A stretch of DNA of 64,000 nt. Source: Streptomyces sp. YIM 121038. GTDB lineage: Bacteria > Actinomycetota > Actinomycetes > Streptomycetales > Streptomycetaceae. This document shows, one piece after another, positions 1-64,000 of the stretch. The stretch spans positions 4,526,001-4,590,000 of the forward strand of contig NZ_CP030771.1 in NCBI RefSeq assembly GCF_006088715.1, written 5' to 3'. The notes under the pieces were generated by a model. It was not told where the DNA came from, searched no databases, and was given only the letters and a program-made list of their open reading frames with translations. The position numbers were made by a program, and so were the translations under genes. Each line of letters begins with the position of its first letter. Position 1 is the first letter of the stretch.

Positions 1-85
1 GGCCGTCGGCGTACAGATAGCCGAAGGGGTCGTCGTCGCCCTGTGGCGCGTTCGGCGTCTGCTCGCCGTTGTTGCCGGGCGTCAT
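1..85 (-). CDS. N-terminal fragment of a hypothetical protein (partial)
   Basis: An open frame begins at an ATG (complement of 83-85) and runs off the left edge of the window. A GGGAG-type ribosome binding site lies about ten bases upstream, which supports the start. The visible 28 residues are hydrophilic (they begin MTPGNNGEQTPN and continue through a DDD-PFGYLYADG segment), with no signal peptide. I do not recognise the family from this stretch. The gene lies downstream of, and on the same strand as, the diguanylate cyclase gene, with a gap of about 100 bases. Confidence 0.6.
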   Translation of the reverse strand, partial: MTPGNNGEQTPNAPQGDDDPFGYLYADG

Positions 86-184
86 TCGCAGGTCACTCCC
101 TCGCATCGCGGATGCGGGCGAGCCTACCCGCTCCAGGTGACCGCCCAAGGTGCCGTTGACGTCAACAAGTTCCCGGTACGGGAC

Positions 185-1864
185 CTATCCGGCCCGCCGG
201 TGCTGCTTGGCACGGGAACGTTTCTCGACGTACATCCGCTGGTCGGCGGAGTGCAACACCTCGTCCGCCGACATGCCGCAGTGGGCCCAGCCGATGCCGA
301 AGCTGGCGCCCACGCGCACGGCCCGGCCCTCGACCCTGATCGGCGGGATGATGGCGTTCCGCAGCCGCACCGCGAGGTCCTGCGCGTCGGCCCTGCCGAG
401 CCCGTCGGCGAGGACCACGAACTCGTCGCCGCCGAGCCGCGCCACCGTGTCGCCGTCGCGGACGCCGCTGGTCAGACGCCGTGCGACCTCGATGAGGACG
501 GCGTCACCCGTGTGGTGCCCGAAGCGGTCGTTGATCGACTTGAAGCCGTCGAGGTCGCAGAAGAGGACGGCGAGCCCCTTCGTGCCGTCGTCCGCCTCGG
601 TCTCCTCGGGCGGTGCGACGGTGTGCACGTGGTGGTCGAAGTCGCCCTGGGCGCCGTGGTGCGCGCCGGGCGGGGCGGCGTGCCCGTGCCCGGCCGGGTG
701 ACCGGCGGCGCCGCTGTACAGGCCGCTGTTGTCGTACGCCGCATCGAGCGAGTCCACCGTGCTCGGCCGGCCCGCGTGCGGCCTGCGACAGAGACGGGCG
801 CTCAGCCGGGCGCGCAGCTCGGCGGAGTTCGGCAGGCCGGTGAGCGAGTCGTGCGAGGCGCGGTGCGCGAGCTGGAGCTCGCGCCGCTTGCGCTCCTCGA
901 TGTCCTCGACGTGCGTGAGCAGAAACCGGGGCCCGTCCGCGGCGTCCGCGACGACGGAGTTGCGCAGCGACACCCAGACGTAGGTGCCGTCGCGGCGCCC
1001 GAAGCGCAGCTCGGCGCGGCCGCCCTCGGCGGAGGTGCGCAGGAGCGTGCCGATGTCCTCGGGGTGGACCAGGTCGGAGAAGGAGTAGCGCCGCATCGCG
1101 GAGGCGGGGCGGCCGAGCAGCCGGCACAGCGCGTCGTTGGTGCGCAGGATGCGGCCGTGCTGGTCGCCGCCCATCTCGGCGATGGCCATGCCGCTCGGCG
1201 CGTACTCGAAGGCCTGCCGGAAGGACTCCTCGCTGGCCCGCAGCGCCTGCTGCTCGCGCTCCAGGCGGACGAGGGCGCGCTGCATGTTGGCCCGCAGCCG
1301 GGCGTTGCTGATGGCGATCGCGGCCTGGAAGGCGTACATCTGGAGGGCTTCGCGGCCCCAGGCGCCGGGCCTGCGGCCGTTGCGCGGGCGGTCGACGGAG
1401 ATCACGCCGAGCAGTTCGCCGCCGGAGCCGCCGGTCGCGTACATGGGGGCGAAGAGCCGGTCGGAGGGGTGCCACTCGTCCTCGAAGCGGGGATCGGGGC
1501 CCTCGGTGTACCACTGCGGCACGTCGTCCTCGTCGAGGACCCAGCCCTCGGTGTGCGGGATGAAGCGCAGGGCGCCCCAGGCCTCGCCCATGGCGAGGCG
1601 GCGGTCCCAGGACTCGCGGGAGCCGACCCGGCCGGTGATGAGCGCCTCGGCGGCGGGGTTGCCCGCGAAGGCGGCGACGACGAGGTCGCCGTCCGGGCGC
1701 ACGAGGTTGACGCACGCCAGCTCATAGCCCAGGCCGTTCACCACGCCGTCGGCGACGGTCTGCAGCGTGTCCGCGAGGCTGCGGGCCGTGTTGAGGTCCG
1801 CCACCACTTGGTGCAGCTGCCGCAGGGTCGCAAGACGGACGTACGGCTCCGACTCGGTCTCCAT
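185..1864 (-). CDS. cdgB: GAF-PAS-GGDEF diguanylate cyclase, CdgB type
   Basis: Predicted to make cyclic di-GMP from two GTP in the cytoplasm. This second messenger holds Streptomyces in vegetative growth through BldD. The 559-residue product has a GAF-like sensor at about 15-190, a PAS domain with a PAC tail at about 210-330 and a GGDEF domain at about 330-550. The intact GGDEF motif is at 478-482. An RDGD sequence five residues before it fits the RxxD inhibitory site, so product inhibition is expected. A His/Ala/Gly-rich insertion at about 360-430 splits the start of the GGDEF domain from the FCDLDGFK strand. I chose the ATG at 1864 over longer upstream frames because GGGAGAG lies just before it and the protein then begins METESEPYVRL, as I recall for CdgB. 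There is no EAL domain. Confidence 0.9.
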   Translation of the reverse strand: METESEPYVRLATLRQLHQVVADLNTARSLADTLQTVADGVVNGLGYELACVNLVRPDGDLVVAAFAGNPAAEALITGRVGSRESWDRRLAMGEAWGALRFIPHTEGWVLDEDDVPQWYTEGPDPRFEDEWHPSDRLFAPMYATGGSGGELLGVISVDRPRNGRRPGAWGREALQMYAFQAAIAISNARLRANMQRALVRLEREQQALRASEESFRQAFEYAPSGMAIAEMGGDQHGRILRTNDALCRLLGRPASAMRRYSFSDLVHPEDIGTLLRTSAEGGRAELRFGRRDGTYVWVSLRNSVVADAADGPRFLLTHVEDIEERKRRELQLAHRASHDSLTGLPNSAELRARLSARLCRRPHAGRPSTVDSLDAAYDNSGLYSGAAGHPAGHGHAAPPGAHHGAQGDFDHHVHTVAPPEETEADDGTKGLAVLFCDLDGFKSINDRFGHHTGDAVLIEVARRLTSGVRDGDTVARLGGDEFVVLADGLGRADAQDLAVRLRNAIIPPIRVEGRAVRVGASFGIGWAHCGMSADEVLHSADQRMYVEKRSRAKQHRRAG

Positions 1865-1925
1865 GCTCGCTCTCCCCGAGACCTCGACAGCAACTCCAGG
1901 ATCCGCAGCGTCCTCAGTGTCCGTA

Positions 1926-2000
1926 ATCTCTGACTCTTCGTGACTCTTCTGGCTTCGTACGGTGCTGTACGCCTTCGTACTTCTACGTACGGTGCTGTGC
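1926..2000. repeat. Short direct repeats in the cdgB leader
   Basis: The sequence CGTACGGTGCTGT occurs at 1956-1968 and again at 1986-1998, exactly 30 bases apart. TGACTCTTC occurs twice, ten bases apart, at about 1931 and 1941. These lie 60-140 bases upstream of the cdgB start and could be part of its 5' untranslated region or a regulator binding array. No known motif is recognised. Confidence 0.45.
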
Positions 2001-2090
2001 TTCCGTGCCCTCAGCGTCTGTCTGATTGCCACGGTCACTGAATCACAGCGAGCTGCCCACCCGGTACACAGGGTCAACAAAATATGGGCC

Positions 2091-2108
2091 CTGTGACTCA
2101 AGTCACAG
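2091..2108. promoter_or_regulatory. Crp-like palindrome between cdgB and the flavin-reductase gene
   Basis: CTGTGACTCAAGTCACAG has perfect 8-base arms around a 2-base centre. It contains TGTGA-N6-TCACA, the classical Crp/Fnr core, and the GTG-N6-CAC form known for Streptomyces Crp. It sits about 230 bases upstream of cdgB and 200 bases upstream of the divergent gene at 2309. It could also be read by BldD, a known regulator of cdgB in S. coelicolor, but the spacing of the half sites fits the BldD box less well. Confidence 0.55.
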
Positions 2109-2308
2109 GTGAGGGCGCATGGTTAAGACCGGAACATGAGGCTCCGTTGACCTGGTGGGGCGCGGGAGGAACGGGTGGGTGACGGCCCGGGACACGAGCG
2201 GAGCCCGCGTGGTCCGCGGAGTCCGCGTAGTCCTAGGTCCCGGCCTAGGACCGGTCTCGGCCCCGGGGCCGATGCGCCGCGGCCCGGTCCGGCACTAGCG
2301 TCAGTCGT

Positions 2309-2893
2309 GTGGTTGCCGATCTGACCTTGAACACACAGCCCCCTCCCGTCCCGTCCACCCCCCATCCTGTGGGGGTGAGCAACGACGAGTTCCGCGCCGC
2401 CATGTCCCGCCTGGCCGCGGGCGTGGTCCTGGTGACCGCGCAGGAGCCCCCGCTGGACCCGGACGACCCCATGGCGCCGGCCGGCGAGGACGTGGGCATG
2501 ACGGCCACCGCCTTCCTCTCGGTCTCCCTGGACCCGCCCCTGGTCATGGTCAGCCTGCGCACGGGCTCCCGCATGGACGACCTGCTCGCCGAGCAGCCCC
2601 TGTGGGCCGTGTCGGTCCTCACCGAGAGCCAGCGGCACATCGCGGGCCGCTTCGCCATGAAGGGCCGCATCAGCGACCGGCTGCTGTTCGAGGACATCCC
2701 GTGCACGCGCGGCCGGGAGAGCGGCGCGCCCCTGGTCGGCGGCGCGCTCGCCGCCCTGGAGTGCCGCACCGAGCAGACCGTGGCGGCGGGCGACCACACC
2801 CTGGTGATCGGCCGCGTCCTCACGGCGGAGCTGCCCGGCGCGGACGGCGGCCCGCTGCTGTACTTCCGGGGCCGCTACCGGCAGCTGGGCTGA
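2309..2893 (+). CDS. Flavin reductase-like FMN-binding protein
   Basis: The 194-residue protein resembles the flavin reductase-like FMN-binding family, small split-barrel proteins that reduce FMN with NAD(P)H or serve as partners of two-component monooxygenases. Typical features are the opening FRAAMSRLAAGVVLVTA, then GMTATAFLSVSLDPPLVMVSL in which the flavin is normally bound, and the late GDHTLVIGRVLTAEL strand. A family member usually has 160-190 residues, so it is full length. The start is a GTG at 2309, with an internal ATG at 2401 possible. A proline-rich 20-residue leader precedes the domain. It is divergent from cdgB, and no monooxygenase partner lies beside it. Confidence 0.8.
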   Translation: MVADLTLNTQPPPVPSTPHPVGVSNDEFRAAMSRLAAGVVLVTAQEPPLDPDDPMAPAGEDVGMTATAFLSVSLDPPLVMVSLRTGSRMDDLLAEQPLWAVSVLTESQRHIAGRFAMKGRISDRLLFEDIPCTRGRESGAPLVGGALAALECRTEQTVAAGDHTLVIGRVLTAELPGADGGPLLYFRGRYRQLG

Positions 2894-2932
2894 GCCGGGG
2901 CGGCTCCTGACGGCCGGGCCGAGGCGGGGCCG

Positions 2933-3364
2933 CTACTGCCAGTCCTTGCCCGAGCGGCCCTGCTTGGTCTGCGCGCGCTGCTTCTTCTCCCGCAGCCGCC
3001 GTTCGTTGATCCCGCGCGGGATGCGGGTGGGGCGCCGGGGCTTGGGCGGCGGCGCGGTGGCCTCCGCGAGCAGCGCGGCGAGCCGGACGGCCGCCGCCTC
3101 CCGGTTGCGCCACTGGGAGCGGTGCTCGCTGGAGCGGACGCTCACGACGCCGTCGACGAGCCGGGGCGCGAGCCGCTCCAGGGCCCGCCGCTTCCAGACC
3201 TCGGGCAGCGCCTCGGTGCGCGCCAGGTCGAAGCGGAGCTCGACCTGCGAGTCACTGGTGTTGACGTGCTGGCCGCCGGGCCCCGAGGAGCGCGAGAAAC
3301 GCCACAGGAGCTCGGCCTCCGGCAGGACGACCGAGCCACGGATGACGTGTTCGCGACCAGACAT
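2933..3364 (-). CDS. arfB: Alternative ribosome-rescue factor ArfB (peptidyl-tRNA hydrolase)
   Basis: Predicted to enter stalled ribosomes and hydrolyse peptidyl-tRNA when no stop codon is in the A site. The 143-residue protein has the catalytic GGQ motif at residues 30-32 (SSGPGGQHVNTSDS). It has the RF1-like beta strands QVELRFDL, and a basic C-terminal tail rich in Lys and Arg (RRLREKKQRAQTKQG) that in ArfB occupies the empty mRNA channel. Length matches the E. coli protein (about 140). The ATG at 3364 was chosen because the upstream extension has no family character. Confidence 0.92.
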   Translation of the reverse strand: MSGREHVIRGSVVLPEAELLWRFSRSSGPGGQHVNTSDSQVELRFDLARTEALPEVWKRRALERLAPRLVDGVVSVRSSEHRSQWRNREAAAVRLAALLAEATAPPPKPRRPTRIPRGINERRLREKKQRAQTKQGRSGKDWQ

Positions 3365-3571
3365 GTCTCCTATGATCCCGCGTCGGGCGGCCGTACGACA
3401 CCCGTTTTCCGCCGCCGCGGCCGCCTCGCGGGGCACCTTCGGTAAAGAAAGTAAAGAAGCGCGTCCGCATATGGAACCTTGGATACCCCCCACGGCGTTC
3501 ATAAGGGTGCCGGTAGCTTCGCCCTCAGAGTGAAGCCCGCACATAGGCGACTAGGGAAGGGACTCCCAACA

Positions 3572-4147
3572 ATGGCTGTAAGCCTGTCCAAGGGCGGCAA
3601 CGTCTCGCTCACCAAGGAGGCACCGGGCCTGACCGCCGTCACGGTCGGCCTCGGCTGGGACGTCCGCACCACCACGGGTACCGACTTCGACCTGGACGCC
3701 TCCGCGATCGCGGTGAACACCCAGGGCAAGGTCTATTCGGACGCCCACTTCGTCTTCTTCAACAACAAGGCGACGCCGGACCAGACGATCGTCCACACCG
3801 GTGACAACGTCACGGGCCAGGGCGAGGGCGACGACGAGCAGATCAACGTCAACCTCGCGGGCCTGCCCGCCGACATCGAGAAGATCGTCTTCCCGGTCTC
3901 GATCTACGACGCCGAGAACCGCTCGCAGAACTTCGGCCAGGTCCGCAACGCGTTCATCCGCATCGTGAACCAGGCCGGCGGCGCCGAGATCGCCCGCTAC
4001 GACCTGTCGGAGGACGCCGCCACCGAGACCGCCATGGTCTTCGGCGAGCTCTACCGCAACGGCGCCGAGTGGAAGTTCCGCGCCGTCGGCCAGGGCTACG
4101 CCTCGGGCCTGGTCGGCATCGCCCAGGACTTCGGCGTCAACGTCTGA
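3572..4147 (+). CDS. TerD family protein (tellurium/stress, calcium-binding)
   Basis: The 191-residue product is a standard single-domain TerD/CABP protein. It has the N-terminal [20 protein letters not shown], the GLGWDVR strand, the acidic DFDLDAS loop and a GEGDDEQI segment. In TerD structures these acidic loops bind calcium. Such proteins are abundant in Streptomyces and are linked to tellurite resistance, oxidative stress and differentiation. The ATG at 3572 follows AGGGAAGGG. A strong terminator follows directly, so it is probably a single-gene transcript, although a TerB family gene lies next to it on the same strand. Confidence 0.93.
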
Positions 4148-4164
4148 GTCCCCAGCGACTGACC

Positions 4165-4201
4165 ACGGGCCCCGGCCGGACTGCCTCCGGCCGGGGCCCG
4201 T
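4165..4201 (+). terminator. Terminator hairpin after the TerD gene
   Basis: A perfect 16-bp stem (4165-4180 paired with 4186-4201) closes a 5-base loop, 18 bases after the TerD stop codon. It lacks a T-run, as is usual for Streptomyces terminators. Confidence 0.85.
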
Positions 4202-4329
4202 CCCGTGTCCGCCCCAAGACGCGGGCCGCGCGGGGAACTTCGCGGCGCGGGACGGCGTTGCCAGGACGACGTGCGCACAGCGCGCGCGGCCGACGGGTAC
4301 GACACGGGCAGAAGCCGAGGTGGCGCGGA

Positions 4330-4890
4330 ATGGCTATGTGGGACCGGATCAAAGACCAGGCCAAGAACCTGCAGCAGACGCAGGGCGGGCGCACCTCCGG
4401 CGGGCCCGGCGCCCCTGGCCACGGCACGCACGGCAGCGGCTCCAAGGGGTCCAAGGCCCAGCTGATCGGCCTGCTCAAGACCCAGCTGACCTCGCTCAAG
4501 TCGGAGCTGAAGAGCGGCGCCTACCGCGACGCGAGCATGGCCATGTGCGCCCTGGTGGCCGCCGCCGACGGCACCGTCGACCCGGCCGAGCGCCAGCACG
4601 TCGAGTCCCTGATCCTGCAGAACGACGTGTTGCAGAACTTCCCCCCGGACCAGCTCCGCCAGCGCTTCAACAAGCACGCGGACCAGCTGTCCTTCAACTT
4701 CCAGCAGGGCAAGGCCGCGGTCATGCAGGAGATCGCCAAGGCCGCGAAGAAGCCCGCGGAGGCCCGGGCGGTCGTCCAGACCGGCTTCGTCATCGCCGGG
4801 GCGGACGGCTATGTGGCCCCGGCCGAGGAGCAGGTCCTGCGCGAGGCCTGCGCGACCCTCGGCCTGTCCCCCCAGGAGTTCGGCCTCTGA
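4330..4890 (+). CDS. TerB family tellurite-resistance-like protein
   Basis: The 186-residue protein begins with a short amphipathic MAMWDRIKDQAKNLQQ, then a Gly/Ser-rich linker (about 18-42), then a helical TerB-like domain at about 50-186. Its repeated AAADGTVDPAERQ and AGADGYVAPAEEQ motifs carry the acidic metal-binding pattern of the family. Function in the cell is unclear; TerB proteins associate with membranes and with TerC/TerD in stress complexes. The start ATG at 4330 has GAGG nine bases upstream, and an ATG at 4336 is an alternative. Its place directly after a TerD gene supports a shared role, although a terminator separates them. Confidence 0.85.
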   Translation: MAMWDRIKDQAKNLQQTQGGRTSGGPGAPGHGTHGSGSKGSKAQLIGLLKTQLTSLKSELKSGAYRDASMAMCALVAAADGTVDPAERQHVESLILQNDVLQNFPPDQLRQRFNKHADQLSFNFQQGKAAVMQEIAKAAKKPAEARAVVQTGFVIAGADGYVAPAEEQVLREACATLGLSPQEFGL

Positions 4891-4920
4891 AGCCCTGGGG
4901 GGGCGGAGTCCGCGGCGTAC

Positions 4921-5002
4921 GGGAGCGCCCCGAAGGGGCGCGGGACCTGTCGATCTGCGGCTCCGCCGCGCGGGCGCGACCAGCCACGACGCCCCCGCAG
5001 CA
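4921..5002 (+). repeat. Dispersed intergenic repeat, copy 1
   Basis: It begins with a GCGCCCC-GAA-GGGGCGC hairpin (4925-4941), continues with a GCGGCTCCGCCGCG segment, and ends with GCGACCAGCCACGACG. The same architecture appears at 24104-24165 and, inverted, at 32628-32712. The hairpin may also terminate the TerB-like transcript. Confidence 0.75.
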
Positions 5003-5038
5003 AAATGACGGCACAGCGCGTTACCTCCAGCGAAGCAC

Positions 5039-6514
5039 TTAGCGCTCGTCCGGCTTGCCGTCGCCGTACAGCCAGTCCGACCACACCTTCTTCAGCTCGC
5101 CGCGCGCCTCGTCGTCGCCCGCGTGCTTCTCGACGTACGTGGTGAAGTCCTCGGTGTCCGCGTTGGCGTGGCGGTACTTCTTCGCCCAGCCCTGGACGAT
5201 GTCGTAGAAGGTCTCGTCGCCGACGGTCTCGCGGATCTTCTGGATGACCATGGCGCCCCGGTAGTAGACGGGGTCGTCGGAGATGCTCGCGGCGTCCGGC
5301 TGCTTGGCGGGCGGGAACTCCCAGAGGGACTCGTGGTCCTTCTTGGTGTCCCAGTACTCGTCCTCGTAGAGCGCGTCGACGGTCTCCTCGACGGTGTCGC
5401 CGCCGTTGTCCTCCTCGTAGAGGAACTCCGCGAACGTCGCGAAGCCCTCGTTGAGCCACATGTCCTGCCAGCTCTTCGGCGTCACCGAGTCGCCGAACCA
5501 CTGGTGGGCCAGCTCGTGCACGAGGGTCGAGGTGTCGGCGTCCTGGACGGGGAACAGCGGCTTGGTCTGGGTCTCCAGGGCGTAGCCGAGGTCCGCGCGG
5601 CCGTCGACGACGGCGCCGGTGGACGAGAAGGGGTAGTCGCCGAAGTTGTACTCCGCCCACTCCATGATGTCGGGGATCTTCGCGAGGACCTTCTCGGTCT
5701 TCTTCCGCTTGTCCTCGGGGAGCGTGTGGTCGATCGCCGTGAAGACGGGAATGCCGTTCTTCCCCGCGGTCCGCGACGTCTTCGTGTCGTACGTGCCGAC
5801 GACGACCGTCGCCAGATAGCTGGCCATCGGCTCGGCGTTGTGCCAGCCGAAGGTGGTCCGGCCGTTGGCGGTGGTCTCCTTCGTCAACTCGCCGTTGGAG
5901 ATGGCCTTCATGCCCTTGGGGACGGTGACCTCTATGTCGTACGAGGCCTTGTCGATCGGGTGGTGGTTGCCCGGGAACCACGCCATCGAGCCCGCGGGCT
6001 GGCCCGTCGCGAGCGCGCTGTCCTCCCCCTTGAGCCAGCCCTCCTTGGCGCCGTCCACGTCCGTAATGGTCTGCGGGGTGCCGGAGTAGCGGACGGTGGC
6101 GCGGAAGGTCTCGCCCCGGTCGAGGTCGTCGCGGGGTCGGACGGTCAGCTCGCTGCCCGCGCGCTGGAAGCGGGCCTCCTTGCCCTCGACGGTCACGGAC
6201 TCGACGTCCAGGCCCTTGAGGTCGAGGTTGAAGGCGCTGAGCGTCTTGGTGGCGCGGGCCGTGATGTCGGCGGTGCCGGTCAGCCGGCGGGACTCGGGGT
6301 CGTAGCCGATCTTCAGTCCGTAATGAGCCACGTCGTAGCCGCCGTTGCCGAGCTTCGGGAAGTACGGGTCGCGGACGCCCGCGGCTCCCGGGGTGCCGCC
6401 GACGCCACTGCTCGTGCACGCGGTGAGCGCGGTCGCGAGGGCGGTGGCGCAGAGCAGCGCGAGGGGGGTGCGGCGGGGCCCCTTGGTCAGGGGGGCGGTG
6501 GCTCGGTAGATCAC
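5039..6514 (-). CDS. M1 family zinc metallopeptidase, lipoprotein
   Basis: A secreted aminopeptidase-like enzyme anchored as a lipoprotein, predicted to cut peptides outside the membrane. The signal sequence ends in the lipobox LTAC, with Cys33 as the lipidation site. An M1 beta-sandwich N-domain follows, then the zinc site HELAH (about 333-337) with the third ligand Glu in WLNEGFATF about 19 residues on. A DLGYALETQT segment stands where the exopeptidase GAMEN motif usually is, so true aminopeptidase specificity is uncertain. At 491 residues it lacks the large C-terminal helical domain of PepN (about 870). I chose the GTG at 6514 (AGGA nine bases before) over a GTG at 6541 that has no binding site. 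Confidence 0.87.
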   Translation of the reverse strand: MIYRATAPLTKGPRRTPLALLCATALATALTACTSSGVGGTPGAAGVRDPYFPKLGNGGYDVAHYGLKIGYDPESRRLTGTADITARATKTLSAFNLDLKGLDVESVTVEGKEARFQRAGSELTVRPRDDLDRGETFRATVRYSGTPQTITDVDGAKEGWLKGEDSALATGQPAGSMAWFPGNHHPIDKASYDIEVTVPKGMKAISNGELTKETTANGRTTFGWHNAEPMASYLATVVVGTYDTKTSRTAGKNGIPVFTAIDHTLPEDKRKKTEKVLAKIPDIMEWAEYNFGDYPFSSTGAVVDGRADLGYALETQTKPLFPVQDADTSTLVHELAHQWFGDSVTPKSWQDMWLNEGFATFAEFLYEEDNGGDTVEETVDALYEDEYWDTKKDHESLWEFPPAKQPDAASISDDPVYYRGAMVIQKIRETVGDETFYDIVQGWAKKYRHANADTEDFTTYVEKHAGDDEARGELKKVWSDWLYGDGKPDER

Positions 6515-6558
6515 CCCGGTGATCCTATGGCCACCGCTCACCGCCGTACCGGGGCCCC

Positions 6559-6621
6559 CGCGCGCCGGGGCTCCGCGCGGCCGGGGCTTCGCGCGGCCGG
6601 GGCTTCGCGCGGCCGGGCCCC
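6559..6621. repeat. 16-bp GC-rich tandem repeat downstream of hbpS
   Basis: Three consecutive 16-bp units built on CGCGCGGCCGGGGCTT (6574-6589, 6590-6605, 6606-6621), preceded by one degenerate unit. They fill the gap between the hbpS stop and the peptidase start and can fold into G/C-rich hairpins. Confidence 0.7.
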
Positions 6622-6632
6622 CGCGCCCGGGG

Positions 6633-7190
6633 TCAGCGGCCCAGCGCGGCCACGCCCGCCTGCGCGAACTTCTCGTCCAGGTCGCCGCTGGGCGCGCCCG
6701 CGACGCCGATGCCCGCGACGGGGGCGCCCTTCGCGGTGACCGGGGCGCCGCCCGCGAGGAACAGCGTGCCCGGGATGTCCTTGAGGTTCGGCGTCTGCGT
6801 CAGGCGCTTGGCCAGCTCGGAGGTGGGCGCGTTCCAGGAGACGGCGGTGTAGGCCTTGCGCTCGGCGGACTCGTACGACTGCGGGCCCGCGCCGTCGCCC
6901 CGCAGGGTGACGATCGTGTTGCCGTTGCGGTCGACCACGGCGACCGTGACGCGCTGGTTCTCCTTCTTCGCCGCGTCCAGCGTCGCCTGCGCGGCCTTCG
7001 TCGCGGCGGCCACGGTGAGGTGCGTGCTCTGCGTCAGGTTGCGGCTGCCCGCGTCGGCGCCGACGGCGGCCTCGGCGGCGGCCGCCGGGGCGTCGGCGCT
7101 GGCGGACACGGCACCGACCGTCCCGGCGCCGACGACGCCGAGGACGGCGGCGGCGGTGAGGACTCGGGCACGCGGCGAGAGCTGCTTCAT
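6633..7190 (-). CDS. hbpS: Secreted haem-binding protein HbpS (GlcG/HbpS family)
   Basis: The 185-residue product has a Sec-type signal (LTAAAVLGVVGAGTVGAVSASA) followed by a GlcG/HbpS domain with VTVAVVDRNGNTIVTLRGDGAG and the Gly-rich tail GAPVAGIGVAGAPSGDLDEKF. In S. reticuli, HbpS binds haem outside the cell, forms an octamer and controls the sensor kinase SenS; redox or iron stress releases this control. The divergent neighbour here is exactly such a kinase with a NarL-type partner, which makes the assignment strong. The ATG at 7190 precedes MKQLSPRARVL. Expression is probably autoregulated through the palindrome at 7328-7353. The signal lacks a twin-arginine pair. Confidence 0.9.
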   Translation of the reverse strand: MKQLSPRARVLTAAAVLGVVGAGTVGAVSASADAPAAAAEAAVGADAGSRNLTQSTHLTVAAATKAAQATLDAAKKENQRVTVAVVDRNGNTIVTLRGDGAGPQSYESAERKAYTAVSWNAPTSELAKRLTQTPNLKDIPGTLFLAGGAPVTAKGAPVAGIGVAGAPSGDLDEKFAQAGVAALGR

Positions 7191-7327
7191 GGTGTGACTC
7201 CTTGGGGCGGCACGGTCTGTGCGGCGGTACGGGTCCGGAGGCGGGCCCTGTGCTTCGATCCTCCCGGCGGGTCCCGGTCCGCCCCGTCGGCACACCGGCT
7301 GCGGGTCGCGCGCGGTTCGGATGACGT

Positions 7328-7353
7328 CCGGGTCAGCCGATCGGTTGACCCGG
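7328..7353. promoter_or_regulatory. Near-perfect 26-bp palindrome, candidate SenR operator
   Basis: CCGGGTCA (7328-7335) and TGACCCGG (7346-7353) flank a perfect CCGATCGG core (7337-7344). Only one symmetric pair in the 26 bases fails. It lies in the hbpS/senS divergent region, 138 bases from the hbpS start and 66 bases from the senS start. The right arm contains TTGACC, usable as a -35 element for senS, so a bound regulator would control this promoter directly. Confidence 0.65.
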
Positions 7354-7418
7354 GCCTGCGACCAGCGGGCCACAATGAGGGTGTTTGCCCAGTTCACGCG
7401 CGTGACAGGAGGTCGGGG

Positions 7419-8906
7419 ATGCGCGGAGGTGACGGTGCGGGAGCGGACCGTCCCGGAGCCGTGGGTCCGGAGGGCCGGGGGCCCGCGGCCGTGGGTCCGG
7501 AGAGCCGGGGGCCCGCGGCCGTCGGCCCGGAGAGCCGGGGGCCCGCGGCCGTCGGCCCGGAAAGCCGGGGGCCCGCGGCCGTCGGCCCGGAAAGCCGGGG
7601 GCCCGCGGCCGTCGGCCCGGAAAGCCGGGGGCCCGCGGCCGTCGGCCCGGAAAGCCGGTGGCCCGCGGCCGTCATGCACACCGCGTTCTTCCTGCTGCTC
7701 GCCGCCTCGCTCTCCCGCTTCCTGCTGCGCCACCCCGGCGAGCCCCGTACACCCTGGATCATCGCCCTCTCGGCCGTACTCGCCCTCCTGTACGTGCTCG
7801 GCCCGGCCCTCGGCGCCACGCCCAACCCCCGCCGTCTGCTGTGGCTCGGCGCGGTCGTCGGCGTCTGGGTGGTCCTCGTGGTCCTCGCGCCGAGCTACGC
7901 GTGGTGCGCGGTGCCGCTCTTCTACACCGGCCTGCGGACGCTGCCCACGCGCGCGGCCCTCGCCCTCGTCGCCGTCCTGACGGCCCTCGTGGTCGCGGCC
8001 CAGCTGCGGCTCGCGGACGGCTTCGACCCGAACCTGGCGTTCGCGCCGCCCGCCGTGGCGGCCGTGGCGACGGCGGTGTTCGTCCACATGCAGCGGCAGA
8101 CGGCGCGGCAGCGCGCCCTCATCGACGACCTGCTGCGCACCCGGCGCGAACTCGCCGCCACCGAACGGCGCGAGGGCACGCTCGCCGAGCGGCAGCGCCT
8201 GTCCATGGAGATCCACGACACGCTGGCCCAGGGCCTGTCCAGCCAGCGGATGCTGCTCCAGGCGGCGGACCGGGTGTGGGACACGGACGCGGCGGCGGCC
8301 CGCGCCCACGTCCGTACCGCCGGGTCCATCGCCGACCGCGGCCTGGCCGAGGCCCGCCGCCTCGTCCACGACCTGGCCCCGGTGGACCTGGCCGAGGCGG
8401 GACCCGACCCGGCGTACGCGCTGCCCGCGGCGCTGCGGACGCTGGCGGGGCGGGAGTCGGGCGCGGGCCTGACGGTCCGCTTCCACGCCGAGGGCACACC
8501 GGTCCCGCTCGCGGGCCGCGCCCGCTCGGCGCTCCTGCGGATCGCACAGGGCGCGCTGGCGAACGTACGCGAGCACGCGGGCGCGGCCACGGCCGCGCTG
8601 ACCCTGACGTACCTCGACGACCAGGTGGTCCTCGACGTGGCGGACGACGGGCGGGGGTTCGCACCACCGGCGCCCGGCGGTACGCGGGGCGCGCGGAGCG
8701 CGCGGGGGCACGGTCTCCCCGCGATCCGCGCGCGGGCGGCGCAGCTGGGCGGAACGCTGACGGTGGAGTCGGCGCCGGGCGAGGGGACGGTGCTCTCGGT
8801 GGCGATCCCGCTGGGAGCCGGTCCGTACGCGGGGCTCGACGACGAGGGCCGAGAGGGCCCAAAGGGCCCAGAGGGCCGACACGGGAGGCACGATGGACGC
8901 GGGTGA
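7419..8906 (+). CDS. senS: SenS sensor histidine kinase with N-terminal decapeptide repeats
   Basis: Membrane sensor kinase of the NarL-partner class, expected to sense HbpS outside and phosphorylate SenR. The 495 residues are: a 13-residue leader, seven AVGPESRGPA-type decapeptides (14-83), five or six membrane segments (about 86-220), HisKA_3 with MEIHDTLAQGLSSQR (phosphoacceptor His266), and HATPase_c with VADDGRGF and GHGLPAIRARA. The ATG at 7419 has a textbook AGGAGG six bases upstream. An internal ATG at 7674 would give a conventional kinase without the repeats, but no binding site as good is present. The repeat stays in frame throughout. The stop overlaps senR by 14 bases, implying translational coupling. 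Confidence 0.88.
   Translation: MRGGDGAGADRPGAVGPEGRGPAAVGPESRGPAAVGPESRGPAAVGPESRGPAAVGPESRGPAAVGPESRGPAAVGPESRWPAAVMHTAFFLLLAASLSRFLLRHPGEPRTPWIIALSAVLALLYVLGPALGATPNPRRLLWLGAVVGVWVVLVVLAPSYAWCAVPLFYTGLRTLPTRAALALVAVLTALVVAAQLRLADGFDPNLAFAPPAVAAVATAVFVHMQRQTARQRALIDDLLRTRRELAATERREGTLAERQRLSMEIHDTLAQGLSSQRMLLQAADRVWDTDAAAARAHVRTAGSIADRGLAEARRLVHDLAPVDLAEAGPDPAYALPAALRTLAGRESGAGLTVRFHAEGTPVPLAGRARSALLRIAQGALANVREHAGAATAALTLTYLDDQVVLDVADDGRGFAPPAPGGTRGARSARGHGLPAIRARAAQLGGTLTVESAPGEGTVLSVAIPLGAGPYAGLDDEGREGPKGPEGRHGRHDGRG
7458..7667 (+). repeat. Seven 30-bp tandem repeats within senS
   Basis: Seven uninterrupted 30-bp units encode AVGPESRGPA with small variations: unit 1 has G for S, and unit 7 has W for G. 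Units 3-7 are almost identical at the DNA level, a sign of recent expansion. The array lies between the senS ribosome binding site and the first membrane helix. Confidence 0.95.
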
Positions 8907-10056
8907 GGATCTGGGCCTGGGCGGGGGGCCTGGGGGCGGGGCGGGTGACGGGTCTGGCGGGGGTCCGGGGGGCGGGCCTGGCGGCAACCCGGGCGACGGC
9001 CTCGGCGGCAGCCCGAGCGGCGGGCCTGGCGGGGGCCCGGGTGGCGGACCCGGCGGCAACCCGGGTGGCGGACCCGGGGATGGCCCGGCCGGCGGGCCCG
9101 GCTGCAGCACGGGCGGCAACCCGAGCGGCAGGCCCGGCGGCAGCCCGGAGGGCGGGCCTGGCGACAACTCGGGCGGCGGACCCGGCGGGAACCCGGGTGG
9201 CGGACCCGGGGATGGCCCGGCCGGCGGGCCCGGCTGCAGCACGGGCGGCAACCCGGGCGACGGCCTCGGCGGCAGCCCGAGCGGCGGACCCGGGGATGGC
9301 CCGGGGGACGGCGCGGGCGGTGCCGTTGACGACAGCGCGGGTGGCGCCGCAGGCGGCAGCTCGGGTGGCGCCGCAGGCGACAGCTCGGGCGGCGCCGCAG
9401 GCGACAGCTCGGGCGGCAGCTCGGGTGGCTTGCCGGTCCGGCTTCTCGTCTGCGACGACCACGCCGTCGTCCGGGCGGGCCTGCTCGCCCTGCTCGGCAG
9501 CGCGCCCGGGGTCGAGGTGGTCGGGGAGGCCGGTTCCGGCGAGGAGGCGGTGGCCCTGGCCGCGAAGCTGCGGCCGGACGTCGTCCTCATGGACCTCCAA
9601 CTGGGCCCCGGGACGGACGGCGTGGAGGCCACGCGCCGCATCACGGCGGCGGCCGGGGGCGGGAGGCCGCACGTCCTTGTCCTCACCACGTACGACACCG
9701 ACGCCGACATCACCCGTGCGATCGAGGCGGGCGCCACCGGCTATCTGCTCAAGGCCGAGCGGCCCGAGGAGCTGTTCTCGGCGATCCGCGCCGCCGCGTG
9801 CGGCCGCACCGCGCTCTCGCCGCCCGTCGCGTCCCGCGTGATGGCCCGCATGCGGGAACCCCGGCCCGGCCTCACCCCGCGCGAACGCGACATCCTGGGC
9901 CAGCTGGCGCAGGGCCTCGGCAACCGCGAGATCGCCCGTGCGCTGTTCATCAGCGAGGCCACGGTGAAGACGCACCTGGGCCGCATCTACGACAAGCTCG
10001 GCGTGGAGACACGGGCGGGCGCGGTGGCCGTGGCCAAGGAACAGCGGCTCCTCTAG
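8893..10056 (+). CDS. senR: SenR response regulator with about 180-residue Gly/Pro-rich N-terminal extension
   Basis: NarL/FixJ-type regulator: a receiver at about 182-300 (acidic pair CDDH, phosphoacceptor Asp234 in VVLMDLQLG, Lys in YLLKAERPEE), then a LuxR-type helix-turn-helix at about 318-380 (LTPRERDILGQLAQGLGNREIA, ATVKTHLGRIYDKL). It is the cognate partner of SenS in the haem-responsive system. What is odd is the first 181 residues, a tetrapeptide-patterned Gly-rich stretch (GGPG, GNPG, GSPS, DGPA). The ATG at 8893 has GGGAGG close by, and no later ATG or GTG precedes the receiver in frame, so the extension is probably translated. Known SenR proteins, as I recall, begin directly at the receiver. 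Confidence 0.85.
   Translation: MDAGEDLGLGGGPGGGAGDGSGGGPGGGPGGNPGDGLGGSPSGGPGGGPGGGPGGNPGGGPGDGPAGGPGCSTGGNPSGRPGGSPEGGPGDNSGGGPGGNPGGGPGDGPAGGPGCSTGGNPGDGLGGSPSGGPGDGPGDGAGGAVDDSAGGAAGGSSGGAAGDSSGGAAGDSSGGSSGGLPVRLLVCDDHAVVRAGLLALLGSAPGVEVVGEAGSGEEAVALAAKLRPDVVLMDLQLGPGTDGVEATRRITAAAGGGRPHVLVLTTYDTDADITRAIEAGATGYLLKAERPEELFSAIRAAACGRTALSPPVASRVMARMREPRPGLTPRERDILGQLAQGLGNREIARALFISEATVKTHLGRIYDKLGVETRAGAVAVAKEQRLL
8923..9433 (+). repeat. 12-bp tandem repeat encoding the SenR extension
   Basis: Degenerate 12-bp units, four codons each and glycine rich, run almost from the start codon to the receiver domain. A larger block of about 75 bases beginning near 9056 recurs near 9188, displaced by 132 bases (eleven units). 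This shows expansion by block duplication. The region stays open in several frames because of its composition. Confidence 0.9.
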
Positions 10057-10219
10057 CCGGGCCGAAGGCTCCTCCGGCCGGGGCCTGGGCGCAGCAGCGG
10101 CTCCCTCGACCGGGCCTCGGGAACGGCACCTCCCCCGACCAGGGCCTCCTCCGGCCAGGGTCAGAGAGCAGCGGCTCTTCCCGCCGGGGCCGAGGAGCGG
10201 CGCCAGCCCTGGCCGGGGG
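10057..10219. other. Gene-free spacer after senR
   Basis: A 163-base convergent spacer built of loosely repeated CTCCGGCCGGGGCC-like and CAGCGGCTC segments that can form GC-rich hairpins. One of these probably ends both the senR transcript and the opposing transcript at 10220. No gene is seen. Confidence 0.4.
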
Positions 10220-10720
10220 CTAGGACACGCGCGGGAAGCTGGCCAGGAGGGTCCACAGGGCCGGGTTCTCGCCGAGCCCCTCGTGCAGGTCGGTCAGGTC
10301 GGCCACCACGTCGTGCAGGAAGTCGCGTGCCTCGCGGCGCAGTTCGGCGTGCGAGAAGGTGAGCGGCGGCTCGCCCGGGTCCAGCCAGTCCGCGTCGATG
10401 TCGACCCACCCGAAGCGCCGCTCGAAGAGCATCCGGTCCGTGGACTCGGTGAAGTCCAGCTCGGCGTGCTGGGGCCGCGCGGCCCTGCTGCCCATCGGGT
10501 CCTGGTCGAGCCGCTCCGCGATGTCGCACAGGGCCCACGCGAAGTCGAGCACCGGCACCCATCCCCAGGCTGTGGACAGCTCCCGGTCGGCCTTGGTGTC
10601 GGCCAGGTACACGTCCCCGCAGAACAGGTCGTGCCGCAGGGTGTGGACGTCCGCGGTGCGGTAGTCCAGCTGGGGCGGGTCGGGGAAGCGGCGGGAGAGG
10701 GCGTAGCCGATGTCGAGCAC
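10220..10720 (-). CDS. Conserved hypothetical protein, 166 residues
   Basis: I do not recognise this family with certainty. The protein is soluble and acidic, with no signal peptide or membrane helix. Visible features are an N-terminal MLDIGYALSRRFPDPPQLDY, a WGWVPVLDFAWALCDIAERL helix, an aromatic FGWVDIDADWLDPG segment, and a C-terminal helical part (RREARDFLHDVVADLTDL). The start is a GTG at 10720 with GAGG just upstream. It is convergent with senR and followed in its own upstream direction by a long repeat region, so it is probably a single-gene unit. Codon use matches its neighbours, which supports a real gene. Confidence 0.7.
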   Translation of the reverse strand: MLDIGYALSRRFPDPPQLDYRTADVHTLRHDLFCGDVYLADTKADRELSTAWGWVPVLDFAWALCDIAERLDQDPMGSRAARPQHAELDFTESTDRMLFERRFGWVDIDADWLDPGEPPLTFSHAELRREARDFLHDVVADLTDLHEGLGENPALWTLLASFPRVS

Positions 10721-10830
10721 GCCTCGATGGTGCCATGCGCGCCCCCCGCCCCCTCACGCCCGCTACGCCGCTACGCCCCACGCGACCGCCCCCGCACAAC
10801 CGCCCTCCACCTCGGGCGCCCCCTAGCCCC

Positions 10831-11099
10831 CCCCGGATAGCCACCCTCTATCCGCGCGGCCCCTGGCCACCCCGCACAGTTGCCCTCCACCCCACGCGGC
10901 CCCTAGCCACCCCGCACAGTTGCCCTCCACCCCACGCGGCCCCTAGCCACCCCGCACAGTTGCCCTCCACCCCACGCGGCCCCTAGCCACCCCGCACAGT
11001 TGCCCTCCACCCCACGCGGCCCCTAGCCACCCCGCACAGTTGCCCTCCACCCCGCGCGAGCCCTGGCCACCCACGCAGCCGCCCGCCGTCCCGCACGAG
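10831..11099. repeat. 40-bp tandem repeat array
   Basis: Five consecutive 40-bp units at 10861-10900, 10901-10940, 10941-10980, 10981-11020 and 11021-11060. Units 2, 3 and 4 appear identical, unit 1 has one change, and unit 5 is altered at its end. Degenerate units extend on both sides. There are no spacers, so this is a minisatellite and not a CRISPR array. Confidence 0.95.
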
Positions 11100-12339
11100 C
11101 CCTGGCTGTCGCCCTCCGCCCCGGGCCACCGTCAGCCGCCCGAGGAAGCGGCCTCCGCCCCGGTACCGGCCCCACCCACCGACGAGCCCAGGCCACGCGT
11201 GTCCGAGCTGGTCCCACCCACCCGCCCCCACCTGCGGCAGCAGGCCCCCAGGCCCAAGCCCCACCCGGTCAAGCCAAGAGCCACGGGCGAACAGTTGGCA
11301 AAGCCCCTCACGGCCACCGCGCCCGGTACCACCGACGAGCCACGCCGCGCGCGCCCCGGCCAGCCCCACCCACCTACGACAGCAAGGGCCAGGCACGAGC
11401 CCTCCCCGGCGAGGCCGGAAGCCACAAGCGGACATGCGGGAGAACCCGTGCGGCAGCAGCAGCGGCGCCATCCGGCCAGCCACAGCGGCCACCGCCACCG
11501 ACACCGAGCCCACGCCGCGCCCGAGCCCCCGACCTCAACCAGCGACAGCGAGGGCCCCCGGCGTAAGCCCCACCCCGCGCGGCCAGGGGCCACGAGCGAG
11601 CAGGCGGGGAGAGCCCTCCTGCGGCAGCGGCAGCGGCAGCGGCGCCACCCAACCAGCCACAGCCCCCGACCGGCGCCACCGTCAAACCCACGTGCCACCG
11701 TCCCGGGCCGATCCACCGTCCGCCGCCAACGAGCCCACGCCACGCGCCCGGGCCAGTCCCCCCCCCGGCCCCCACCCGGCGAAGCCAGGAGCAACGGGTG
11801 GGTGGGTGGGAAAGCCCGCCGCGGTAGCGGCGGGGCCACACGACCAGCCGCAGCGCCCCGCGTCGGACCCGCGCAGGCGAAAGCCGGGGCGGTACGGGTG
11901 GGAGGGCGGGAAGGCCCGCCAGGGCCAAGCGGCACCGGACCGACAGGAACACCCCGCCAGGGCTGAGCCGCAGGCCCCGGACAAGGCCCGCAGAGGCAGG
12001 GCTGCGCCGGGACAGCGGAGAAGGCCCGCCACGGCAGGGCTGCGCCAGGGCCGGGGAGAGGCCCGGCAGGGCAGGGGGCAAGGCGGCAGAGGAAGCCCGC
12101 CACAGCAAGGCCACAGGCAAGGCGACGGCAGGCCCTGGCGGCAGGGCCGGGCGCGGTGGGGGCAGGCCCCAGCCGCAGGGCCGGGTGGGGTGGGGGCAGG
12201 CCCCGGTGGCAGGGCCGGGTGGGGTGGGGGTGGCGCTGTGGCGGGGGCTCCCGCCAGGCCCTGGCCTGGCGATGTCACACCGGCCAGGGGCAGACCCGTC
12301 GTACCCGTACGAGGACCACGACAGAAACGGACCCCACCC
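11100..12339. repeat. 1.2-kb block of degenerate long repeats, no gene
   Basis: Four imperfect units of about 150-230 bp run from about 11160 to 11900. Each contains a CCACGAGC.GGCAG..GGGAA-type core and a CGAGCCCACGCC-type end. They are followed by three 34-bp units starting at 12141, 12175 and 12209 (built on GCAGGGCCGGGTGGGGTGG). Part of the last long unit (about 11847-11910) closely matches 36158-36220. Long open frames cross the block on both strands, but they are repetitive Pro/Arg/Gly translations without family character. Promoter elements for the next gene must lie within it. Confidence 0.8.
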
Positions 12340-13554
12340 ATGCCCCGCACCCCTTCGACCACCCCCACCGTCACGGTGATCGGCGGCGGCTTCGCCGGCC
12401 TCACCGCGGCCATCGCCGCCGCCGAGGGCGGAGCCCGGGTCACCGTGCACGAGGCGCACCACACGCTGGGCGGCCGCGCCCGCACCTCGGAGGGCACGTA
12501 CCGGACGAACGACGGACCGCACGCGCTGTACAACGGCGGCCCGCACTGGACCTGGCTCAAGCAGCGGGACCTGATCGGCGAACTGGCCCCGCTGCCGCCC
12601 CTGGAGGCCGCGCGGCTGCGGCTGCGCCACCGGGGCGCGCTGCGCCGCACCCCGCCCCTGGCGATGCTGCGGCTGCTGCGCCGGGCGCCCGAACAGGCCC
12701 CCGTCGACGAGGACTTCCTGACCTGGGCCACGCGCGAGGTGGGCCCGGAGGGCGCCCGTGCGGCGGCCCACTACACCGCCGTGGCGCTCTTCCACCACGA
12801 CCCGGGCGCGCTGTCCGCCCGCTTCGTGCACACCCGGTTCCGCCGCGCCGCGAAGCTGCCCCCGGAGGCGCACTACCCGGTGGGCGGCTGGGGCACGGTC
12901 GTGGACCGGATGGCCGCCCGCGCCTGGAACCTGGGCGTCCGGGTGGAGACGCTGGCCCGCGTCGGCGACATCGCGGAGCCCGCGCGGCGCGGCCCCGTCA
13001 TCGTCGCCACCTCGCTCGACGCCGCGCGGCGGCTCCTGCGGGACGACGGGCTGACCTGGGAGAGCGGGCGCACCACCCTCGTGGACGTGGCGCTGCGCCC
13101 GCGCCGGGGCGATCTGTTCGCGGTGTCGGACCTGGACGGCACGGGCTGGATAGAGCGTTTTACCGCCCAGGACCGTACGCTCGCCCCGGAGGGGCGGCAG
13201 CTGATCCAGGGGCAGATCCCGCTCGCGCCGCACGAGTCGAAGGCGGACGGCGTCAGGCGCGCGGAGGAGCTGCTCGACCTCGGTTTCCGCGACTGGCGCG
13301 AGCGCGTGACCTGGCGCCGCGCCTCGGTGGCCGGCGGCCGCACGGGCGCCGTCGACCGGCCGGGCACGACCTGGCGCGACCGGCCCGCGGTGGACCGGGG
13401 CGACGGCGTGTTCCTGGCGGGCGACCAGGTGGCGGCGCCGGGGCTGCTCAGTGAGGTCTCCTTCAACAGCGCCATCGAGGCGGTGTCGCTCGCCCTGACC
13501 GGCACGGGCCGGCTGACCGCCACCACACCCTGGGTTGACCTCAAGTCCGCTTGA
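12340..13554 (+). CDS. FAD/NAD(P)-dependent oxidoreductase, phytoene desaturase-like
   Basis: A 404-residue flavoprotein of the amine oxidase / phytoene desaturase clan. It has an N-terminal Rossmann signature VIGGGFAGLTAAIAAAEGG, followed by the second FAD motif EAHHTLGGRARTSEG. The GDGVFLAGDQVAAPGLL near the C-terminus contacts the flavin ribityl chain. Members oxidise isoprenoid or amine substrates; the true substrate is unknown. The ATG at 12340 is used; no strong ribosome binding site is visible before it, so the start is less sure. The stop codon overlaps the SoxR box of the next gene. The family is usually around 400-500 residues. Confidence 0.82.
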   Translation: MPRTPSTTPTVTVIGGGFAGLTAAIAAAEGGARVTVHEAHHTLGGRARTSEGTYRTNDGPHALYNGGPHWTWLKQRDLIGELAPLPPLEAARLRLRHRGALRRTPPLAMLRLLRRAPEQAPVDEDFLTWATREVGPEGARAAAHYTAVALFHHDPGALSARFVHTRFRRAAKLPPEAHYPVGGWGTVVDRMAARAWNLGVRVETLARVGDIAEPARRGPVIVATSLDAARRLLRDDGLTWESGRTTLVDVALRPRRGDLFAVSDLDGTGWIERFTAQDRTLAPEGRQLIQGQIPLAPHESKADGVRRAEELLDLGFRDWRERVTWRRASVAGGRTGAVDRPGTTWRDRPAVDRGDGVFLAGDQVAAPGLLSEVSFNSAIEAVSLALTGTGRLTATTPWVDLKSA

Positions 13555-13557
13555 GGT
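13538..13557 (+). promoter_or_regulatory. SoxR box upstream of the quinone oxidoreductase gene
   Basis: ACCTCAAG and CTTGAGGT arms around TCCG. The core CCTCAAGTCCGCTTGAGG agrees with the E. coli soxS box in all positions except the central bases. A TTGACC at 13535-13540 can serve as the -35 element, placing the palindrome within the spacer as expected for a MerR-family activator. It overlaps the last codons of the upstream gene. A Streptomyces SoxR target of this same type (an NADPH-quinone reductase) is known. Confidence 0.85.
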
Positions 13558-13620
13558 TGAAGGGTGGGTGGTGGTCGGCCCCCGCCGGTCCAGCAAGCCC
13601 GCGTCCCTGAGGAGTTCGCC

Positions 13621-14628
13621 ATGCACGCCGTACGTCTGCACGCCTTCGGCCCCGCCGAGAACCTCACGTACGAGACCGTCGAGGACCCCACGCCCGGCCC
13701 GGGCCAGGTGCGGATCGCCGTCGCGGCGGCCGGGGTGCACCTGCTCGACACCTCGGTCCGGGAGGGCGAGCAGGGCCCGCTGCCCCAGCTGCCCGAGCTG
13801 CCGACGGTCCCGGGCCGCGAGGTCGCGGGCACCGTCGAGTCCGTCGGCGAGGGCGTGGACACCGCCTGGGCCGGCCGGCGCGTCGTCGCGCACATCGGCT
13901 TCGCCCCCGGCGGCTACGCCGAGCTGACCGTGACCGAGGCCGCCCGGCTGCACGAGCTCCCCGAAGGGCTCGGCTTCCCCGAGGCCGTCGGGCTCATCGG
14001 CACGGGGCGCACGACGATGGGCATCCTCCAGTTCACGGAGCTCGACGCCGACTCCGTCGTCGTCGTCCCCGCCGCCGCGGGCGGCATCGGCACCCTGCTC
14101 GTGAGCTACGCCAAGCACGCCGGGGCCACGGTCATCGGGCTCGCGGGCGGGCCCGCCAAGACGGCCCGCGTCACCGCGAACGGCGCCGACCTGGCCGTCG
14201 ACTACACCGACCCGGCCTGGCCCGACGAGGTCCGCGCGTTCCTGAAGGGCCTGGGCGACGGCGGCCGCGCCGCGACCGTGGTCCTCGACGGGGTGGGCGG
14301 CGACGCGGGCCGGGCCGCCGTGGACCTGCTCGGGCCCGGCGGCACCCACCTCACCTTCGGCTGGTCGGAGAAGAAGGGCCCGGTGGACCTGACCGACGAG
14401 GAGCTGGCCGCGCGCGGCATCACGCGGATCAACCCGCTCGGCGGGGCCATGCTGGAGAGGGCGGGCGGCGACAACCCCGTCCGCACCCTGGAGCTGGCCG
14501 CCCTGCGCGCCTGGGAGGGCGGCTACTTCACCCCCGCCGTGCAGACCTTCCCGCTGGCCGAGGCGGCCGCGGCGCACCGCGCCCTGGAGACCCGCGCCAC
14601 CACGGGCAAGGTGGTCCTGATCCCCTGA
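13621..14628 (+). CDS. Quinone oxidoreductase (zinc-free MDR family), SoxR target
   Basis: A 335-residue medium-chain dehydrogenase/reductase that likely reduces quinones or enones with NADPH. It has an N-terminal GroES-like fold (MHAVRLHAFGPAENL, GPGQVRIAVAAAGVHLLD, PGREVAGTVESVGEGV), then a nucleotide-binding domain with the AAAGGIGTLLVSYAKHAGA glycine motif. The structural and catalytic zinc cysteines of alcohol dehydrogenases are absent, as in the QOR subgroup. The ATG at 13621 follows GAGGAG. The SoxR box about 65 bases upstream indicates induction by redox-cycling compounds such as pigment antibiotics, with SoxR encoded elsewhere. Confidence 0.92.
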   Translation: MHAVRLHAFGPAENLTYETVEDPTPGPGQVRIAVAAAGVHLLDTSVREGEQGPLPQLPELPTVPGREVAGTVESVGEGVDTAWAGRRVVAHIGFAPGGYAELTVTEAARLHELPEGLGFPEAVGLIGTGRTTMGILQFTELDADSVVVVPAAAGGIGTLLVSYAKHAGATVIGLAGGPAKTARVTANGADLAVDYTDPAWPDEVRAFLKGLGDGGRAATVVLDGVGGDAGRAAVDLLGPGGTHLTFGWSEKKGPVDLTDEELAARGITRINPLGGAMLERAGGDNPVRTLELAALRAWEGGYFTPAVQTFPLAEAAAAHRALETRATTGKVVLIP

Positions 14629-14780
14629 GCCCCCACCCGGCTGTCCCCCTGCCCGTCCGATCCGCCGGGCCCCCGGGCCGGGCCCGCCCGATCCGCCGAG
14701 CCGGGCCCGCCCGGGATGCGCGGTCCCACTCCGGCAAAAATCGGATGCCCATGCGGCTTTCGCGAACTACCGTCCGGATT

Positions 14781-16046
14781 ATGGACTCCGCACCCCCCAG
14801 CCCGGCCCCGTCCACCACCATCACGTTCCGCGACCTGCCGGACACCGATCTGGACCGCGCCCTCGACCTGGTCTACCTCGCCTTCCACGAGACCCCGGAG
14901 GACGAGAAGCGCAAGCACCACCACGACCTGCTGCGCGGCTGCGACCGCGTCGGCGCGTACGACGGGGAGACCCTGGTCGGCCTCCTCGCCGCCTTCCGCT
15001 TCACCATGTCCGTGCCGGGCGGCGAACTGCCGTGCCCCAGCGTCACGTTCGTCTCCGTCGCGCCCACGCACCGCCGCCGCGGCGTGCTCTCCGGCATGGT
15101 CGCGGCGCTCTTCGAGAGATGCGGCGCGAGCGGCCGTCCGCTGGCGGCGCTGTGGGCCTCGGAGGACGCGATCTACGGCCGCTTCGGCTTCGGCCCGGCC
15201 ACGTACAACAACACCGTCGAGGTGAAGTCCGAGCGCCCCCTGGCCCTGCGGATCACCCCGGCCGAAGGACCCCTGCGCCTGGTGGACCCGGCGGCCGCCC
15301 CCGCGCTGCTCGCCGAGTACTACGACCGTACGCGCGCCGCCCGCGCGGGCCGCATCGACCGCACCGAGGCCTGGTGGCGCGAGGAATGGATGGCCACGGA
15401 GGACGAGGACGACGACGACCTGTCGCCCCCGCGCGTCGTGGTCCTCGGAGACGCGGCCGACCCCGAGCGCGTCACCGGGTACGCCATCTACCGCACCAAG
15501 GGCCGCGACGACGCCCCCGGCCTGGTCCGCCTGGACGAGCTGGAGGCGGACACGCCGGAGGCCGAGGCCGCACTGTGGCGCTATCTGGCGTCGATCGACC
15601 TGACCGGCCTGATCCAGGCGTGGGGCCGCCCGCTCGACGACCCGCTGCTCCTGTTCGCCGGGGACCGCGACCAGGTCCGCGTGACGGGCCAGTACCCGGG
15701 CCTGCGGGTCCGGCTCGTCGACGTGCGCGCCGCGCTGCTCGCCCGCTCCTGGGCGGCCCCCGCCGACCTGGTCCTGGAGGTCCGCGACCCCCAGCTCCCC
15801 GCCAACGAGGGCCGCTTCCGCCTGACGGTCACCGACGCGGACGGCCCGGCGGCGTACGAGCCGACCGACGCCCCCGCCGACCTCACCCTCGACGTGCGGG
15901 ACCTCGGCTCGGCCTACCTCGGCGGCGCGCCGCTCGTGTCCTTCGTACGGGCGGGCACCGTCACCGAGCACACGCCGGGCGCGGCCGCCGCCCTGGACGC
16001 GGCGCTCACGACCGCGCTGCTGCCGCACACGGTCGACGCGTTCTAG
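14781..16046 (+). CDS. Eis-like GNAT N-acetyltransferase
   Basis: A 421-residue three-domain acetyltransferase of the Eis family: an N-terminal GNAT domain, a second GNAT-like domain and a C-terminal SCP2-like domain (about 310-421). The acetyl-CoA site is visible as VTFVSVAPTHRRRGVLSGMV. The protein ends in -VDAF; in mycobacterial Eis the free carboxylate of the terminal Phe is the catalytic base, so this end appears functional. Eis enzymes acetylate amines, including aminoglycosides, at several positions. The ATG at 14781 is preferred on homology, but the binding site is weak; an ATG at 14745 is possible. Confidence 0.85.
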   Translation: MDSAPPSPAPSTTITFRDLPDTDLDRALDLVYLAFHETPEDEKRKHHHDLLRGCDRVGAYDGETLVGLLAAFRFTMSVPGGELPCPSVTFVSVAPTHRRRGVLSGMVAALFERCGASGRPLAALWASEDAIYGRFGFGPATYNNTVEVKSERPLALRITPAEGPLRLVDPAAAPALLAEYYDRTRAARAGRIDRTEAWWREEWMATEDEDDDDLSPPRVVVLGDAADPERVTGYAIYRTKGRDDAPGLVRLDELEADTPEAEAALWRYLASIDLTGLIQAWGRPLDDPLLLFAGDRDQVRVTGQYPGLRVRLVDVRAALLARSWAAPADLVLEVRDPQLPANEGRFRLTVTDADGPAAYEPTDAPADLTLDVRDLGSAYLGGAPLVSFVRAGTVTEHTPGAAAALDAALTTALLPHTVDAF

Positions 16047-16049
16047 CCG

Positions 16050-16181
16050 CCCGCCGAACAGCGCCTCGTGCAGCTGCTCCTCGGTGGCGCGGGCCTCCTG
16101 CGGCTCCTTCTCGTACGCTGCGAGTTCACGGATCAGGGTGCGGATGAGAGGGACGTCGGCCGGTGCGGCGGTACGAATCAT
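16050..16181 (-). pseudogene. Truncated GNAT acetyltransferase remnant
   Basis: On the minus strand an ATG at 16181 opens a typical small-GNAT N-terminus (MIRTAAPADVPLIRTLIREL, then AYEKEPQEARATEEQLHEALFG). Family resemblance stops after about 44 residues, exactly where the Eis-like gene ends (stop at 16044-16046). The frame then only continues as the antisense of that gene. A complete member has about 155-165 residues, so roughly three quarters are missing. It looks like a fossil left when the neighbouring gene was inserted or the intervening DNA was deleted. Its ATG overlaps the divergent ATG at 16180, so expression as a short peptide cannot be excluded. Confidence 0.75.
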
Positions 16182-17769
16182 GAGCGCGGCAAGCCACGGG
16201 CGACGGCCGCGGGTCAACCGGAAGGCCCCGGCCGCGCTGCTCGCCCTCGGCCTCGCCGCGGGCTGCACCCCGGGCGGCTCCGGCTCCGGCCTGCACACCG
16301 CCACGGACACCGGCGGCGCGGGCCGGACCGTGGCGCTGAAGTTCTACGACCCCCAGGGCCACGGCACGCTCCTGACCCCCGGCCGGGCCCGCGCCGTCAC
16401 GCACGGCAGCGGCGGCTCCGACAGCGACGCCCTCGTCGACCCGCGCACCCTGCGCGTCCTCGACGACTTCCCGCTGTACGAGGACGGGCGGCGGCTCCGC
16501 TTCGACCTGCCCGGCCGCGGCGGACCCGCGGCACTCGCCCTCAACTGGCCCACCGACCAGGGCTTCTCCACCGTCGTCCTCGACAACGGCGGCAAGGGCT
16601 TCACCCACGGCACCACCGTCGTCTTCAACCACGCCGCCGCCAAGGACGCCGAGCGCCGCCTGGACGAGGCCCTCGCCCTGCGCCCCGCCTACCGCCGCTC
16701 GGCCCGCTTCACCGCCGCCCGCCGCACGGCCGCGCGCGAGCTGGCCCGCGCCGACGCCGCGGACTCCGACGCGGGCCGGGGCAAGCACGGCCAGCGCGCC
16801 CTGAGCGCCATCGACACGGCGTACGGGCTGCTCCTGGAGGAGTACGGGCCGCGCGCCCGGCGCACGCACGCGCCGTGGACGGGCGTCACCGTCGCCGACG
16901 GCGCGGACCCGAAGCGGTGGGCACCGCTCGCCGGGCGCCTGACCCGCCCGCACGGCTGGGCCCGGATCGTCTTCGACGCGGACGACGACCCCCGCGCGCC
17001 CGTCCCCCGGCGCTACCGCGAGGCCGTGGCAGCCGCCCACGCCGCCGGTCTGAAGGTCCTCGGCCAGCCGGTCGACTCCGCGTACGCGAACGGCTCCGAG
17101 CACCCCGAACTCGGCACCCGCGCGGGCTATCTGGCCCGGATCAAGCGGTACGTCGACGCGTTCCCGGAGATCGAGGCCTGGGAGGTCGGCAACGAGGTCA
17201 ACGGCTGCTGGACGGACTCCCGCACCACCGCCGACGGCGACTGCACGGACAAGCTCCTGCCGCCGCGCGACCGCATGCGGCACAAGATCGCGGACGCGGC
17301 GGCGTACGTACGGAAGAAGCGGCCCGGAGCCGATGTCGTCCTCACCCTGTACTGGCAGCTCGGCACGGACGCGGCCCGCTGGTCGGCGTTCACCTGGCCG
17401 CGCGCGAACCTGCCGCGCGCGGTCCGCGAGGACATCGACGTCGTGCTCCTGTCCAGCTGGATCGAGGACGCCCCGCTCGGCCTCGCCTTCGACCAGGTCA
17501 TGACGCGGCTCGCGGCCGACTTCCCCGGCCGGCGCGTCGGCCTGGGCGAACTGGGCTACTGGAACGCGGACACGTCCCGGTTCTACTGGGCCTTCGACGA
17601 GGACGACCCGGCCGCGGCCCGGCGGCGGGTCGCCCGCCGCTACTACGCGGCCGCCCTCGGCTATCCGTCGAGCGTCGGCGGCACCTTCTGGTGGTACTTC
17701 GCCCAGGAGATGCCGGGCGACGCGGGCCTGCGCGCCGCCGTCGGCGGCGCGGTGCGCGACGCCCGCTGA
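16180..17769 (+). CDS. Lipoprotein with glycoside hydrolase-like TIM barrel
   Basis: A 529-residue exported lipoprotein: basic start, hydrophobic AALLALGLAAGC with a lipobox Cys, then a Gly/Ser linker. The C-terminal half (about 230-525) has barrel-like strands with WEVGNEVNG, the pattern of the GH-A clan acid/base Glu, and about 130 residues later GLGELGYWNAD, where the nucleophile Glu would lie. SSVGGTFWWYFAQEM resembles the last barrel strand. The N-terminal half is a separate domain with no assignment. Substrate unknown. The ATG at 16180 overlaps the ATG of the GNAT remnant, so the native promoter lies partly inside that remnant. Confidence 0.7.
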   Translation: MSAASHGRRPRVNRKAPAALLALGLAAGCTPGGSGSGLHTATDTGGAGRTVALKFYDPQGHGTLLTPGRARAVTHGSGGSDSDALVDPRTLRVLDDFPLYEDGRRLRFDLPGRGGPAALALNWPTDQGFSTVVLDNGGKGFTHGTTVVFNHAAAKDAERRLDEALALRPAYRRSARFTAARRTAARELARADAADSDAGRGKHGQRALSAIDTAYGLLLEEYGPRARRTHAPWTGVTVADGADPKRWAPLAGRLTRPHGWARIVFDADDDPRAPVPRRYREAVAAAHAAGLKVLGQPVDSAYANGSEHPELGTRAGYLARIKRYVDAFPEIEAWEVGNEVNGCWTDSRTTADGDCTDKLLPPRDRMRHKIADAAAYVRKKRPGADVVLTLYWQLGTDAARWSAFTWPRANLPRAVREDIDVVLLSSWIEDAPLGLAFDQVMTRLAADFPGRRVGLGELGYWNADTSRFYWAFDEDDPAAARRRVARRYYAAALGYPSSVGGTFWWYFAQEMPGDAGLRAAVGGAVRDAR

Positions 17770-17799
17770 CGGCCCGCCCGGGACCGGCCCGCCCAGAAA

Positions 17800-18708
17800 C
17801 TAGAGCGGGCTCGCGAGCAGCCGCCGCGCCAGTTCCAGGTCCTCCTCCGGCGCCGGACGCCCGTCCTCCACCTCCCACAGCGCGTTCTGGAGCACCCGCC
17901 CGAGCGTCCACGCGAGCGCCCGCTCCCGGTCCAGGCCCAGGACCTCCGTCATCGCGTCGAAGCGCCAGCGCGCGTCGTCCGGGTCGAAGCGGTCGTTCAG
18001 GGCGGGCCACAGATCGAAGCCGGGGTCGCCCGCGAGGGGCTTGGGGTCGATGGCGAGCCACGGCTCGCGCCCGGCCGCGAGGACGTTGCCGAAGTGCAGG
18101 TCCCAGTGGAGCATGCGGTCCCCGGGCTCGCCCACGACCTCGCGCACGGCGTCCGCGCACCGCGCCACGAGCGCCCGGTCGGCCGGGTCGGCGATCTCCT
18201 TGAGCGCGGCCGGGGTGTCGTCGAGCATCTGCCCGGCGATGGCGCCGAGCGTGCGCATGCCCGCGGGCGCGGGCCCGGCGGTGAGCCGCGCGAGCAGCTC
18301 CGCGACGACGAGGACGGCCCCCCGGGTCTCGTCCTTGCCCGCCTCGGCGAACCGGGTCAGCTCCCGGCCGTCACCGGCCCGTTCGAGCAGCATCGTGCCG
18401 GTGGCGGCGTCGTGGTCGAGCAGCCGCACCGCGCCGTCGCCGTCCCACACGCGCAGCGCGACCGGCTCGCCCTCGGTCTCCTCGTCCAGGACCTGGAACT
18501 TCACCACGGCCGGTGAGCCGTCGGCGCGCTCCACGGGCAGCACGAGCGCCGCCATGCCGTGCATGGAGGCGCCCACGGGCGTCAGCTCCCAGCGCTCCAG
18601 GGTCCGCGCGGCGAGCTCCGGCAGCCCCGCGACGAAGGCGCGGCCCGCCTCCCCCGCGTACTTGTGCTGGGATTCGACCAGGGCGTCCGGTACGTGGATC
18701 TCGATCAC
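17800..18708 (-). CDS. Aminoglycoside 6-phosphotransferase-like kinase (APH_6_hur family)
   Basis: A 302-residue protein kinase-like-fold enzyme related to streptomycin 6-kinases and the hydroxyurea kinase family. The ATP-binding lobe includes PAVVKFQV with the conserved Lys. The catalytic loop reads MLHWDLHFGNVLA (Asp and Asn), and the metal-binding segment is WLAIDPKPLAGDPGFDLWP. These are complete, so it should be active, but the substrate cannot be read; many chromosomal members do not give clear drug resistance. Start ATG at 18708. It lies 64 bases after the DsbA-like gene on the same strand and may be co-transcribed. Confidence 0.85.
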   Translation of the reverse strand: MIEIHVPDALVESQHKYAGEAGRAFVAGLPELAARTLERWELTPVGASMHGMAALVLPVERADGSPAVVKFQVLDEETEGEPVALRVWDGDGAVRLLDHDAATGTMLLERAGDGRELTRFAEAGKDETRGAVLVVAELLARLTAGPAPAGMRTLGAIAGQMLDDTPAALKEIADPADRALVARCADAVREVVGEPGDRMLHWDLHFGNVLAAGREPWLAIDPKPLAGDPGFDLWPALNDRFDPDDARWRFDAMTEVLGLDRERALAWTLGRVLQNALWEVEDGRPAPEEDLELARRLLASPL

Positions 18709-18772
18709 AGGCGCGACCCTACGCAGGGTGCCGCGAGGGCCGCGCCCGATTAAATCCGGCCACCCGGCTCGT

Positions 18773-19567
18773 TCAGGAGACCCCGGCGTCCTTGAGGGCC
18801 TTCGCGAAGTCGGCCTTGTCGTACAGGGAGTCGGCGGGCGCCTTCTTGCCGTCGATCTCGACCGTGGGCGTCCCGGAGACGCCGTCGGCGGTGAAGGCCT
18901 TCATGGCGGTGGCCACCCACGCCTTGTGCGCGTTGGCGGTGACCGCCTTGTCGAACGCGGCGTCCTTGATGCCCGCGGCCGCGCCCACCTTCAGCAGGAA
19001 CGCGGGCGTGAAGCCGTCGTCGCTCTCCTCGGGCTGGTTGGTGAAGAGCGCGGAGTGGAACTGCGGGAACTTCCCCGTGTCCACGGCGGCCCGCAGCGCG
19101 TTGGCGGCGTTCTTGGAGCCGTCGCCGCCGAAGTTGTTGTCGAGGAACGAGGCGATCGTGTACTCGACCTTCACGTCGCCCGCGGCCAGCGGCGCGACGA
19201 GCGCCTGCGCGCCGTTCTCCTCGAACTTCTTGCAGAAGGGGCAGCGCGGGTCCTCGTACACCTTCACCGTGTGCTTCGCGGACGGCTCGCCGACCGTGAT
19301 CACGCCGCCCTTGACAGCGGTGGGGACCTTCGCGAGGTCGTTCACCGAGGCGGGCGGGACCTTCGCCGCCGGACCGGTGTCCTGCGACGGCGACGGCGAC
19401 TTCGCGGCCGGGTCGGACGGCTCGGCGGAGGCCGACGGGGACTTCTTGCCCCCGCCCATCCAGTCGCCGTCGCCGTCGTCGTCGGAGTCGCACCCGGTGA
19501 CCACGGCACCGAGCAGCGCCACGGCGGCCACCGAAGCGGCCATGCGCCCGGCCTTGCGTACGGCCAT
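18773..19567 (-). CDS. DsbA family thioredoxin-fold lipoprotein
   Basis: An extracellular, membrane-anchored disulfide oxidoreductase-like protein of 264 residues. The signal ends in VVTGC (lipidated Cys). A Ser/Pro/Lys/Asp-rich linker follows to about residue 75, then the thioredoxin fold with the active site EDPRCPFCKKF and the cis-Pro motif GVSGTPTVEIDG. Family members help fold exported proteins or act as reductases. The ATG at 19567 has GGAGGG upstream; the longer frame to 19615 lacks support. It is divergent from the FAD oxidoreductase at 19681. Confidence 0.9.
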   Translation of the reverse strand: MAVRKAGRMAASVAAVALLGAVVTGCDSDDDGDGDWMGGGKKSPSASAEPSDPAAKSPSPSQDTGPAAKVPPASVNDLAKVPTAVKGGVITVGEPSAKHTVKVYEDPRCPFCKKFEENGAQALVAPLAAGDVKVEYTIASFLDNNFGGDGSKNAANALRAAVDTGKFPQFHSALFTNQPEESDDGFTPAFLLKVGAAAGIKDAAFDKAVTANAHKAWVATAMKAFTADGVSGTPTVEIDGKKAPADSLYDKADFAKALKDAGVS

Positions 19568-19680
19568 GAAAAGCCCTCCAGAACTCCTGAAATCGCCACG
19601 TACCACTGAGGGCACCCGAAGTACCGGAAATCTATCCGACCTCTGCCCAGAGCTCCGCGCGCGCAGTAACGTCCCGCCCC

Positions 19681-21102
19681 ATGAGCAGCCCCTTGAGCAG
19701 CACGGACACCGTGAACGGCGGCATCTCCTTCTGGTACGCGGACGACGGCCTGCCCGCGCCCCGCGAGCCCCTCGGCGGCGACGCGAGCGCCGACGTCTGC
19801 GTGGTGGGCGGCGGCTACACCGGCCTGTGGACCGCGTACTACCTGAAGAAGGCGGCCCCGTCCCTGCGCGTCACGGTCCTGGAGCAGAGGTTCTGCGGCT
19901 ACGGCGCCTCGGGGCGCAACGGCGGCTGGCTCTACAACGGCATCGCGGGCCGCGACCGGTACGCGGCGCTGCACGGCCACGAGGCCGCCGTCCGCCTCCA
20001 GCGGGCCATGAACGACACGGTCGGCGAGGTCGTCCGGGTCGCCGCCGAGGAGCGGATCGACGCCGACATCCACCGCGGCGGCGTCCTCGAAGTCGCGTGC
20101 ACACCGGCCCAGCTGGCCCGCCTCAAGGCCTTCCACGCGGCGGAGCTCGCGTACGGCGAGAGCGACCGGGTGCTGCGCGGCGCCCGCGAGACGGCCGAGC
20201 GGGTGCGCGTCGCCGGGGCGGTCGGCTCGTCCTGGACGCCGCACGGCGCGCGGCTGCACCCGGTGAAGCTGGTCAAGGGCCTCGCGGCGGCCGTCGAGGC
20301 GCTCGGCGTGCGCATCCACGAGTCGACGCCCGTCACGGAGATCCGCCCCCGGCACGCCGTCACCCCCTACGGCACGGTCCGCGCCCCGTACGTGCTGCGC
20401 TGCACGGAGGGCTTCACCGCCTCCCTCAAGGGCCAGCGCCGCACCTGGCTGCCGATGAACTCCTCGATGATCGTGACCGAGCCGCTGCCCGACGAGGTGT
20501 GGGACACCCTCGGCTGGGCGGGCCGCGAGACCCTCGGCGACATGGCGCACGCGTACATGTACGCCCAGCGCACCGCCGACGGGCGCATCGCCATCGGCGG
20601 CCGGGGCGTGCCCTACCGCTACGGCTCCCAGACCGACACCGCGGCCAACCCTGGCCGCACCCAGGCCGCCACCGTCGAGGCCCTGCGCGAGCTCCTGGTC
20701 CGCTTCTTCCCGCAGCTCACCGGCGTCGGCGTCGACCACGCCTGGTCGGGCGTCCTCGGGGTGCCGCGCGACTGGTGCGCCACGGTCACCCTGGACCGGG
20801 CGACGGGCCTCGGCTGGGCGGGCGGCTACGTCGGCTCCGGCGTCGCCACCGCCAACCTCGCCGGGCGCACGCTGCGGGACCTGGTGCGGCGGGACGCGGG
20901 CCAGGCGGGCGCGACGGACCTGACCGGGCTCGCCTGGGTGGACCACCGGGTGCGCAAGTGGGAGCCGGAGCCGCTGCGCTGGCTGGGGGTGCACGGCCTG
21001 TACGCGGCGTACCGCGCGGCCGACCGCAGGGAGCTGGCCCGGCCGGCGGCGCGCACCACGCGCCTGGCCCGGCTCGCGGACCGCCTCACCGGCCGCGGCT
21101 GA
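19681..21102 (+). CDS. FAD-dependent oxidoreductase, DAO family
   Basis: A 473-residue D-amino acid oxidase-clan flavoenzyme resembling gamma-glutamylputrescine oxidase and sarcosine oxidase types. It has the Rossmann signature ADVCVVGGGYTGLWTAYYLKK at about 38-58. An EQRFCGYGASGRNGGWLYN segment, typical of PuuB-like proteins, follows. The late GLGWAGGYVGSGVATANLAGRTL covers the flavin. It probably oxidises a secondary amine or amino acid with oxygen, but the substrate is unknown. Start ATG at 19681. No aldehyde dehydrogenase or ligase of the putrescine pathway lies nearby. Confidence 0.85.
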   Translation: MSSPLSSTDTVNGGISFWYADDGLPAPREPLGGDASADVCVVGGGYTGLWTAYYLKKAAPSLRVTVLEQRFCGYGASGRNGGWLYNGIAGRDRYAALHGHEAAVRLQRAMNDTVGEVVRVAAEERIDADIHRGGVLEVACTPAQLARLKAFHAAELAYGESDRVLRGARETAERVRVAGAVGSSWTPHGARLHPVKLVKGLAAAVEALGVRIHESTPVTEIRPRHAVTPYGTVRAPYVLRCTEGFTASLKGQRRTWLPMNSSMIVTEPLPDEVWDTLGWAGRETLGDMAHAYMYAQRTADGRIAIGGRGVPYRYGSQTDTAANPGRTQAATVEALRELLVRFFPQLTGVGVDHAWSGVLGVPRDWCATVTLDRATGLGWAGGYVGSGVATANLAGRTLRDLVRRDAGQAGATDLTGLAWVDHRVRKWEPEPLRWLGVHGLYAAYRAADRRELARPAARTTRLARLADRLTGRG

Positions 21103-21158
21103 GCCGGGACGGCCCCGCGGCGGCCCCAGCGGAAACGGTTCGCGAGGACGGTGTGTGG

Positions 21159-21232
21159 AGCCCCCTGTCGGATTCGAACCGACGACCTTCGCTTTACAAG
21201 AGCGGCGCTCTGACCAGCTGAGCTAAGGAGGC
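21159..21232 (-). tRNA. tRNA-Thr (anticodon TGT)
   Basis: The complement begins GCCTCCTTAGCTCAG and ends CAGGGGGCT. The acceptor stem pairs over seven positions (one G-U). The T arm GTCGG-TTCGAATC-CGAC is perfect, and the anticodon loop reads CTTGTAA, giving TGT for the Thr codon ACA. The CCA end is not encoded. It is 74 bases long. Confidence 0.95.
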
Positions 21233-21375
21233 CTGCACGGGCCCCTGTGCGGCCGTGCCCGTGCAGTGTAACCAACGGGACCCCCACCGCAGTCGAAAAT
21301 CTCGTCGAAGGTCATCCCCTCCGGACTACTGACAGAGCGGTGACCAGCGGGGTAGCGTCACGGGCAGTCCAGACG

Positions 21376-21391
21376 ACTGGACTAGACCCAT
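21376..21391 (+). promoter_or_regulatory. Candidate DasR (dre) site upstream of msiK
   Basis: ACTGGACTAGACCCAT matches 13 of 16 positions of the remembered dre consensus A(C/G)TGGTCTAGACCA(G/C)T. It lies 52-67 bases before the msiK start. A second, overlapping dyad AGTCCAG-N4-CTGGACT is at 21366-21383. DasR, the GlcNAc-6-phosphate-responsive GntR regulator, controls chitin and amino-sugar uptake in which MsiK takes part. Confidence 0.6.
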
Positions 21392-21442
21392 CCTTTACTC
21401 GGATCGTCCGGCACGTTCCTGCCGGTGAAGGGGGCCCTCACC

Positions 21443-22579
<1,137 letters not shown>

Positions 22580-22628
22580 CGTCCCCCGGGGCGCGGCAAG
22601 CGCCGGGCTTCCCCGACGTCAACCGGCC

Positions 22629-22662
22629 CGAAGGGCCCCGTGCTCAGGCACGGGGCCCTTCG
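22629..22662 (+). terminator. Terminator after msiK
   Basis: A perfect 15-bp stem (22629-22643 with 22648-22662) closed by a TCAG loop, about 50 bases after the msiK stop. Confidence 0.88.
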
Positions 22663-22822
22663 CGCGCTCCGGGACATCTCAGCGCGTTGTCGACAAATAC
22701 CCCGGCACATCGGTCATTTCGCCCGGTGTTCGTCAACATCCACTTCGCCAAACCACATTCCCCCTCACCCAACCGGGTGACTAAATGTCGCCAAATCATC
22801 ACCTAGCGCTACCCTCACTCGC

Positions 22823-23281
22823 GTGACGCACTCCGCCAACTACACCCAGAAGTCGCGCCGAGGCCACCGCGGCCCCGGCCGCCGCATCGGGCGCACACTC
22901 GCCCTCGTCCTGCCCGTCGTCCTGGTGCTGTCCGGCACGCTCGCGGTCACCCGGGTCAACTGGTCCGGCAGCTCATCGGATTCGGTCCTCACCGCGTCCG
23001 CGGGCGACCTCTCCGCGCCGGCCAGGTCCCGCGGCCCCCACGAGATCGTGCGCGACCGCCTCCTCCTCGAACTCCAGGAGAAGAACCCGGGCGTCGCCCT
23101 CACCCACCTCCAGCAGGAGGTCGACCGGCACCCGTCGCTCGCCAAGCACTGCGTGTCCATCGCCCGCGCCCTCGGCCGCGCCGCCGTCCGCGCCTACGGC
23201 CCGAGCCGCGCCCAGTCGTACGCCCGCCCGGTCTGCGACACGTCCTTCGCCGCGGGCGTCGCCGCCCACCACAACAACTGA
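22823..23281 (+). CDS. Small hypothetical exported or single-pass membrane protein
   Basis: A 152-residue protein with a basic N-terminus (QKSRRGHRGPGRRIGR) and one hydrophobic segment (TLALVLPVVLVLSGTLAV, about 25-42), read as a signal anchor. The rest is predicted extracellular: a Ser-rich linker, a charged helix (EIVRDRLLLELQEKNPG), and two cysteines that could form a disulfide (SLAKHCVSIA and RPVCDTSF). I do not recognise the family. Start is a GTG at 22823. It follows the msiK terminator, so it has its own promoter in the AT-richer 22690-22820 spacer. Confidence 0.7.
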   Translation: MTHSANYTQKSRRGHRGPGRRIGRTLALVLPVVLVLSGTLAVTRVNWSGSSSDSVLTASAGDLSAPARSRGPHEIVRDRLLLELQEKNPGVALTHLQQEVDRHPSLAKHCVSIARALGRAAVRAYGPSRAQSYARPVCDTSFAAGVAAHHNN

Positions 23282-23375
23282 GGAGCACCGGGCCGACCCC
23301 GGCCCCACCCCTAGCGCCCCCTGTCAGCGCCGGCCACGTCGGAACCCTGCGCGCCCCAACGCGTAGGGTTCCGCC

Positions 23376-24104
23376 ATGACCACCGGTGACATCCACACAG
23401 CAATGCCCACGCAGGCCGTGGTCCTGGCCGGCGGCCAGGGTTCCCGGCTGCGCCCGTACACCGATGATCGCCCCAAGCCCATGGTCGAGATCCCCGGCAC
23501 GGGCACCCCGATCATCGGCCACCAGCTGGCCTGGCTCGCGGCCGAGGGCGTGACGGACGCGGTCATCTCCTGCGGCCACCTCGCCGAGGTCCTCCAGGAC
23601 TGGCTGGCGAGCGCCGACCTGCCGCTCAAGGTCACCACCGTCGTCGAGACGGAGCCCCTGGGCCGCGGCGGCGGCCTGAAGTACGCGGCCGCCCACCTGC
23701 CCAAGACCGACCAGCCGTGGTACGCCACGAACGGCGACATCTGGACCCGCTTCTCGCTGCGCGACATGGCGGCCTTCCACGCCGAGCGCGACGCCACCGC
23801 CACGCTCGCCCTCGCCCGCCCCCGCATCCCCTGGGGCGCCGTCGAGACCGACGCGTTCGGCCACATCACGGACTTCATCGAGGCCCCGCCGTCCCCGTAC
23901 CTCATCAACGCGGGCGTGTACGTCTTCTCCGCGGCCTTCACCGCCCTGCTCCCGGACCTCGGCGACCACGAGCGCACCACGTTCCCGCGCCTGGCCCGCG
24001 AGAAGCGCCTGGCGGGCTTCCCGCTGCCGCAGGGCGCCTACTGGCGCGCCATCGACACCGCGAAGGACCTCACCGAGGCCGCCAAGGAACTGGCCGCGCA
24101 GTAG
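23376..24104 (+). CDS. Sugar-phosphate nucleotidyltransferase (NTP_transferase family)
   Basis: A 242-residue enzyme of the mannose-1-phosphate guanylyltransferase / glucose-1-phosphate thymidylyltransferase family, which makes NDP-sugars from a sugar-1-phosphate and NTP. The N-terminal signature AVVLAGGQGSRLRPYTDDRPKPMVEI is complete except for slight variation. The metal-binding Asp is in YATNGDIWTRF, and ETEPLGRGGGLKYA contacts the sugar or base. There is no C-terminal left-handed helix or hexapeptide domain. The ATG at 23376 is used; an ATG at 23403 is close to the domain start. The sugar specificity cannot be deduced. Confidence 0.85.
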   Translation: MTTGDIHTAMPTQAVVLAGGQGSRLRPYTDDRPKPMVEIPGTGTPIIGHQLAWLAAEGVTDAVISCGHLAEVLQDWLASADLPLKVTTVVETEPLGRGGGLKYAAAHLPKTDQPWYATNGDIWTRFSLRDMAAFHAERDATATLALARPRIPWGAVETDAFGHITDFIEAPPSPYLINAGVYVFSAAFTALLPDLGDHERTTFPRLAREKRLAGFPLPQGAYWRAIDTAKDLTEAAKELAAQ

Positions 24105-24165
24105 CGCCCGAAGGGGCGCGGGGAACTGCGCGACCAGCCACGACGAACCCGCAGGCGACCGACCA
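24104..24165 (+). repeat. Dispersed intergenic repeat, copy 2
   Basis: Starts with a GCGCCC-GAA-GGGGCGC hairpin overlapping the stop region of the nucleotidyltransferase gene, then GGGGAACTGCGCGACCAG and CCACGACGAACCCGCAG. Related to the copies at 4921-5002 and 32628-32712. It lies between convergent genes and probably serves as their terminator. Confidence 0.75.
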
Positions 24166-24167
24166 CC

Positions 24168-25880
24168 TCAGCCGAGCACGCCGCCGAGCAGGCCAGGGCG
24201 GCCGCCGCTGCCGCCGGTGCCGCCGTCCGAACCGCCGGTGGTGCCACCGGTCGTGCCGCCGCTGGGCCCGGCGCCGCCGGTCGTGCCGCCGCTGGACGTC
24301 GGGCCGCTGGTGGCGGCGGGCGGACGCTCCTGGGTCGGCGCGGGCTGCTGCTGCGCCGGAGCCTGCTCGCCGGTGCCCTGCGTCGCGCTCGGCCTGCTGC
24401 CCGTGCCGCTGACGCTGCCCGTCTCGCGGGCCGCGTCCGGCGTGCCGGTGGCGCCCTCCTGCGAGGGGCTCGCCGTGGTGCCCTGCGTCGGCGTCCCGGC
24501 GGCGGCCGAGGGGCTGCGCGGATCGCTGCGGCGCTCGCGCTTGCCGTCCGGGTCGCCCGGCAGCGGGGAGCCCGGCAGCTCGTTGCGCGGCGACTCGCCG
24601 GGCCCCGGCACGGTCACGCGGTCCGCGTCCCGCACCGCCCCGCCGAGCAGCGAGCCGACGAGCAGCGTCAGACCGACCACGACGGTGCCGACGAGCCCGC
24701 CCCTGCGCAGCACCCGGCGGCGCAGCTCCCACAGCGCGGCGCGCGGCCCGAGCGTGCGCCAGGCCTCCCCGGCGAGCCGGGCGTCGACGGAGTACACCGG
24801 GGCGCCCGCGATGATCAGCGGCGACCAGGCGGCGAGATAGATGATGTCGGGCGCGTCGTACGCCGGGACGGTCTTCCAGCTCACCGTCACGAGCAGCGCG
24901 ATGGACAGGAGCATCCCCACCCCGGCGGCGACCCGCTGCCAGAGCCCGAGCACGGTCAGGACGCCGACGATCACCTGGAGGAAGGCGATGACCAGGCCCG
25001 CGCCCACGGGGTGCTGGAGCGCCCAGTCCCGCAGCGGCTCGGCGAGCGCCCACGGGTGCAGCGAGTTCAGCCACTTGACCATGGAGCCGCGCTCGCCGCC
25101 GTCGAAGTAGACGGGGTCGCAGAGCTTGCCCATGCCCGCGTAGATGGAGATGAAGCCGAGGAAGACGCGCAGCGGGAGCAGCACCACGCCGAGGTTGAGG
25201 CGGCGCCCCGGGTAGTACGCGTGGCGCACGCCGTTGGGCGGCTTCCCGGCGCGGCGCTCGGCCGCGTCCTCGGCGAAGTCGGCGGCCTCGTCCCCGTAGC
25301 CGTCGTCGTACGGATCGTCGGCGTGCGCCTCGTCGTCGGCGCTGCCCGGCATGCGCATCTGCGGCAGGAGCCGGGTGGGGCCGTGGTCGCCGCCGCGCGT
25401 GCCCACGGCGGGGGTCTGCACGGTGTCGCCGTACGGATCGTCGACGTCGACGCGCGGGATGACCTGGGTGGCACCGCCGTCGTCGTAGCCGACGCGGGTG
25501 GCCTGCGGATCGCCGCCGGCCGTCACGTCCGCCGCACGGCGCACCCCGCTGCCGCGCACGGCCTGCAGCAGCCCGCCCGCGCCGGGGTCACCCGGCTCGG
25601 ACTTACCGCTCCAGACGACCGGCGCGCGCCGGCGCGCCCCGCCGCCCGCCGCGCCCACCGCGGGCATGCGCATGGTCTCCTCGGCGGCGCTCACATGGCG
25701 GGCGACGCGCGGCGATCGGGTCCGGCCCGCCGGGGGCAGCTGGACGCGGAAGCTCGCGTGATTGACGATGACCTGCGCGGGGTCGCAGGGCACCTTCACC
25801 ATGCTCAGCGCGGGGGTGTCGTCGAACCCTGACGAGCGTCCCCCCGTGGGTGTGCGGGGTGTTCTGGTGTCCACACTCAT
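24168..25880 (-). CDS. DoxX family membrane protein with disordered ends
   Basis: A 570-residue protein. Residues 1-215 are hydrophilic and low complexity, with several ATRV/ATQV-type Thr sites flanked by acidic residues. Residues 225-420 hold a DoxX-like four-helix membrane unit (LRVFLGFISIYAGMGKLCDP, VGAGLVIAFLQVIVGVLTVLGLW, AAGVGMLLSIALLVTVSW). One more helix follows at about 405-425, then a Ser/Thr/Gly/Pro-rich extracellular tail ending in Gly-Thr repeats. DoxX proteins are linked to thiosulfate oxidation, or in actinobacteria to oxidoreductase complexes with SodA and SseA; the role here is unknown. The ATG at 25880 has no obvious ribosome binding site. Confidence 0.8.
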   Translation of the reverse strand: MSVDTRTPRTPTGGRSSGFDDTPALSMVKVPCDPAQVIVNHASFRVQLPPAGRTRSPRVARHVSAAEETMRMPAVGAAGGGARRRAPVVWSGKSEPGDPGAGGLLQAVRGSGVRRAADVTAGGDPQATRVGYDDGGATQVIPRVDVDDPYGDTVQTPAVGTRGGDHGPTRLLPQMRMPGSADDEAHADDPYDDGYGDEAADFAEDAAERRAGKPPNGVRHAYYPGRRLNLGVVLLPLRVFLGFISIYAGMGKLCDPVYFDGGERGSMVKWLNSLHPWALAEPLRDWALQHPVGAGLVIAFLQVIVGVLTVLGLWQRVAAGVGMLLSIALLVTVSWKTVPAYDAPDIIYLAAWSPLIIAGAPVYSVDARLAGEAWRTLGPRAALWELRRRVLRRGGLVGTVVVGLTLLVGSLLGGAVRDADRVTVPGPGESPRNELPGSPLPGDPDGKRERRSDPRSPSAAAGTPTQGTTASPSQEGATGTPDAARETGSVSGTGSRPSATQGTGEQAPAQQQPAPTQERPPAATSGPTSSGGTTGGAGPSGGTTGGTTGGSDGGTGGSGGRPGLLGGVLG

Positions 25881-26011
25881 CTAACCGAGTGACGCGAGGT
25901 TTGGACACTGCCTTGACCGCCCGGATCTGTCCGGACCCCGTCAAACCCCACCATTCCCCGCCACCGGCGGGCCCGCGGCCCGGCCGGTGTGCGGGGGTCG
26001 GCGCACCGGGC

Positions 26012-26950
26012 TCAGGCCCGGCGGCGGGCCGCCTCGTAGAGCACCACGCCCGCGGCCACGCCCGCGTTCAGGGACTCGGCCCCGCCCGGCATGGGGATCC
26101 GCACGCGGAAGTCGCAGGTCTCGCCGACCAGGCGCGAGAGGCCCTTGCCCTCGCTGCCGACGACGATGACGACCGGGCCCTCCAGGGCGTCCAGCTCGCC
26201 GATCTCGTGCTCCCCGTCGGCGGCCAGGCCGACGACGGCGATGCCCGCCTTCTTGTACGCCTCCAGCGCCCGCGTGAGGTTGGTGGCCCGCGCCACCGGC
26301 GTGCGCGCTGCCGTACCGGCGGACGTCTTCCACGCGCCCGCCGTCATGCCGGCCGCCCGGCGCTCGGGCACGACCACGCCGTGGCCGCCGAAGGCGGACA
26401 CGGACCGCACCACGGCGCCCAGGTTCCGCGGGTCCGTCACGCCGTCGAGCGCGACGATCAGCGGGTCCTCGCCCTGGTCGTACGCCGCCGCGGCGAGGTC
26501 CTCCGGGTGCGCGTACTCGTACGGCGGCACCTGGAGCACGAGGCCCTGGTGGTTGAGGCCGTTGGTCATGCGGTCCAGCTCGGGCCGCGGGGCCTCCATC
26601 AGGTGGATGCCGCCGCGCTCGCCGGCGAGCTGGATGGCCTCGCGGACGCGCTCGTCGTTGTCGATGAACTGCTGGACGTAGAGCGTCGTGGCGGGCACGC
26701 CCTCGCGCAGCGCCTCGGCGACCGGGTTGCGGCCGACGACCATCTCGGCCGCGGACTTGCCGCCGGTGCGGCGCTGCGGGCGGCCCTGCGCGCGCCGCGC
26801 CTGGGCCTGCGCGATGCGCTGCTTGGCGTGCCCCTTGCGCATCTCGGCGGGCGGCGTCGGCCCCTTGCCTTCGAGGGCCCGGCGCCGCTTGCCGCCGCTG
26901 CCGACCTGCGCGCCCTTCTTGCCGGACATGCGGCGGTTGTTAGCGGCCAT
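26012..26950 (-). CDS. rlmB: 23S rRNA (guanosine-2'-O-)-methyltransferase RlmB
   Basis: A SpoU-family 2'-O-methyltransferase that modifies 23S rRNA (G2251 in E. coli numbering) in the peptidyl-transferase centre. A basic N-terminal extension (about 1-68) precedes the L30e-like substrate domain ([14 protein letters not shown]). The trefoil-knot SPOUT domain then shows [35 protein letters not shown] and [21 protein letters not shown], the three SpoU motifs. 312 residues with ATG at 26950. It lies 88 bases downstream of cysS on the same strand, an arrangement common in actinobacteria, but a terminator-like hairpin sits between them. Confidence 0.93.
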
Positions 26951-26996
26951 GACCTACCTGTTCCTCGGGTTACGTACGTATGTCTCTGCAATGCAG

Positions 26997-27024
26997 TGTG
27001 CCGCCCGGCGCGCCGGGCGGCACA
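26997..27024 (-). terminator. Hairpin between cysS and rlmB
   Basis: A 12-bp G/C stem (26997-27008 with 27013-27024) around CGCG, 15 bases downstream of the cysS stop. It could end or attenuate the cysS transcript before rlmB. Confidence 0.7.
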
Positions 27025-27038
27025 TTCGCGGGGTCCCG

Positions 27039-28445
27039 CTAGCGGGAGCCGAGCGTCCAGCGCGGCCCCGACGGGCTGTCCTCGATGGCGAGGCCCGCCT
27101 GGGCGAGCTGGTCGCGGATGGCGTCGGCGGTGGCCCAGTCCTTGCGGCCGCGCGCGGCCTCGCGCTGGTCGAGCACGAGCCGGACCAGGGCGTCGACCAC
27201 GCCGTTCAGCTCCTCGCCCGAGCCCTCGCCGCCGGCCGCCGCCCAGTGCGGGTCGAGCGGGTCGAGGCCGAGGACGCCCAGCATGGCCCGCACCTCGGCG
27301 AGCCGCGCGACGGCGGCCTCCTTGTCGTCCGCGGCGAGCGCGGAGTTGCCCTGGCGGACCGTGGTGTGGACGATCGCGAGCGCCTGCGGGACGCCCAGGT
27401 CGTCGTCCATCGCGTCGGCGAACGCGGGCGGCACCTCGGCCGCGGGCTCCACGACGCCCCCGGCCAGCTCCACGACGCGCTGCGTGAAGCCCTCGATGCG
27501 GGCGAACGCCGCCTCGGCCTCGCGCAGGGCCTCCTCGCTGTACTCGATCATCGAGCGGTAGTGCGGGGTGCCCAGGTAGTAGCGCAGGACGATGGGGCGC
27601 CAGCGCTTGACCATCTCGGAGACGAGCACCGAGTTGCCGAGCGACTTGGACATCTTCTCGCCGCTCATGGTGACCCAGGCGTTGTGCACCCAGTACGTCG
27701 CGAAGTCGTCGCCGAAGGCCTTGGCCTGGGCGATCTCGTTCTCGTGGTGGGGGAAGATCAGGTCGATGCCGCCGCCGTGGATGTCGAAGGCGCTGCCCAG
27801 GTACTTGTGGGCCATGGCCGAGCACTCCAGGTGCCAGCCGGGGCGGCCGGGGCCGAAGGGCGTGTCCCAGGCGGGCTCGCCCGGCTTGACGGCCTTCCAC
27901 ATGGCGAAGTCGCGCGGGTCGCGCTTGCCGGTGATGCCCTCCTCGCTGGGCTGCTGCATCTTGTCCAGGTCCTGGCGCGACAGCTCCAGGTACCGCGGCC
28001 AGGAGCGCACGTCGAAGTAGACGCTGCCGTCGGCCTCGTAGGCGTGGCCGCGCTCGATGAGGCCGCGCATCATCTCGACCATCTCGGTGACGTGGCCGGT
28101 GGCGCGCGGCTCGTAGGTGGGCGGGAGGCAGCCGAGGGCGTCGTAGCCGTCGTTGAAGGCGCGCTCGTTCTCGTAGCCGATGGACCACCAGGGGCGGTCC
28201 TGGTCCGCCGACTTCCGGATGATCTTGTCGTCGATGTCCGTGACGTTGCGGATGAACGTCACGTCGTAGCCGCGGTACGCGAACCAGCGGCGCATGATGT
28301 CGAAGTTGAGACCCGACCTGATGTGCCCGATGTGCGGGGCCGCCTGCACCGTGGCACCACAGAGGTAGATCGAGACACAGCCCGGGGTCAGGGGCTGGAA
28401 GTCACGGATCTGCCGGGCGCTGGTGTCGTACAGGCGAATCGTCAC
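27039..28445 (-). CDS. cysS: Cysteinyl-tRNA synthetase
   Basis: Class I aminoacyl-tRNA synthetase charging tRNA-Cys. 468 residues: the zinc ligand Cys29 in YLCGAT, HIGH at 38-41 (APHIGHIRSG), further zinc ligands in GWHLECSAMA and FPHHENEIAQ, the KMSKS loop (SGEKMSKSLGNS), and a C-terminal anticodon-binding helical part. Length is normal for bacterial CysS (about 460-470). The GTG at 28445 starts MTIRLYDTSA; an adjacent GTG at 28448 is equally readable. It was distinguished from its paralogue MshC (mycothiol synthesis) by the full-length C-terminal domain and the typical N-terminus. Confidence 0.95.
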   Translation of the reverse strand: MTIRLYDTSARQIRDFQPLTPGCVSIYLCGATVQAAPHIGHIRSGLNFDIMRRWFAYRGYDVTFIRNVTDIDDKIIRKSADQDRPWWSIGYENERAFNDGYDALGCLPPTYEPRATGHVTEMVEMMRGLIERGHAYEADGSVYFDVRSWPRYLELSRQDLDKMQQPSEEGITGKRDPRDFAMWKAVKPGEPAWDTPFGPGRPGWHLECSAMAHKYLGSAFDIHGGGIDLIFPHHENEIAQAKAFGDDFATYWVHNAWVTMSGEKMSKSLGNSVLVSEMVKRWRPIVLRYYLGTPHYRSMIEYSEEALREAEAAFARIEGFTQRVVELAGGVVEPAAEVPPAFADAMDDDLGVPQALAIVHTTVRQGNSALAADDKEAAVARLAEVRAMLGVLGLDPLDPHWAAAGGEGSGEELNGVVDALVRLVLDQREAARGRKDWATADAIRDQLAQAGLAIEDSPSGPRWTLGSR

Positions 28446-28524
28446 CACTCCAGGGTAGTGGGCGCCGGGCAGTGCCCCGCTCCCCTGGGGGACACGGGGC
28501 ACGCAACCGTGATGTTCCGGCCCG

Positions 28525-28929
28525 TCAGATGCGGCCGACGACCTTGCGGGGCGTCACGCGGACGACGACGCGCTGTGCGTCGTCCTTGGACGCCGGGTTG
28601 AAGTCGGCGTAGTCCTTGCCCGTGTACTTCCGCGACAGCTCGTCGATCAGCTCCTGGCCGCCCTCGGTGGTCAGCTCGGCGGTGCCGCGGATCTCCGCGT
28701 AGGTGTACGGGGCGTCGAAGGGCTGGAAGAGCACCGTCACGCGCGGGTCGCGGCGCAGGTTCTTCTCCTTCTGCCGCCCGACGGTGGTGGAGATGAGGAC
28801 GTCGTCCCCGTCGCGCTTCACCCAGACCGGTGAGAGCTGGGGGCTGCCGTCGGGCTGGATGGTGGCGACGGTGACGAACACGGGCGTGTCGAGCAGGGAC
28901 TTGAGGTCGTCGGACAGTGCGGCGGACAT
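28525..28929 (-). CDS. PPOX-class F420-dependent oxidoreductase-like protein
   Basis: A 134-residue split-barrel protein of the pyridoxamine 5'-phosphate oxidase-like superfamily. VFVTVATIQPDGSPQLSPVWVKRDGDDVLISTT is the usual cofactor-binding region, followed by GRQKEKNLRRDPRVTVLF with basic residues that contact the phosphate of F420 or FMN. In actinobacteria this subclass usually uses F420H2. The substrate is unknown. ATG at 28929 is full length for the family. Upstream of cysS in the same orientation, with an 80-base gap. Confidence 0.85.
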   Translation of the reverse strand: MSAALSDDLKSLLDTPVFVTVATIQPDGSPQLSPVWVKRDGDDVLISTTVGRQKEKNLRRDPRVTVLFQPFDAPYTYAEIRGTAELTTEGGQELIDELSRKYTGKDYADFNPASKDDAQRVVVRVTPRKVVGRI

Positions 28930-29026
28930 GGCTTCGCTCCTCGGCCTGGTTGATCGCTGGACGAGTCGTACCCCTATCGGATCCTGCGGTTCCGCACCAC
29001 GGGGCGGGGCGGGTTTCGGACCTGTC

Positions 29027-29527
29027 TCAGCCCGTACGGACCACCAGCGCCGTCGCGATGCCGACGAGCCCGTCGCCGCGGCCGGGGAAGCCGAGGCCGT
29101 CCGTGGTGGCGCCGGAGACGGAGACCGGGGCGCCCACCGCGTCCGAGAGGACCTTCTGGGCCTCCTCGCGGCGCTTGCCGATCTTCGGCCGGTCTCCGAT
29201 CACCTGAACGGAGACGTTGCCGATGGTGAAACCGGCCTCGCGGACGATCCGCGCGGCCTCGGTGAGCAGTGTGAGCCCCGAGGCCCCGGCCCACTCGGGC
29301 CTGCCGGTGCCGAAGTGGGCGCCGAGGTCGCCGAGCCCGGCGGCGGAGAACAGCGCGTTGCACGCCGCGTGCGCGACGACGTCCGCGTCGGAGTGCCCGG
29401 CGAGTCCGGGCCCCTCGCCCTCCCACTTGAGCCCGGCGCACCACAGCTCGCGGCCGTCCTCGAAGGCGTGGATGTCGGTGCCGACGCCGACCTGCGGCAG
29501 CGGGTACGGCAGCGGTTCAGAAGCCAT
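29027..29527 (-). CDS. ispF: 2-C-methyl-D-erythritol 2,4-cyclodiphosphate synthase
   Basis: Fifth enzyme of the MEP isoprenoid pathway; it cyclises CDP-methylerythritol 2-phosphate with loss of CMP. The 166 residues contain the metal ligands in VGTDIHAF (Asp18, His20) and His53 in [11 protein letters not shown], the HSDADV loop, and the C-terminal [13 protein letters not shown] that binds the cytidine. The family is 155-165 residues. The ATG at 29527 lies inside the end of ispD (11-base overlap), so the two are translationally coupled. Confidence 0.96.
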
Positions 29528-30254
29528 CGTTGGCCCTCCTGCGGGCGAGTACGGCCTCGGCGAGCACGAGGTCGAGGGGACGGGTGACCTTGAACGCCTC
29601 CTCGTGGCCGGGGACGAGCACGACCGGCTCACCGAGCCGCTCGACGAGCCCGGCGTCGTCCGTGGCGCCCTCGCCGACGACGTCGGCCTCGTGGGCGCGG
29701 ACCAGGGTGGCGCGATCGAAGCCCTGGGGCGTCTGCACGGCGCGCAGCCGCGCGCGCTCGGGCGTGGCGACGACCGGCTCGGGCGCCCCCGGCGCACCGG
29801 GCTCGACCTCCTTGACGGTGTCGGCGAGCGGCAGCGCGGGCACCACGGCGGGCGCCCCGTCGCGGACGGTCTCGATGACGGTGTCGACGGTGTCGACGGG
29901 CACGAGCGGGCGGGCCGCGTCGTGCACGAGGACGACGCCGACGTCCGGCGGGAGGGCGTCGAGGCCGAGCTTCACCGACTCCTGGCGAGTGGCGCCGCCG
30001 GGCACGACGACGACGTCGGTGCGCTCGGGCAGCGCGTGGTCGGCGAGCAGCGTCTTGACCTCGGTGGCGCCGTCCGGCGGGGCGACGACCACGACGAGCG
30101 TGACGGCGCGCGAGGCGGCCAGGGCGCGCACGGCGTGGACGAGCATCGGCGTGCCGTTGAGGGCGCGCAGGGCCTTGGGAGCACCGGGGCCGAGGCGTAC
30201 GCCGCGGCCCGCGGCGGGGATCACGGCCGCGGTGCGAGAGGTTACGTCAGACAT
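29517..30254 (-). CDS. ispD: 2-C-methyl-D-erythritol 4-phosphate cytidylyltransferase
   Basis: Third enzyme of the MEP pathway, joining CTP and methylerythritol phosphate. 245 residues with the nucleotide-binding [21 protein letters not shown], the [13 protein letters not shown] segment, [11 protein letters not shown] with the catalytic metal Asp, and [17 protein letters not shown] at 30254. It is upstream of and overlaps ispF. The carD gene lies further upstream on the same strand but is separated by 392 bases with a strong hairpin, so ispD-ispF is probably its own operon. Confidence 0.95.
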
Positions 30255-30646
30255 CGGTTCCGTTCAGGTTTGTGCGCTCGGCCGACATGGGTATGGCCAC
30301 ACCGTGCCGGGCGCGACGCCTTGACCGGACCCTTCCGTGACATCTGGTCGAGCCAGCTGCCCGAGCCCGGCACGCCAAAGTACCGGGGGATCTTTCCGTG
30401 CCCGCCAACCGCCGGTGAAGTCCGGGGGACGACAGGGCGTGGCCTGGCCCCGGATCCCGGGCGTGAGGTGCGTACGAGCGCTTTGCCCTGCGTACGAGCG
30501 CTTTTGGGTATGAACATGCCGCAGTGCCCGGCGACACCCTGTGGGGTCGGCGGGCACTGCGGCAGTTCCTTCATCCCGGAGTCATTCCGGACGCGTGCCC
30601 AGGTGGGGCACGGTGTCCGCACGCGCCGGAGCGACGGCTTCGGTCG
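30255..30646. other. 392-base spacer between carD and ispD
   Basis: Contains the carD terminator hairpin (30518-30563) and two 16-base direct repeats TGCGTACGAGCGCTTT at 30469-30484 and 30489-30504. The AT-richer part at 30370-30410 is the probable ispD promoter region. Three overlapping minus-strand open frames here share no codon bias with a gene and are not accepted. Confidence 0.5.
30518..30563 (-). terminator. Terminator hairpin after carD
   Basis: A 17-bp stem with one mismatch (30518-30534 with 30547-30563) around a 12-base loop. It lies 84 bases downstream of the carD stop on the minus strand. Confidence 0.8.
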
Positions 30647-31129
30647 TCAGGACGCGAGGACCTCGTCGAGCAGGGCCTCGGCCTTGTCCTCGTTCGTGTT
30701 CTCCGCGAGCGCGAGCTCGCTCACCAGGATCTGACGGGCCTTGGCGAGCATGCGCTTCTCTCCGGCGGACAGTCCGCGCTCCCGCTCCCGGCGCCACAGG
30801 TCACGGACGACTTCCGCGACCTTGATGACATCGCCGGAGGCGAGCTTCTCGAGATTTGCCTTGTAGCGACGCGACCAGTTCGTGGGCTCCTCGGCGTACG
30901 GCGCGCGCAGTACTTCGAAGACCCGGTCCAGGCCGTCCTGGCCGACCACATCACGCACACCGACGAACTCCGCGTTGTCCGCTGGCACACGTACCGTCAA
31001 GTCGCCCTGGGCGACCTTCAGCACCAAGTAGGTCTTGTCCACGCCTTTGATCTGACGAGTTTCGATGGCCTCGATCAGCGCGGCCCCGTGATGGGGATAG
31101 ACCACGGTGTCGCCAACCTTGAACGTCAT
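30647..31129 (-). CDS. carD: CarD family RNA polymerase-binding regulator
   Basis: A 160-residue transcription factor that binds the RNA polymerase beta subunit and stabilises the open complex, especially at rRNA promoters. It has an N-terminal CdnL/TRCF-like RNAP-interacting domain ([23 protein letters not shown]) and a C-terminal helical DNA-binding domain with [17 protein letters not shown] and the conserved Trp. Length and sequence are very close to the mycobacterial protein (162). ATG at 31129. The large intergenic region upstream suggests complex regulation. Confidence 0.96.
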
Positions 31130-31801
31130 GTGACAGGTACCCCTTCCGTGGCTATCCAGGGTAACACGGATACGGCGTCTTCTGAATGGCGTTTTCGCAG
31201 GTCAGGGCATATCTCGGGGCTTGACAACAGCAACAGGAACGTGCTGCGGACCGGCTGCGGAAGGGGGTATTCGCAGGTCGGAGCCGCTCTCCGGCGACGG
31301 TGAAACGCCCACGTTACACACCCCGCGAGAGCGCCCCAAGGGGACGAACGTCCCGGTTTGCCGGGTTCCCTCAGGTGAACTTCCGCTACTCCGTTCGGTG
31401 ACCGGGGACACGTGTACGCCCGCCGGTGAGCGGCGAAGTACGGGCCGCGCGGGGGCGAATCCAGAATTGATCAAGAAGCGCGGGCGCCCCCGCGCCGGAA
31501 GCGCGCTCCGATGCGCTTGCCGATACGGCGGCGATACGACGGCGATCCGGACGCTGATCAATTTCCGGCCCGCCCCGCATTCCTTACCGGAAATCCCCGA
31601 GACGCCACTGACGCGGTTATACGAATGCCGAAACGTGAGGCCAATGGGAAGCGCGGGGCGGTGGAGGCGCCGGAGGCTGGTGGCACGTAGGGGCGGGTCG
31701 GGTGCCGCGGTGCGGGAACGGCTCGGTAACCTAAGCGCGCTGACACACCCTTAGGGCAACCGCCCGCCCGTATCGCCCACGTTCAAGGAGTTGCCGCCGC
31801 C
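31130..31801. other. 672-base divergent intergenic region upstream of carD
   Basis: This is the AT-richest stretch of the first half of the window. It must hold the carD promoter on the minus strand and the lipoprotein promoter on the plus strand. A TTGACA is seen at 31221-31226 and a TATACG at 31617-31622, but no convincing pair of -35 and -10 boxes could be fixed. No open frame here has Streptomyces codon bias. It may contain a small RNA. Confidence 0.45.
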
Positions 31802-32536
31802 GTGAGCCGCAGCCTTCGACGCGGCGCCATCGCCGCCACCGCCCTCGCGATCTCGCTCGCCTCGCTCACCGCTTGCGGTGCCGGGAACAACGCCCAGACG
31901 ATCGAGATCAAGCCGGACAACGCGGCGACCGCCGTCGGCGACATCAAGATCCAGAACGCCATGATCATCACGCAGCCGGACCGCGAGTCGACCGGTCCCG
32001 CGGTGATCTCCGCGACCGTCTTCAACAACGGCCGTACCGCCCAGACCCTGGAGTCGATCACGGTCGACGGCACGGGCAAGAAGGCCGCCCTGAGCCCCGC
32101 CAAGGGCGACCGCCCCGGCAAGAAGGGCAAGGGCGGCGGCCTGGTCATCCCGGCCCACGGCTCCGTCGTCATCGGCGGCAAGGACAACGCGTCCGCCGTC
32201 CTGCCGAGCAGCCGCGAGGCCGTCAAGGACGGCAACGCGCAGCCCGTGACCTTCGGCTTCGACAAGACCGGCGACGTCAAGCTGAAGACGTTCGTCGTGC
32301 CGGCCGAGAGCTACTTCGAGAAGTGGGGGCCGAGCGAGCTCCCGAAGGCGCCGGACGCCAAGCCGTCCGGCTCCCCGTCCGGGAAGCCCTCCGGCAAGCC
32401 TTCCGGGAAGCCCTCGGGCAAGCCGTCCGAGGGTGCCTCCGGGACTCCGTCGGGCAACCCTTCCGGTGAGGCGGAGGCCCCGGCCAATGGGGCGGACGCG
32501 GACGCGGGGGCCTCGCACGAGGCCGCGGGGCACTGA
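31802..32536 (+). CDS. Lipoprotein with a copper chaperone-like beta domain and a PSGKPSGK tail
   Basis: A 244-residue exported lipoprotein. The signal ends in LASLTAC (lipobox). A beta-rich domain of about 35-175 follows (DIKIQNAMIITQPDRESTGPA, SATVFNNGRTAQTLESITV, LVIPAHGSVVIGG). It resembles the DUF461/PCuAC-like lipoproteins common in actinobacteria, without the methionine-rich copper site. The C-terminus (about 185-225) is a Pro-Ser-Gly-Lys tetrapeptide repeat, probably a cell-wall spanning tether. GTG start at 31802 with AAGGAG eleven bases away. Its transcript ends at the hairpin 32550-32597. Confidence 0.78.
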   Translation: MSRSLRRGAIAATALAISLASLTACGAGNNAQTIEIKPDNAATAVGDIKIQNAMIITQPDRESTGPAVISATVFNNGRTAQTLESITVDGTGKKAALSPAKGDRPGKKGKGGGLVIPAHGSVVIGGKDNASAVLPSSREAVKDGNAQPVTFGFDKTGDVKLKTFVVPAESYFEKWGPSELPKAPDAKPSGSPSGKPSGKPSGKPSGKPSEGASGTPSGNPSGEAEAPANGADADAGASHEAAGH

Positions 32537-32549
32537 GGCCGCGCACGTA

Positions 32550-32597
32550 GTACGGGAGAGGGCAGGAACCCTTCGGGGTTCCTGCCCTCTCCCGTAC
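32550..32597. terminator. Bidirectional terminator with UUCG loop
   Basis: A perfect 22-bp stem (32550-32571 with 32576-32597) closed by a TTCG tetraloop, 14 bases after the lipoprotein stop and 125 bases beyond the phoP stop on the other strand. It is symmetrical enough to serve both convergent transcripts. Confidence 0.92.
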
Positions 32598-32627
32598 GTG
32601 CTGTTGTTCTGACCCGCGGGCCGTGTG

Positions 32628-32712
32628 TGGCTGGGCGCGCCCACGCGGCGGAGCCGCACATTGACACAGCCCCGCGCCCCTTCGGGAGGCTCCCGCTCGG
32701 GGCGCTTCCCTG
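32628..32712 (-). repeat. Dispersed intergenic repeat, copy 3 (inverted)
   Basis: Read on the minus strand it gives GCGCCCC...GAAGGGGCGCGGGGC, then TGCGGCTCCGCCGCGTGGGC and CGCCCAGCCACAC. This is the same order of elements as in the copies at 4921 and 24104. Confidence 0.75.
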
Positions 32713-32721
32713 TGGGGTGGT

Positions 32722-33402
32722 TTACGGCTCGAACTTGTAGCCCAGGCCTCGTACCGTCACCAGGTAGCGGGGGGCGCCGGGGTCCGGCTCGATCTTGGCG
32801 CGCAGGCGCTTGACGTGGACGTCGAGGGTCTTGGTGTCGCCCACGTAGTCGGCGCCCCAGACGCGGTCGATGAGCTGCATGCGGGTCAGGACGCGGCCCG
32901 CGTTGCGCAGCAGCATCTCCAGGAGGTCGAACTCCTTGAGGGGCAGGTCGACCTTGGAGCCGGAGACCGTGACGACGTGCCGGTCGACGTCCATGCGGAC
33001 CGGGCCCGCCTCCAGGGCCTGCGGGGTGACCTCCTCCGGCTCGCCCCTGCGGCGCAGGACGGCGCGGATGCGGGCGACCAGCTCGCGCGACGAGAACGGC
33101 TTGGTGACGTAGTCATCGGCTCCTATTTCGAGTCCGACGACCTTGTCGATCTCGCTGTCCTTGGCGGTGACCATGATCACCGGGACGTTGGAGCGGCTGC
33201 GCAGCTGGCGGCAGACCTCCGTGCCGGGCAGGCCCGGCAGCATCAGGTCGAGCAGGACGAGGTCGGCGCCATTGCGCTCGAATTCGTCGAGTCCGTCCGG
33301 GCCGGTGGCCGCGATCGCGACCTCGAAGCCCTCCTTGCGGAGCATGTACGACAGGGCGTCGCTGAAGGATTCCTCGTCCTCGACGACGAGCACTCGGGTC
33401 AC
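32722..33402 (-). CDS. phoP: Phosphate-starvation response regulator PhoP
   Basis: OmpR-family regulator that activates phosphate scavenging and represses antibiotic and nitrogen genes under phosphate limitation. 226 residues: receiver at 1-120 with the acidic pocket VVEDEE, phosphoacceptor Asp52 (VLLDLMLPGLPG) and Lys in DDYVTKPFSSREL; winged helix at 130-225 with DVHVKRLRAKIEPDPG and the terminal VRGLGYKFEP. GTG start at 33402; the GTGA overlaps the phoR stop by four bases, so the two are translationally coupled. It is nearly identical to what I recall of S. coelicolor PhoP. Confidence 0.97.
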   Translation of the reverse strand: MTRVLVVEDEESFSDALSYMLRKEGFEVAIAATGPDGLDEFERNGADLVLLDLMLPGLPGTEVCRQLRSRSNVPVIMVTAKDSEIDKVVGLEIGADDYVTKPFSSRELVARIRAVLRRRGEPEEVTPQALEAGPVRMDVDRHVVTVSGSKVDLPLKEFDLLEMLLRNAGRVLTRMQLIDRVWGADYVGDTKTLDVHVKRLRAKIEPDPGAPRYLVTVRGLGYKFEP

Positions 33403-34664
33403 GGAAGGACCTCCGGGGCGGCAGGAATGGGTTCGTATGCGGTTGTGTCGTCGGGCCCGGCGCCCTGGTGCGCCCTCTCGTCGCCGAAACCGTGGCCGGC
33501 TCCGCGCTCGCGGGTCGCACCCGCCTCGGGCAGGCGCAGGGTGAAGGTGGAGCCCTGTCCCTCCGAGCTCCACACGGTGACCTCCCCGGCGTGCGAGGCC
33601 GCCACGTGCTTGACGATGGCGAGGCCGAGTCCCGTACCGCCGGTGGCGCGGGAGCGGGCCGGGTCGACGCGGTAGAAGCGCTCGAAGATGCGCTCCTTGT
33701 CCTTGTCCGAGATGCCGATGCCCTGGTCCGTGACCGCGACCTCGATGAGGTCCCCGCCGGGGGCGTTGACCCGCCGGGCGGCTATCCCCACGCGGGTGCG
33801 GGCGGGCGAGTAGTTCACGGCGTTCTCCACGAGGTTGCCGAGGGCCGCGGCCAGCTGGCCGCGGTTGCCCCAGACGTGCAGGTCGGCGGTGCCGCCCGCG
33901 GCCATCGTGATCTGCTTCGTGCCCGCCTGGTGGCGGCAGCGGTCGATGGCCTCGGCGACGAGCTCGTCCACGCGGACCGGCTCGGCGTCCTCCAGGGGGT
34001 CGTCGTTCTGCACCCGGGAGAGGTCGATCAGCTCCTGCACGAGGTTGGTCAGGCGGGTCGCCTCGTTCTGCATCCGGCCCGCGAAGCGCTCGACGGCCTC
34101 GGGGTCGTCGGCGGCGTCCATGACGGCCTCGGAGAGCAGGCTGAGGGCGCCGACCGGGGTCTTCAGCTCGTGGCTCACGTTCGCCACGAAGTCGCGGCGC
34201 ACGGCCTCGATGCGGCGGGCCTCGGTGAGGTCCTCGACGAGCAGCAGCACGAGCCGGGAGCCCAGCGGGGCCACGCGCGCGGAGACCGCGAGGGCGTCGC
34301 CCCTGCCGGTGCCGCGGCGCGGCAGGTCCAGCTCGACCTGCCGTATCTCGCCGTCGCGCCGGGTGTCCCTGGCCATCTGGAGCATCGGCTCGACGGCCAG
34401 CTTCCCGCCGCGTACGAGACCGAGCGCGTACGCGGCCGAGCTGGCCTTGACCACGCTGTCCGCCTCGTCGAGCACGACGGCGGAGGAGCGCAGCACGGAG
34501 AGCACGGTGTCGACGCCCGGTGGCAGTACGGGGTCGGTGTGCAAAGAAGTCCTGGTGGGGCGTTTCTGGTCGCGTTCGCTCCAGCGGAACGCCAGCATGG
34601 CGATGACACCGGTGCACACTCCGGCGATCGCTGCCGCTGCGGCGACCGCCGCGTTCACGTCCAT
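33399..34664 (-). CDS. phoR: Phosphate sensor histidine kinase PhoR
   Basis: Membrane-bound partner of PhoP. 421 residues: one N-terminal transmembrane helix (about 3-26), a PAS-like sensing region (about 52-150), HisKA with FVANVSHELKTPVGALSLL (phosphoacceptor His165), and HATPase_c with the N box LGNLVENAVNYS, VTDQGIGISDKDKERIFERF and GGTGLGLAIVKHVAASH. The absence of a large periplasmic domain is normal for PhoR, which reads phosphate through the Pst system and PhoU. ATG at 34664. The operon phoR-phoP is divergent from phoU, with PHO boxes between them. Confidence 0.96.
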   Translation of the reverse strand: MDVNAAVAAAAAIAGVCTGVIAMLAFRWSERDQKRPTRTSLHTDPVLPPGVDTVLSVLRSSAVVLDEADSVVKASSAAYALGLVRGGKLAVEPMLQMARDTRRDGEIRQVELDLPRRGTGRGDALAVSARVAPLGSRLVLLLVEDLTEARRIEAVRRDFVANVSHELKTPVGALSLLSEAVMDAADDPEAVERFAGRMQNEATRLTNLVQELIDLSRVQNDDPLEDAEPVRVDELVAEAIDRCRHQAGTKQITMAAGGTADLHVWGNRGQLAAALGNLVENAVNYSPARTRVGIAARRVNAPGGDLIEVAVTDQGIGISDKDKERIFERFYRVDPARSRATGGTGLGLAIVKHVAASHAGEVTVWSSEGQGSTFTLRLPEAGATRERGAGHGFGDERAHQGAGPDDTTAYEPIPAAPEVLP

Positions 34665-34737
34665 GCCTCAAGGTTATGCGTGGTCGGAGCACCAGCCACA
34701 GCCATCCGAGTGGCCCCTCGAACAGTCGTCGCTCAGA

Positions 34738-34770
34738 GTTCACCGAGGGGACAGTGGTGGTTCATTTTGG
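34738..34770. promoter_or_regulatory. PHO box pair proximal to phoR
   Basis: GTTCACCGAGG (34738-34748) and GTTCATTTTGG (34760-34770) are direct repeats exactly 22 bases apart, i.e. two 11-base PHO units separated by a degenerate third. Each agrees with the remembered consensus G(G/T)TCAYYYR(G/C)G at ten of eleven positions. Confidence 0.7.
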
Positions 34771-34823
34771 GTGGCCGGGTCGGCGGAGCGGTTGGTTCCG
34801 CCGCACAGGGGCCGTATCCCACC

Positions 34824-34856
34824 GTTCACCTGGAGGACAGGGGCGATTCACTTGTG
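34824..34856. promoter_or_regulatory. PHO box pair proximal to phoU
   Basis: GTTCACCTGGA (34824-34834) and ATTCACTTGTG (34846-34856) repeat the 22-base spacing of the neighbouring pair. The intervening 11-mers of both pairs share GGACAG. It lies 104-136 bases before the phoU start, a fitting place for PhoP activation. Confidence 0.62.
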
Positions 34857-34959
34857 ATGCCGGTAACGGACGCGTCCGCACCACACCGTGGGAGCGTAGG
34901 GGAGAACCCCTGATGACGTAGGGGCCCGCCCCTGTGACGTACGAGAGAGGGACAGCCAG

Positions 34960-35640
34960 ATGCGTGACGCGTACCACGAGGAACTTGACTCGATCGGCGA
35001 GGGACTGGTCGAGATGGCCCGGCTCGTCGGGTCGGCGATCGGGCGCGCCACCACGGCCATGCTCGACGCGGACCTGAAGCTCGCCGAGACCGTGATCGCC
35101 GCCGACCAGAAGGTCGACGACCTCCAGCACGACCTGGAGGCCCGCGCGATAGCACTGCTGGCACGCCAGCAGCCGGTGGCCACCGACCTGCGCATCGTCG
35201 TGACCTCCCTGCGGATGAGCGCCGACCTGGAGCGGTCCGGCGACCTCGCCCAGCACGTGGCGAAGCTCGCGCGGCTGCGGTTCCCGGAGTCGCCGGTGCC
35301 GCGCGACCTGCACGCGACCATCCTGGAGATGGGCCAGCTCGCGCAGCGTCTGATGGCCAAGGCGGCGGAGGTCATCATCACCAAGGACGTCGACCTGGCG
35401 CTCCAGCTGGAGCAGGACGACGACGAGATGGACCTGCTGCACCGCACGCTCTTCCAGCACCTGATGGACGACCGCTGGAAGCACGGCATCGAGACCGCGG
35501 TCGACGTGACGCTGCTCGGCCGCTACTACGAGCGGTTCGCGGACCACGCGGTGTCGGTGGCGAACCGGGTGGTGTACCTGGTGACGGGCGAACACGCGGA
35601 TGAGCTGCAGCCGGGCAGCACGGCTGTGGAGGGGGGCTGA
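34960..35640 (+). CDS. phoU: Phosphate signalling protein PhoU
   Basis: Negative modulator of PhoR signalling that links the Pst transporter to the kinase. 226 residues made of two PhoU three-helix repeats. Metal-binding motifs appear as TSLRMSADLERSGDLAQH and YYERFADHAVSVANRV (the E-R-x-x-D-H pattern). N-terminus MRDAYHEELDSIGEGL is typical. ATG at 34960, full length. Divergent from phoRP and under the PHO boxes at 34824-34856. Confidence 0.95.
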   Translation: MRDAYHEELDSIGEGLVEMARLVGSAIGRATTAMLDADLKLAETVIAADQKVDDLQHDLEARAIALLARQQPVATDLRIVVTSLRMSADLERSGDLAQHVAKLARLRFPESPVPRDLHATILEMGQLAQRLMAKAAEVIITKDVDLALQLEQDDDEMDLLHRTLFQHLMDDRWKHGIETAVDVTLLGRYYERFADHAVSVANRVVYLVTGEHADELQPGSTAVEGG

Positions 35641-36355
35641 CCCCCTCCTTTCGGGGCCGGCCCGTGGCGGGGCCTGGCCTCTGGGGGTCTGGTCCCTCGG
35701 GCGGCTTGCGCCTTGGAGGGCCTGATCTCTGGGGGCTGGCCTCTGGGGCCTGATCCCGCAGGGGGCCTGATCCCGCGGGGGGCCTGATCCCGCGGGGGGG
35801 CTGGTCCCTGAAGGCCTGACTTCCGGGGCTTGACCTTGGAGGCGGCTCCCCCGTCGCTGGGGGGGGGCTGTCCGGTGTGACGGGTGGCCGCGCTGCGCGC
35901 CGCCGGGGCGGGCCCACTCGCCCGCCCCCACCAGGCCTGGACGGAAGGCGGGCCAAAGGCCTCCGCCCCGGGAGCCGCCGGAGCGCCACCTGGGGCCCAC
36001 CGCCCGGGCGCGGCCCTGTCAGCATCAGCTGGGGGCGGCACGCGTCTGAGGCCCTGGTGCAACCTGCACCGAAGCGACCAGCGGCAGACCTCCGCACCAC
36101 CAGCCGAAACCGCCGAGGCGGTCCCACCACCCGCGCACACCCGCGAAGCGCACCACCCGCAGCGCTCCGCGTCGGGGCCGGGCAGGCGGAAGCCGGGGCG
36201 ATGCGGGTGGGTGGGTGGGAGAGGCAGCGGCGAAGCCGGGCAGGCCGGTGCACGGGGACCCGGGGGTCAGGGGGCAGGCCTCAAGGGAAGTGGGGCAGAG
36301 GGAGGATGGGGGGCCGGGCCCTGGGCCCGGCCCCACCGCTAAGCCCAGCGGAGCG
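35641..36355. repeat. 715-base repeat-rich spacer downstream of phoU
   Basis: From 35747 to about 35814 there are four 17-bp units built on GGCCTGATCCCGCGGGG, the last one degenerate. At 36158-36220 there is a copy of the long degenerate repeat also present at 11847-11910: both contain CCGCAGCGC.CCGCGTCGG and AAGCCGGGGCG..CGGGTGGG or close variants. Open frames across the spacer are repetitive and have no family character. Confidence 0.75.
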
Positions 36356-36469
36356 TCAGCCGCAGCCGCCGCCACACTGGCAAGCCCCACCCGACTGGCA
36401 GCCGCAACTGCAGCCCGGCCCGCACTGGCAACCGCTCGTACAGGTGTCGCGCTCAGGGGATTCAGCCAT
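36356..36469 (-). CDS. Metallothionein-like 37-residue Cys-rich protein
   Basis: A tiny protein with nine cysteines in 37 residues (positions 10, 14, 16, 20, 22, 24, 30, 32, 36) in C-x-C and C-x3-C spacing, ending QCGGGCG. This is the pattern of bacterial metallothioneins such as mycobacterial MymT, which binds Cu(I), or Zn/Cd-binding types; the metal cannot be read. Hydrophilic start MAESPERDTC, no signal, so cytoplasmic. The ATG at 36469 has a strong GAGGAGGAG site three bases away; the longer frame is unsupported. Regulation unknown; no CsoR or ArsR gene adjoins. Confidence 0.85.
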   Translation of the reverse strand: MAESPERDTCTSGCQCGPGCSCGCQSGGACQCGGGCG

Positions 36470-36979
36470 GGTCTCCTCCTCGAAGGCGTGAGACGTACTG
36501 CCTGCTCTCCATTCCATGCATCGGGCAACGGGGCGCGTCAACGGCGCACATGCGCGCGCTCAGCCTCACGAGCGCCGCCCGCTGCCTCCCGCGCCACCCC
36601 CTCCACCCTTGCCATGGGCATGGCCTAATCCGCACTGCGCAGGGGGCTTCACGGCCTGCCCGGCCGCCCCAAGGCCGCGGCGAGCACGGGGCCACCGTCA
36701 ACGCCCTCGTGGACGTACGGGACACGAACCGCATGCAGCCCCGTCGGCAATCCCCGGTGGGTCCGACATCCAAAGGCTCCGCACACGCACGGCTCCCCCC
36801 TCCATTCTGCGTACGGATTCACGTACGCGGCCGCGTCCACAGGGACACATGAGGCCCACGGGACAGCGGATGACGTGCCGTCACACCCGGTCCCGGAGGC
36901 TTGAATTCATCGGGCACTCCGGGGTGCGGCAGGTCGTTGAGAGCTCACTCAGCCAAGCCGCGTCCACTCCAGAGGCATC
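36470..36979. other. 510-base spacer before the repeat membrane protein
   Basis: No accepted gene. A 63-codon minus-strand frame at 36649-36840 contains a C-x-C-x4-C cluster (EPCVCGAFGCRTH) and could be a small Cys protein, but it lacks a ribosome binding site. G+C is slightly lower than the surrounding genes. It must contain the metallothionein promoter. Confidence 0.4.
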
Positions 36980-37522
36980 ATGGGCATGCTGCGTGACACA
37001 GGCCGCTTCGTCGTCCGGATCGGCACGGGAACAGCTCACGGCTTCATCTGGCTCGTCACCCACTTCTATGACTACGCGCTCACCCCCACCGGGCACTTCT
37101 TCGCCTTCCTCGGCACCGGAACAGCCCGGTGCTTCCTGTGGCTCGCCACCCGCTCCTACGACCACGTACTCACCCCCACCGGGCACCTCTTCGCCTTCCT
37201 CGGCACCGGAACAGCCCGGTGCTTCCTGTGGCTCGTCACCCACTTCTATGACTACGTGCTCACCCCCACGGGGCACTTCTTCGCCTTCCTCGGCACGGAA
37301 ACAGCCCACGGCACCGCATGGCTCGCCATCCGCTCCTACGACTACGCCCTCACGCCCTTCGGGCACGGCTGTGTCTGGCTGCTCGTGTTCGTGTGGGAGC
37401 GCCTGATTCTCTGGCTGGTCCACTTCGTGCTCAGTGAGGAACTGGCCAAAGTCGCCGTGTCGGCGATCCTTCTGGAGATCGCCGTACTGCCCTTGCTCCG
37501 GAGGTGGCGCGGCGAGAAGTGA
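36980..37522 (+). CDS. Membrane protein built of four 30-residue tandem repeats
   Basis: I do not recognise this family. After 14 residues (MGMLRDTGRFVVRI) come four consecutive 30-residue units (15-134). Each runs GTGTAxxFxWL, then a THFYDY or TRSYDH aromatic turn, then xLTPTGHxFAFL. A C-terminal hydrophobic region (CVWLLVFVWERLILWLVHFVL, AVSAILLEIAVLPLL) with a basic end (RRWRGEK) looks membrane embedded. The repeats are amphipathic and aromatic, and may lie in or on the membrane. ATG at 36980 with AGAGG upstream; an ATG at 36986 is possible. Lower G+C and codon use unlike the neighbours suggest late acquisition. Confidence 0.72.
   Translation: MGMLRDTGRFVVRIGTGTAHGFIWLVTHFYDYALTPTGHFFAFLGTGTARCFLWLATRSYDHVLTPTGHLFAFLGTGTARCFLWLVTHFYDYVLTPTGHFFAFLGTETAHGTAWLAIRSYDYALTPFGHGCVWLLVFVWERLILWLVHFVLSEELAKVAVSAILLEIAVLPLLRRWRGEK
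37022..37381 (+). repeat. Four 90-bp tandem repeats within the membrane protein gene
   Basis: Units at 37022-37111, 37112-37201, 37202-37291 and 37292-37381. Units 1 and 3 share the THFYDY version; units 2 and 4 share the RSYD version. The alternation suggests that a 180-bp pair was duplicated. Confidence 0.93.
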
Positions 37523-37675
37523 ACTGCCCGGCTGGCAGAGCCCGTTGACGTCTGTTCATGGATCTGAGCCGCACCGGGGGCTTCCCGCGTGGTGCGGTGC
37601 CGTGCCATGCTCCCGCTCGACGCAGACGTGAACCTCGTTCAGTTATGTAAACAACAGCGAGGAAATGGGGGCACC

Positions 37676-39340
37676 ATGCCCAACCTCAGCAGACGCGGCG
37701 TCCTGGGTGGAGCCATCGCCGTCGCGGCCACCGCCGCGACCGGGACCGGAACCGGGCCCGCCGCAGCCGTGGCCGCCCACCCGGCCGCGCTCTGGCGGGA
37801 GTTCGCCCGGAACCCGTACGACCACCCGCAGATCCCCTACGTGGGCCGGGCCGGATACCGAGGCGGCGAAAGCCGCTTCCGCCGGCCGCGCGCCGTCTTC
37901 CCCGTCCGCCGCTACGGCGCCGGGCCCGGCGCCCGGGCGGACGCCGCGCCCGCGATCAACCGTGCCCTCGCCGCCGCCGGAGAGGCCGGCGGGGGCACGG
38001 TCCAGCTCGAACCGGGTACGTACGGGATCGACGGCCTCATCCGGATCGCCCACGACAACGTCGTCCTGCGCGGCGCGGGCAGCGGCCGCACCACGCTCGT
38101 CGCCACCCGCCACCTCACCGAGCTGATCGGCCCCTACGGCAGCCGCTACGGCGGGGACAAGTCCAGCTGGTCCTGGGCCGGAGGGCTCATCTGGCTGTGC
38201 CCGCGGGAGCGTTGGGACTCCCTCGTCGCCGCGATCCGGGCCGGTCAGTGGCCCTTCGAGGGGTGGACGGGGAACAGGCGGGACCAGTGGCGCGGCCTCA
38301 CCGCCGTCTCCCCCGCCCGCCGCGGCGACCGAGCGGTGCGCGTCGCGGACCCCGCGCGCGTGCGCCCCGGCGACCTCGTCCTCCTCCGCCTCGCCGACGA
38401 CCGCGACCACACCCTCCTGGAGCACATGGCGGGCGGCGGCCCGGGCCCCGAGGCGTACTCCTGGGACGACAAGACGAAGCTGACCTCGTACGTCCCCTAC
38501 GAGTGGCCCGTACGGGTCACCGGGGTGCGCGGGCGCGAGGTCACCCTCGAACGGCCGCTCCCGCTCGACGTGCGGCCCGAGTGGAACCCGCTGCTCACCA
38601 CCCACGTCACCGCCCTCACCGGCTCCGGCGTCGAAGGGCTCACCCTGGAGGCCGTGCAGACTCCGCAGTCGCCGCACCTCCTCGACAAGGGGTTCAACGG
38701 CGTCACCTTCCAGTGCGCGTACGACTGCTGGGCCGACGACGTGCGCGTGCGGCACGTGGACAACGGCTTCGGCCTCGTCGCCGCGTCCGCCTGCACCCTG
38801 CGCCGCACGTCCGTCGGCGGGCGCGGCGCGCACCACCCGTACTTCTGCCGCGAGGGCTCGCACGACAACCTGATCGAGGACTTCCGCATCGAGCGGCGGA
38901 CCGTGCCCGCGCCCCCGGGGACGCAGCTGCACGGCATCAACGTGGAGGGCCTGTCCTCGTACAACGTCTGGTCGCGCGGCCACCTGGAGACGGGCACCTT
39001 CGACACGCACCGGGGCATGCCGTTCGCGAACGTCCGCACGGAGATCGTCGTCAACAACGACGGACGGCACGGCGGCGACGCCAGCGCCGGGCCCCTCTAC
39101 GGCGCCCGGTTCACCCACTGGAACGTCACCGTCAGCAACCAGCGCGCCGGACTGGTCAAAATTGACGGCATCGCGCCGTACAGCGCCACGGTCGGCATCT
39201 CCCTCGTGCGGGAGTTCGACCAGATCGACGTACCGGACTTCTCCGGAGAGCTCGGCTCCCGCATCGAGGCCTACGGTTCACCCGATGCGGTACGTCCCCG
39301 GAATCTGTACGAGGCCCAGCGCGCCCTGCACCTCCGCTGA
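37676..39340 (+). CDS. Tat-exported right-handed beta-helix protein (pectate lyase superfamily)
   Basis: A 554-residue secreted protein. The N-terminus MPNLSRRGVLGGAIAVAA carries a twin-arginine motif (SRRGVLG) and an Ala-rich h-region. The mature part begins with a GH55/pectate lyase-3-like start, RRYGAGPGARADAAPAINRAL, and GGGTVQLEPGTYGIDGLIRI, followed by beta-helix rungs (NVVLRGAGSGRTTLV, GFNGVTFQCAYDCWADDVRVRHV, HHPYFCREGSHDNLIEDFRI). Such enzymes cut or bind polysaccharides; the catalytic residues cannot be assigned by eye. ATG at 37676. It stands alone after a lower-GC spacer. Confidence 0.8.
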   Translation: MPNLSRRGVLGGAIAVAATAATGTGTGPAAAVAAHPAALWREFARNPYDHPQIPYVGRAGYRGGESRFRRPRAVFPVRRYGAGPGARADAAPAINRALAAAGEAGGGTVQLEPGTYGIDGLIRIAHDNVVLRGAGSGRTTLVATRHLTELIGPYGSRYGGDKSSWSWAGGLIWLCPRERWDSLVAAIRAGQWPFEGWTGNRRDQWRGLTAVSPARRGDRAVRVADPARVRPGDLVLLRLADDRDHTLLEHMAGGGPGPEAYSWDDKTKLTSYVPYEWPVRVTGVRGREVTLERPLPLDVRPEWNPLLTTHVTALTGSGVEGLTLEAVQTPQSPHLLDKGFNGVTFQCAYDCWADDVRVRHVDNGFGLVAASACTLRRTSVGGRGAHHPYFCREGSHDNLIEDFRIERRTVPAPPGTQLHGINVEGLSSYNVWSRGHLETGTFDTHRGMPFANVRTEIVVNNDGRHGGDASAGPLYGARFTHWNVTVSNQRAGLVKIDGIAPYSATVGISLVREFDQIDVPDFSGELGSRIEAYGSPDAVRPRNLYEAQRALHLR

Positions 39341-39368
39341 AGGGCCCGGCCCGAAGCCGAAGAGGGCC

Positions 39369-39629
39369 TCAACTGAAGGGGACCAGGCGGACGACGGTCA
39401 CCGTCAGGACCGAACCCGACACGTAGTAGAGGACGATCGCGCCGCCGACGGTCGCCTCCCTGCGGTCCCGCTCCTGGTCCACGGCCGCCGAACCGTGCCC
39501 GTACGGGTCCCGGCCGAGGGTGCGCTCCATCGCCGCCCGGAACTGGTCGGCGTCCCCCATCTTGGCGAGGGTGTCGTCGGCGGGCGGCGCGTAAGTGATC
39601 CGGTAGCTCCGGCTCCGGTGACGGCTCAC
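39369..39629 (-). CDS. Small RelE/ParE-like protein, putative toxin
   Basis: An 86-residue basic protein. SYRITYAPPADDTLAKM at the start, a central helical DQFRAAMERTLGRDPYG, and a C-terminal hairpin GGAIVLYYVSGSVLTVTVVRLV together fit the RelE/ParE fold (helix-hairpin then four strands). The catalytic residues of RelE are not clearly present. It overlaps its upstream neighbour by ATGA, the arrangement of an antitoxin-toxin operon. The fold call is an inference from pattern; it could also be a non-toxic regulator. Confidence 0.6.
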   Translation of the reverse strand: MSRHRSRSYRITYAPPADDTLAKMGDADQFRAAMERTLGRDPYGHGSAAVDQERDRREATVGGAIVLYYVSGSVLTVTVVRLVPFS

Positions 39630-39874
39630 GCGATGCTCCGCCTCTCGGCCTCATCGGCCGCGAGGCGGTCGAGGAGCGCCTCGGCCTCGGGGTCGGGCAC
39701 GGCCTGCAGCATCCAGTGGCGCATCACCGAGTGGATCTCGTCGACCCCCGCCCCGTTGATGGCGCGGTCGAAGTCCGCGCGCCGGTCCTCGGGGAGGGCG
39801 GCGCGGATGTCCGGGATGGTGTTGGGCACCTCGACCTCCTCGCCGCCGATGAAGGTCTTCAGTGGTTCGGCCAT
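39626..39874 (-). CDS. Small acidic protein, putative antitoxin partner
   Basis: An 82-residue acidic protein (MAEPLKTFIGGEEVEV), with ALPEDRRADFDRAING, a helical VDEIHSVMRHWMLQAV and an acidic C-terminal helix rich in Glu/Asp. It resembles the uncharacterised actinobacterial proteins found upstream of RelE-like genes. The ATG at 39874 has GGGAGAG upstream and the stop overlaps the next start by four bases (ATGA). Together with 39369-39629 it forms a compact two-gene unit. Confidence 0.62.
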   Translation of the reverse strand: MAEPLKTFIGGEEVEVPNTIPDIRAALPEDRRADFDRAINGAGVDEIHSVMRHWMLQAVPDPEAEALLDRLAADEAERRSIA

Positions 39875-39948
39875 GGTCGGGTCACTCTCCCTGGGGTCCC
39901 TGGACGGTCCCGGCGCTGCTGTCACCGTAGCGGCCGGGCCGGGGGCGT

Positions 39949-41226
39949 TCAGCCGCTGGCGTCGGCCTTCTCCGCCGCCTTCTCCGTACCGGTACCGGGC
40001 CGCGGCCCGCTCTCGTACGTCACCGGGTCCGGGAGGTTGCGCATGAGGCCCCAGTACCCGAGGGCCGCGACCGTACCCATGACCGCGCAGAAGCCCCACA
40101 GCCAGTCCGCGCCGTAGCGGTCGATGACGGAGCCGGAGATCAGCGGGGCCGCGAGCGCCGCGACGGCCCACGACATGGTGTACATGCCCTGGTAGCGGCC
40201 GCGCGCGTTCGCCGGCGAGAGGCGGACGACCAGGCCCGTCTGGGTGGGGGCGTTGACGATCTCGGCGAGCGTCCACAGGCACACCGTGAGGGTGATGAGG
40301 CCGACCGACCCGGCGAACGCCGTGAGGGCGAAGCCGTACCCCGCCACGAGCGAGGAGATCACCAACAGACGCTGCGGATCCCGGTGTTCGATGAACCGCG
40401 TCACCGGGATCTGGAGGAGCACGATCATGACGCCGTTGAAGGCGATCGCGATGCCGTAGTCACTCGGCTTGAAGCCCGCCTCGCCCATCGCCACCGGCAG
40501 TCCCACGTACGCCTGCTGGAAGATCAGCGCGACCAGGAAGGAGAGTCCGACGACGCCCATGAAGCGGCCGTCCCGCAGCACCGTGCCGAGGCCGGGCTCC
40601 GGCCCGTCGCCCGCCTCCCCCTCGCCGGGCGCGGGCCGCGACTCCGGCAGCTTCACGAAGATGACGGCCGCGCACGCGAGCGTCATCGCGGCCTCCAGGA
40701 GGAAGCCCGCGAGGTAGCTGTACGAGGCGATGAAGCCCGCGGCGGCCGAGGAGATGGCGAAGCCGAGGTTGATGGCCCAGAAGTTCAGCGAGAAGGCGCG
40801 GACGCGGTCCTCGGGCCGGACGATGTCGGCCATCATCGCCTGCACGGCGGGCCGCGAGGCGTTGCTCGCCATGCCCACGAGGAAGGCCACCGCCGCGATG
40901 GCCACCGGGTGGGTCATGAACCCGAGCAGCGCCACGGAGAGACCCGTGGACGTCTGCGCGATGAGCAGCGTGGGCCGCCGCCCCAGGCGGTCGGTCAGCA
41001 CGCCCGCGCCGAGGGAGGAGACCACTCCGCCGAGCCCGTGCAGGGCCGCGACGAGGCCCGCGTACGTGGCCGAGTAGCCCTGCTCCAGGGTCAGGTAGAT
41101 CGCCAGGAACGTGGACACGAAGGCCCCGAGGCGGTTCACCAGGGTGCTGGTCCACAGCCACCAGAACGCCGGGGGCAGCCCCGACACGGATTCCTTGACG
41201 GCGCGTCTTGCGGCGGTGAGCGGCAT
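39949..41226 (-). CDS. MFS transporter, drug-efflux type
   Basis: A 425-residue, 12-helix major facilitator protein. The motif A-like loop GVLTDRLGRRPTLLIAQ is between helices 2 and 3. Charged motif RPEDRVRAFSLNFWAINLG is on helix 5, and a cytoplasmic central loop is rich in Gly/Pro/Glu (PESRPAPGEGEAGDG). Similar to YceI/MdtH-like exporters. The substrate is unknown. The ATG at 41226 gives a normal N-terminus (MPLTAARRAVKE); a longer frame from GTG at 41310 has no ribosome binding site. It is divergent from the phosphoglycerate mutase gene. Confidence 0.85.
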   Translation of the reverse strand: MPLTAARRAVKESVSGLPPAFWWLWTSTLVNRLGAFVSTFLAIYLTLEQGYSATYAGLVAALHGLGGVVSSLGAGVLTDRLGRRPTLLIAQTSTGLSVALLGFMTHPVAIAAVAFLVGMASNASRPAVQAMMADIVRPEDRVRAFSLNFWAINLGFAISSAAAGFIASYSYLAGFLLEAAMTLACAAVIFVKLPESRPAPGEGEAGDGPEPGLGTVLRDGRFMGVVGLSFLVALIFQQAYVGLPVAMGEAGFKPSDYGIAIAFNGVMIVLLQIPVTRFIEHRDPQRLLVISSLVAGYGFALTAFAGSVGLITLTVCLWTLAEIVNAPTQTGLVVRLSPANARGRYQGMYTMSWAVAALAAPLISGSVIDRYGADWLWGFCAVMGTVAALGYWGLMRNLPDPVTYESGPRPGTGTEKAAEKADASG

Positions 41227-41345
41227 GCGAGGACCCCCGGGGCGGTGCGGGCCCGGCCGCCGTGGCGATCGGGCAGGTAGGTGCATGTAAGTGTCAGGAA
41301 CGGTGGTCACAACTTACGCAACCGTGGTCCCCGCGCACTAGTCAT

Positions 41346-41362
41346 TTGACAGGTAGCGTCAA
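41346..41362. promoter_or_regulatory. TTGAC-N7-GTCAA dyad between MFS and gpm genes
   Basis: TTGAC (41346-41350) and GTCAA (41358-41362) form a 5-base inverted repeat. On the minus strand TTGACG at 41362-41357 can act as a -35 box with TAGTGC 16 bases on. It is either a promoter element of the transporter gene or a small operator. Confidence 0.35.
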
Positions 41363-41409
41363 TCGCTCCGGGACGCGGCCCCCTCCGGAGTTCCATTACG
41401 CTCGTGGGC

Positions 41410-42171
41410 ATGGCCGACGCACCGTACAAGCTGATCCTCCTCCGCCACGGCGAGAGCGAATGGAACGCGAAGAACCTGTTCACCGGCTGGGTGGACGTCA
41501 ACCTCAACGAGAAGGGCGAGAAGGAGGCGGTCCGCGGCGGTGAGCTGCTGAAGGACGCCGGCCTGCTGCCCGACGTGGTCCACACGTCGCTCCAGAAGCG
41601 CGCCATCCGCACGGCCCAGCTCGCACTGGAGTCCGCGGACCGCCACTGGATCCCGGTCCACCGCTCCTGGCGGCTGAACGAGCGCCACTACGGCGCCCTC
41701 CAGGGCAAGGACAAGGCCCAGACCCTCGCCGAGTTCGGCGAGGAGCAGTTCATGCTCTGGCGCCGCTCCTACGACACCCCGCCGCCCGCCCTGGAGGACG
41801 GCACCGAGTTCTCCCAGTCGGGCGACCCGCGCTACGCCTCCATCCCGCCGGAGCTGCGCCCCCGCACGGAGTGCCTGAAGGACGTCGTCGTCCGCATGCT
41901 CCCGTACTGGTACGACGGCATCGTCCCCGACCTCCTGGCCGGCCGCACCGTCCTGGTGGCCGCGCACGGCAACTCCCTGCGCGCCCTGGTCAAGCACCTC
42001 GACGGCATCTCCGACGCCGACATCGCGGGCCTGAACATCCCCACGGGCATCCCGCTCGCCTACGACCTGGACGCCGCCTTCAAGCCCCTGAACCCGGGCG
42101 GCACGTACCTCGACCCCGAGGCCGCGAAGGCCGCGATCGAGGCCGTGAAGAACCAGGGCAAGAAGAAGTAA
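41410..42171 (+). CDS. gpmA: 2,3-bisphosphoglycerate-dependent phosphoglycerate mutase
   Basis: Glycolytic enzyme interconverting 3- and 2-phosphoglycerate through a phosphohistidine. 253 residues with the signature [20 protein letters not shown] (catalytic His in RHG), [27 protein letters not shown] and [19 protein letters not shown] (second His). The C-terminal [19 protein letters not shown] is typical. It has the length of dPGM enzymes of Streptomyces. The ATG at 41410 is preferred; a GTG at 41404 would add two residues. Confidence 0.96.
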
Positions 42172-42254
42172 GCCGCCCGCCTTGTGCCCCCTGCCTGCGG
42201 CTTTCCGTGGGTGGGGGGCTTTGGCTCAGCCGGGTCAGCCGGGATGGGTGGGTG

Positions 42255-42671
42255 TCACCCTCCCGTGACGGCTGGGACGATCACTGCTGCGATCGCGGAG
42301 AGCAGGCCCCCCACCGCGAGGGCCGCGTTGAACTTCTCCTTCGCCGTGGGGAAGACAGCGCGGCCGAAGTCCCCCGCCTTGCTGCGCAGCACCACCATCT
42401 TCAGCTTCTGCCACCGGTGCTGGCGGTTCCGGCACCCCATCAGAACGCCGTAGGCGTTGTTGCGGCAGTAGGTCTTCCCGTCTCGGTTGACCGCTCCGCA
42501 CCAGACCGGCACCTGGAAGGCGGCGTAGGCCGAGACCGCCACCGACAGAGCGACAACGGTCGGCAGCGACCACTGCTGGCTCCACGCGACGATGAGAGCC
42601 GCAGCCGCTATGTATCCCCAGTACAGACCCACCGCTTTTCCCATGGCTACGTAGGGTAGGTGCATATGCAC
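42255..42671 (-). CDS. Small membrane protein with a cysteine-pair domain
   Basis: A 138-residue protein of unknown function. There are two or three N-terminal helices (GLYWGYIAAAALIVAWSQQW, TVVALSVAVSAYAAFQVPVW). Then a hydrophilic loop holds three cysteines (WCGAVNR, TYCRNNAYGVLMGCRNRQH) resembling a small zinc- or disulfide-stabilised unit, and a final helix (NAALAVGGLLSAIAAVIVP). The start is uncertain: GTG 42671, ATG 42665 or ATG 42644, none with a clear ribosome binding site. It is convergent with gpmA. Confidence 0.65.
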   Translation of the reverse strand: MHMHLPYVAMGKAVGLYWGYIAAAALIVAWSQQWSLPTVVALSVAVSAYAAFQVPVWCGAVNRDGKTYCRNNAYGVLMGCRNRQHRWQKLKMVVLRSKAGDFGRAVFPTAKEKFNAALAVGGLLSAIAAVIVPAVTGG

Positions 42672-42733
42672 GGAAGCGGCAGGGGCGTTCCGGACACGAC
42701 GGTGGGACGCCGGCTCGGGAGGCCGCGGGAGGG

Positions 42734-43240
42734 CTAGTCCCGGGGGCGGGTGAGGTGGGTGAAGGCCTCCAGGTTGCGGGTCGATTCGCCTCGGGAGACG
42801 CGCCAGGCGTACTCCTTGCGGATCGCCGTCGCGAAGCCCAGCTCCAGGAGGGTGTTGAAGGAGCCGTCCGCCGCTTCCAGGACGGAGCCGAGGAGGCGGT
42901 CCAGCTCGTCCGGGGCGACAGCGGCCAGCGGGAGCTTGCCGGTGACGTAGACGTCGCCCAGGGAGTCGATCGCGTAGCTCACGCCGTAGAGGCGGAGGTT
43001 GCGCTCCAGGAGCCAGCGGTGGACGGCCTCGTGGTTCTCGTCGGGGTGGCGGACGACGAAGGCGTTCAGGGAGAGGGAGTGCTTGCCCACGCGCAGGGAG
43101 AGCGTCGTGGAGAGCTTGCGGGTGCCGGGGAGCGTGACCACGTACGAGCCCGGTTCGGGGGACTCCCAGTCGAGTTCGGCGTCGGCCAGGAACCGCTCGA
43201 TCACCGTGTCAGGGGTCTCACCAGCAACAACGTCACCCAT
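42734..43240 (-). CDS. YbjN domain-containing protein
   Basis: A 168-residue protein with a YbjN / type III secretion chaperone-like fold: [49 protein letters not shown], then [29 protein letters not shown]. YbjN proteins are poorly understood regulators or chaperones. It overlaps the end of mshA by eight bases, which suggests translational coupling with mycothiol synthesis. This arrangement is conserved in Streptomyces as far as I recall. ATG at 43240. Confidence 0.87.
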
Positions 43241-44588
43241 GGTGCGAGGGTACGCGACGGCGGTGGTCGTGCATCGCCGCGGTGTACACATCAGCGGTGG
43301 CGGATGCCGCCGTGCCCCAGCCGAAGGACTCCGCGTGCCGGGCGGCCGCCGCGCCCATGCGGTCGACCAGGTGGGGGTTGTCGGCGAAGTCGCCCAGCAC
43401 GCGCGCGTAGTGGGCCGGTTCGTGGTCGGGGACCAGGAAGCCGGTGACGCCGTCGCGCACGGCGACCGGCAGGCCGCCCACCGCCGCGGCGAGGACCGGT
43501 GTGCCCGCCGCCTGCGCCTCGATGGCGACGAGCCCGAACGACTCGCTGTAGGAGGGCATGACGAGCAGCGAGGCCGCGCGGAACCAGTCCGCGAGCTGGT
43601 CCTGGCCGACGGGGGGCTGGAAGCGCACCACGTCCGCGATGCCCAGGCGGGCCGCCAGCTTCTGCAGCCCCTCGGGTTTGGCGAGGCCGCTGCCGCTCGG
43701 GCCGCCGACGACCGGGACGACGACGCGGCGGCGCAGCTCGGGGCGTTCGTCGAGGAGGACGGCCACCGCGCGAAGCAGTACGTCCGGGGCCTTCAGGGGC
43801 TGGATGCGGCCCGCGAAGAGCGGCACGAGGGCGTCCTGCGGCAGGCCCAGGCGGTGGCGGGCGGCGGCGCGGCCGTCGGCGGGGCGGAAGCGGTCGAGGT
43901 TGACGCCGGGGTGGACGACGGCGACCTTCCCGGGGTCGGCGTCGTAGTGCCGTACGAGTTCGTCGGCCTCTTCGGAGGTGTTGGCGATGAGCCGGTCGGC
44001 GGCGCGCACGATCTGAGTCTCGCCGATGACGCGGGCGGCGGGCTCGGGGGTGTCCCCGGCGGCGAGCGCCGCGTTCTTGACCTTGGCCATGGTGTGCATG
44101 GCGTGCACGAGGGGGGTGCCCCAGCGCTCGGCGGCGAGCCAGCCCACGTGGCCGCTGAGCCAGTAGTGCGAGTGCACGAGGTCGTAGTGGCCGGGGCGGT
44201 GGCCCGCCCAGGCGAGCATGACGCCGTGCGTGAAGGCGCACAGCTGGGCGGGGAGCTCCTCCTTGGCCAGGCCCTCGTAGGGGCCCGCGTCCACGTGGCG
44301 CACGAGGACGCCGGGGGCGAGCTCGACGACGGGCGGCAGCGCTCCCGTGGTGGCGCGGGTGAAGATCTCGACCTCGATGTTGATCTCGGCGAGACGCTTG
44401 GCGAGCTCCACGATGTAGACGTTCATGCCGCCCGCGTCGCCGGTGCCGGGCTGGTGCAGCGGCGACGTGTGCACGCTGAGCATGGCGATGCGGCGGGGGC
44501 GGCGGGGCGTGCCGGGAAGGCGCAGTCGGGCGGGCGCCGACGGGGCCGCTGGGAAGCGACGCCCGAGCCTGGTCACGTAGTGGCTCAC
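43233..44588 (-). CDS. mshA: MshA, D-inositol-3-phosphate glycosyltransferase (mycothiol synthesis)
   Basis: First enzyme of mycothiol synthesis; it transfers GlcNAc from UDP-GlcNAc to 1L-myo-inositol-1-phosphate. A GT-B, family 4 enzyme of 451 residues. N-terminal domain with [31 protein letters not shown]; inositol-phosphate region ([19 protein letters not shown]). C-terminal donor domain has [18 protein letters not shown] and the ExxE-type motif [24 protein letters not shown] start at 44588 with AAGGAGGA seven bases upstream. A SigR-like promoter is seen upstream at 44682-44708. Confidence 0.95.
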
Positions 44589-44681
44589 GTGGCGGTCCTC
44601 CTTGGCCTTGGCAGCGGCGTCCTGGACCTCGTACGGCGGGCACGGCGAAACGGAGGGCGTACGAGGTCCTCTGAGGACGGC

Positions 44682-44708
44682 AACACCGGAACTTCCGCCT
44701 CCATTTCC
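44682..44708 (-). promoter_or_regulatory. Candidate SigR promoter of mshA
   Basis: On the minus strand GGAAAT (44708-44703), 18 bases, GTT (44684-44682), close to the remembered thiol-stress SigR pattern GGAAT-N18-GTT. It lies 94 bases before the mshA start. S. coelicolor mshA is a known SigR target. Confidence 0.5.
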
Positions 44709-44766
44709 TCTTTGCCAAAGCATTACCTTGGGGGTTTCCACCGTAGCCCTTGCATACGCTTGCCCC

Positions 44767-45582
44767 ATGTCCCCCCGCGCACCCCGTTCCCCCAGCTCCG
44801 CGGCTCGCCCCGTCGGAACCGTGACGCGCGGGACGACCAACCCCAACCGCCTGCGCCGCATGGACCGCTGGATCGCCGCCGCCCACGGCGCCGCGCTCCG
44901 CCGCGCCGCCGACCCGCTCGCCGTCGACCTCGGCTACGGCGCCGCCCCCTGGACCGCCGTCGAGCTGCTCCTGCGGCTGCGCACCGCCGCCCCGCACGCG
45001 CGCGTGGTCGGCATCGAGATCGACCCCGCACGGGTCGCGGCGGCACGCCCGTACGAACGGGAGGGGCTCTCCTTCCGACACGGCGGCTTCGAGGTGCCGC
45101 TGCCCGCGCGCCCGGCCCTCATCCGCGCCGCGAACGTGCTGCGCCAGTACGACGAGGGCGAGGTCGCCGCCGTCTGGGAGCGGCTGTGCGCGCGGCTCGC
45201 CCCCGGCGGGCTGCTCGTCGAGGGGACCTGCGACGAGATCGGGCGGCGGCACGTCTGGGTCGCGCTCGGCCCCGAAGGCCCGCGCACGGTGACCTTCGCG
45301 GCCCGGCTCGCCTCCCTGGAGCGCCCCTCCGACCTGGCCGAGCGGCTGCCCAAGGCGCTGATCCACCGGAACGTGCCGGGCGAGCCGGTGCACGCCTTCC
45401 TGCGCGACTTCGACCGGGCGTGGGCGGCGGCCGCCCCGTACGCCTCGTACGGGGTGCGGCAGCGGTGGATCCGGTCGGTGCGCGACCTGCGGGCGGACTG
45501 GCCGGTCGTGGACCGCGCCGCGCGGTGGCGGCAGGGCGAAGTGACGGTGCGCTGGGAGGCGCTCGCGCCCCGCGGGACGTGA
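44767..45582 (+). CDS. Class I SAM-dependent methyltransferase
   Basis: A 271-residue Rossmann-fold methyltransferase. Motif I is [21 protein letters not shown], motif [16 protein letters not shown], with later motifs [12 protein letters not shown] and [21 protein letters not shown]. The final part ([20 protein letters not shown]) is typical of an uncharacterised actinobacterial subgroup that sits beside mshA. Substrate unknown. ATG at 44767; a longer in-frame extension is not supported. Divergent from mshA. Confidence 0.85.
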
Positions 45583-45956
45583 GGCGCGTCCGGGGCGTAC
45601 GACTCGCGCGGCGTGCGGCGCCCAGGGCGCATGGCCCGCGCTCCGGAGCGACCGCGCGCCCGGGCGGCGCGCGGCCCGCGCCCCGGGGTGGCCCAACGCA
45701 TCGGGTGGCGCCGCCCGTTCACCGCGAGTGAACGTTCGACACAAGGGAACGATCACCGCGTGCCGATCGTCACACGAGGCAGGAGGGGAACGGGAGTTGC
45801 CGCACACCCCTGTCGCAATGGGCGCGGACATGGCACCATCCCGAGGACCCTGCGGGGTTACTGACGGTAAATCAGCTTTGACCGGTCGGTCGGCCGCTGG
45901 ATCGACCGGCGCCTTGACCGATGCGTTGACCGATGGATCTGCTGTGGGGGTGGAGC
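45583..45956. other. Leader of the NlpC/P60 gene with a dyad and a phased array
   Basis: GTTCAC-CGCGA-GTGAAC forms an inverted repeat at 45717-45733, followed by GAACGTTC. No c-di-AMP riboswitch signature could be found, although such elements often precede cell-wall hydrolase genes in Streptomyces. The 12-bp array at 45878-45937 is given separately. Confidence 0.5.
45878..45937 (+). repeat. Five phased 12-bp repeats upstream of the NlpC/P60 gene
   Basis: Units start at 45878, 45890, 45902, 45914 and 45926; each begins T(T/C)G(A/G)CCG. The array stops 19 bases before the preferred start codon, within the probable 5' untranslated region. TTGACC in three units could act as a -35 box. Confidence 0.75.
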
Positions 45957-47024
45957 GTGTCCGGCACGCGGTATTCGACGGCGACAGCCGTGGCTCTGGT
46001 CTGCGCGGCGGTGGTGCTCGGCGCCCCCGGCGCGGCGTTCGCGAGCCCCGCCGACCCCACCCCGCCCGGCCCGCCGACACCCGCCGGGGACACGCCCCTT
46101 GAGCAGGTCCGCAAGAAGATCGACCGGCTCTACCGCGAAGCGGGCACGGCCACGGACGCGTACAACGCGGCGGAGGAGAAGGCCGACCGGCAGTCCAAGG
46201 AGATCGTCCGGCTCGCCCGCGACATCGACAAGGGCCAGAAGAAGCTGGACAGACTCAAGGCCCAGGCGGGCGCCGCCGCCCGCGCGCAGTACCGCGGCGG
46301 CGGCATCCCCGACCAGGCCCGGCTGCTCCTGAGCGACAGCCCCGAGCGGTTCCTGGACGGCGCGGGCCGCCTGCGCCAGGGCCAGCACGGCACGAAGTCG
46401 CTGCTCACGGAGATGGGCCGGACCCAGGCCGATCTGAAGACGTACGCCAAGGACGCCTCCGCCCAGTGGCGCAAGCTGGAGGCGGGCCGCAAGGCCAAGG
46501 CCGCGGCGAAGCGGAAGATCAAGGAGAGGATCGCCGCCGCCGAGAAGCTGGAGTCGCGCCTGGCGAAGAAGGAGCGCGAGCGGCTGCGCGAGCTGGAGGA
46601 GGCGGCCGCGCTCAAGCAGCAGTCGGCGTGGGTCGACACCGGGATACTGAAGGACCTCAAGGGCGACGCGACCGCGCGCGGCAGGAAGGCCGTCGCCTTC
46701 GCCACGGCCCAGATCGGCAAGCCGTACGTCTGGGGTGCCGAGGGCCCGAAGTCGTACGACTGCTCGGGGCTCACGTCCCAGGCCTGGGCGGCCGCGGGCC
46801 GCGGCATCCCGCGCACCTCGCAGGAGCAGTGGAAGCGCCTGCCCCACGTCGACGTGAAGAACATGCGCCCCGGCGACCTGATCATCTACCACAAGGACGC
46901 CAGCCACGTCGGGATGTACGTGGGCGACGGAGCCATCGTGCACGCGCCCCGGCCGGGGCGGACCGTGACGATCGCGGGAGCGGGCTCGATGGAGATCCTC
47001 GGGGTCGTCCGCCCGGACAGCTGA
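45957..47024 (+). CDS. NlpC/P60 (C40) peptidoglycan endopeptidase with coiled coil
   Basis: A 355-residue secreted cell-wall hydrolase, probably cutting D-Glu to diamino acid bonds in stem peptides. The signal peptide is STATAVALVCAAVVLGAPGAAFA. A long coiled-coil region follows (about 45-225; many Lys, Glu, Ala and repeated AEEKADRQSKEIVRLARDIDKGQKKLDRL). The C-terminal NlpC/P60 domain (about 235-355) has the catalytic Cys in SYDCSGLTSQAW and His in DASHVGMYVGDG, then AIVHAP. RipA-like architecture. GTG at 45957 is preferred because GGTGGAG precedes it; the ATG at 45933 has none. No transmembrane helix is seen. Confidence 0.92.
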   Translation: MSGTRYSTATAVALVCAAVVLGAPGAAFASPADPTPPGPPTPAGDTPLEQVRKKIDRLYREAGTATDAYNAAEEKADRQSKEIVRLARDIDKGQKKLDRLKAQAGAAARAQYRGGGIPDQARLLLSDSPERFLDGAGRLRQGQHGTKSLLTEMGRTQADLKTYAKDASAQWRKLEAGRKAKAAAKRKIKERIAAAEKLESRLAKKERERLRELEEAAALKQQSAWVDTGILKDLKGDATARGRKAVAFATAQIGKPYVWGAEGPKSYDCSGLTSQAWAAAGRGIPRTSQEQWKRLPHVDVKNMRPGDLIIYHKDASHVGMYVGDGAIVHAPRPGRTVTIAGAGSMEILGVVRPDS

Positions 47025-47485
47025 CCGGGCCGGAGGCCCGCCCCGCAGCCGCCCTGCCGGAGGCACCCCGGCAGCAGGCCCGGCCGGGACGCCCGGCCGA
47101 CAGCCCTCGCCAGGGGCGCCCCGGCCACAGGCGCCCGGCCGGAGGGAGCCCTCCGGCAGCGGAGTCTGAGCCATTCAGCGGTGCCCGGCCGGGCCATTCG
47201 GCGGCAACCGGGAGGGGTCCCGCCGCACACCGCGTACGGTGTGCCGCGCACGCCTGTGACCCAGCGCACGAGGTACCGCCCCGCTCAACCCCGCGGGCGT
47301 GATGTTCGTCATCCCAGTCGAACCGGGTTCGTGCCCCATTGCGGTCCAGGGCGCGGCATATGCCGTGTGCCGGGTGCCGCGCCGCATTCCCCCGTGCCCT
47401 CGGCTACCGCTATGGTCCCCGTCTGGTGTGGGGCGTGCGACCGTCGCCCCACCGTGCCCTCGGGGGGAGGGAAGGAACTCAACGC
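47025..47485. other. 461-base spacer with a 20-bp palindrome
   Basis: GCACACCG-CGTA-CGGTGTGC (47225-47244) is a perfect 8-base inverted repeat and a possible operator or hairpin. The first 130 bases form GC-rich hairpins (GGCCGGAGG-like) that likely terminate the NlpC/P60 transcript. No gene is seen. Confidence 0.5.
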
Positions 47486-48901
47486 ATGCCCGTACCCATA
47501 CCGCGGCAGAGAGCGATCCCGGCCGGGGCAGGCGCTCAGGCACCGGCGGTGCCGACGCCCGACGCGTCCCCGGACGGCTCCGGCCGCGCCGGCGGCACGG
47601 GCGGCTCCGGCACCTCCGCGGGCCCCGGGCTCACCCTGCTGCTCGTCGAGGACGACCCGGGCGGCTCACTGAGCCTGCCCGAGCTGGTGGACTCCACGGG
47701 CAGGCCCATCCGCATCCGCACCGCCCGCAACCTCACCGAGGTCGCGCGGCTGCTCACGGACGACGTGCACTGCATCCTGCTCGACCTCGCCCTGCCCGGC
47801 GGCCCCGCGCCGAACGGCGGCACGGGCGGCACCCCGGCGTCCGGCACCCAGGGCCCCGGCGGGCCGGGCGCCGCGCACGACACCGCGCACGGGGCGGGCC
47901 GGGCGCCCGCCGACGCCGACGAGCTGACCACGCTGCGGCACGTGCTCCGCCTCGCTCCCGGGCACGCCGTCCTCGCCCTGACCACGTCGGGCGACGCCGA
48001 GCGCGGCGCGCGGGCGGTGCGGGTCGGCGCCCAGGACTATCTGTTCCGCGACGAGCTGGACGGCCGGCTCCTGAGCCGCGCGATCCAGTACGCGGTGGAG
48101 CGCAAGCGCGCGGACGCCGCGCAGCGGCAGCTCACCGAGTCCCGGCTGCGCGCCCAGGAGAACGCCCGCCTGGAGCGGGGCCTGCTGCCGACGCCGCTGC
48201 TCGAAGGGTCACCGCTGCGGTTCGCTTCGCGCTACCGTCCGGGCCGGTCCCGCGCCCTGCTCGGCGGCGACTTCTACGACACGGTGCGCACCCCCGACGG
48301 CTCGGTGCACGTGATGATCGGCGACGTCTGCGGCCACGGCCCGGACGAGGCGGCGCTCGGCGTGGAGCTGCGCATAGCCTGGCGGGCGCTGACGTTCGCG
48401 GGCCTGGTCGGCGACGAGCTGCTGTCCACGTTGCAGAAGGTCCTGGAGCACGAGCGGGCGAACGAGGAGATCTTCGCGACGCTGTGCACGGTCGACATCG
48501 CGCCGGACGGCCGCCGGGCGGGCCTGTGCCTGGCCGGTCACCCGGCGCCGCTGGTCGCCCGCCCCGGCCTGCCGGCCGAGCTGCTGCCGTACGACAACGG
48601 CGGCCCGGCGCTCGGGCTGCTGCCGCGTGCCCGCTGGCCGCGCCAGCAGGTGCAGCTCGGCGGGACCTGGAGCCTGATGCTCTACACGGACGGCCTGATC
48701 GAGGGCCGGGTCGGCCGGGGCAACCAGCGGCTCGGCCAGGACGGGATGGTGGAGATGGTGCGCCGCAAGCTCGCGGCGGGCCTGCGCGGCGACGCGCTCC
48801 TGGAGGCGGCCGTGACCGAGGTGCGGGAGCTCAACGGCGGCGAGCTGACGGACGACGTGGCGGTACTGCTCCTGGACCGCGAACCGGCCCACGAGCGCTA
48901 G
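47486..48901 (+). CDS. Response regulator-PP2C/SpoIIE phosphatase fusion
   Basis: A 471-residue cytoplasmic protein: a receiver-like domain (about 45-215) with acidic pair LLLVEDDPGG and Asp in CILLDLALPGG, then a PP2C/SpoIIE serine phosphatase (about 240-470) with LLGGDFYDTVRTPDG, MIGDVCGHGPDEAALG, LYTDGLIEGR and GELTDDVAVLLL. These phosphatases dephosphorylate anti-anti-sigma factors. Two oddities: a Gly/Ala/Pro-rich insertion of about 40 residues follows the phosphoacceptor, and the conserved Lys is Arg (DYLFRDEL). So phosphorylation-dependent switching may be altered. ATG at 47486 after GGGAGGGAAGG. Confidence 0.88.
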   Translation: MPVPIPRQRAIPAGAGAQAPAVPTPDASPDGSGRAGGTGGSGTSAGPGLTLLLVEDDPGGSLSLPELVDSTGRPIRIRTARNLTEVARLLTDDVHCILLDLALPGGPAPNGGTGGTPASGTQGPGGPGAAHDTAHGAGRAPADADELTTLRHVLRLAPGHAVLALTTSGDAERGARAVRVGAQDYLFRDELDGRLLSRAIQYAVERKRADAAQRQLTESRLRAQENARLERGLLPTPLLEGSPLRFASRYRPGRSRALLGGDFYDTVRTPDGSVHVMIGDVCGHGPDEAALGVELRIAWRALTFAGLVGDELLSTLQKVLEHERANEEIFATLCTVDIAPDGRRAGLCLAGHPAPLVARPGLPAELLPYDNGGPALGLLPRARWPRQQVQLGGTWSLMLYTDGLIEGRVGRGNQRLGQDGMVEMVRRKLAAGLRGDALLEAAVTEVRELNGGELTDDVAVLLLDREPAHER

Positions 48902-48975
48902 GCGCCACGGTCCGCGGGACGCGAGCGCTGAGCACCACGGTCCGCGGGACCATCGCTGGGCGCCACCGCGGGGCG
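48893..48975 (+). repeat. 30-bp direct repeat at the end of the phosphatase gene
   Basis: GAGCGCT..GC.CCACGGTCCGCGGGAC units start at 48893 and 48923, with a partial third at 48953. The first overlaps the stop codon at 48899-48901. Confidence 0.8.
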
Positions 48976-48980
48976 GGGCG

Positions 48981-49313
48981 TCACCGTCCGCCGTTGTACG
49001 GGCCGTACGGACCGTCGCTGCTGGAGCCGCGGCGGCCGCCGCCCCCGCCCATGACCTGACGGAGCGCGGGGCGTACGTCGACCATGTACACGATCGTGGC
49101 GACGAGGCCGATGATCGGCAGGAACGACAGGACGTTGAAGATCAGGTTCACCACGAAGGCGAGCCCGAGGATGATCAGCCAGAACGGCTTGGTCTTCTTG
49201 TCGGCCGCCCGATAGGCGTCCTCCCGCCGGACGGCGGCGTCGATGAGCGCGAATCCGCTGAACACGATCAGGGCCAGCGACAGCAGCCACATGAAGTTCG
49301 CGAACCCTTGCAT
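48981..49313 (-). CDS. DUF2516 family membrane protein
   Basis: A 110-residue integral membrane protein of the actinobacterial DUF2516 family. It has MQGFANFMWLLSLALIVFSGFALIDA as first helix, the conserved basic-aromatic stretch RREDAYRAADKKTKPFWLIILGLAF, and further helices FNVLSFLPIIGLVATIVYMV. The C-terminal tail is Gly/Tyr/Pro-rich and disordered. The function is not known. The ATG at 49313 was preferred over a start at 49352 because the family begins there; an intervening GTG is possible. Confidence 0.82.
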   Translation of the reverse strand: MQGFANFMWLLSLALIVFSGFALIDAAVRREDAYRAADKKTKPFWLIILGLAFVVNLIFNVLSFLPIIGLVATIVYMVDVRPALRQVMGGGGGRRGSSSDGPYGPYNGGR

Positions 49314-49456
49314 CAGCACAACGTCCACCACCAGTCTCGGCGAATTCGACACGACTCCCGTGCCGTCCGTACGACGTCACGGTACCGCTACCCGCACAAC
49401 GGACCGGGCACTCCGGGAGTGCCCGGCCGTGTGGGCGGGCGCCGGGCCGAGCGGTC

Positions 49457-50116
49457 CTACTCGGCGGGCGGCGCGGTCTTCTTCGCGGCCGTCTTCTTGG
49501 TGGCCGTCTTCTTCGCTGCGGGCTTGCGGGCCGCGGTGCCCTCGCCCTTCTCCGCGGCGGAGGCGTCCGTGCCGGAGTCCTCCGTGGCGGAGGCGGCGAC
49601 GCCCTCGCCCGTCTTCGCCTCGGCCCCCTCCGAACCCTCCGAACCCTCCGACGCCGCAGGCGCGTCGGGCTCGACGGTGTCGGCGAGCTCCACGAGCTCG
49701 TCGGCGGCCTCGCCGCGCAGGTTCCGCACGGTCTGCTCGCCGTGCTCGGCGACCTTCTCGTACGTCTCGCGCGCCTGGACCGCGTACTCGACGGCGACGC
49801 CGACGCCGCGCAGGGCGAAGTCCTGGGCGTTCTCACCGATGCGCTTCAGGTCCGTGTCCAGGACGCCGAAGAGCTCGCCGACCTTGGTCTGGATGGCCTC
49901 GCGGGCCTCCTTGGCGCGGGCGGCCGCCCGGTCCTGGACGTCCTTGGGGTTGGTGTTGCGCACCGCCTCCAGGCGGGCGGGGGCCTCGGCGGCGAGCTGC
50001 TCGATGGCGCCAGGCACCTTCTTCGCCTGCTGGAGCGCGAGTTCGGCGCCGCCGACGACGAAGTAGAGGGGGGTCGGGTTGGTGACGGCCTTGCGCACCT
50101 CGTCGGTGATGGGCAT
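49457..50116 (-). CDS. Heparin-binding haemagglutinin (HbhA)-like protein
   Basis: A 219-residue protein like mycobacterial HbhA. The N-terminal part (MPITDEVRKAVTNPTPLYFVVGGAELALQQ) has one hydrophobic stretch. A helical coiled region follows (about 30-140, many Ala, Glu, Arg), then a Ser/Glu/Gly-rich linker, and a C-terminal Lys-Ala-Thr repeat (KKTATKKTAAKKTA) that in HbhA binds sulfated glycans or lipid. In Streptomyces the role is unknown; in mycobacteria it affects lipid inclusions and adhesion. ATG at 50116. Just 24 bases after the XRE regulator gene, so probably one operon. Confidence 0.87.
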   Translation of the reverse strand: MPITDEVRKAVTNPTPLYFVVGGAELALQQAKKVPGAIEQLAAEAPARLEAVRNTNPKDVQDRAAARAKEAREAIQTKVGELFGVLDTDLKRIGENAQDFALRGVGVAVEYAVQARETYEKVAEHGEQTVRNLRGEAADELVELADTVEPDAPAASEGSEGSEGAEAKTGEGVAASATEDSGTDASAAEKGEGTAARKPAAKKTATKKTAAKKTAPPAE

Positions 50117-50140
50117 GACGATGGTCCTCCCGGATCGGCT

Positions 50141-50689
50141 TCAGCTGGGGGGCTGTTCACCCGCGGGCCGACGGCCCTCGGGGTTGGCATCGCTACCGCC
50201 GGCCGTGCGGGGTCCGTCAGCGGTGGGGGCCGGTGCGCCGTCCCGGGCGCCGTCCTGGGCGCTCCCGGGATCCGCACCGTTCGAGTACGAGGACGCGTAC
50301 GCGTCCGTGGCCGAGGGCTCCGACGTCTCCGAGGGCGCGGTCACGAAGCCGTTCTCCTTGCGGAACGACTCGTAGATCTGCAGGAGCACCTGCTTCTGCC
50401 GCTCGTTGATGGACGGGTCGGCGAGGATGACGGCGCGCGTCTCCAGCTCGTCCCGCTCCTTCTCGTCGAGGATCCCGGCCCGGACGTAGAGCGTCTCGGC
50501 GGAGATCCGCAGCGCCTTCGCGACCTGCTGGAGCACCTCGGCACTCGGCTTGCGCAGCCCGCGCTCGATCTGGCTCAGATACGGATTGGACACCCCGGCG
50601 GCATCGGCGAGCTGACGCAACGACAGCTGCGCGTTGCGCCGCTGCTCGCGCAGGTACTCACCGAGATTGCCGACGTTGAGCGATGCCAT
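50141..50689 (-). CDS. XRE family helix-turn-helix regulator
   Basis: A 182-residue DNA-binding protein. The Cro/C1-type domain (about 8-70) reads LGEYLREQRRNAQLSLRQLADAAGVSNPYLSQIERGLRKPSAEVLQQVAKAL. A helical segment follows (DEKERDELETRAVILADPSINERQKQVLLQIYESFRKENG), then a disordered acidic Ser/Gly/Pro-rich tail. It resembles the actinobacterial regulator always found upstream of HbhA. ATG at 50689; it likely controls its own operon with the HbhA-like gene. Confidence 0.9.
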   Translation of the reverse strand: MASLNVGNLGEYLREQRRNAQLSLRQLADAAGVSNPYLSQIERGLRKPSAEVLQQVAKALRISAETLYVRAGILDEKERDELETRAVILADPSINERQKQVLLQIYESFRKENGFVTAPSETSEPSATDAYASSYSNGADPGSAQDGARDGAPAPTADGPRTAGGSDANPEGRRPAGEQPPS

Positions 50690-50828
50690 GTTCCCGATGG
50701 TGCCCCGCCTTGCTAACTATTGCAAGCGCCTGCTTGCAAAAGTGCGCCACGCCACGTGGAGCGCGGGCGCGGAGCCGGGCACGTTAATGGCTGGCCGCGC
50801 GGGCCGGGCGCGGCCTAGGGTGCCGATC

Positions 50829-51200
50829 ATGGCCTGTCGCATCTCTGAACTGATCGTTCCCGCCCTGGAGCCGCGGCGTCTCGCGGCGTTCTGGTGCGAG
50901 GTGCTGGACTTCGTCGAGCTCGACACCGACGACGGCGCGGTGGAGATCGGACCGCGCGAAGGGTTCGGCGGACTCCAGCCGACCCTGGTCTTCGTGCCCA
51001 CCGACGAGCCCAAGACGGATCAGCTGCGGCTGCACTTCGACGTCAACGCCACCGACCGCGACCAGGACGCCGAGCTCGAACGCCTCCTGAAGCTCGGGGC
51101 GCGTCCGGCCGACATCGGCCAGAGCGGCGGAGAGCAGTGGCACGTCCTGCTCGACCCAGAGGGCAACGAGTTCTGCCTCCTGCGGGCCCGGCTGAGCTGA
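50829..51200 (+). CDS. VOC superfamily (glyoxalase-like) protein
   Basis: A 123-residue single VOC-fold protein. MACRISELIVPALEPRRLAAFWCEVLDF is the first beta-alpha unit, then a long loop. QLRLHFDVNATDRDQDAELERLLKLGAR and WHVLLDPEGNEFCLL are the second unit, whose His and Glu are normal metal ligands. The substrate is unknown; this DUF1338-free short form is common in Streptomyces. ATG at 50829. Confidence 0.85.
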   Translation: MACRISELIVPALEPRRLAAFWCEVLDFVELDTDDGAVEIGPREGFGGLQPTLVFVPTDEPKTDQLRLHFDVNATDRDQDAELERLLKLGARPADIGQSGGEQWHVLLDPEGNEFCLLRARLS

Positions 51201-51215
51201 GCGCCCCCGCGCCCG

Positions 51216-51974
51216 TCACGCGGCCGTGCGCCGGGGCGCGTACGCCCACCTCGGTACGGAGAACTGGGCCACCGGCCCCACCGCGACGGCGTACAGGACC
51301 GTGCCGACGCCCACCGTGCCGCCGAGGAGCCAGCCGGCGGCGAGGACGGCGAGTTCGATGCCGGTGCGGACGGTGCGCAGGGAGCGGCCGGTCGCGGCGG
51401 TCAGGCCGGTCATCAGGCCGTCGCGGGGGCCGGGGCCGAAGCGGGCGCCCACGTAGACGGCGATCGAGAAGCCGTTCAGGAGGATGCCCGCCGTCAGCAG
51501 GGCGATCCGCGCCGGGAGCCCCGCGGGCTCCGGGACGAGCCAGAGGCCCGCGTCCGCCACGGCGCCCACCAGGGCGATGTTGGCGAAGGTGCCGAAGGCC
51601 GGCCGCTGCCGCAGCGGGATCCACAGGGCGAGGACGGCCGCGCCCACCAGCGTGGTCAGCGCCCCGAAGCTGAGCGGGGTGTGGCGCTCCAGGCCCTGGT
51701 TGAGGACGGCCCACGGGTTGACGCCCAGGGCGGCCCGGACCGTGAGGGCGATGCTGAAGCCGTACAGGGCGAGCCCGGTGAGGAGTTGGGGGATCCGGCG
51801 CAGGGGGCGCTCGGCGAACGGCAGATAGGTGAGGGGTGGTGTCCGTCGGGCCGGGCTCCGCTGCCGCCCGTCTTCGCGCGCCGCCCCCGGCCCCGCGCCC
51901 CGCCCCTTCCGTTGCTGCCCCGCCCCCGGCCCCGCGCCCCGTCCCTTCCGTTGATGCCCCGCCTTGAGTCCCAC
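51216..51974 (-). CDS. yczE: YczE/YitT-like integral membrane protein
   Basis: A 252-residue protein with five or six membrane helices (LTGLALYGFSIALTVRAALG, ALTTLVGAAVLALWIPL, FANIALVGAVADAGLWLV, IALLTAGILLNGFSIAVYVGA, ELAVLAAGWLLGG). The family signature GPGPRDGLMTGLTAATGRSLRTVRTGIE is clear. YczE proteins are putative transporters controlled by a divergent MocR regulator, here 52141. The GTG at 51974 has GGGAGGAG six bases upstream. The first 40 residues contain two copies of QRKGRGAGPGA from a 39-bp repeat, an extension not typical of the family. Confidence 0.86.
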   Translation of the reverse strand: MGLKAGHQRKGRGAGPGAGQQRKGRGAGPGAAREDGRQRSPARRTPPLTYLPFAERPLRRIPQLLTGLALYGFSIALTVRAALGVNPWAVLNQGLERHTPLSFGALTTLVGAAVLALWIPLRQRPAFGTFANIALVGAVADAGLWLVPEPAGLPARIALLTAGILLNGFSIAVYVGARFGPGPRDGLMTGLTAATGRSLRTVRTGIELAVLAAGWLLGGTVGVGTVLYAVAVGPVAQFSVPRWAYAPRRTAA

Positions 51975-51978
51975 GCCC
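51862..51978 (-). repeat. 39-bp tandem repeat in the yczE N-terminal region
   Basis: Units at 51901-51939 and 51940-51978, with a partial one at about 51862-51900. On the minus strand they encode a G(H/Q)QRKGRGAGPGA pattern just after the start codon. Confidence 0.82.
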
Positions 51979-52078
51979 CGCTCCTCCCTTTCGTCTGCCG
52001 CCCGGTGGGTGGTTCCGCCGCCGCGGCCGGGTTTCCCACCCGCCCAGGGCCCCGAGCGCGGCGCCCCACAGGCCCTTG

Positions 52079-52127
52079 CCAATGGCCAGAGTCTGTACAG
52101 TCATTGGCCCTGAAAGCATGGCCAATC
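52079..52127. promoter_or_regulatory. Candidate operator of the MocR/YczE pair
   Basis: Three related half sites: CCAATGGCC at 52079, CATTGGCC at 52102-52109 and GGCCAAT at 52120-52126. ATTGGCC and GGCCAAT make a 7-base inverted repeat with 10 bases between. A CTGTACAG palindrome with a TACAGT -10-like box lies between the first two. The placement in the divergent promoter fits a MocR-type activator/repressor. Confidence 0.55.
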
Positions 52128-52140
52128 TCCAGGGAGTGGT

Positions 52141-53586
52141 ATGGCCGAGCGGAACCTGGGCGGGCAGCAGCTCGCCGCGCTGCTGCCCGGCGCGGCGGAC
52201 GCCCGGCCCGCCTACCGGCACCTCGCCCAGGCCATCGGCGACCTGGTGCTCGACGGGCGGGTCGCGCTGCGGGTGCGGCTGCCCGCGGAACGGGAGCTGG
52301 CCCTGGCGCTCGGCGTCAGCAGGCCCACCGTCACCGCCGCCTACGACCTGCTGCGCGAGAGCGGCTACGCGCACAGCCGCCGGGGCTCCGGCACCTGGAC
52401 CGCGCTGCCCGAGGGCCGCACGCCCAGCGGGGTCACCCGCGTCCTCGCACCGCCGGACGCCGCCATCGACCTGGCCAGGGCCGCGCCGGGACTGCCCGAG
52501 CACGCCGTGGCCGACGCGCTCGCCGCGGCCGCGGCCCGGATCGCCGCGCACACGCGGACCCCGGGCTACCACCCGTACGGGCTGCCGGAGTTGCGCGCCG
52601 CCGTCGCCGAGCGGTTCACCCGGCGCGGCCTGGCCACCGTGCCGGAGCAGATCCTGGTGACCTCCGGCGCCCAGCACGCGCTCACGCTGGTCCTCGGGCT
52701 CCTGTCGAGCCCGGGCGACCGGGTCCTCGTCGAGAGCCCCTCGTACCCGAACGCCCTGGAGGCGCTGCGCCGCGCCCGGCTGCGGCCGGTGTCCGTCCCC
52801 ATGGCCGACGACGGCTGGGACGCGGAGCTCGTCGAGTCGACGCTGCGCCAGGCCGTGCCCCAACTCGCCTACCTCATCCCCGACTTCCACAACCCGACCG
52901 GGCTGCTCATGCCCGACGGCACCCGGGCCCGGGTGCTGCGCGCCGCGCACCGCTGCGGCACCTGGCTCGTCGTCGACGAGACCCTCGCGGACCTCGCCCT
53001 GGACGTCCCGGCCCCGCACCCCACCGCCACGCACGCCGCACCCGGGGCGGCCGCGCAGGTCATCACCGTCGGCTCGATGAGCAAGAGCCACTGGGGCGGC
53101 CTGCGCGTCGGCTGGCTGCGCGCGCCCGCGCGGCTCGTGACCGAGCTGGCCGCCCAGCGCGTCGCGGGCGACCTGGGCGGCCCGGTCGTGGACCAGTTCC
53201 TCGCCCTGCACTTCCTGGAGCGGGCGGACACCTCGGTGCCGGAACGGATCGCGCGCCTGCGCGAGCAGCGGGACGCGCTCACCGGGGCGCTCGCCGCGCG
53301 CCTGCCCGGCTGGACCTGGCGGCAGCCGCCCGGCGGGCTCTCGCTCTGGGCGGACCTGGGCGCGCCCGTCGCCGCCGCGCTCGCCGAACGGGCCCTGGAC
53401 TACGGCGTGCGCATCGAGGGCGGTGCCTGCTTCGCCGCCGACCCGGGCGTGTTCGAGCAGCGGCTGCGCATCCCGTTCACCACCGGCCCGGACACGCTGC
53501 GCGAGGCCGTGCGCCGACTGGCCGCCGCGCTCGCCGACGACCGGCCGCTGCCGTCGGCCGCGCACCGGCCGCGCTGGGTCGTCTGA
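52141..53586 (+). CDS. MocR/PdxR family regulator (YczR-like), GntR HTH-aminotransferase fusion
   Basis: A 481-residue regulator with an N-terminal GntR-type winged helix (about 20-90: LPAERELALALGVSRPTVTAAYDLLRESGYAHSRRGSGTW). It is fused to a class I aminotransferase-like domain (about 110-470) with YGLPELRAAVAERF, PDFHNPTG, VVDETLADL and the PLP Lys region GSMSKSHWGGLRVGW. Such regulators sense PLP or a PLP adduct. The divergent YczE gene identifies it with the YczR subgroup. ATG at 52141 after GGGAG. It should control both genes through 52079-52127. Confidence 0.92.
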   Translation: MAERNLGGQQLAALLPGAADARPAYRHLAQAIGDLVLDGRVALRVRLPAERELALALGVSRPTVTAAYDLLRESGYAHSRRGSGTWTALPEGRTPSGVTRVLAPPDAAIDLARAAPGLPEHAVADALAAAAARIAAHTRTPGYHPYGLPELRAAVAERFTRRGLATVPEQILVTSGAQHALTLVLGLLSSPGDRVLVESPSYPNALEALRRARLRPVSVPMADDGWDAELVESTLRQAVPQLAYLIPDFHNPTGLLMPDGTRARVLRAAHRCGTWLVVDETLADLALDVPAPHPTATHAAPGAAAQVITVGSMSKSHWGGLRVGWLRAPARLVTELAAQRVAGDLGGPVVDQFLALHFLERADTSVPERIARLREQRDALTGALAARLPGWTWRQPPGGLSLWADLGAPVAAALAERALDYGVRIEGGACFAADPGVFEQRLRIPFTTGPDTLREAVRRLAAALADDRPLPSAAHRPRWVV

Positions 53587-53753
53587 GGCGGGACCCCGAC
53601 GCCCACGCCGGGCCCCCGACGTCCACCCCGGGGCCACGGCGTCCGCCTCGGTCCCACAGCGTCCACGCCGGGCCCACGTCGCCCGCGTATCATCCGGACA
53701 CCTATTCGATCTTCCGGTGGCCGGGGGGCCGCCGTGAACCAATGGGGGGAACC

Positions 53754-55190
53754 ATGCGCCACCGAGCGCTCACCGCGGCGGGCCTGTGCGCCGCCGTCGT
53801 CCTGGGAGCCGTCGGCCTGGCGCCGACCGCGAGCGCGGCCGGGCCGCGGCAGGCGCCCGGCGCCGCCCGGCCCGCCGTCGACGGACCGGACTTCAACGGG
53901 GACGGCTACCCGGACCTGGCCGTCGGCGCGCACACCGCGACCGTCGACGGGGTGCGGCGGGCGGGCGCCGTCACCGTCGCCTACGGCTCCGCGCACGGGC
54001 TGACGTACGAGACCGCGCACGTCATCGGCCAGGGCACGCCGGGCGTCCCGGGCGATCCCGTGCCGGACGCGCGCTGGCGCGAGGCCAGCTCCTACGGCGA
54101 CCTCGACGGCGACGGGTACGACGACCTGGTCGTGCACTGGCTCCAGCGGAACACCGTGCTGTGGGGCGGCAAGGACGGCATCACCGGCGCGGGCACCGCC
54201 CTGCCGCCCGGCGACTACCGGGCCGATTCGCCCAAGCTGCTCGGCGGCGGCGCGGGCGTGGGCGACGTCAACGGCGACGGCGTCGACGACTTCGTCAGCC
54301 GCGGCCACGACGGCCTCTCGTACGGCGTGTCCGTGCTGCTCGGCCCGCTGAACCGGGACACGGGCAAGCCCGCGGGCGTCTGGCACCGCGACTCCGCGAA
54401 GGCCGACAAGCTCGTCATCGGCACCGTCTACGTGGGCGACCTGACCGGCGACGGCATCGACGACGTCGTGGCCGGCGGCGGAGTCGTCCTCGGCAGCGGC
54501 AAGCCGGGCGGCGTCGTCCTCAAGGGCTCCAAGGACGGCCTGGTCAAGGGCAGCGCGTTCAAGGCCCCGTACCGGCACGGCACCGTCCTGCCGTCCGCCT
54601 TCGGGGATCTGAACAAGGACGGCTACCAGGACCTGGTCACCGGCCACCCGGACCAGAACGAGGTGTACGTGACGTACGGCGGCCCCGACGGTACGGGGAT
54701 GAAGTCCCGCTCGTACTCCCAGGCGAGCGCGGGGGTGCCGGGCGTGGACGAGGCGGGCGACCGGTTCGGCTCCGCGGTGGCGATCGGCGACACCGACGCG
54801 GACGGGTACGCGGACCTCGTCGTCGGGGCCTCGTACGAGACGGGCTCCGACCCGGTGGCGACGGCGGGGGCGGGCGCGGTGACCGTGCTGCGCGGCGGCC
54901 CGTCCGGCATCACCACCGAGGGCGCGCGGACGCTCACGCAGAACTCCAAGGGCGTGCCCGGCACGTCGGAGGCCGACGACCACTTCGGCGCGGCGGTGGC
55001 CGTGACCGGAGCGGGCGGCCGCCCCGAGGTCTTCGTGGGCGGCAACGGCGAGGACGGCTTCAAGGGCCGCGTCTGGCGGCTGCCGACGGGGCCCGGCGGC
55101 GTCACCGGCACCGGCGCCACCGGCTTCGGGCTCGACGCCCTGGGCGGTCCGGCGGGCGGGGGCAACTTCGGGTACCGGATGGTCGGTTGA
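53754..55190 (+). CDS. Secreted FG-GAP/integrin-like beta-propeller protein
   Basis: A 478-residue exported protein (signal AAGLCAAVVLGAVGLAPTASA). It carries seven FG-GAP repeats with calcium-binding DxNxDGxxD sites: DFNGDGYPDLAVGA, DLDGDGYDDLVV, DVNGDGVDDFVS, DLTGDGIDDVVAG, DLNKDGYQDLVTG, DTDADGYADLVVGA and a degenerate last one. It folds into an alpha-integrin-type propeller, probably stabilised by Ca2+, and likely mediates binding. Ligand unknown. ATG at 53754 after GGGGGAA. No GPI, LPXTG or hydrophobic tail. Confidence 0.9.
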   Translation: MRHRALTAAGLCAAVVLGAVGLAPTASAAGPRQAPGAARPAVDGPDFNGDGYPDLAVGAHTATVDGVRRAGAVTVAYGSAHGLTYETAHVIGQGTPGVPGDPVPDARWREASSYGDLDGDGYDDLVVHWLQRNTVLWGGKDGITGAGTALPPGDYRADSPKLLGGGAGVGDVNGDGVDDFVSRGHDGLSYGVSVLLGPLNRDTGKPAGVWHRDSAKADKLVIGTVYVGDLTGDGIDDVVAGGGVVLGSGKPGGVVLKGSKDGLVKGSAFKAPYRHGTVLPSAFGDLNKDGYQDLVTGHPDQNEVYVTYGGPDGTGMKSRSYSQASAGVPGVDEAGDRFGSAVAIGDTDADGYADLVVGASYETGSDPVATAGAGAVTVLRGGPSGITTEGARTLTQNSKGVPGTSEADDHFGAAVAVTGAGGRPEVFVGGNGEDGFKGRVWRLPTGPGGVTGTGATGFGLDALGGPAGGGNFGYRMVG

Positions 55191-55206
55191 TCCGGCACCC
55201 GGGGGC

Positions 55207-56010
55207 TCAGCGGTTGGCGACCCGGTTGAAGGAGGCCTTGGCCCACACGTAGCCGAGCACGGTCAGGGCGGTCAGCCAGGCCAGGGAGATCCAGCCGTCG
55301 TTGCCGATCCCGGTGCCCAGGAGCAGACCGCGGACCGTCTCGGTGATCGGTGTGAAGGGCTGGTACTCCGCGAACCAGCGGATCCCGGCGGGCATCGAGT
55401 CCGGCGGGACCACCGCCGAGCCCAGGAAGGGCAGGAACGCCAGCGGCAGCGGCGCGTTGGAGGCCGTCTCCACGCTCTCGGAGCCGAGGCCGATCGCCGC
55501 CGAGAGCCAGGCGAGCGCGAACGCCAGGAACAGCAGCAGGCCGAGGACCGCCGCCCACTCCAGGACGTGGGCGTTGGAGCGGAAGCCGACCGCGAGGGCG
55601 ACGCACACGATGAGCAGGAGGCTGACCGCGGTCTGCACCACGTTGCCGAGGACGTGTCCGACGAGGACCGAGGCCCGGGAGATCGACATCGTCCGGAAGC
55701 GGTTGATGATGCCCTCGGTCATGTCGGTGCACACCGAGACGGCCGTGGCGATCGAGCTGGTGGCGATGGCCATCAGCAGGATGCCGGGGGTGATGTAGTT
55801 GGTGTACGCGTCCCGGCCGCCCCCGCCGCCGACTCCGGGTACGTCGATGCCGTCGCCCAGCGGGGCGCCGAAGACGTAGACGAACATCAGCAGCATCAGG
55901 ACCGGCAGGACCACGACCGACAGGGTCAGCGAGGGATACCGCCGGGCGTGCTTGAGGTTGCGGCGCAGCATCGTCATCGAGTCGCGCAGCGCGTAGGTGG
56001 TGGTGCTCAT
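55207..56010 (-). CDS. ABC-2 type transporter permease (DrrB-like)
   Basis: A 267-residue membrane permease with six helices (LTLSVVVLPVLMLLMFVYVFG, GILLMAIATSSIATAVSVCTDM, VVQTAVSLLLIVCVALAVGF, WAAVLGLLLFLAFALAWLSAAIGL, NAPLPLAFLPFLGSAVVP, WISLAWLTALTVLGYVWA). The DrrB/ABC-2 motif FxEYQPFTPITETVRGLLLGT is near the end. It exports drugs or lipids together with the ATPase encoded directly upstream, which overlaps it by four bases (ATGA). ATG at 56010. Confidence 0.92.
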   Translation of the reverse strand: MSTTTYALRDSMTMLRRNLKHARRYPSLTLSVVVLPVLMLLMFVYVFGAPLGDGIDVPGVGGGGGRDAYTNYITPGILLMAIATSSIATAVSVCTDMTEGIINRFRTMSISRASVLVGHVLGNVVQTAVSLLLIVCVALAVGFRSNAHVLEWAAVLGLLLFLAFALAWLSAAIGLGSESVETASNAPLPLAFLPFLGSAVVPPDSMPAGIRWFAEYQPFTPITETVRGLLLGTGIGNDGWISLAWLTALTVLGYVWAKASFNRVANR

Positions 56011-57005
56011 CGCTGAGCCTCCTTCACGGCGGTGCCCGCGGCGACGGTCCTGCGGTCCTGGCCGGTCAGGGACAGGAAGACGTCGTCCAGGTCGGGGGTG
56101 TGCACGGTGAGCGCCTCCGCCTGGATGCCGGAGCCCTCCAGGACGTCGAGGACGGCGCGCAGGACGGGGATGCTGCCGTCGCTGGGGACCTGGAGCGTGA
56201 GCTCGTCGTCGTCGCGCGTGACGGTGGACAGGGCGAGGCGGTCGGTGGCGGCGTTCAGATGGTGGATGTCGTTGAAGCGCAGGCGGATGTGGCCGCCGGG
56301 GATGCGGCGCTTGAGCTCTTCGGCGGTGCCCTCGGCGACGATCTTCCCGCCGTCGAGCACCGCGATGCGGTCGGCCAGTTGGTCGGCCTCTTCCAGGTAC
56401 TGCGTCGTCAGGAAGATGGTGGTGCCGCCCGCGACCAGGTCGCGGATCAGGTCCCACATGGTGCGGCGGCTGCGCGGGTCGAGGCCGGTCGTGGGCTCGT
56501 CGAGGAAGATCACGCTCGGGCGGCCGACCAGGGTCATCGCCAGGTCCAGTTTGCGGCGCATGCCGCCGGAGAAGGTCGAGGCGGGCTTGCGCGCCACGTC
56601 GGCGATCTCGAAGCGCTCCAGGAGTTCGGCGGTACGGCGGCTGCCCTCGGCCCGGTCGAGGTGCAGCAGGTCCGCGATGAGGAGCATGTTCTCCTCGGCG
56701 GTCAGCAGGCCGTCCACCGCGGCGAACTGCCCCGTCACGCCGATGGACCTGCGGACCGCGTCCGCGTGGCGGACCAGGTCGTGGCCCGCGATCTGGGCCG
56801 TGCCCCCGTCGTGGGCGATCAGGGTGGAGAGGATCTGCACGGTGGTCGTCTTGCCCGCACCGTTCGGACCGAGCAGCGCGAAGGTCGTGCCGGGCGCGAC
56901 GCTCAGGTCGATCCCGTCGAGCACGACCTTCTCGCCGTACGCCTTGCGCAGCCCTTGTGCGGCGATCGCTTTCGGCGGAGCGGTCAAACCGGTGGTGGCA
57001 GTCAT
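56007..57005 (-). CDS. ABC transporter ATPase (DrrA-like)
   Basis: A 332-residue ATPase of the DrrA/CcmA family: Walker A LLGPNGAGKTTTVQIL, signature TFSGGMRRKLDLAMTL, Walker B VIFLDEPTTGLDPRSRRTMWDLI, and H-loop replaced by Q (LTTQYLEEADQLADRIAVLDGG), the usual DrrA variant. The C-terminal extension (about 240-325) is the DrrA-specific domain. Partner of the permease. ATG at 57005 after AAGGAGG. Upstream is a DUF4097 gene with a gap of 86 bases, forming a three-gene unit. Confidence 0.94.
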   Translation of the reverse strand: MTATTGLTAPPKAIAAQGLRKAYGEKVVLDGIDLSVAPGTTFALLGPNGAGKTTTVQILSTLIAHDGGTAQIAGHDLVRHADAVRRSIGVTGQFAAVDGLLTAEENMLLIADLLHLDRAEGSRRTAELLERFEIADVARKPASTFSGGMRRKLDLAMTLVGRPSVIFLDEPTTGLDPRSRRTMWDLIRDLVAGGTTIFLTTQYLEEADQLADRIAVLDGGKIVAEGTAEELKRRIPGGHIRLRFNDIHHLNAATDRLALSTVTRDDDELTLQVPSDGSIPVLRAVLDVLEGSGIQAEALTVHTPDLDDVFLSLTGQDRRTVAAGTAVKEAQR

Positions 57006-57091
57006 CGTGCCGCCTCCTTGCTTCGTTCTTGCTTCGTTTCTTCCGTGGCTGGTGCGAGCCGGTGCCTCGGGCACCCCGGGGCCGGGGCGCG

Positions 57092-57934
57092 TCAGGCGGA
57101 GGCGGAGCGGACCACGATGTCGCCGTAGCCGGTGCGGGCGGAGATCTCGACGGTCTCGGCGCCCGGGGCGGGGCCCGCGGCGGAGCCGAGCGCGTTGCGC
57201 ACCGCGCCGAACTGGGAGTTGGCCTCCAGCCAGGCGACGCTGGAGTCGCGGATGCCGACCTCCAGGTCGCCGATGGCGGCCTCCATGGTGACGCGGCCGC
57301 GGGCGACGTCGGCGAGCTTGATGCTGCCGTTGTCGGCCTTCGCGTCGACGGCGGCGTGCGCGACGCCCACGTAGATGTTGCCGTTGGCGGTGGTGGCGCG
57401 CAGGTCGCCGGTGATCTCGCCGATGCTGGTGTCGTTCTTGTGGTTCCTGACGGTGGCGGTGCCGGTGATGTCGCCGAGGTCGACCTGGCCCGCCGCCTCG
57501 ACCTCGACGTCGCCGGTGGCCCGCGAGAGGCGGACCGCGCCGAAGCCGGTCTTGAGGAAGGCGGCGCCGGTCTCCGCGACGGAGATGTCACCGGCGGACG
57601 ACTCGAAGCGGCAGTCCCCGAGGCGGCCCTCGGTCCAGAAGGAGCCGGCGGCGGTCACGCCCCGGACGTCCGAGCCGGACGGCAGCTCCACGGTGACCTC
57701 CACCGAGCCGCTCTTGCCGAACACGGACCGCTGCTTGGGGCCCTTGACGACCAGGCGGCCGTCGACGCACGAGACCTCGACCTGCTGGGCGGCCTTCACG
57801 TCGGCGCTCTCGCTGTCGTCGGTGGGCGCCACCGTGACGACGGTGTCGAGGCGCTTGGTGGCGGTGAAGCGGGCGGTGCCCATGTCGAACTCGACGAGGG
57901 CGGAGAGCGGTTCGGGGGTGTCGAAGGTAGGCAT
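57092..57934 (-). CDS. DUF4097 family beta-strand repeat protein
   Basis: A 280-residue, mostly beta protein of the DUF4097 (LiaG-like) class: repeated strands such as DVEVEAAGQVDLGDITGTATVRNHKNDTSIGEITGDLRATTANGNIYVGVAHAAVDAKADNGSIKL. It has no signal or membrane helix, unlike LiaG. Together with the ABC transporter behind it, it suggests a cell-envelope stress unit. In other Streptomyces a HicB-like or small HTH gene precedes this operon; here its place is taken by palindromes only. ATG at 57934. Confidence 0.87.
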   Translation of the reverse strand: MPTFDTPEPLSALVEFDMGTARFTATKRLDTVVTVAPTDDSESADVKAAQQVEVSCVDGRLVVKGPKQRSVFGKSGSVEVTVELPSGSDVRGVTAAGSFWTEGRLGDCRFESSAGDISVAETGAAFLKTGFGAVRLSRATGDVEVEAAGQVDLGDITGTATVRNHKNDTSIGEITGDLRATTANGNIYVGVAHAAVDAKADNGSIKLADVARGRVTMEAAIGDLEVGIRDSSVAWLEANSQFGAVRNALGSAAGPAPGAETVEISARTGYGDIVVRSASA

Positions 57935-58067
57935 GGCCGTCCTGTTCCGATCGTGGGGTCCGGCGCCGCCGGGAGGCGGGCGGAGGTCTTGAGGTGTCCC
58001 TGCGGTGCGTCACTCCTGCGGGCCGTCGGGGCGAGGCCCCGGAGCCCTGAACTTCATGACGCCAGCA

Positions 58068-58105
58068 TGGCATCATGATGGCGCCAATGCAAGCCTTCTT
58101 GGCGC
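58068..58105. promoter_or_regulatory. Palindrome cluster upstream of the DUF4097-ABC operon
   Basis: CATCATGATG (58071-58080) is a perfect 10-base palindrome inside TGGCATCATGATGGCGCCA. Overlapping it, GCGCCAA (58081-58087) and TTGGCGC (58099-58105) form a perfect 7-base inverted repeat with 11 bases between. It lies 134-171 bases before the start codon. Confidence 0.6.
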
Positions 58106-58324
58106 AATGGTGGTGCCACGGGGCGTGAAGCGGGGCGCACGGCGCGTTGCCCCACCCTGCCGCATGCCATCTGAGCTGGGGTTATTCGTACGGGGGCATG
58201 TCGGAGCGGTGTGCGCCACGGGCGCCAGCCAGGCGGGGAACACTGCCCTTAGGGGCATCGCGGGAGGGACGATAGGGGCGCTTGGTGCCGCCCGTGCGCC
58301 ACGGAGGCGCCGGTCACGGCACCT

Positions 58325-58390
58325 CGGGTGCCGCTCGGGGGTACGGCGGGTGCCGCTCAGGGGCGCGGCGGGTGCCGCTCGGGGGTACGG
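58325..58390. repeat. 22-bp tandem repeat
   Basis: Three units at 58325, 58347 and 58369 built on CGGGTGCCGCTCGGGGGTAC, the middle one with four changes. It lies between the TetR stop and the palindrome cluster. Confidence 0.85.
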
Positions 58391-58437
58391 CCAGGCGCAG
58401 CTCGGCGGTGCGGCAGGCGGCCAGGGGCCGCGGGCCG

Positions 58438-59043
58438 TCAGTCGGCCCGGGCCGCCGGGGCCCGCAGCCCCGCCAGCGTCGTCGCCACCGTGCGCCGCAG
58501 CGCCTCCGTACCGGCACCGGCGCGCGAGCGCAGGTTCACGCCGTACGCGAGCAGGACCAGCGTCTCGGCGGTGGCATCGAGGTCGACGCCCGGCGCCAGA
58601 CCGCCCTCGGCGCGGGCCGCTGCCAGGGCGGCCGCCATCGCGTCCCGCAGCCGCCGGTGGTGCTCGTCCAGGACGGCGCGGACGTCGGGGTCCTCGGCCT
58701 CGCCGCCCGCGTAGGCGTTGACGAGCATGCAGCCCCAGCCCGCGTACTCGCCGCGGCAGCGCTGCTCGATCAGGCCGTCGAAGGCCTCCTGGATCGCGGG
58801 CAGGCCGCGCCCGTCGCCCGCGAGGCGCTCGCACGCCGGGCGCGCGCGCTCGCGCACGTAGCGGCGCAGCGCGGCCAGGTAGAGCTGGCGCTTGCCGCCG
58901 AAGGTGGCGTACAGGCTGGAGCGGTTGAGCCCCGTCTCGGCGGTGACGGTCTGGATGGAGACGGTGGCGGCGCCGAGCCGCCAGAAGAGGCGCTCGACGC
59001 GCTCCAGGGCCGCGTCGGGGTCGAAGTGCTTGACGTCGGGCAC
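58438..59043 (-). CDS. TetR/AcrR family repressor
   Basis: A 201-residue regulator with an N-terminal TetR helix-turn-helix (about 10-60: ALERVERLFWRLGAATVSIQTVTAETGLNRSSLYATFGGKRQLY). A C-terminal ligand domain follows with CMLVNAYAGGEAEDPDV, typical of TetR_C like AcrR/YxaF regulators. GTG at 59043 with GGGAGGGG six bases upstream. It is divergent from the peroxiredoxin-like gene; two similar 16-base dyads between them (59067-59082, 59121-59136) are the likely operators. Ligand is probably an electrophile or oxidant, by inference. Confidence 0.9.
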   Translation of the reverse strand: MPDVKHFDPDAALERVERLFWRLGAATVSIQTVTAETGLNRSSLYATFGGKRQLYLAALRRYVRERARPACERLAGDGRGLPAIQEAFDGLIEQRCRGEYAGWGCMLVNAYAGGEAEDPDVRAVLDEHHRRLRDAMAAALAAARAEGGLAPGVDLDATAETLVLLAYGVNLRSRAGAGTEALRRTVATTLAGLRAPAARAD

Positions 59044-59066
59044 CGCGCCCCTCCCCTGTCGATTCC

Positions 59067-59136
59067 TGAACTGGCCGTTCCAAGTTAGCCCTTGACGCCC
59101 GTACGGGGCCACCACCATCCTGAAACGGTCGTTCCA
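59067..59136. promoter_or_regulatory. Two TetR operator candidates
   Basis: TGAACTGGCCGTTCCA at 59067-59082 and TGAAACGGTCGTTCCA at 59121-59136 are related (13 of 16 identical); the second has 6 of 7 symmetric matches (TGAAACG against CGTTCCA). They lie 54 bases apart, one near each of the divergent genes. Each is followed by an AAG(T/A)TA(G/A)-type A/T stretch that could be a -10 box. Confidence 0.72.
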
Positions 59137-59227
59137 AGATAAGCGCGGCGGCCCCCCGCCCCCGCGCCGGGACGGCGAGCACGCGGCATCGACGACCACG
59201 CGGCACCCAAGAGAAGGACGGCCCCGC

Positions 59228-59914
59228 ATGAGCCTGCGCGACGAACTCCGCTTCCTCCACGACAACCGCCACCTCAAGCTGTCCGCCGACACCATGGCGA
59301 CCATGGACCGCAACGCCGAGGCGCTCGCCGGGTCCGGCATCACGGACCGGGCGGTCGGCGTCGGGGCACGGGCCCCGCTCTTCACCCTCAAGTCGGCGAC
59401 GGGCACGGAGGTTTCGCTGGCCGCCCTGCTCGCCGAGGGGCCGGTCGTGCTCACCTTCTACCGGGGCGCCTGGTGCCCGTTCTGCAACCTGGCGCTGCGC
59501 GCGCTCCAGGAGCACCACGCCGCGGTCACCGCCCGCGGGGCCCGGCTCGTCGCCGTCTCGCCGCAGGTCCCCGACGAGTCGCTGACCCTGACGGAGAAGC
59601 AGGGCCTCGCCTTCGACGTGCTCAGCGACCTCGGCTCGGACGTCGCGAAGAGCTACGGCATCGCCTTCGACCTGGGCGAGGAGCTGGGCGCGCTCTACGA
59701 CGGCCTCGGCTTCGAGCTCCAGCGCGTCAACGGCGGGCACGGCCGCACCCTGCCCCTGCCCGCGACGTACGTCATCGACTCCGCGGGCGTCGTCCGCTGG
59801 GCGTTCGTGGCGACCGACTACGCGCTGCGGGCCGAGCCCGCCGACGTGCTCGCGGCACTCGACGCCCTCGGCTCCGACGCCCCCGGCTCCGACACCCCCG
59901 GCCCCGACGCCTGA
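59228..59914 (+). CDS. Peroxiredoxin-like AhpC/TSA family protein
   Basis: A 228-residue thiol peroxidase-like protein of the AhpC/TSA superfamily with a CxxC active site, LTFYRGAWCPFCNLALRALQEH. The leading helical region is about 1-45; strands include ARLVAVSPQVPDES and LPATYVIDSAGVVRWAFV. This subgroup reduces peroxides with two vicinal cysteines, resembling BCP types. ATG at 59228 after GGACGG. Its 3' end overlaps the convergent LysR gene by 97 bases. Controlled probably by the divergent TetR. Confidence 0.87.
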   Translation: MSLRDELRFLHDNRHLKLSADTMATMDRNAEALAGSGITDRAVGVGARAPLFTLKSATGTEVSLAALLAEGPVVLTFYRGAWCPFCNLALRALQEHHAAVTARGARLVAVSPQVPDESLTLTEKQGLAFDVLSDLGSDVAKSYGIAFDLGEELGALYDGLGFELQRVNGGHGRTLPLPATYVIDSAGVVRWAFVATDYALRAEPADVLAALDALGSDAPGSDTPGPDA

Positions 59915-60810
59915 GCCGCCGCGCGCAGCGCCCGCCGGGCGGCCGTCACCGCCGGACGGCCGCCACCTCCGCGGCGTACGACGGTGAAGATCCGGCGCGC
60001 GCCCAGGCCGGGCGGCAGGTCCATCAGCGCGACCGTCGGCGTGGCGGGCACCGCCGAGAAGGGCCCCGCGCCCCACACCAGGTCCGGCAGGAACGCGGCG
60101 GCATGGCCCCGCTCGGCGAGGCGCAGATGGACCAGCAGGTCGGCGGACTCGTACCGCACGTCGGGCTCGAACCCGGCCTCGCGGCACACCGTCGTCGCCC
60201 ACCGCCGCGCGGCCGTGCCCTCGGGCTCCATGACCCAGGGGTGGCCGGACAGGGACCGCGGGTCCAGGTCACCGGACGCCCCCGGCACCGCGAGCCGCAG
60301 CGGGTCCCGGCACAGCTCCCGCCGCTCCAGCACGTCGGAGCGCGGGCCCGCGCCGCCCGGGTACTCCTCCGCGACGACCAGGTCGAAGTCCCGGGCGAGG
60401 AGCGCCGGAAGGGCCGCCTCCGGCTCCAGCTGCGTGACGTGCACGCGCAGCCGGGGGTGGGCCGCGCGCAGCGAGGTGAGGGCGGCGGGGACGAGCGCCA
60501 GGGCCGCGGTCTGGAAGGCGGCGACGCGCAGCGTGCCGGTGAGTTCGGCGAGCGAGGCGGCGATGTCCGCCTCGGCGCGCTCCATGCGCTCCAGGAGCGC
60601 CTCGGTGTGGGCGACGAGGATCTCGGCCTGCGCGGTGAGCCGCACCCGCCGCCCGACGGGTTCGAGGAGCGGGACGCCCGCCTCCGCCTCCAGCTGGGCG
60701 AGTTGCTGCGAGACGGTGGAGGGGCTGTACGAGAGCGCGGCGGCGACGGCGGCGAGCGTGCCGCGGTGCTTCAGCTCGCGCAGCAGCCGCAGCCGGCGGA
60801 GGTCGTACAC
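59818..60810 (-). CDS. LysR family regulator
   Basis: A 330-residue regulator with the N-terminal HTH (about 1-60: VYDLRRLRLLRELKHRGTLAAVAAALSYSPSTVSQQLAQLEAEAG) and a periplasmic-binding-like effector domain (about 88-290). The GTG at 60810 follows AAGGGGG. The divergent neighbour encodes a diaminopropionate ammonia-lyase, the likely target. The last 32 codons (Ser/Ala-rich) overlap the end of the convergent peroxiredoxin gene by 97 bases, which is rare; the tail after about residue 298 is not conserved in the family. Confidence 0.87.
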   Translation of the reverse strand: MYDLRRLRLLRELKHRGTLAAVAAALSYSPSTVSQQLAQLEAEAGVPLLEPVGRRVRLTAQAEILVAHTEALLERMERAEADIAASLAELTGTLRVAAFQTAALALVPAALTSLRAAHPRLRVHVTQLEPEAALPALLARDFDLVVAEEYPGGAGPRSDVLERRELCRDPLRLAVPGASGDLDPRSLSGHPWVMEPEGTAARRWATTVCREAGFEPDVRYESADLLVHLRLAERGHAAAFLPDLVWGAGPFSAVPATPTVALMDLPPGLGARRIFTVVRRGGGGRPAVTAARRALRAAAQASGPGVSEPGASEPRASSAASTSAGSARSA

Positions 60811-60860
60811 GCGGCCCCCTTCGACCGGTCCCTGGCGAACGTTCGGCCTTCCTGATGAAT

Positions 60861-60893
60861 ATAGGTCGGAAAGATCCGCTGGACCGAAAGATC
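60861..60893 (+). promoter_or_regulatory. LysR/ammonia-lyase promoter region with repeats
   Basis: TATAGG at 60860-60865 (a -10 like element for the lyase) is followed by GGAAAGATC (60868-60876) and CGAAAGATC (60885-60893), direct repeats 17 bases apart. They could be LysR contacts or part of the leader. Confidence 0.4.
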
Positions 60894-60916
60894 GGCCGGA
60901 CCGCAAGGTGGGGCAC

Positions 60917-62020
60917 ATGACCGAGACCTCCGCTTCCGCCCGTACGACGCCGTGGTTCGCGCACCCCGCCGCCCGCGCCTGGGCCTGCGCACCCGCCCCG
61001 GCCGGCGTCCGGGACTTCCACGCGTCGCTGCCCGGGTACGCGCCCACGCCCCTGACGGAACTCCCCTCCCTGGCAGCCGAGCTGGGCGTCGGGCGGGTCT
61101 TCGTCAAGGACGAGTCGGCGCGGCTCGGGCTGCCCGCGTTCAAGGTGCTCGGCACGTCGTGGGCCGTGCACCGGCTGCTCGCGGGCCGTCCGGCCGGGGA
61201 GCGCGTGGAGTTCGTGACGGCGACCGACGGCAACCACGGCCGCGCGGTGGCCCGCGAGGCACGGCGGCTCGGCCACGGCGCCCACGTCTTCGTGTCGCAG
61301 GGGGTGCACCCCGGGGCGGCCGCCGCGATCGAGCGGGAGGGGGCGCGGGTCACACGGGTCGCCGGGGACTACGACCGGGCGGTCCGCGAGGCCGCGGCGG
61401 CGGCGCGCACCACCGCGCACGCGGTGCTCGTCCAGGACACCGCCTGGCCCGGCTACGAGGAGGTGCCCGCGCTGATCGTCGAGGGGTACGCCACGCTGTT
61501 CGCGGAGGTCGACGAGCAGCTCGCGGCGGCCGGGGCCGGGGCGCCCGGCCTGGTCGTGGTGCCCGTCGGCGTGGGCTCCCTGGCGCAGGCCGCCGTCACG
61601 CACTACCGCGGCCGCCCCGCCCCCGGAACCGGTCCCGGAACCGCCCCCGCGCTGCTCGCCGTCGAGCCGACCGCGGCGGCACCCGCCCTCGCGAGCCTCA
61701 CGCACGGCGAGCCCGTCACCGTGCCCACCCGCACGACGGCCATGGCGGGCCTGAACTGCGGCACCCTCTCCAGCCTCGCCTGGCCGTACCTGCGCGACGG
61801 CCTCGACGCGGCCACCGCCGTACCGGACACGGCGGCCGCGACGGCCCTGCGCGACCTGTCCGCGCTCGGCGTCCCCTCCGGCCCGTGCGGCGCCGCCCCC
61901 CTCGCGGCCGCCCGGGCAGCCCTGACGGACGCCGACCGCAGGGCGGCCCTGGCGGCGACACCGACGACGACGGTGGTGCTCCTCAGCACGGAGGGCCGGG
62001 AGGCCAACCCGCACGGCTGA
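60917..62020 (+). CDS. Diaminopropionate ammonia-lyase-like PLP enzyme
   Basis: A 367-residue type II PLP enzyme that likely cleaves 2,3-diaminopropionate to pyruvate and ammonia. N-terminal LPGYAPTPLTELPSLAAELGVGRVFVKDESARLGLPAFKVLGTSWAV carries the PLP Lys (in PAFKVLG), the diagnostic DpaL pattern. It also has ATDGNHGRAVAREARRLG, VVVPVGVGSLAQA (phosphate-binding) and the family C-terminus. Close relatives include threonine dehydratases, so substrate is inferred. ATG at 60917 after AAGGTGGGG. Divergent from LysR. The end overlaps the convergent SRPBCC gene by 38 bases. Confidence 0.87.
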   Translation: MTETSASARTTPWFAHPAARAWACAPAPAGVRDFHASLPGYAPTPLTELPSLAAELGVGRVFVKDESARLGLPAFKVLGTSWAVHRLLAGRPAGERVEFVTATDGNHGRAVAREARRLGHGAHVFVSQGVHPGAAAAIEREGARVTRVAGDYDRAVREAAAAARTTAHAVLVQDTAWPGYEEVPALIVEGYATLFAEVDEQLAAAGAGAPGLVVVPVGVGSLAQAAVTHYRGRPAPGTGPGTAPALLAVEPTAAAPALASLTHGEPVTVPTRTTAMAGLNCGTLSSLAWPYLRDGLDAATAVPDTAAATALRDLSALGVPSGPCGAAPLAAARAALTDADRRAALAATPTTTVVLLSTEGREANPHG

Positions 62021-62798
62021 ATTCCAGCAGGCGGCCCGCCAGCCTCTCCACTCGTGCGTGCCACGCCGCACGTGCTGCCGTCGGGTCCCCGGATCCGCGG
62101 TGCGTCAGGAGGAGCCGGGCTCCGTATCCCGTGCCCGGGGCGAGGCGGATGCGCACCTCGCCGCCCCCGGCCACCTCGTACGCCACCAGCTCCGGCACCC
62201 GTACCTCCGTGACCACCCCGGCCAGGACGCCGTCGGCGACGAGCCCCTCCGGTGCCTCGGAGCCCTTGAGGACCTCGTCGCCCTCGGTGAACGCGGCCCA
62301 GACGGCGTCGGCGGGCCGTACCAGCTGGCGTTCGAAGCGGACGGTGCCGTCGGCGGTGATCTCGCCGCCGCCGAGGTCGAACTGTTCCAGGTACGCCTCG
62401 TGCAGCTCGCCCGTGTCGCGGGGCCTGGCCGGTTCGGCGACGCCGTCCAGGAGTTCGCCGAGCGCGCTGACGCACAGGTGCCACCCGGCGCCGAAGCTCG
62501 GGGCGCCGAACCGGTCGTCGAAGGTGTGCACGAGCGTGAGCAGCGAGCCTCCGGTCTCCGGGTCCGGCGCGACCTCCCAGCGCAGCTGGTCGTCGCCCCA
62601 GGTGCACGCGTACAGGCGGGGCGCCTCGACGTCGGTCGGCTCGCGCCCGCCCGCCTCGGACGGGAACCAGTGCTTCAGGAGCTCGGGCCGGGTGAGGGCG
62701 GCCCAGACCCGCTCGGGCGGGTGGCCGATGCGCCGCTCCATGCGCAGCGCGTGCCGCCCGCCGGGGGCCGTGGTCAAGGTGTCGGCACGGGGGTTCAT
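61983..62798 (-). CDS. Double SRPBCC (AHSA1-like) protein
   Basis: A 271-residue protein with two tandem SRPBCC/START-like domains: the first (about 14-150) has LRMERRIGHPPERVWAALTRPELLKHWFPSEAGGREP, the second (about 155-265) has GTVRFERQLVRPADAVWAAFTEGDEVLKG. The AHSA1 subgroup binds hydrophobic ligands or affects ATPases such as Hsp90; here function is unknown. ATG at 62798. Convergent overlap of 38 bases with the ammonia-lyase gene; its last 12 codons are outside the second domain. Confidence 0.85.
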   Translation of the reverse strand: MNPRADTLTTAPGGRHALRMERRIGHPPERVWAALTRPELLKHWFPSEAGGREPTDVEAPRLYACTWGDDQLRWEVAPDPETGGSLLTLVHTFDDRFGAPSFGAGWHLCVSALGELLDGVAEPARPRDTGELHEAYLEQFDLGGGEITADGTVRFERQLVRPADAVWAAFTEGDEVLKGSEAPEGLVADGVLAGVVTEVRVPELVAYEVAGGGEVRIRLAPGTGYGARLLLTHRGSGDPTAARAAWHARVERLAGRLLEFSRAGWPPGPPC

Positions 62799-62907
62799 GA
62801 CGGTACGTCCTCCATCGCGGGGCCGAAGGCGGGCAGGGCGACTCCTTGTCCCGTAGTGAATAGAACCATCTATCCAGTGCCGGAACAGGAAGGGACACCC
62901 CGGCCTC

Positions 62908-64000
62908 CTAGGCCGCCCGCCACGGCAACTCCCTGCTGTGCACCACCTCAAGGCTCGACACCGCCCGGGTCAGGACCACGTACAGCCGGTGCCGTCCGCG
63001 CTCCTCCGCCTCCGCGATCGCGGCCGGTTCGACCGCCACCACGTGGTCGTACTCCAGGCCCTTGGCCACCGACGCGGGCACGACCGTGACGCGGGCGCCC
63101 AGCTCGTCCGGGCCCGCCGTGCCGATGCCCGCCCCGGCGAGCGCGGCGCGCAGCGCGTCCGTGGCGGCGTCGGCCGCGATGACGCCGATGGAGCCCTCGC
63201 GGACGAGCGCGCCGCGGACCGCCGCGACGGCACCGGTCAGCACGTCCGGGACCCGCCGGACCGCGAGGTCGCCGTCGCGGCGCAGGGAACGCGCGGGCGG
63301 CACGTCGACGTCGAGCCCGGCGAGCAGGTCGTTGGCGAGCGTGACGATGGCCCGCGGGACGCGGAAGCCGGTGGTGAGCGGCGTGACCGGGGTGTCCGGC
63401 TTGCCGAGGTGGGCGAGGAGTTCGGGCCAGGCGCGGGCGGCCCACGGCGTGGTGCCCTGCGCGAGGTCGCCGAGGACGGTGACGGAGCCGAAGCCGACGC
63501 GGCGCGCGATGGCGCGGCACTCCATCGGCGAGAGGTCCTGCGCCTCGTCGACGACGATGTGGCCGTAGCCCTCGGGCCGTTCCACGAGGCCCGCGAGTTC
63601 GTCGAGGAGGACGAGGTCGGCGGCCGACCACCGCGCGGACCTGTACGAGCGCGGGGGCCCGGCCCAGGCGATCGCCCGCTGCTCCGCGTCCGTGAGGAGG
63701 CCGTCGGCGGCCCGTGCCAAGGCGTCCGCGTCCCCGAGGAGTTCGTACAGGACCTCCTCGGGGCGGGCCTTCGGCCAGGCCGCGTCGACGAAGGCGGAGA
63801 CGGGCCGCGCCCGGGAGACCTTCTGCACCCAGGTGTTGTTCATCGGGCCCGCGCGGCGCTCGGCCTGGTCCTGGATGTGGCGGACGGCGCGGCTGCGGAC
63901 GCGCTCGCGGCCGGTGTCGTAGGGCGGCTCCTCCGCGCGGACGTCCGCGACGATCCGCTCCAGGTCGGCGGCGGGGATCCGCCAGCGGTACGAGCCGTCC
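62908..64000 (-). CDS. C-terminal part of a HelD/HelR-like UvrD-type ATPase (partial)
   Basis: The frame runs from the stop at 62908 to the right edge without an interruption, so the gene start lies outside. The 363 visible residues contain UvrD/Rep helicase motifs: IVVDEAQDLSPMEC (Walker B), LGDLAQGTTPW, LTTGFRVPRAI, VPASVAKGLEYDHVVAVEP, and RLYVVLTRAVSSLEVV (motif VI). The absence of a standard 2B domain and the sequence YDTGRERVRSRAVRHIQDQAERRAGPM point to the RNA polymerase recycling factors HelD and HelR; HelR protects polymerase from rifampicin in S. venezuelae. An internal ATG at 63843 is not the start. Confidence 0.82.
   Translation of the reverse strand, partial: DGSYRWRIPAADLERIVADVRAEEPPYDTGRERVRSRAVRHIQDQAERRAGPMNNTWVQKVSRARPVSAFVDAAWPKARPEEVLYELLGDADALARAADGLLTDAEQRAIAWAGPPRSYRSARWSAADLVLLDELAGLVERPEGYGHIVVDEAQDLSPMECRAIARRVGFGSVTVLGDLAQGTTPWAARAWPELLAHLGKPDTPVTPLTTGFRVPRAIVTLANDLLAGLDVDVPPARSLRRDGDLAVRRVPDVLTGAVAAVRGALVREGSIGVIAADAATDALRAALAGAGIGTAGPDELGARVTVVPASVAKGLEYDHVVAVEPAAIAEAEERGRHRLYVVLTRAVSSLEVVHSRELPWRAA

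Follow-up and report, generated by a model that had tools for sequence, protein, structure and literature searches.

The gene for a two-component response regulator in Streptomyces sp. YIM 121038 opens with some 180 codons of glycine-rich repeats before its receiver domain begins, and the histidine kinase encoded beside it carries repeats at its own N-terminus. Is the extension, or arm, of the regulator made at all, how did it arise, and do the two arms act together? The genes lie in a window of 64,000 nucleotides (contig NZ_CP030771.1, positions 4,526,001 to 4,590,000), the whole stretch of DNA that was analysed and to which all coordinates refer. An hbpS-like gene (PF03928; 6636..7190, minus strand), the HisKA_3/HATPase_c kinase gene senS (7419..8906, plus strand, 495 aa) and the regulator gene senR (8893..10056, plus strand) are clustered within 6636-10056. 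The hbpS-like gene is divergent from senS, and the intergenic region between them contains a 22-bp palindrome (7330..7351) that is a candidate operator. The three genes also stand side by side in all nine relatives fetched.

Adjacent hbpS-, senS- and senR-like genes, a NarL-type regulator and a HisKA_3-type membrane kinase liken this locus to HbpS-SenS-SenR, presented in the sections considered here of three papers as a redox/heme-responsive system of Streptomyces reticuli and S. coelicolor (PMC4991794, PMC3184428, PMC3754957). For S. reticuli, the section considered describes HbpS-dependent autophosphorylation of SenS and binding of SenR to target DNA (PMC3184428). The present locus differs in the 180-residue repeat arm of SenR and in an N-terminal segment of SenS that spans 85 residues, compared with 16-23 residues at the nearest start with a full Shine-Dalgarno match in 4 of 10 loci. 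A SenR arm of such a kind finds no mention in those same sections of the three papers, and at the level of titles, in literature lying mostly outside subscription journals, no article dealt with Gly-rich or disordered N-terminal extensions or with repeat-length variation in response regulators. Among NCBIfam equivalog models, the best match to SenR was MadR (166 of 300 bits) and none reached its cut-off; the 25 models listed included none named SenR.

Make-up of SenR and its arm

Read from the ATG at 8893, SenR has 387 aa and consists of a disordered Gly-rich arm (residues 1-180; 8893..9432), a receiver domain (PF00072; residues 185-299; 9445..9789; E 3.9e-22, 79 bits) and a LuxR-type/GerE helix-turn-helix (PF00196; residues 327-381; 9871..10035; E 2.6e-19, 69 bits). 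Both domains are complete and score above the curated Pfam cut-offs. Residues D188/D189, D234, T265/T266 and K287 of the receiver are invariant in an alignment of 30 rows, and we take them to be its acidic pair, phospho-acceptor Asp, Thr and Lys. The receiver starts at about residue 182, whereas the family norm is about 200-220 aa with the receiver at the N-terminus; the best 120 database relatives listed measure 212-250 aa, with lengths below 213 largely outside the candidate range. The nearest solved structure is ChrA of Corynebacterium diphtheriae (4yn8, E 3.7e-52), which is likewise a NarL/FixJ receiver plus GerE helix-turn-helix throughout, but whose matched chain of 203 residues has no long N-terminal extension.

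The arm is of low complexity, with 89 Gly, 25 Pro, 19 Ser, 14 Asp and 13 Ala among its 180 residues. Most of it is built from 29 units of 12 bp (8953..9304) that encode PGGX-type tetrapeptides, X being G, N, S or D in most units. Superimposed on these is a 132-bp block repeat of 2.5 copies with 86% matches (8980..9305; TRF score 529), followed by a 24-bp array of 4.6 copies encoding Gly, Ala, Ser and Asp (9307..9417; TRF). The underlying unit is 12 bp: when lags of 3-299 were tested, the 24 best self-match lags were all multiples of 12. In an AlphaFold2 model of SenR (30 rows), pLDDT averaged over blocks was 38-46, about 42, across residues 1-170 and mostly 75-97 after residue 180. The open reading frame, TRF and Pfam thus bear out the original prediction of a Gly-rich repeat extension of about 181 residues with a 132-bp block, ahead of an intact receiver and LuxR-type helix-turn-helix. 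The shift of about 15 kDa and the short form of about 22 kDa that it expected are close to the computed masses of the arm (14.0 kDa) and of SenR from the internal TTG (21.8 kDa), the whole protein being 35.7 kDa.

Start codon and translation of the arm

A Shine-Dalgarno-like GGGAGG (8883..8888), with a full GGAGG match, stands 4 nt before the ATG at 8893. Between this ATG and the receiver, the only other in-frame ATG, GTG or TTG is the TTG at 9430..9432. Start of senR and stop of senS overlap in 114 of the 128 distinct loci that could be compared (the present one included) and do so by 4 nt in 107 of them; here the overlap is 14 nt instead of the usual 4 nt. An open frame tells nothing about whether the arm is translated, since this stretch is free of stop codons in five of the six frames. 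The arm also departs from typical codon usage: GC at third positions is 0.84 there and 0.95 in the remainder of senR.

More informative is where the repeat units differ. Over the 29 units, mean column entropy was 0.63, 0.60 and 1.25 bits at codon positions 1, 2 and 3, and the excess at the third position was matched by 2 of 495 assignments of four columns, in a test that assumes exchangeable columns and independent units, the units in fact not being independent. Comparisons at lags 12 and 36 showed this excess, but the recent 132-bp block had hardly any bias between its copies (10, 9 and 11 mismatches at codon positions 1-3), and the 24-bp array (2/4/4) and the array in SenS (2/0/3) are both small and too uniform to discriminate. 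Array periods point the same way as the unit entropies: 132, 24 and 30 bp within genes are all divisible by three, and none of the 32, 40, 38 and 34 bp outside genes is.

An alternative reading is that ribosomes start at TTG 9430, which would make the preceding 540 nt an untranslated spacer that has expanded between the two genes. The TTG lies two codons before the receiver core, where many relatives start, and the uninformative openness of the frame and the atypical codon usage would suit such a spacer. A TTG start near 9428 had already been named as one possibility that would undo the original prediction; the codon at 9430 has a weak ribosome site (3 of 5), as against the full site and the start/stop overlap at ATG 8893, and both the third-position bias in the SenR frame and array periods divisible by three here, though not outside genes, speak against a spacer. 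We regard this alternative as unlikely. Variation among the repeat units is instead greatest at the third position of the codons, which makes translation of the arm probable; taken together with the ribosome site, the overlap of start and stop and the array periods, this bias makes it very probable. If the third-position bias stems from selection on the peptide, the arm would not be wholly neutral.

Probable origin of the arm: related loci and a zone of tandem arrays

Loci for comparison comprised 30 from one search, the best 80 of 521, and a further 30 (216 of 392 genomes matched), and are therefore best-scoring loci rather than all orthologues. After removal of duplicate rows and of four loci (L026 and L043, where SenS was not found; L028 and L030, where the motif was absent), 128 distinct loci with both genes remained, the present one included; L027 and L029 were kept, although at merely 58-59% identity they may be paralogues. 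From the end of the SenS kinase core to the SenR receiver the junction measures 622 nt here, compared with a median of 56 nt, a 95th percentile of 214 nt and a maximum of 554 nt in the 127 others. Counted from the overlapping start, SenR extensions were 2-23 aa in the central 90% of 113 loci. A Gly-rich arm in SenR orthologues, which the original prediction had proposed to look for, was present at this length in none of the other 127 best-scoring loci, and the arm is to that extent unusual. The search was made in the DNA itself, which rules out a conserved arm of equal length hidden by annotation in these loci.

The longest clear extension elsewhere (L137, genome G101) has 63 aa, is rich in Gly, Ser and Pro, and begins at a GTG that overlaps the SenS stop by 4 nt; at one third of the length and with another sequence, it is a shorter, independently built analogue. 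A possible extension of 107 aa in L040 is not Gly-rich, and the better ribosome site of that locus belongs to an ATG lying 10 aa ahead of the receiver. One of the dropped loci, L028, has an extension of 57 aa rich in Ala, Gly and Ser. Proteins of S. longispororuber (two) and of Streptomyces sp. CC224B (one), 93% identical to SenR, carry 27, 31 and 40 extra residues rich in Ala and Pro. A database search with the arm by itself gave no match at E<=1e-5 in 7991 scored candidates, and no protein identical to SenR occurred among the best 120 matches listed in either of two SenR searches. Copying of the arm from elsewhere in the genome was considered as a source and set aside, as the arm found, besides itself, merely three weak matches there (E 0.007-0.47).

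The closest relative genome found (G237; SenR 94% and SenS 87.5% identical) shows the growth displaced to the other partner. Its junction of 554 nt holds repeats before the stop/start overlap, which give SenS a C-terminal tail of 154 aa rich in GPGP and HH, and its SenR has 31 extra residues. The SenS N-terminus is long there too (65-67 aa at GTGs with full Shine-Dalgarno matches) and Gly-rich, with a sequence different from the one here. Long SenS tails also occur in S. flavofungini (L088; 115 aa, junction 367 nt), L008 (100 aa) and L002 (77 aa). In the present senS, a 9-bp array lies in the C-terminal tail (8844..8877; TRF).

Within the genome of strain YIM 121038, 58 HisKA_3 and 97 receiver matches combine into 45 same-strand pairs within 2.5 kb, for which the median kinase-to-receiver distance is 483 nt; that of senS-senR is 1055 nt. 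The other pairs among the eight largest distances include four in which 161-858 nt separate the stop of the kinase gene from the receiver, one whose kinase has an additional C-terminal domain and one whose kinase has a lengthened tail, and a value of 2353 belongs to a pair that has its regulator in common with the 719 pair. As far as the choice of start codons allows, none of these eight pairs but senS-senR has a regulator with a repeat-built N-terminus.

Between 6552 and 12230 (5.7 kb), seven tandem arrays with TRF scores >=100 and differing units are found, three of them in senS and senR and four outside genes. The outer four are a 32-bp array (6552..6632), ahead of which the coding conserved in relatives ends, a 40-bp array of 7.2 copies (10790..11077; TRF), and a 38-bp and a 34-bp array (11978..12230) that precede the conserved part of the following gene. 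The limits of homology with relatives place all four outside genes: the peptidase gene begins below 6541, a 166-aa ORF begins at 10720, and in the FAD-type gene the conserved part comes after 12340; the open stretch before that conserved part has no match in the relatives. A 400-kb sample of the same genome contained 16 arrays of score >=100 (4 per 100 kb), with at most 2 in any 5.7 kb. Genome-wide richness in repeats was accordingly rejected as the cause, and the cluster is local. A Poisson estimate for seven arrays in 5.7 kb is 5e-9, or 9e-6 over the chromosome, both being rough figures because arrays cluster. Samples of two other genomes, G332 and G271, held 8 and 12 arrays. The sample of the closest relative is array-dense (49 arrays in 400 kb, 12.2 per 100 kb), though its stretches came from the ends of draft contigs, so that besides being local, repeat growth may extend across the clade.

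The reading that we consider likely is that senR is read from ATG 8893 through a disordered arm that local repeat growth produced recently, in this lineage alone, and that is mostly tolerated. Initiation at this ATG would fuse an intrinsically disordered Gly-rich arm of 180 residues ahead of an ordinary NarL-type SenR. A 12-bp GGN/CCN unit would have been multiplied by replication slippage or unequal crossing-over just downstream of the conserved senS-stop/senR-start overlap, within a local zone in which a number of tandem arrays with unrelated units have grown, and the frame would have been kept at each step because 12, 24 and 132 are multiples of three. In the sister genome, an expansion just before the same overlap would have lengthened the tail of SenS instead. 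The arm is real and unusual, and probably recent and lineage-specific.

Repeat-length variation in low-complexity protein linkers is known from coding minisatellites. The arm resembles these in units divisible by three, a disordered product and rapid length change between relatives; it differs in lying in a two-component regulator beside a start/stop overlap, where growth can lengthen either partner. The start of strand beta-1 of a receiver points away from the phosphorylation pocket. The arm is expected to exit at this point, so that phosphotransfer and DNA binding should be tolerated.

Possible roles of the arm

As the close relatives examined lack such an arm, it resembles a growth of repeats that is tolerated rather than a new function kept by conservation. 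A regulatory role through charge appears unlikely, although the composition invites it. The arm contains 14 Asp and 2 Glu against a single Arg and has a pI of 4.05, and the pI of SenR is 8.01 without it and 4.67 with it, so an acidic arm might repel or compete with DNA, weaken SenR binding and reset the thresholds of repression and activation. The third-position bias of unit variation suggests some constraint on the peptide, in keeping with such a role. Against it, the arm is absent from every relative examined, the acidic residues come along with the repeats, and the extensions in sister proteins are short and rich in Ala and Pro. Judged from the sequence, weaker binding of SenR to DNA through the 16 acidic residues is possible as a modest side effect.

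A broader proposal would make the translationally coupled senS-senR overlap a pivot, at which slippage can lengthen either the tail of the kinase or the arm of the regulator and so let lineages rapidly tune kinase-regulator stoichiometry, tethering or DNA affinity, with cytoplasmic arms and the acidic charge of SenR here selected to change signalling through co-localisation or weaker DNA binding; we think this improbable.

Kinase and regulator do both have repeat-encoded N-terminal arms, as had been noted, the SenS arm containing a 30-bp array of 7.2 copies (7458..7673; TRF). The further suggestion that the two arms interact or phase-separate, tethering kinase to regulator, is very improbable. 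In its favour are the low complexity of both arms and the model of SenS (42 rows; pLDDT of the arm below 50), in which six helices precede the kinase core (77-104, 111-131, 137-156, 158-174, 177-198 and 204-286). If all six cross the membrane, the N-terminus of SenS would be cytoplasmic and its arm could in principle meet that of SenR, a placing that is uncertain because the fourth helix is short. The units, however, are unrelated (AVGPESRGPA in SenS, PGGX in SenR), and the idea of a matched functional pair fits poorly with the four unrelated arrays that lie outside genes in the same 5.7 kb and with the closest relative, where the expansion is in the C-terminal tail of SenS and its N-terminus is differently built. 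Nor did N-terminal spacing in SenS correlate with SenR extension (rho 0.10, p 0.53; 38 loci, among which the present locus and the closest relative are absent); the two arm-length correlations computed, with rho 0.10 and 0.19, were both non-significant in the 38 of 121 loci that were usable. A local zone of repeat expansion is enough to account for the arms of both proteins, with no need for a function that they share.

The repeats acting as DNA or RNA, by a G-quadruplex or hairpin that throttles translation of senR relative to senS, is scarcely credible and was rejected, since neither the G4-type run just after the start codon (8913-8976; 64 nt of G4 coverage in the arm against a shuffled mean of 70, reached by 272 of 500 shuffles) nor the fold of the RNA, though very stable (-385.7 kcal/mol over 601 nt; z -2.0, with 1 of 20 dinucleotide shuffles as stable), shows more than a slight excess over shuffled sequence.

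Tolerated local growth of the kind we favour does not by itself indicate a new signalling mechanism, and it carries a warning that paired arms within an operon can stem from one mutational zone without joint function. If the arm is made, it provides a natural experiment on the amount of disordered mass that a two-component regulator tolerates at the N-terminus of its receiver. The pair of sister genomes, one with an arm on SenR and the other with a tail on SenS, shows that the side of the overlap on which repeats grow decides which partner receives them.

The palindrome between hbpS and senS

The intergenic region between the hbpS-like gene and senS contains a 22-bp palindrome, GGGTCANCCGATCGGNTGACCC (window 7330-7351). 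Even with up to three mismatches allowed, the genome of YIM 121038 has it nowhere else. With up to four mismatches, it was found at 93 of 125 loci, compared with none of the 125 downstream control stretches. The palindrome is a candidate operator and is dissimilar to SenR site III in the form printed in PMC4991794.

Repeats and extensions in and around senS and senR

Downstream of senR and outside genes, the repeat-rich zone that holds the senS and senR arrays also includes a 40-bp array of 7.2 copies (window 10790-11077) and arrays of 38 and 34 bp (11978-12230). A further tandem repeat of 90/180 bp lies at 37020-37366 (TRF score 512). In G237, the closest relative genome found, the SenS C-terminal tail (locus L145, around 8646-9005) contains arrays with periods of 33, 30, 48, and 42 bp, all multiples of three, in which the third-position bias is weak and differs from lag to lag. 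The SenR of genome G101 (locus L137), whose GTG start codon overlaps the stop of SenS, carries a 63-residue Gly/Ser/Pro-rich extension, which is a small, independent analogue of the SenR arm in the window.

Mirrored matches near contig ends

In genome G000, the same kinase and regulator matches occur in mirrored arrangement close to both ends of contigs C1 (10.13 Mb) and C2 (roughly 0.97 Mb), at 14673-14873 and the counterpart positions; the chromosome and a second linear replicon thus seem to share terminal inverted repeats.
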